From the NCBI GenBank assembly GCA_946482165.1, contig CAMLQS010000160.1, positions 1-10,959 of the forward strand: a stretch of 10,959 bases of DNA, written 5' to 3'. Source of the DNA: an uncultured Verrucomicrobiota bacterium (lineage in GTDB: Bacteria > Verrucomicrobiota > Verrucomicrobiae > Opitutales > Opitutaceae). The translations under genes and the position numbers were made by a program. Positions 1-10,959 of the stretch are shown here, piece after piece; position 1 is the stretch's first letter; the number at the start of each line of letters is the position of its first letter. Below the pieces are notes generated by a model. It made no database searches. It saw only the letters and a list, made by a program, of their open reading frames with translations, and was not told the origin of the DNA.

Positions 1-212
1 CTGCGGTCCAGATTCTTTCATCGGGCGAGACATGGACGGCGTAAACATCCCAATCGGGCTGGATGGTCGTGTTTAGAATCGAGTCGAGCGCGCCGGTGGT
101 GCCGGTCAGCCTCGCTATACTCAGGCTTTTCGCGACGACCACCTTGTCATCGGGTGCGGCCGCCACGGCTTTGATGACTTTCCGTCCGCTTGCAGTTGGC
201 GGAGCGAAGGTG
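1..212 (-). CDS. Delta-60-repeat (beta-propeller-like) protein fragment, runs off left edge, start unresolved
   Basis: Read on the minus strand, this stretch is open to the left edge and gives a peptide with two units of the delta-60/DUF5122 repeat pattern. The first contains VIKAVAAAPDDKVVVA followed by SIARLTGTTGALDS, and the second contains VYAVHVSPDERIWTA. This follows the family pattern of V-x-A-hydrophobic-x-PDGK-hydrophobic-x-V-x-G, then a RL..DG.LD stretch. Such repeats are usual in secreted, multi-repeat proteins of unknown role. No in-frame ATG or signal peptide precedes the repeat. The frame instead runs into the remains of an AraC-type regulator gene near 213, so the 5' end may have been lost in a rearrangement. 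A GTG near 164-166 (minus) is in frame but would cut the repeat. It may be a truncated gene, a pseudogene, or an in-frame fusion. Confidence 0.5.
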
Positions 213-561
213 AATGGCGGAAATGAAACCGGTGATGTGTTTTTCTCGGCGGGATCCGTTTCATGCACAAATATTTCGCTCGGTGGGGCGGTTTGACCCA
301 CGGCTAGGGAGGATGCATGAACAAGTGCCCGACCAGTTGATCGCAACGGGTGGCGAAGGAGGTGCGCGGAGGAATCAAGCGGATCTTTTCGGGCTCCAGC
401 GCGCGAAGCCGGTCACCGAAGAAATCGAAGCGTCGTAATGTTCATTCCAATACTTGCGTCAACGTGGGGCTGAGACGTCCTGAAATTCCCATTTTGGTAG
501 CACGCAAAAGGTGGACGTGATTATCTGCGGGGGGGCACTGCGGGAGGTTCGGAAGCGGCAT
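213..561 (-). pseudogene. AraC-family regulator remnant (N-terminal half only), paralogue of the gene at 5660-6448
   Basis: Minus-strand translation in pieces matches the intact regulator at 5660-6448. MPLPNL matches its start, PQIITSTFCVLPKWEFQDVSAP matches residues 20-41 in two overlapping parts, and LEPEKIRLIPPRTSFATRCDQL plus VGHLFMH match residues 64-92. Then APPSEIFVHETDPAEK matches residues 101-116. The reading is broken. There is an in-frame TGA at 459-461, a TAG at 304-306 after a one-base loss, another one-base loss near 405-415, a net loss of about 26 bp near 535-550, and a shift near 225-240. The helix-turn-helix half is absent: homology ends near 213, where delta-60 sequence begins. 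The gene cannot make a regulator. The intact copy is in the same window and the same orientation. Confidence 0.85.
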
Positions 562-622
562 GGTTTTGTGCACAAAATAATGCGGCGCGTCCATCGCCTA
601 CGCCGCTTCCCGGGGTTATGAT
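216..622 (+). repeat. Degenerate direct repeat, copy 1 (partner 6074-6512): regulator 5' half plus promoter
   Basis: This segment aligns along its whole length with 6074-6512, in the same orientation. Strong blocks are the 34 nt from 499 (one mismatch with 6360-6393) and the 36 nt 569-604 (two mismatches with 6458-6493). Shared shorter words include TTTCATGCACAAATAT (260-275 versus 6118-6133) and TATGATA just before both downstream genes. The repeat spans coding remnant and non-coding DNA alike. It is therefore a true segmental duplication and not a shared protein motif. No inverted ends or transposase accompany it. Confidence 0.85.
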
Positions 623-695
623 ATGCGTTTTCTCCCTTGTGCGGGCTGTGGAGGCGTTGGCGTGTCCAGTTCCTCCGCGAGCTCGGGTTTGCACG
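562..695 (+). promoter_or_regulatory. Promoter region of the large GH128-like gene, duplicated from the GH29 promoter, with a 14-bp palindrome at 564-577
   Basis: The left part (562-622) copies the divergent promoter at 6449-6512. A perfect 14-bp palindrome, TTTTGTGCACAAAA, lies at 564-577; the partner site has one base changed (TTTTATGCACAAAA). A TATGAT element at 617-622 resembles a -10 box and is kept in both copies at nearly the same distance (48 versus 49 nt) from the TGCACAAAA word. No convincing -35 box precedes it, which would fit a promoter that needs an activator. If TATGAT is the -10, transcription starts near 629 and leaves about 67 nt of leader. No Shine-Dalgarno sequence lies before the ATG at 696. 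Operator and promoter roles are inferred. Confidence 0.5.
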
Positions 696-3600
696 ATGAA
701 TATTCTCCGTTCTCTCCTCTTTATCGTCTTCAACTCGGCCCTCGTTGGTGGTGGCGCCTTGGCGCAATCCGCTCCGCCGCCGATTAACTTGAGTCGATAC
801 ATGCCGGTCTCGGCGAGTTCCGGCTCCGGCACGGCGAAATACGCGGTCGACGGACTGGTGTGCGAGGAGTCCAGCTGGGTCAGCGCTAGCGTGACGACCG
901 CGCATTGGCTCGAAGTCGCCTTGCCCGGCCCGTTTGAGATTGGCGGCGCCAATCTCGTTTCGGGCAAGTGGGACTCCGCCGCCGTCGCCAATTTTGTCCT
1001 GCAATACTGGACCGGGTCCGGTTGGGCCGATATCCCCGGAGCCGTCGTCACGGGCAACATTAGGACGCAGCGACAGATCGTTTTCTCCAATCCCGTCACC
1101 ACCGACCGTATCCGTTTCTATTCCGACGACGATGGGGTGGCCTTGATCAAGGAGCTGGCGGTTTTTCCGCCGAAGAGCGACGGCGCCGCCTACCCGATAG
1201 GCACCGGGATAGACCTTCGCTCCGGCATGTTGCCCAAAATCACCGCCAGCAGCCAAAACGCCGCCGGCCAGCGTCCTTATCTCGCTTATGACGGCTACGC
1301 GGAATGGGACTCGCGCTGGATCAGCGCCAACGTCACCACCCAGCATTGGCTGGAATACGCCTTCGTGAAGGAGCGCGAGCTCGCCTACGCCCACGTTTAC
1401 ACCGGCCTCGGCAACGCGTCCCCCGTCGCCAATTACACCCTCCAATATTGGAACGCCGCCACGAGCGCCTGGGTGAATATCCCCGGCGGGAGCGTCAGCG
1501 GAAACACGTCCACGGAAAACCTGCTAACGTTCGGCGCCACTATCCGCACCACCCGTGTTCGACTCGTTTCCGACGACGACGGTAACATCCGGGTGAAGGA
1601 ACTGGTGTTTCTCCCGCCCAACGGAGGCGTCGGCTACCCGCGCGGCACCGGCGTGATCTTCGGTTCTCCGCCGAGCCAGCGCTGGAACGACTACTCGGAC
1701 AAATTCTACAACCTGAAGAATCGCGCGGCGGGGCTAAACCTGCGGACCTCGCCCGAGGGACGCGTGACGGTGGAAACGGCCGACGCGTCGTTTTCCCAGC
1801 AATACAACATCCTGCTCAACATCGGCACCGACACCTACCGAATTTGCAATCGGGCCAACGAACAGTGCCTGGAGGTCGCGGGCGGCTCGCTTTCGCCGGG
1901 CGCTTCGATTCGCGAGGCCGATTACCGCGCATTGCCCTACCAGCAATGGCGGCTGGTCGCGGCCGGCGCCTATTTTGAGTTGGTCAACGTTTACAGCGGG
2001 CTGCTGCTTACCGTGAACGGGACGGGATCACTCGCCGGAGGCGGCCTCCTCCAGCTCGCACGCAACGGCGGCTACATGCAGCATTGGTCCTTCCCCTACG
2101 TCACCCATTTCCCGAAAAAAGGCAACACATGGGCGAACGTCACCGGCGACTTCGTCGAGAAATACGGGAGTTCGCATTGGTATGGCTGGGGCCTCGATCC
2201 CTTCGGGGGCGGCCAGGAAGCCGCCTCGCCCGCCAGCACCGCCAACGATCCCACCCATTTCCAGCCCATGCTATGGAACAACGCCCAGTCGCGCCTCGAG
2301 CAGCTGGTCCTGATCCGGCCCGAATGGGCGGTGGCCGACGTCCCGAAGTATCTGATCGGCTACAACGAACCCAGCCACGGCGACCAGGCCAACATATCCG
2401 TTCAGGCCGGCATCGACGAATGGAGTCGCATGGAACAGGTGAACCTCCCTCTGGTCGCGCCCCAGTTCGACTGGTATGGCGACACCTGGACGGACGAGTT
2501 CATGACCCGCGGCGTCAACGCCATGGGACTTCGCGTGGACCAGGGCGGCGGCCACATCTACCCGACCAGCGCCTCCACCAATTTCGACACCTTCGTCAAC
2601 AACGCCACCAACGGCTACAACGCCCAGGGCCAGCGCGTGCAATGGGTCACGGAGTGGAACTGGGTCAACTGGAGCGGCCCCGCCACCTGGACCGCCGATC
2701 AGGTCTACGGCATCATGGCCGAGACCCTGTGGCGCTTCGAGACCCAGCCGCAGGTCGCCCGACACGAATTTTTCGCCTTTAGCGCATGGTGGCCCAACGG
2801 CGCGCCCGGCGCCTTGGAGAAGAACGGCATGCTGCCGCTTGGCCGCCTCTACGCCGCCTGGGATGGCGATCAACAAGTCCGCGAAAACGTCTGGTATCAT
2901 GTCCACAACCGCTCCTCTCGCGTTCATATGCGAAACACCGGCGGCACCCCCGGCCCCACATCCATCGACACCGTGGACTCCTCCGTGAACTGGTATCTGT
3001 CGCCCGCCTCCGCCGGGAGATATCATCTCGTCGCCTCCGACGGTCGGCGTCTGGCCAGCAACGGCACCGCCGTCACGCTCGCTCCGGCCGGCACCACCGG
3101 CACCGCCGTCGAATGGGCGCTCACGCCCTGGCAATACGGTTGGCACTACATCGATCACCCCTCCACCGGTAAACGACTGGACTCCGACGCCTCCACCGGC
3201 GCGCTGGCTATGTATGGAAATACAAATACATGGGAGACCATGCGCTGGCGTTTCATCAAGGTTTACGACGCCGCCACCACCGGCTCCGCATGGACAAGCG
3301 ACGTGGACGGCGCCTGGGGCGATGCCGCCCGCTGGAGCGGTTTCGCCGCCGCCGGCGCGGGCTACACGGCCGATTTCGGAAGCATAGACATCACCCGCGA
3401 CCGCACCGTCACCCTCGACTCCACCCGCACCCTCGGCACCCTCAAATTTGGCGACCTCAGCGGAGCCCAGAACTGGACCCTCGCCTCCGGCGGCCCCGCA
3501 CTTTCCCTCGAAAACCGGCCCGGCTACCGCCCGGCCATTTCGGTCGCCAACGGCGAGGCGACCGTCTCCGCGTCTCTCTCCGGTGCGCGGGGTTTCGACA

Positions 3601-5636
3601 AACTGGGCTCCGGCACGCTGATCCTCGCCGGCGACAACTCAGGCCTCGCCGGCACGGTCCATCTCGACACAGCCAGCACCTCGGCGCAGTCCGGCATCGT
3701 CCGCGCCGCGCATCCCGACGCGCTCTCCGGCGCGAGCCTGCTCCGCATCCGCAACACCAATTCCGGCACGTCCACGCTGCAACTCGACGGGACGAGCGGC
3801 GGCGTGTTCATCCCGGCCAAACTGGAGGTGAATTGCCGCAACAACGATGTGCCCACCATCCAGAACCTTGCCGGCGTCAACATCCTCTCCGGCGACATCG
3901 ACCTGAATGTCGGCGGCGACCGCTTCAACCTCCGCTCGGATGCCGGCGTTCTCGTTTTGTCAGGCAGAAACAAATACATCGGCACCCTGACCGGTGCCCG
4001 TATCCACGCGTTCTCCGGTGCGGGCGATCACCTCGTCTCGGGTGCTATCCTCAACTCCGACAACGGCGCGCCGCTCAGTCTCAACAAGACAGGAACCGGC
4101 ACCCTCACGCTAGCCGCGCAAAACGCCTACAACGGCGCGACCACCGTCTCCGGCGGCACTCTGGTCGTGAATGGCGCCACCGGGGCGGGCCCCACCACCC
4201 TCGCTTCGGGCGCCACCCTCGCGGGTCGCGGCCTGGTCCGCGCCGCCCTGACCGCCCAAAGCGGCTCGACCCTCCGCGTCGGCGGCGTCACGCCGACCAT
4301 CCTTGCGGAAGCGCTTGTCGACGACTTTTCCGGCAACCTCTCCGCCTATGCCGCCACCCGGCTCTTCGACGCGAACGGCGCCGCGGCCAACACCAGCGAC
4401 TGGCGCACCGACGGCAATGCCCTGATGATTCGCACCGCGGTCTTTGACGGCGCGGAGCAGCTCGCGCTCACCCGAACGGATGTCTCCCTCGGCGTCGGCC
4501 AGGAACTGCGCGTGGACTACGCGCACGACCAGCTCGGGTCGCAGGACATCGGCCTCTACGTCGGCGCGACTGCCCCCGCCCCGGGGGTGCGAGCGGACTA
4601 CGTGACCATCCACGTCCGCGACAACGGCGAGGTTTACAGCCGCGGCTTTGACGGCACCACCGAGTTGCCATCGGCCGGTGGCTCCCGGCCCGCGCCCGAC
4701 CGGCTGTTCATCGCGCGCCTCTCGCCCTTCACCTTTGAGACCGGCTACTATAGGCGGGGCGTGCGCTCCGTCGTCGCCACCCGGACGCTGGCCAGCGCCG
4801 CCGTCGGCTCAGTGATCGGCATCTACGCCGACATTCGCTCGGCCGGGCTTCGCGGCAGCCTCGATGATTTGACGATCTACGACCCGCACCGCGCCGCCGT
4901 GCCGGATGTGTTGACGGTGCAGGGCGACCTCGCACTGGCCGCCGGGGCGACCCTGGAAATGGATCTCTTCAGCCCGACGCTGCACGATAAACTTTCGGTG
5001 GGCGCACGCTTCGACGCGACCGGCGCGCTGCGCCTGCGCTTTTTCGCGGATGCACCCGCACCGGCCGCAGGCGACCGCTATGTCTTGTTCGAGGCCGCCA
5101 CGCTCGGCACGATCAACTTCTCCAGCCTCGACCTACCATCGCTCGCTCCCGGACTGGCCTGGGACACCAGCGCCCTCGGCGGCGGCGTGCTCGATATCGT
5201 ATCTAACCAGGCGACCTATCTGGGTTGGGCGCAAAGCCACCCCTTCGCCGTTGGCATGGGCGAGCCGACCATCGACGCGGACGCGGACGGTTTCGCCAAC
5301 GTCTTGGAATGGCTGTCAGGCACGGACCCGCTCGACCCCGGCAGCGTTTCCCGGCCGACGGTGATCGTGCGAACCGGGACGGAGCTCGGACTCCCGACAA
5401 ATGATTGCCACATCACGCTGCAAGCGCGTCTGCGGAAAGACCGCGTCGGCGTGACCATCATCCCTCAGGCATCCGACGATCTCGACACTTTGGACGCCAG
5501 CCCCGTCAACGTATCCCAGGCCGGCGCGGCGATCAGCGATGGAGACTTTGAACTCGTCACCTATTACTGCACGACGCCGCTCGGGGACCGCCCAGGCGAG
5601 CGTGTGTTCATGCGGCTGAAAATCAGCATTCCGTAA
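696..5636 (+). CDS. Secreted multimodular GH128/Asl1-like glycoside hydrolase with discoidin, ricin-type lectin and PATR repeats
   Basis: 1646 aa. The start is the ATG at 696 and not the in-frame ATG at 618, because residues 1-23 then form a signal peptide ending ALA. Residues about 30-160 and 170-308 are two tandem F5/8 type C (discoidin-like) domains that share VANxxLQYW and xSDDDG words. About 330-470 is a ricin-type beta-trefoil with QQWRL and QHWSF. About 472-730 is the catalytic domain of the Glyco_hydro_cc (Asl1/GH128) type. It has GYNEPS (E558, likely acid/base), GGGHIYP and VTEWNW (E653, likely nucleophile). About 732-857 is a second lectin-like region with HHIDHPSTGKRL-like text (actual WHYIDHPSTGKRL). 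About 860-1200 carries PATR units such as KTGTGTLTLAAQNAYNGATT. About 1205-1397 looks like a jelly roll. DADADGFANVLEWLSGTDPLDP at 1527-1547, split here as DADADG and GTDPLDP, is calcium-binding-like. Characterised GH128 enzymes cut beta-1,3-glucans; the substrate here is unknown. It is downstream of the duplicated promoter. Confidence 0.85.
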   Translation: MNILRSLLFIVFNSALVGGGALAQSAPPPINLSRYMPVSASSGSGTAKYAVDGLVCEESSWVSASVTTAHWLEVALPGPFEIGGANLVSGKWDSAAVANFVLQYWTGSGWADIPGAVVTGNIRTQRQIVFSNPVTTDRIRFYSDDDGVALIKELAVFPPKSDGAAYPIGTGIDLRSGMLPKITASSQNAAGQRPYLAYDGYAEWDSRWISANVTTQHWLEYAFVKERELAYAHVYTGLGNASPVANYTLQYWNAATSAWVNIPGGSVSGNTSTENLLTFGATIRTTRVRLVSDDDGNIRVKELVFLPPNGGVGYPRGTGVIFGSPPSQRWNDYSDKFYNLKNRAAGLNLRTSPEGRVTVETADASFSQQYNILLNIGTDTYRICNRANEQCLEVAGGSLSPGASIREADYRALPYQQWRLVAAGAYFELVNVYSGLLLTVNGTGSLAGGGLLQLARNGGYMQHWSFPYVTHFPKKGNTWANVTGDFVEKYGSSHWYGWGLDPFGGGQEAASPASTANDPTHFQPMLWNNAQSRLEQLVLIRPEWAVADVPKYLIGYNEPSHGDQANISVQAGIDEWSRMEQVNLPLVAPQFDWYGDTWTDEFMTRGVNAMGLRVDQGGGHIYPTSASTNFDTFVNNATNGYNAQGQRVQWVTEWNWVNWSGPATWTADQVYGIMAETLWRFETQPQVARHEFFAFSAWWPNGAPGALEKNGMLPLGRLYAAWDGDQQVRENVWYHVHNRSSRVHMRNTGGTPGPTSIDTVDSSVNWYLSPASAGRYHLVASDGRRLASNGTAVTLAPAGTTGTAVEWALTPWQYGWHYIDHPSTGKRLDSDASTGALAMYGNTNTWETMRWRFIKVYDAATTGSAWTSDVDGAWGDAARWSGFAAAGAGYTADFGSIDITRDRTVTLDSTRTLGTLKFGDLSGAQNWTLASGGPALSLENRPGYRPAISVANGEATVSASLSGARGFDKLGSGTLILAGDNSGLAGTVHLDTASTSAQSGIVRAAHPDALSGASLLRIRNTNSGTSTLQLDGTSGGVFIPAKLEVNCRNNDVPTIQNLAGVNILSGDIDLNVGGDRFNLRSDAGVLVLSGRNKYIGTLTGARIHAFSGAGDHLVSGAILNSDNGAPLSLNKTGTGTLTLAAQNAYNGATTVSGGTLVVNGATGAGPTTLASGATLAGRGLVRAALTAQSGSTLRVGGVTPTILAEALVDDFSGNLSAYAATRLFDANGAAANTSDWRTDGNALMIRTAVFDGAEQLALTRTDVSLGVGQELRVDYAHDQLGSQDIGLYVGATAPAPGVRADYVTIHVRDNGEVYSRGFDGTTELPSAGGSRPAPDRLFIARLSPFTFETGYYRRGVRSVVATRTLASAAVGSVIGIYADIRSAGLRGSLDDLTIYDPHRAAVPDVLTVQGDLALAAGATLEMDLFSPTLHDKLSVGARFDATGALRLRFFADAPAPAAGDRYVLFEAATLGTINFSSLDLPSLAPGLAWDTSALGGGVLDIVSNQATYLGWAQSHPFAVGMGEPTIDADADGFANVLEWLSGTDPLDPGSVSRPTVIVRTGTELGLPTNDCHITLQARLRKDRVGVTIIPQASDDLDTLDASPVNVSQAGAAISDGDFELVTYYCTTPLGDRPGERVFMRLKISIP

Positions 5637-5659
5637 CCCTGCGTCGCTCCGTCCTGCGA

Positions 5660-6448
5660 TCATCGCCGTCGAAAGGCGGCCGGCCCCACGTTCATTATCC
5701 GACGAAACACGCGTGTGAAATGGTATCGATCACAGAAGCCGGTCTCCTCCGCGATATCCGTGATGCTCTTGCGGCCTGAAAGCAGAAGGCCGCAGGCGCG
5801 TTCTATGCGGAGGCGCAGTCTATATTGATGCGGTGTTTGGCCGGTGGCGTGACGGAACTTCTTCACAAACGCGTTCGTGTTCATGCCCGCGGCACGCGCG
5901 AGATCGGCGTTGTTTCCCGAATCATCCCTGAGGCTCCGCAAGGTCAGTTCGATCTTCGGATCGGGCACGCGCCCGCTCCAGAAATCGCGTGGGATTCGGG
6001 CGAGGGCCTGATGAACAAGTGCCTGGGATAAAAAGGACACCTCCAGGCCCGGGGGACGGTTTGAATCGCCCAGCGCGGAGATGAATCCGGCGATGGTGTG
6101 TTTTTCGTCGGGATTCGTTTCATGCACAAATATCTGCCCCGGTGGCGCGCTTTGATCCAGGGCCAGCGCGAAATGCATGAACAGGTGCCCGACCGGTCGA
6201 TCACAATGGGTGGCAAAGGATGTGTGCGGGGGAATCAACAGAATCTTCCCGGGCTCCAGTTCGTGACGCCGGACTCCGATGATGATCGAGGCGCCTGGGC
6301 GATCGTTCCAATACCAGCGCCAGTAGGGCGCCGAGAGGTCCTGGAACTCCCATTTCAGCAGCACGCAAAAGGCGGACGTGATTATCTGCGGGGTCACTGC
6401 GGTAGGGGCCTCGCGCCAGCGTTCATGCAAGAGATTCGGAAGCTGCAT
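5660..6448 (-). CDS. AraC-family transcriptional regulator
   Basis: 262 aa, cytoplasmic DNA-binding regulator. Residues about 40-115 look like a cupin-type sugar-sensing domain, with LEPGKILLIPPHTSF and HLFMHFAL. Residues about 170-262 are the AraC/XylS double helix-turn-helix. ADLARAAGMNTNAFVKKFRH holds the first recognition helix, and ITDIAEETGFCDRYHFTRVF followed by GPAAFR is the second-helix signature. The length is typical of the family. The ATG at 6446-6448 sits inside an 18-bp inverted repeat and lacks a Shine-Dalgarno sequence. The gene diverges from the GH29-GH31 pair across 75 bp and converges on the GH128-like gene with a 23-nt gap. By position it most likely activates the GH29-GH31 unit in response to a sugar, possibly also itself and the GH128-like gene. 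The ligand cannot be told from sequence. Confidence 0.93.
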   Translation of the reverse strand: MQLPNLLHERWREAPTAVTPQIITSAFCVLLKWEFQDLSAPYWRWYWNDRPGASIIIGVRRHELEPGKILLIPPHTSFATHCDRPVGHLFMHFALALDQSAPPGQIFVHETNPDEKHTIAGFISALGDSNRPPGLEVSFLSQALVHQALARIPRDFWSGRVPDPKIELTLRSLRDDSGNNADLARAAGMNTNAFVKKFRHATGQTPHQYRLRLRIERACGLLLSGRKSITDIAEETGFCDRYHFTRVFRRIMNVGPAAFRRR

Positions 6449-6512
6449 AATTTTTTATGCACAAAATAATACGGCGCGTCCATCGCCGACGCCACGCCAC
6501 AAGAGGTATGAT
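6074..6512 (+). repeat. Direct repeat, copy 2 (intact partner of 216-622)
   Basis: This covers roughly the first 125 codons of the intact AraC gene (antisense) and the divergent promoter. It is about 30 bp longer than copy 1 because of small deletions in copy 1. Since the reading frame is intact here, this copy is probably the parent. Confidence 0.85.
6444..6461. promoter_or_regulatory. Perfect inverted repeat over the regulator start codon, likely autoregulatory operator
   Basis: TGCATAA-TTTT-TTATGCA is a perfect inverted repeat with 7-bp arms and a 4-bp spacer. It includes the regulator's ATG (6446-6448, minus). A TATTAT box on the minus strand (6466-6471) lies just beyond it and could be the regulator's -10 element. 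A protein bound here would overlap the start of transcription and translation. In the degenerate copy the left arm is altered (CGGCATGG), so this palindrome is lost there while the neighbouring TGCACAAAA word is kept. The operator role is inferred. Confidence 0.45.
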
Positions 6513-6523
6513 ACCCGTCCCAA
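6449..6523. promoter_or_regulatory. Divergent promoter between AraC regulator and GH29-GH31 unit
   Basis: This 75-bp region holds the words shared with 562-622: TGCACAAAATAAT, a GC-rich block ending ATCGCC, and TATGATA at 6507-6513. TATGAT at 6507-6512 is five of six to the -10 consensus. It is only 11 nt from the GH29 ATG, so if used the message would have a very short leader. The word AAGAGG at 6501-6506 is 17 nt from the ATG, too far for a normal ribosome site. The minus-strand TATTAT at 6466-6471 is the candidate -10 for the regulator. Confidence 0.5.
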
Positions 6524-8188
6524 ATGAAACTCCTCTTCGCCCTGACCTTATCCCTCGGCATCGGGGCTTCCGGCGCCTTGGCCTCCAATACTTCCATCCC
6601 CTCCGAAATGGCTCCGGCGCATCGGGTCGAAAACCCCGCCGAGCCCGCCGCGCCCGGCCCCTTTCAGCCCACCTGGGAGTCCCTGCGCGCCTACGGCCGA
6701 GCTCCCGACTGGTTTCGCGACGCCAAGTTCGGGATCTGGGCGCACTGGGGCCCCCAGTGCCAGCCCGAGGCGGGCGACTGGTATGCCCGCCACATGTATT
6801 CGGAGGGTCATCGGCAGAACAAACTCCACCTCGAACGCTACGGCCACCCGTCGGAGTTCGGCTTCAAGGACGTGATCAATGCATGGAAGGCCGAAAAATG
6901 GGATCCGGCCCCGCTGGTCGCCTTCTACAAAAAAGTCGGCGCGCGCTACTTCTTCGCGATGGCCAACCATCACGACAACCTCGACCTCTGGGCCAGCAAA
7001 CACCACGAGTGGAACTCCACCCGCGTCGGCCCGAAGAAAGATATTGTCGCCGGCTGGGCCGCCGCCGCCCGCTCCGCTGGCCTTCCCTTCGGGGTCAGCG
7101 TCCACGCCTCCCGCGCCTCCTCCTGGTATGAGGTGTCCCAAGGCGCCGACCGTTCCGGCCCCAAGGCCGGCGTCCCCTACGATGGCAAACTCACCCTCGC
7201 CGACGGCGCGGGCAAATGGTGGGAGGGTCTCGACCCGCAGAGACTCTACGCGCAGACAAAGAATCCCAGCCCCGACTTTGCCAACCTGAACGCGATCTTC
7301 TCTCGCTGGAACTGGAGCGACGGGGCGACCATCCCCGACGCCGACTACTGCCGCGCCTATCATGACCGCACGCTCGACCTGATCAACCAAGCCCAGCCCG
7401 ATCTCGTCTACTTTGACGACACCGCGCTGCCTCTCTGGCCGGTCTCCGACGCCGGGCTCAAGATCGCCGCCCACTTCTACAACTCGAACCTCGCCCGGCG
7501 TGGCGACCCCGGCGTGATCTTTGGCAAAATCCTCGCCGAGGATCAGCTCAATGCCCTGGTTTGGGACATCGAACGCGGCGTCCCGGCCAAGACCCTGGAC
7601 CAGCCCTGGCAAACCTGCACCTGTCTTGGCGACTGGCACTACAGCCGCGGCATCTACCAGCGCGGCCGCTACAAGTCCGCCCGCACCGTCATCCACTTGC
7701 TGGCCGACATCGTCAGCAAGAACGGCAACCTCCTGCTCAGCGTTCCGGTCCGCGGTGATGGCTCCATCGACGAGAAAGAGACCGCCATCCTCGAAAAAGT
7801 CGGCGCATGGATGGAAACCAACGGCGAAGCCATCCATGCCACCCGCCCGTGGCGGGTCTTTGGCGAAGGACCCGCCTCCGAGGGTGCGGCGCTCCACTCC
7901 CAGGGCTTTAACGAGGGCAAGGGCAAGCCCTTCACCCCGGCCGACGTCCGATACACCACATCCAAGGACGGTCGCACACTCTACGTGATCGCGATGGGGG
8001 CCTCCGCCGAGCCGCTCCGTCTTTCCGCCCTCGGCCGCGTCGGCGACGGCCCCCGTGTCGCCTCCGTGTCCGTCCTCGGCCTGCGAAACCCGGTGCGATG
8101 GACCCAGTCCGACACCCACCTCGTCATCGATCCGCTGGATCCCCTCCCGGCCGATTCCCCGGCCGTCGTTTACAAGCTCTCGTTATAA
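6524..8188 (+). CDS. Secreted GH29-family alpha-L-fucosidase
   Basis: 554 aa. The first 20 residues (MKLLFALTLSLGIGASGALA) form a signal peptide, so the enzyme acts in the periplasm or outside. Residues about 45-470 are the GH29 catalytic barrel: WFRDAKFGIWAHWGPQ (63-78) is the entry signature with the fucose-contacting H74, ANHHDNLDLW (147-156) carries the HHD pair, and PDLVYFDD (292-299) supplies the likely nucleophile D298. ADIVSKNGNLLLSVPVRGDG is the closing signature of the domain. The acid/base residue cannot be named safely, as it varies in this family. The last 80 or so residues look like a small beta domain. The family releases terminal alpha-L-fucose with retention. It is the first gene of a pair with GH31, 75 bp from the divergent AraC gene. 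Some GH29 members act on other sugars, so the exact specificity is open. Confidence 0.93.
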   Translation: MKLLFALTLSLGIGASGALASNTSIPSEMAPAHRVENPAEPAAPGPFQPTWESLRAYGRAPDWFRDAKFGIWAHWGPQCQPEAGDWYARHMYSEGHRQNKLHLERYGHPSEFGFKDVINAWKAEKWDPAPLVAFYKKVGARYFFAMANHHDNLDLWASKHHEWNSTRVGPKKDIVAGWAAAARSAGLPFGVSVHASRASSWYEVSQGADRSGPKAGVPYDGKLTLADGAGKWWEGLDPQRLYAQTKNPSPDFANLNAIFSRWNWSDGATIPDADYCRAYHDRTLDLINQAQPDLVYFDDTALPLWPVSDAGLKIAAHFYNSNLARRGDPGVIFGKILAEDQLNALVWDIERGVPAKTLDQPWQTCTCLGDWHYSRGIYQRGRYKSARTVIHLLADIVSKNGNLLLSVPVRGDGSIDEKETAILEKVGAWMETNGEAIHATRPWRVFGEGPASEGAALHSQGFNEGKGKPFTPADVRYTTSKDGRTLYVIAMGASAEPLRLSALGRVGDGPRVASVSVLGLRNPVRWTQSDTHLVIDPLDPLPADSPAVVYKLSL

Positions 8189-8195
8189 ATTCCTC

Positions 8196-10682
8196 ATGCG
8201 AGCGCTGAATCTCATCGTCCTGCTCGCGCTCGCGGGCGTTAAGGTCCCGTCGATCCTAGGCGGTATTCAAATAGCAGATACGTATTCGGACGGCGCCTTG
8301 CTCGCGCTTGACCAAGGGCGGCTGGAAATCCGCTTCGTGACCGACCGCATCGCGCGGGTGCGCGCGACGCCCGACCCCACCTGGTCAGCCCGGCCCAGCC
8401 TGATGCGCGTCGAGGTGGGGGAGCGCCCGGGGAAAATCAGGGTAAAACACGGGGGCGACTCGGTGGAGCTCGCGTCCTCCTTGCTCAAGGTCGTGGTCGA
8501 TGGCGCCACCGGAGCCGTTTCATACCACACCATCGACGGACGACGCTTGCTTTCCGAAAATCCCGATGGGCCACGCCGCTTCGAACGCGTTGACGTCATC
8601 AAGACAGTCGCCGACCCCGCCAGCGTATCCTTGGTGAAAACCGCGGACGGCGAACGCCCCGTCGCCACCCGCCACGTCCGCGCCAAGGACAGGGAGGCTT
8701 GGCAGGCGACGGTGGCGTTTCGCTTTGCTGACGACGAGGTGCTGCAAGGCTTGGGTTTCGACGAGGCCTCGGACCTGGATTTGCGCGGCAAGACCAAGCG
8801 GCTCTATCAACACAACATGCGGGTGGTCATTCCGTCGCTCGTCTCCACTCGCGGATACGGCCTGCTTTTCGACGCCTACTCCGCCATGACCTTTTCCGAC
8901 GGCGACCAGGGCGGCTCGCTGACGTTGGACGTAGTGGAGGATCTCGACTACTACTTCATTCTCGGTCCCGACATGGACGGAGCCGTCGCCGGCTACCGAC
9001 AGCTCACCGGAGGCGCATTGATGCCCTCCCGCTGGGCGCTGGGTTACATCCAGTCGAAGGAACACTACCGCACCCAAAAGGAGTTGGTGGACACGGTGCG
9101 GCAGTTTCGCGACCGCGACATCCCTCTCGATGTCATCGTGCAGGACTGGAACTACTGGAAATCCGGGCAGTGGGGCGGCGACATCGATCCCAAGCGCTAC
9201 CCGGACATCCCGCGCCTGGTCCGGGACCTCCATGCGCTCAATACGCGGCTGATGATCTCCATCTGGCCCAATCCCAGTAAAAAGTCCGCCGCCGGCTCCG
9301 CTCTCCATGTCGGCGGGCACACCCTGGCCGGCTCGCCCTGGACCGATTTCTCCTCCTTCGACGCCCGCAAGGTTTACTGGGATCTGGCGGTGTGGCAGCC
9401 GTTTGGTTGTCACGGGGTGGACGGCTGGTGGTGCGACTCCACCGAGCCCGAGGTCGCCGATTGGGTTGCGCAAAGGCCTCCGGACCACGACGCGGTTAAC
9501 ATCGATGGCCTGGCCCGGATCATCGACCCGCAGTATCTCAACGCCTACGGCTTTTGGAGCGCGCAAGGCATCTTCGAGAACGAACGCGCCTCCCGCCCCG
9601 ACCACCGCGTGCTCAACCTGACACGTTCCGGCTACGCCGGCGGCCAGCGACTGGGCGCCGTGATATGGACGGGCGACGTCACCGCCACCTGGGATACCCT
9701 GGCCAAGGAGGTGTGCTCGTTGCAAAGCATCAGCGCCGCCGGCTACCCCTACGTCACCACCGACGCCGGCGCGTTTTTCGTGAAGACCGACGCGCAGTGG
9801 TTCTGGCGCGGCCACTTCGACCGGGGCGTCGATGACCTTGGCTACCGGGAGCTCTACACGCGCTGGCTCCAGTTCTCGACCATGCTCCCCCTCTTCCGTA
9901 GTCATGGCACGGATACGCCGCGCGAGCCGTGGCGCTTCGGCGAACCCGGAACACCGTTCTACGATGGAGTCCTGGGGGCCATAAATCTGCGCTATCGTCT
10001 GCTGCCCCATTTATATTCCCTGGCCGGGGATGTAGCCCTCCGCGACGCGTCCTGGATACGCTCGGTCGCGTTTTCCTATCCTGACGATCCGATCGCGCGC
10101 GGACTGAAAACCCAGTTCATGGTCGGCCGCTCCCTGCTCGCCGCGCCCGTTTTGCGGCCGACGCTCTTCGGGCCAAACTCCACGCCCCTGGGCGACGCCG
10201 ACACGACCGCGGAAGTCTATCTCCCGGGCAAACACGCGTGGTATGATTTTTGGACCGGAGCGGCGCACGCCGGAGGCCAAACCCTGCGGACACCGACAAC
10301 TCTGGCGCACATGCCGCTCTACGTCCGCGCCGGCTCCATCCTGCCGCTGGGGCCGCGCGTGAGCCATTCCGGCGAGCAGATCGGCGCACCGCTCGAACTG
10401 CGAATTTATCCCGGAGCCGACGCCACGTATTCGCTTTATGAAGACGCCGGCGAGGGCATGGGGTATCAGAAAGACGAATACTCAGTCACGCCTATGGCGT
10501 GGGATGACAGCGCGCGCAAACTGACCATCGGTCCCGTGCGCGGCGGCTACCCGGGACGTCCGACCGAGCGAGAGTTTCGCGTCGTGCTGGTCGCGCCCGG
10601 GCAGGGCTGCGACCTCGGGCAGCCGGCGCATTTCGAGTCGGTTCGTCATTCGGGGGAAATAGCCGTGGTGCACCTGCGCTGA
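8196..10682 (+). CDS. Secreted GH31-family alpha-glycosidase (alpha-xylosidase/alpha-glucosidase type)
   Basis: 828 aa. The ATG at 8196 is chosen over an in-frame ATG at 8055. The later start gives a hydrophobic export signal (MRALNLIVLLALAGV) and avoids a 134-nt overlap with GH29; the cleavage site is unclear. Residues about 25-265 are the N-terminal beta-sandwich with LQGLGFDEASDLDLRGK. About 270-610 is the catalytic barrel: YIQSKEHYRTQKEL, IPLDVIVQDWNYW (309-321), VDGWWCDSTEPE (408-419) with nucleophile D414, and VIWTGDVTATWDTL with likely acid/base D494. About 610-828 are the beta-domains, with VYLPGKHAWYDFWTG and YVRAGSILPLG. The qDWxYW pattern is common in alpha-xylosidase-like GH31 enzymes, but specificity is a guess. 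It is 7 nt behind GH29, so cotranscribed, with no Shine-Dalgarno sequence in the gap; translational coupling is likely. Confidence 0.93.
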   Translation: MRALNLIVLLALAGVKVPSILGGIQIADTYSDGALLALDQGRLEIRFVTDRIARVRATPDPTWSARPSLMRVEVGERPGKIRVKHGGDSVELASSLLKVVVDGATGAVSYHTIDGRRLLSENPDGPRRFERVDVIKTVADPASVSLVKTADGERPVATRHVRAKDREAWQATVAFRFADDEVLQGLGFDEASDLDLRGKTKRLYQHNMRVVIPSLVSTRGYGLLFDAYSAMTFSDGDQGGSLTLDVVEDLDYYFILGPDMDGAVAGYRQLTGGALMPSRWALGYIQSKEHYRTQKELVDTVRQFRDRDIPLDVIVQDWNYWKSGQWGGDIDPKRYPDIPRLVRDLHALNTRLMISIWPNPSKKSAAGSALHVGGHTLAGSPWTDFSSFDARKVYWDLAVWQPFGCHGVDGWWCDSTEPEVADWVAQRPPDHDAVNIDGLARIIDPQYLNAYGFWSAQGIFENERASRPDHRVLNLTRSGYAGGQRLGAVIWTGDVTATWDTLAKEVCSLQSISAAGYPYVTTDAGAFFVKTDAQWFWRGHFDRGVDDLGYRELYTRWLQFSTMLPLFRSHGTDTPREPWRFGEPGTPFYDGVLGAINLRYRLLPHLYSLAGDVALRDASWIRSVAFSYPDDPIARGLKTQFMVGRSLLAAPVLRPTLFGPNSTPLGDADTTAEVYLPGKHAWYDFWTGAAHAGGQTLRTPTTLAHMPLYVRAGSILPLGPRVSHSGEQIGAPLELRIYPGADATYSLYEDAGEGMGYQKDEYSVTPMAWDDSARKLTIGPVRGGYPGRPTEREFRVVLVAPGQGCDLGQPAHFESVRHSGEIAVVHLR

Positions 10683-10725
10683 ATCGCCGGCGCGGCCCTG
10701 ATTCACCCCGCGTCTCCGGAAGTCG

Positions 10726-10738
10726 AGTTACTGTAACT
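10726..10738. repeat. Short palindrome AGTTAC-T-GTAACT
   Basis: Perfect 6-bp arms around a single T, 43 nt after the GH31 stop codon. It is too short and not followed by a T run, so it is not a terminator. A protein-binding site is possible. Confidence 0.35.
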
Positions 10739-10838
10739 TAACCTGGCATTGGACAGTTTGATTCACGCCGGTATCCAACAGTCTGAAGTTTTTTTTCTTG
10801 GTCTGCGGCGAATCAACGCGCGCCCGGAAAACCCCCGC

Positions 10839-10857
10839 TTTTGTCGTTACGACAAAA
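10839..10857. promoter_or_regulatory. Perfect inverted repeat TTTTGTCG-TTA-CGACAAAA, candidate operator
   Basis: Eight-base arms with a 3-nt centre, ending 10 nt before the ATG at 10868. The outer bases TTTTGT...ACAAAA are those of the palindrome at 564-577 (TTTTGTGCACAAAA), but the spacing differs by 5 nt. It is not followed by a T run on either strand, so an operator or a leader hairpin fits better than a terminator. It would overlap the ribosome-binding area of the next gene. Confidence 0.45.
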
Positions 10858-10867
10858 ACCCAAAAAC

Positions 10868-10959
10868 ATGCACAAAACCCTAAAACAACTCCTCACGATG
10901 GCGTCCGCCGTCGTGCTTCCCTACTCGGCCGTCTTCGCGGCCACCGGCGAGGTCACCCT
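10868..10959 (+). CDS. Exported protein, N-terminus only (runs off right edge)
   Basis: The 30 codons visible begin MHKTLKQLLTMASAVVLP and reach VFAATGEVTL. Two lysines followed by a hydrophobic stretch and an A-x-A-like end (VFA) make a typical signal peptide, with cleavage expected near residue 24-25. The mature part is too short to assign. No Shine-Dalgarno sequence precedes the ATG; the upstream bases are an A-rich stretch after the inverted repeat at 10839-10857. It has the same orientation as GH29-GH31 but lies 185 nt away, so it probably has its own promoter. Other secreted enzymes, PATR-repeat proteins or outer-membrane receptors begin in this way. Confidence 0.7.
   Translation, partial: MHKTLKQLLTMASAVVLPYSAVFAATGEVT

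Follow-up and report, generated by a model that had tools for sequence, protein, structure and literature searches.

Introduction

The genome of Coraliomargarita akajimensis contains, according to the available part of its description, 42 AraC-family genes and genes for 12 GH29 fucosidases, and AraC control of clustered fucosidases and sulfatases has already been suggested there (PMC3035286). PUL-like fucosidase loci, in which GH29 genes are grouped with those for other glycoside hydrolases, have been reported from Verrucomicrobiota (PMC8857213). None of the words 'AraC', 'regulator' and 'pseudogene' is found in the main text of the latter paper.

The window analysed here is a stretch of 10,959 nucleotides from an uncultured verrucomicrobium, which is probably a polysaccharide degrader, judging from L001, the closest relative with a name, which is an assembly from the Opitutaceae. 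In keeping with the association suggested for C. akajimensis, an AraC-family gene encoding a helix-turn-helix (HTH) domain is divergent to a GH29 gene; in addition, the window has a broken second copy of the AraC gene, none being mentioned in the available part of PMC3035286. Grouping of GH29 with other glycoside hydrolases agrees with the loci in PMC8857213, but the window has a GH128-like neighbour, none of which is named in the available part of that paper. Among the matches listed, no paper title dealt with a regulator of this kind that had been duplicated and broken, in a search that covers little of the subscription literature.

In bacterial pseudogenes that arise from duplicated genes, one paralogue of the pair shows frameshifts, a stop codon and truncation and changes at an accelerated rate. 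The araC remnant described here likewise includes frameshifts, a stop codon and truncation and has changed faster than its paralogue. It differs from such pseudogenes in general in its position next to the 5' end of a gene for an unrelated enzyme; this gene may keep the flank common to both copies.

Gene content of the window

The intact AraC-family regulator P0001 (262 aa; HTH_18 E 3e-21) is encoded at 5660–6448 on the minus strand, and the HTH domain occupies residues 183–262. Divergent from it lies a plus-strand gene for a GH29 α-L-fucosidase (6524–8188; PF01120 E 4e-84), followed on the same strand by a gene for a GH31 family enzyme (8196–10682; PF01055 E 1.5e-75), for which the start at 8196 was our choice within a frame open from 8055. 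A secreted protein, which we take to be GH128-like following the preliminary description, is encoded at 618–5636 on the plus strand and includes Glyco_hydro_cc, ricin-type lectin and PATR repeat matches in Pfam. Its longest frame opens at 618; in 618–800, a signal-peptide-like stretch begins at the ATG at 696, which suggests this codon as the likely true start. The database copy of the protein (P0121) is still shorter, at 1611 aa.

At the left end, a minus-strand open fragment (2–214) runs off the window. It resembles a delta-60 repeat protein (TIGR02608 E 0.043) and scored 13.7 bits against a cut-off of 76.5 bits, the fragment being short and clipped by the window end; no Pfam match was found for it. 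The fragment is without a start of its own and directly abuts the broken end of the araC remnant. From its sequence, it is possibly a second truncated gene.

Structure of the araC remnant

The remnant lies at 213–604 on the minus strand and was defined by blastn, codon projection onto the intact gene and a phylogenetic tree. Comparison of the left end with the AraC region by blastn aligned 217–604 with 6075–6493 with 312 identities in 421 columns (74%; E 4e-77), or 312 in 386 when the 35 gap columns are removed. The Smith-Waterman score was 320, whereas 300 dinucleotide shuffles averaged 23 and did not exceed 31; the trivial match aside, no other self-match was found in the window at E≤1e-3. 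Hence, similarity to an intact paralogue is significant and far above random, and the preliminary description was right in placing a broken second copy of the regulator's 5' half and promoter side 5.9 kb from the intact one. The paired blocks given there, 216–622 and 6074–6512, hold for the segments aligned by blastn; positions 605–622 are beyond the significant alignment.

Codon projection assigned the remnant to codons 1–124 of 262 (up to position 561) together with 43 aligned bases of 5' flank, the broken end lying near 213–216. Relative to the intact gene, 28 nt have been lost at codons 5–14, 2 nt at codons 39/40 and single bases at codons 55, 92 and 118, and there are two gains of 2 nt each; the frame-changing losses noted previously are thus borne out. 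A TGA stop was confirmed at 459–461 (minus strand), at the position of intact codon 43. The second stop noted earlier, at 304–306, is a real TAG triplet, which is in frame owing to the frameshift at codon 92 and is read only if the one-base loss there is left unbridged; one of the two stops is therefore secondary. The remnant lacks an HTH domain, as had been claimed, since its coverage ends at codon 124 and HTH_18 begins at residue 183. The C-terminal HTH_18 domain by which the AraC family is recognised is therefore present in the intact copy and missing from the remnant. A long open frame covering part of the remnant had been described as antisense; the long frames that overlap it (2–346, 459–1445 and 521–1102) are all on the minus strand, the remnant's own. 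With its reading frame destroyed by a stop codon, frame-changing indels and an end at codon 124, as in a pseudogene, the remnant most likely codes for nothing.

Divergence of the two copies

Among the matches listed, there were 120 AraC proteins, including P0001, the window's own; P0002 is 86% identical to it, and none of the remaining 118 exceeds 54%. At 108 comparable residues, the remnant agrees with P0001 at 73 and with P0002 at 67, and P0001 agrees with P0002 at 87. When P0002 was used as the outgroup, 23 changes were specific to the remnant and 3 to the intact copy (relative-rate test, p 9e-5; 17 versus 3, p 0.002, with codons 39–56 excluded). The 23 fall among the 87 sites at which P0001 and P0002 are the same, and four of them affect residues invariant in 30/30 relatives, namely G52, F93, D98 and G104, of which G52 sits within the poorly aligned codons 39–56.

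This imbalance indicates relaxed constraint on the broken copy, though not lifelong, as dN/dS between the two copies is 0.40 (dN 0.17, dS 0.43). A ratio well under 1 means that the copy was not neutral throughout its life and suggests that it was first under selection as a working copy and then decayed. Changes numbered 17/115, 21/115 and 27/111 at the first, second and third codon positions, respectively, a weak third-position bias (27/111 versus 38/230, p 0.11).

In a maximum-likelihood tree (LG+G4, 124 columns) of the remnant and 39 of the proteins P0001–P0040, P0033 being left out for gaps, the remnant paired with P0001 with UFBoot 98. The pair was set apart from the other 38 AraC family rows, with P0002 outside, and the branch lengths were 0.51 for the remnant and 0.055 for the intact copy. 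P0001 and P0002 are different at 21 sites; there, the remnant follows P0001 in 9 cases, P0002 in 3 and neither in 9. Raw identity counts against the preferred explanation, as P0002 is nearer to P0001 (87/108) than the remnant is (73/108). In view of this and the 9/3/9 split, the order of duplication and lineage split hinges on a small number of sites, an alignment of 124 columns and a remnant with a long branch. Subject to this, we infer that the duplication would have postdated the split from P0002, and that two working copies would have existed for some time prior to decay.

Genes adjacent to araC in related genomes

After hand removal of 13 duplicate loci, 50 places with a related AraC gene were compared. 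A GH29 match was divergent to AraC within 1.5 kb in 15 of the 50, a lower bound because several places have little upstream DNA, and in 7 of the 8 closest, including L096, in which the match is partial, weak (E 8e-11) and 1.0 kb away. The eighth closest, L001, has a GH95 fucosidase gene divergent to AraC. A divergent gene missed in the 50-place count, that of L005, was assigned to GH29 by Pfam (PF01120), and Pfam also revealed GH43 beside AraC in L057 and GH97 in L059, several of the neighbouring frames scanned (ten and nine) being without a match. In none of the 50 places was a GH128-like or GH31 match the nearest divergent one.

The best AraC and GH29 pair, on contig 58 of genome G117, is 47% (AraC) and 73% (GH29) identical to that of the window. 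P0002 and the GH29 protein P0175 (85% identical) are both recorded with a longest contig of 192,949 bases. This figure and that of the window's own contig are among at least five common to the AraC and GH29 lists, and only that of the window's own is common to the AraC and GH128-like lists, among the matches listed. Equal figures hint that AraC and GH29 are on one contig.

The preliminary description had proposed looking upstream of GH128-like genes in relatives for an intact AraC gene. None of the window's AraC family was found near 13 distant GH128-like genes (12 stretches examined), which are 25–33% identical to the catalytic part of the window's; upstream DNA was at least 2.5 kb for nine of them and less than 2.5 kb for four. 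The survey thus bears on distant genes only, ten closer relatives (P0122–P0131) being 62–68% identical. Among 372 genomes of the order, no GH128-like gene was detected at E≤1e-60, a threshold that also hides known matches of 29–36% identity, and an empty result of this kind carries no weight. AraC was found at E≤1e-60 in three of 384 genomes of the class, including G001 itself, with 55% as the best identity. When the remnant DNA was compared with 252 genomes from the family to which G001 belongs, only matches of 54–63 bases in three genomes were obtained, one being the AraC gene of G001; plasmid records gave a single match, of 96 query bases inside the GH29 gene.

Since 7 of the 8 closest places have a divergent GH29 match and no AraC neighbour was found for the 13 distant GH128-like genes in the stretches examined, the older arrangement, and the source, was probably the araC–GH29 pair, the remnant being the copy. 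AraC often has a fucosidase gene as its partner in relatives, and a GH128-like match was the nearest divergent one in 0 of 50 places, so that the GH128-like gene is probably a secondary neighbour.

The Kiritimatiellae contig L006 carries three AraC relatives within about 9 kb (9800–10795, 15068–15970 and 17476–18324). Each adjoins a large minus-strand gene (DUF5123, beta-helix, HpiC1-like), and no glycoside hydrolase Pfam match was found in these neighbour genes.

The common 5' flank

The 5' flank at 562–604 corresponds to 6449–6493 and differs from it at 5 of 43 aligned bases (38 matches). It carries a perfect palindrome, TTTTGTGCACAAAA, at 564–577, where the intact copy has TTTTGTGCATAAAA. 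TTTTGTGCACAAAA is the counterpart of a TTGTGTATAAAA-type word seen before AraC relatives. A match to the latter of at least 10 bases in 12 was present upstream of AraC in 17 of the 50 stretches taken from relatives (shuffles gave an expectation of 0.6; 2/50 on the reverse strand), the word having been picked from the very stretches counted and its distance to the start being variable.

In the closest relatives (e.g. L053, L052, L002 and L055), a TTGTGTATAAAA-type word is located a few bases 5' of the start on the AraC sense strand. By this position near the start codon, the word resembles a -10 box as much as an operator; as a -10 box, it would fit a nearly leaderless mRNA. A TTTTGTGCACAAAA-type word may be the araC promoter itself or a putative binding site. 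The view that the palindrome is an operator kept by selection is weakened by the post hoc choice of the word, its variable spacing and its -10-like position.

A TATGATA word at 617–623 (plus strand), a possible -10 box of the GH128-like gene, was recognised by direct reading outside the significant alignment. The same short word, which may or may not be homologous, occurs at 6507–6513 before the GH29 gene.

Discussion

The block at the left end of the window is best explained, with a probability of roughly 0.85, as a pseudogene that consists of the 5' half and 5' flank of a duplicate of the fucosidase-linked AraC gene, copied in this lineage and then decayed. It is a real, well-supported case of ordinary duplication and decay. 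The segment copied to a position upstream of the GH128-like gene would have comprised, as a minimum, araC and most of the intergenic region that separates it from GH29. The copy presumably stayed functional for part of its life, as suggested by the dN/dS value. A deletion would then have removed its 3' half and fused the remainder to the delta-60-like gene fragment, and indels and one stop codon would have accumulated, leaving the intact AraC as the sole source of this regulator within the window, although further copies may exist elsewhere in the genome. Given that the flank persists before the GH128-like gene, the intact AraC may still act on both promoters, on the GH128-like and GH29 sides.

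The extent of the duplicated segment bears on the history suggested previously, in which either a regulator-promoter unit or the whole regulator-plus-enzyme arm was duplicated. The alignment, the lesions, the rates and the tree give good support to a history in which the regulator was copied along with its 5' flank and one of the copies decayed. Tandem duplication of the arm, i.e. araC and GH29, perhaps with GH31, with later deletion of the second enzyme gene or its replacement by the GH128-like gene, could be expected from the occurrence of GH29 and AraC as a unit in the closest relatives, and genome G199, which has three AraC matches at E≤1e-40, indicates that copies of such regulators do accumulate. 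However, similarity ends before the enzyme genes, the two enzymes belong to different Pfam families, and no trace of GH29 or GH31 is found beside the remnant, 217–604 being part of the only significant self-match. Tandem duplication of the arm is thus unlikely. It is quite unlikely, too, that the remnant, rather than being a local copy, arrived by horizontal transfer, possibly together with the GH128-like gene, as a paralogue or a gene from a sister lineage. A dS of 0.43 is not that of a recent event, and the lower raw identity of the remnant than of P0002 to P0001 would suit such an origin; nevertheless, in the tree the remnant joins P0001 and the other 38 family members fall elsewhere, its sister is only 5.9 kb away, and none of the 13 distant GH128-like genes has such an AraC gene within the stretches examined.

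Least probable of these alternatives is that the block serves the GH128-like gene as retained non-coding regulatory DNA, in the form of an operator or leader. The few differences in the flank and retention of the TTTTGTGCACAAAA word are in line with such a role, but conservation of the flank did not significantly exceed that of the dead coding part (5/43 versus 65/341 differences, p 0.30), and the word could be a relic of the araC promoter. It is possible that the surviving AraC controls the GH128-like gene via 562–604. Promoter capture, in which the copied araC–GH29 intergenic block would have given the GH128-like gene an AraC-responsive promoter and the site was kept while the regulator decayed, is a tentative proposal and on the unlikely side. 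If true, it would have added a new enzyme to the fucose regulon.

The locus illustrates clearly that a regulator-enzyme pair can be duplicated and then lose one of the regulators. Such genomes can hold dozens of AraC genes, 42 being given for one in the available part of its description (PMC3035286). The main interest lies in the GH128-like gene, which may have inherited part of its promoter from the remnant; if the retained flank still works, events of this kind would offer a route for an enzyme gene into an existing regulon.
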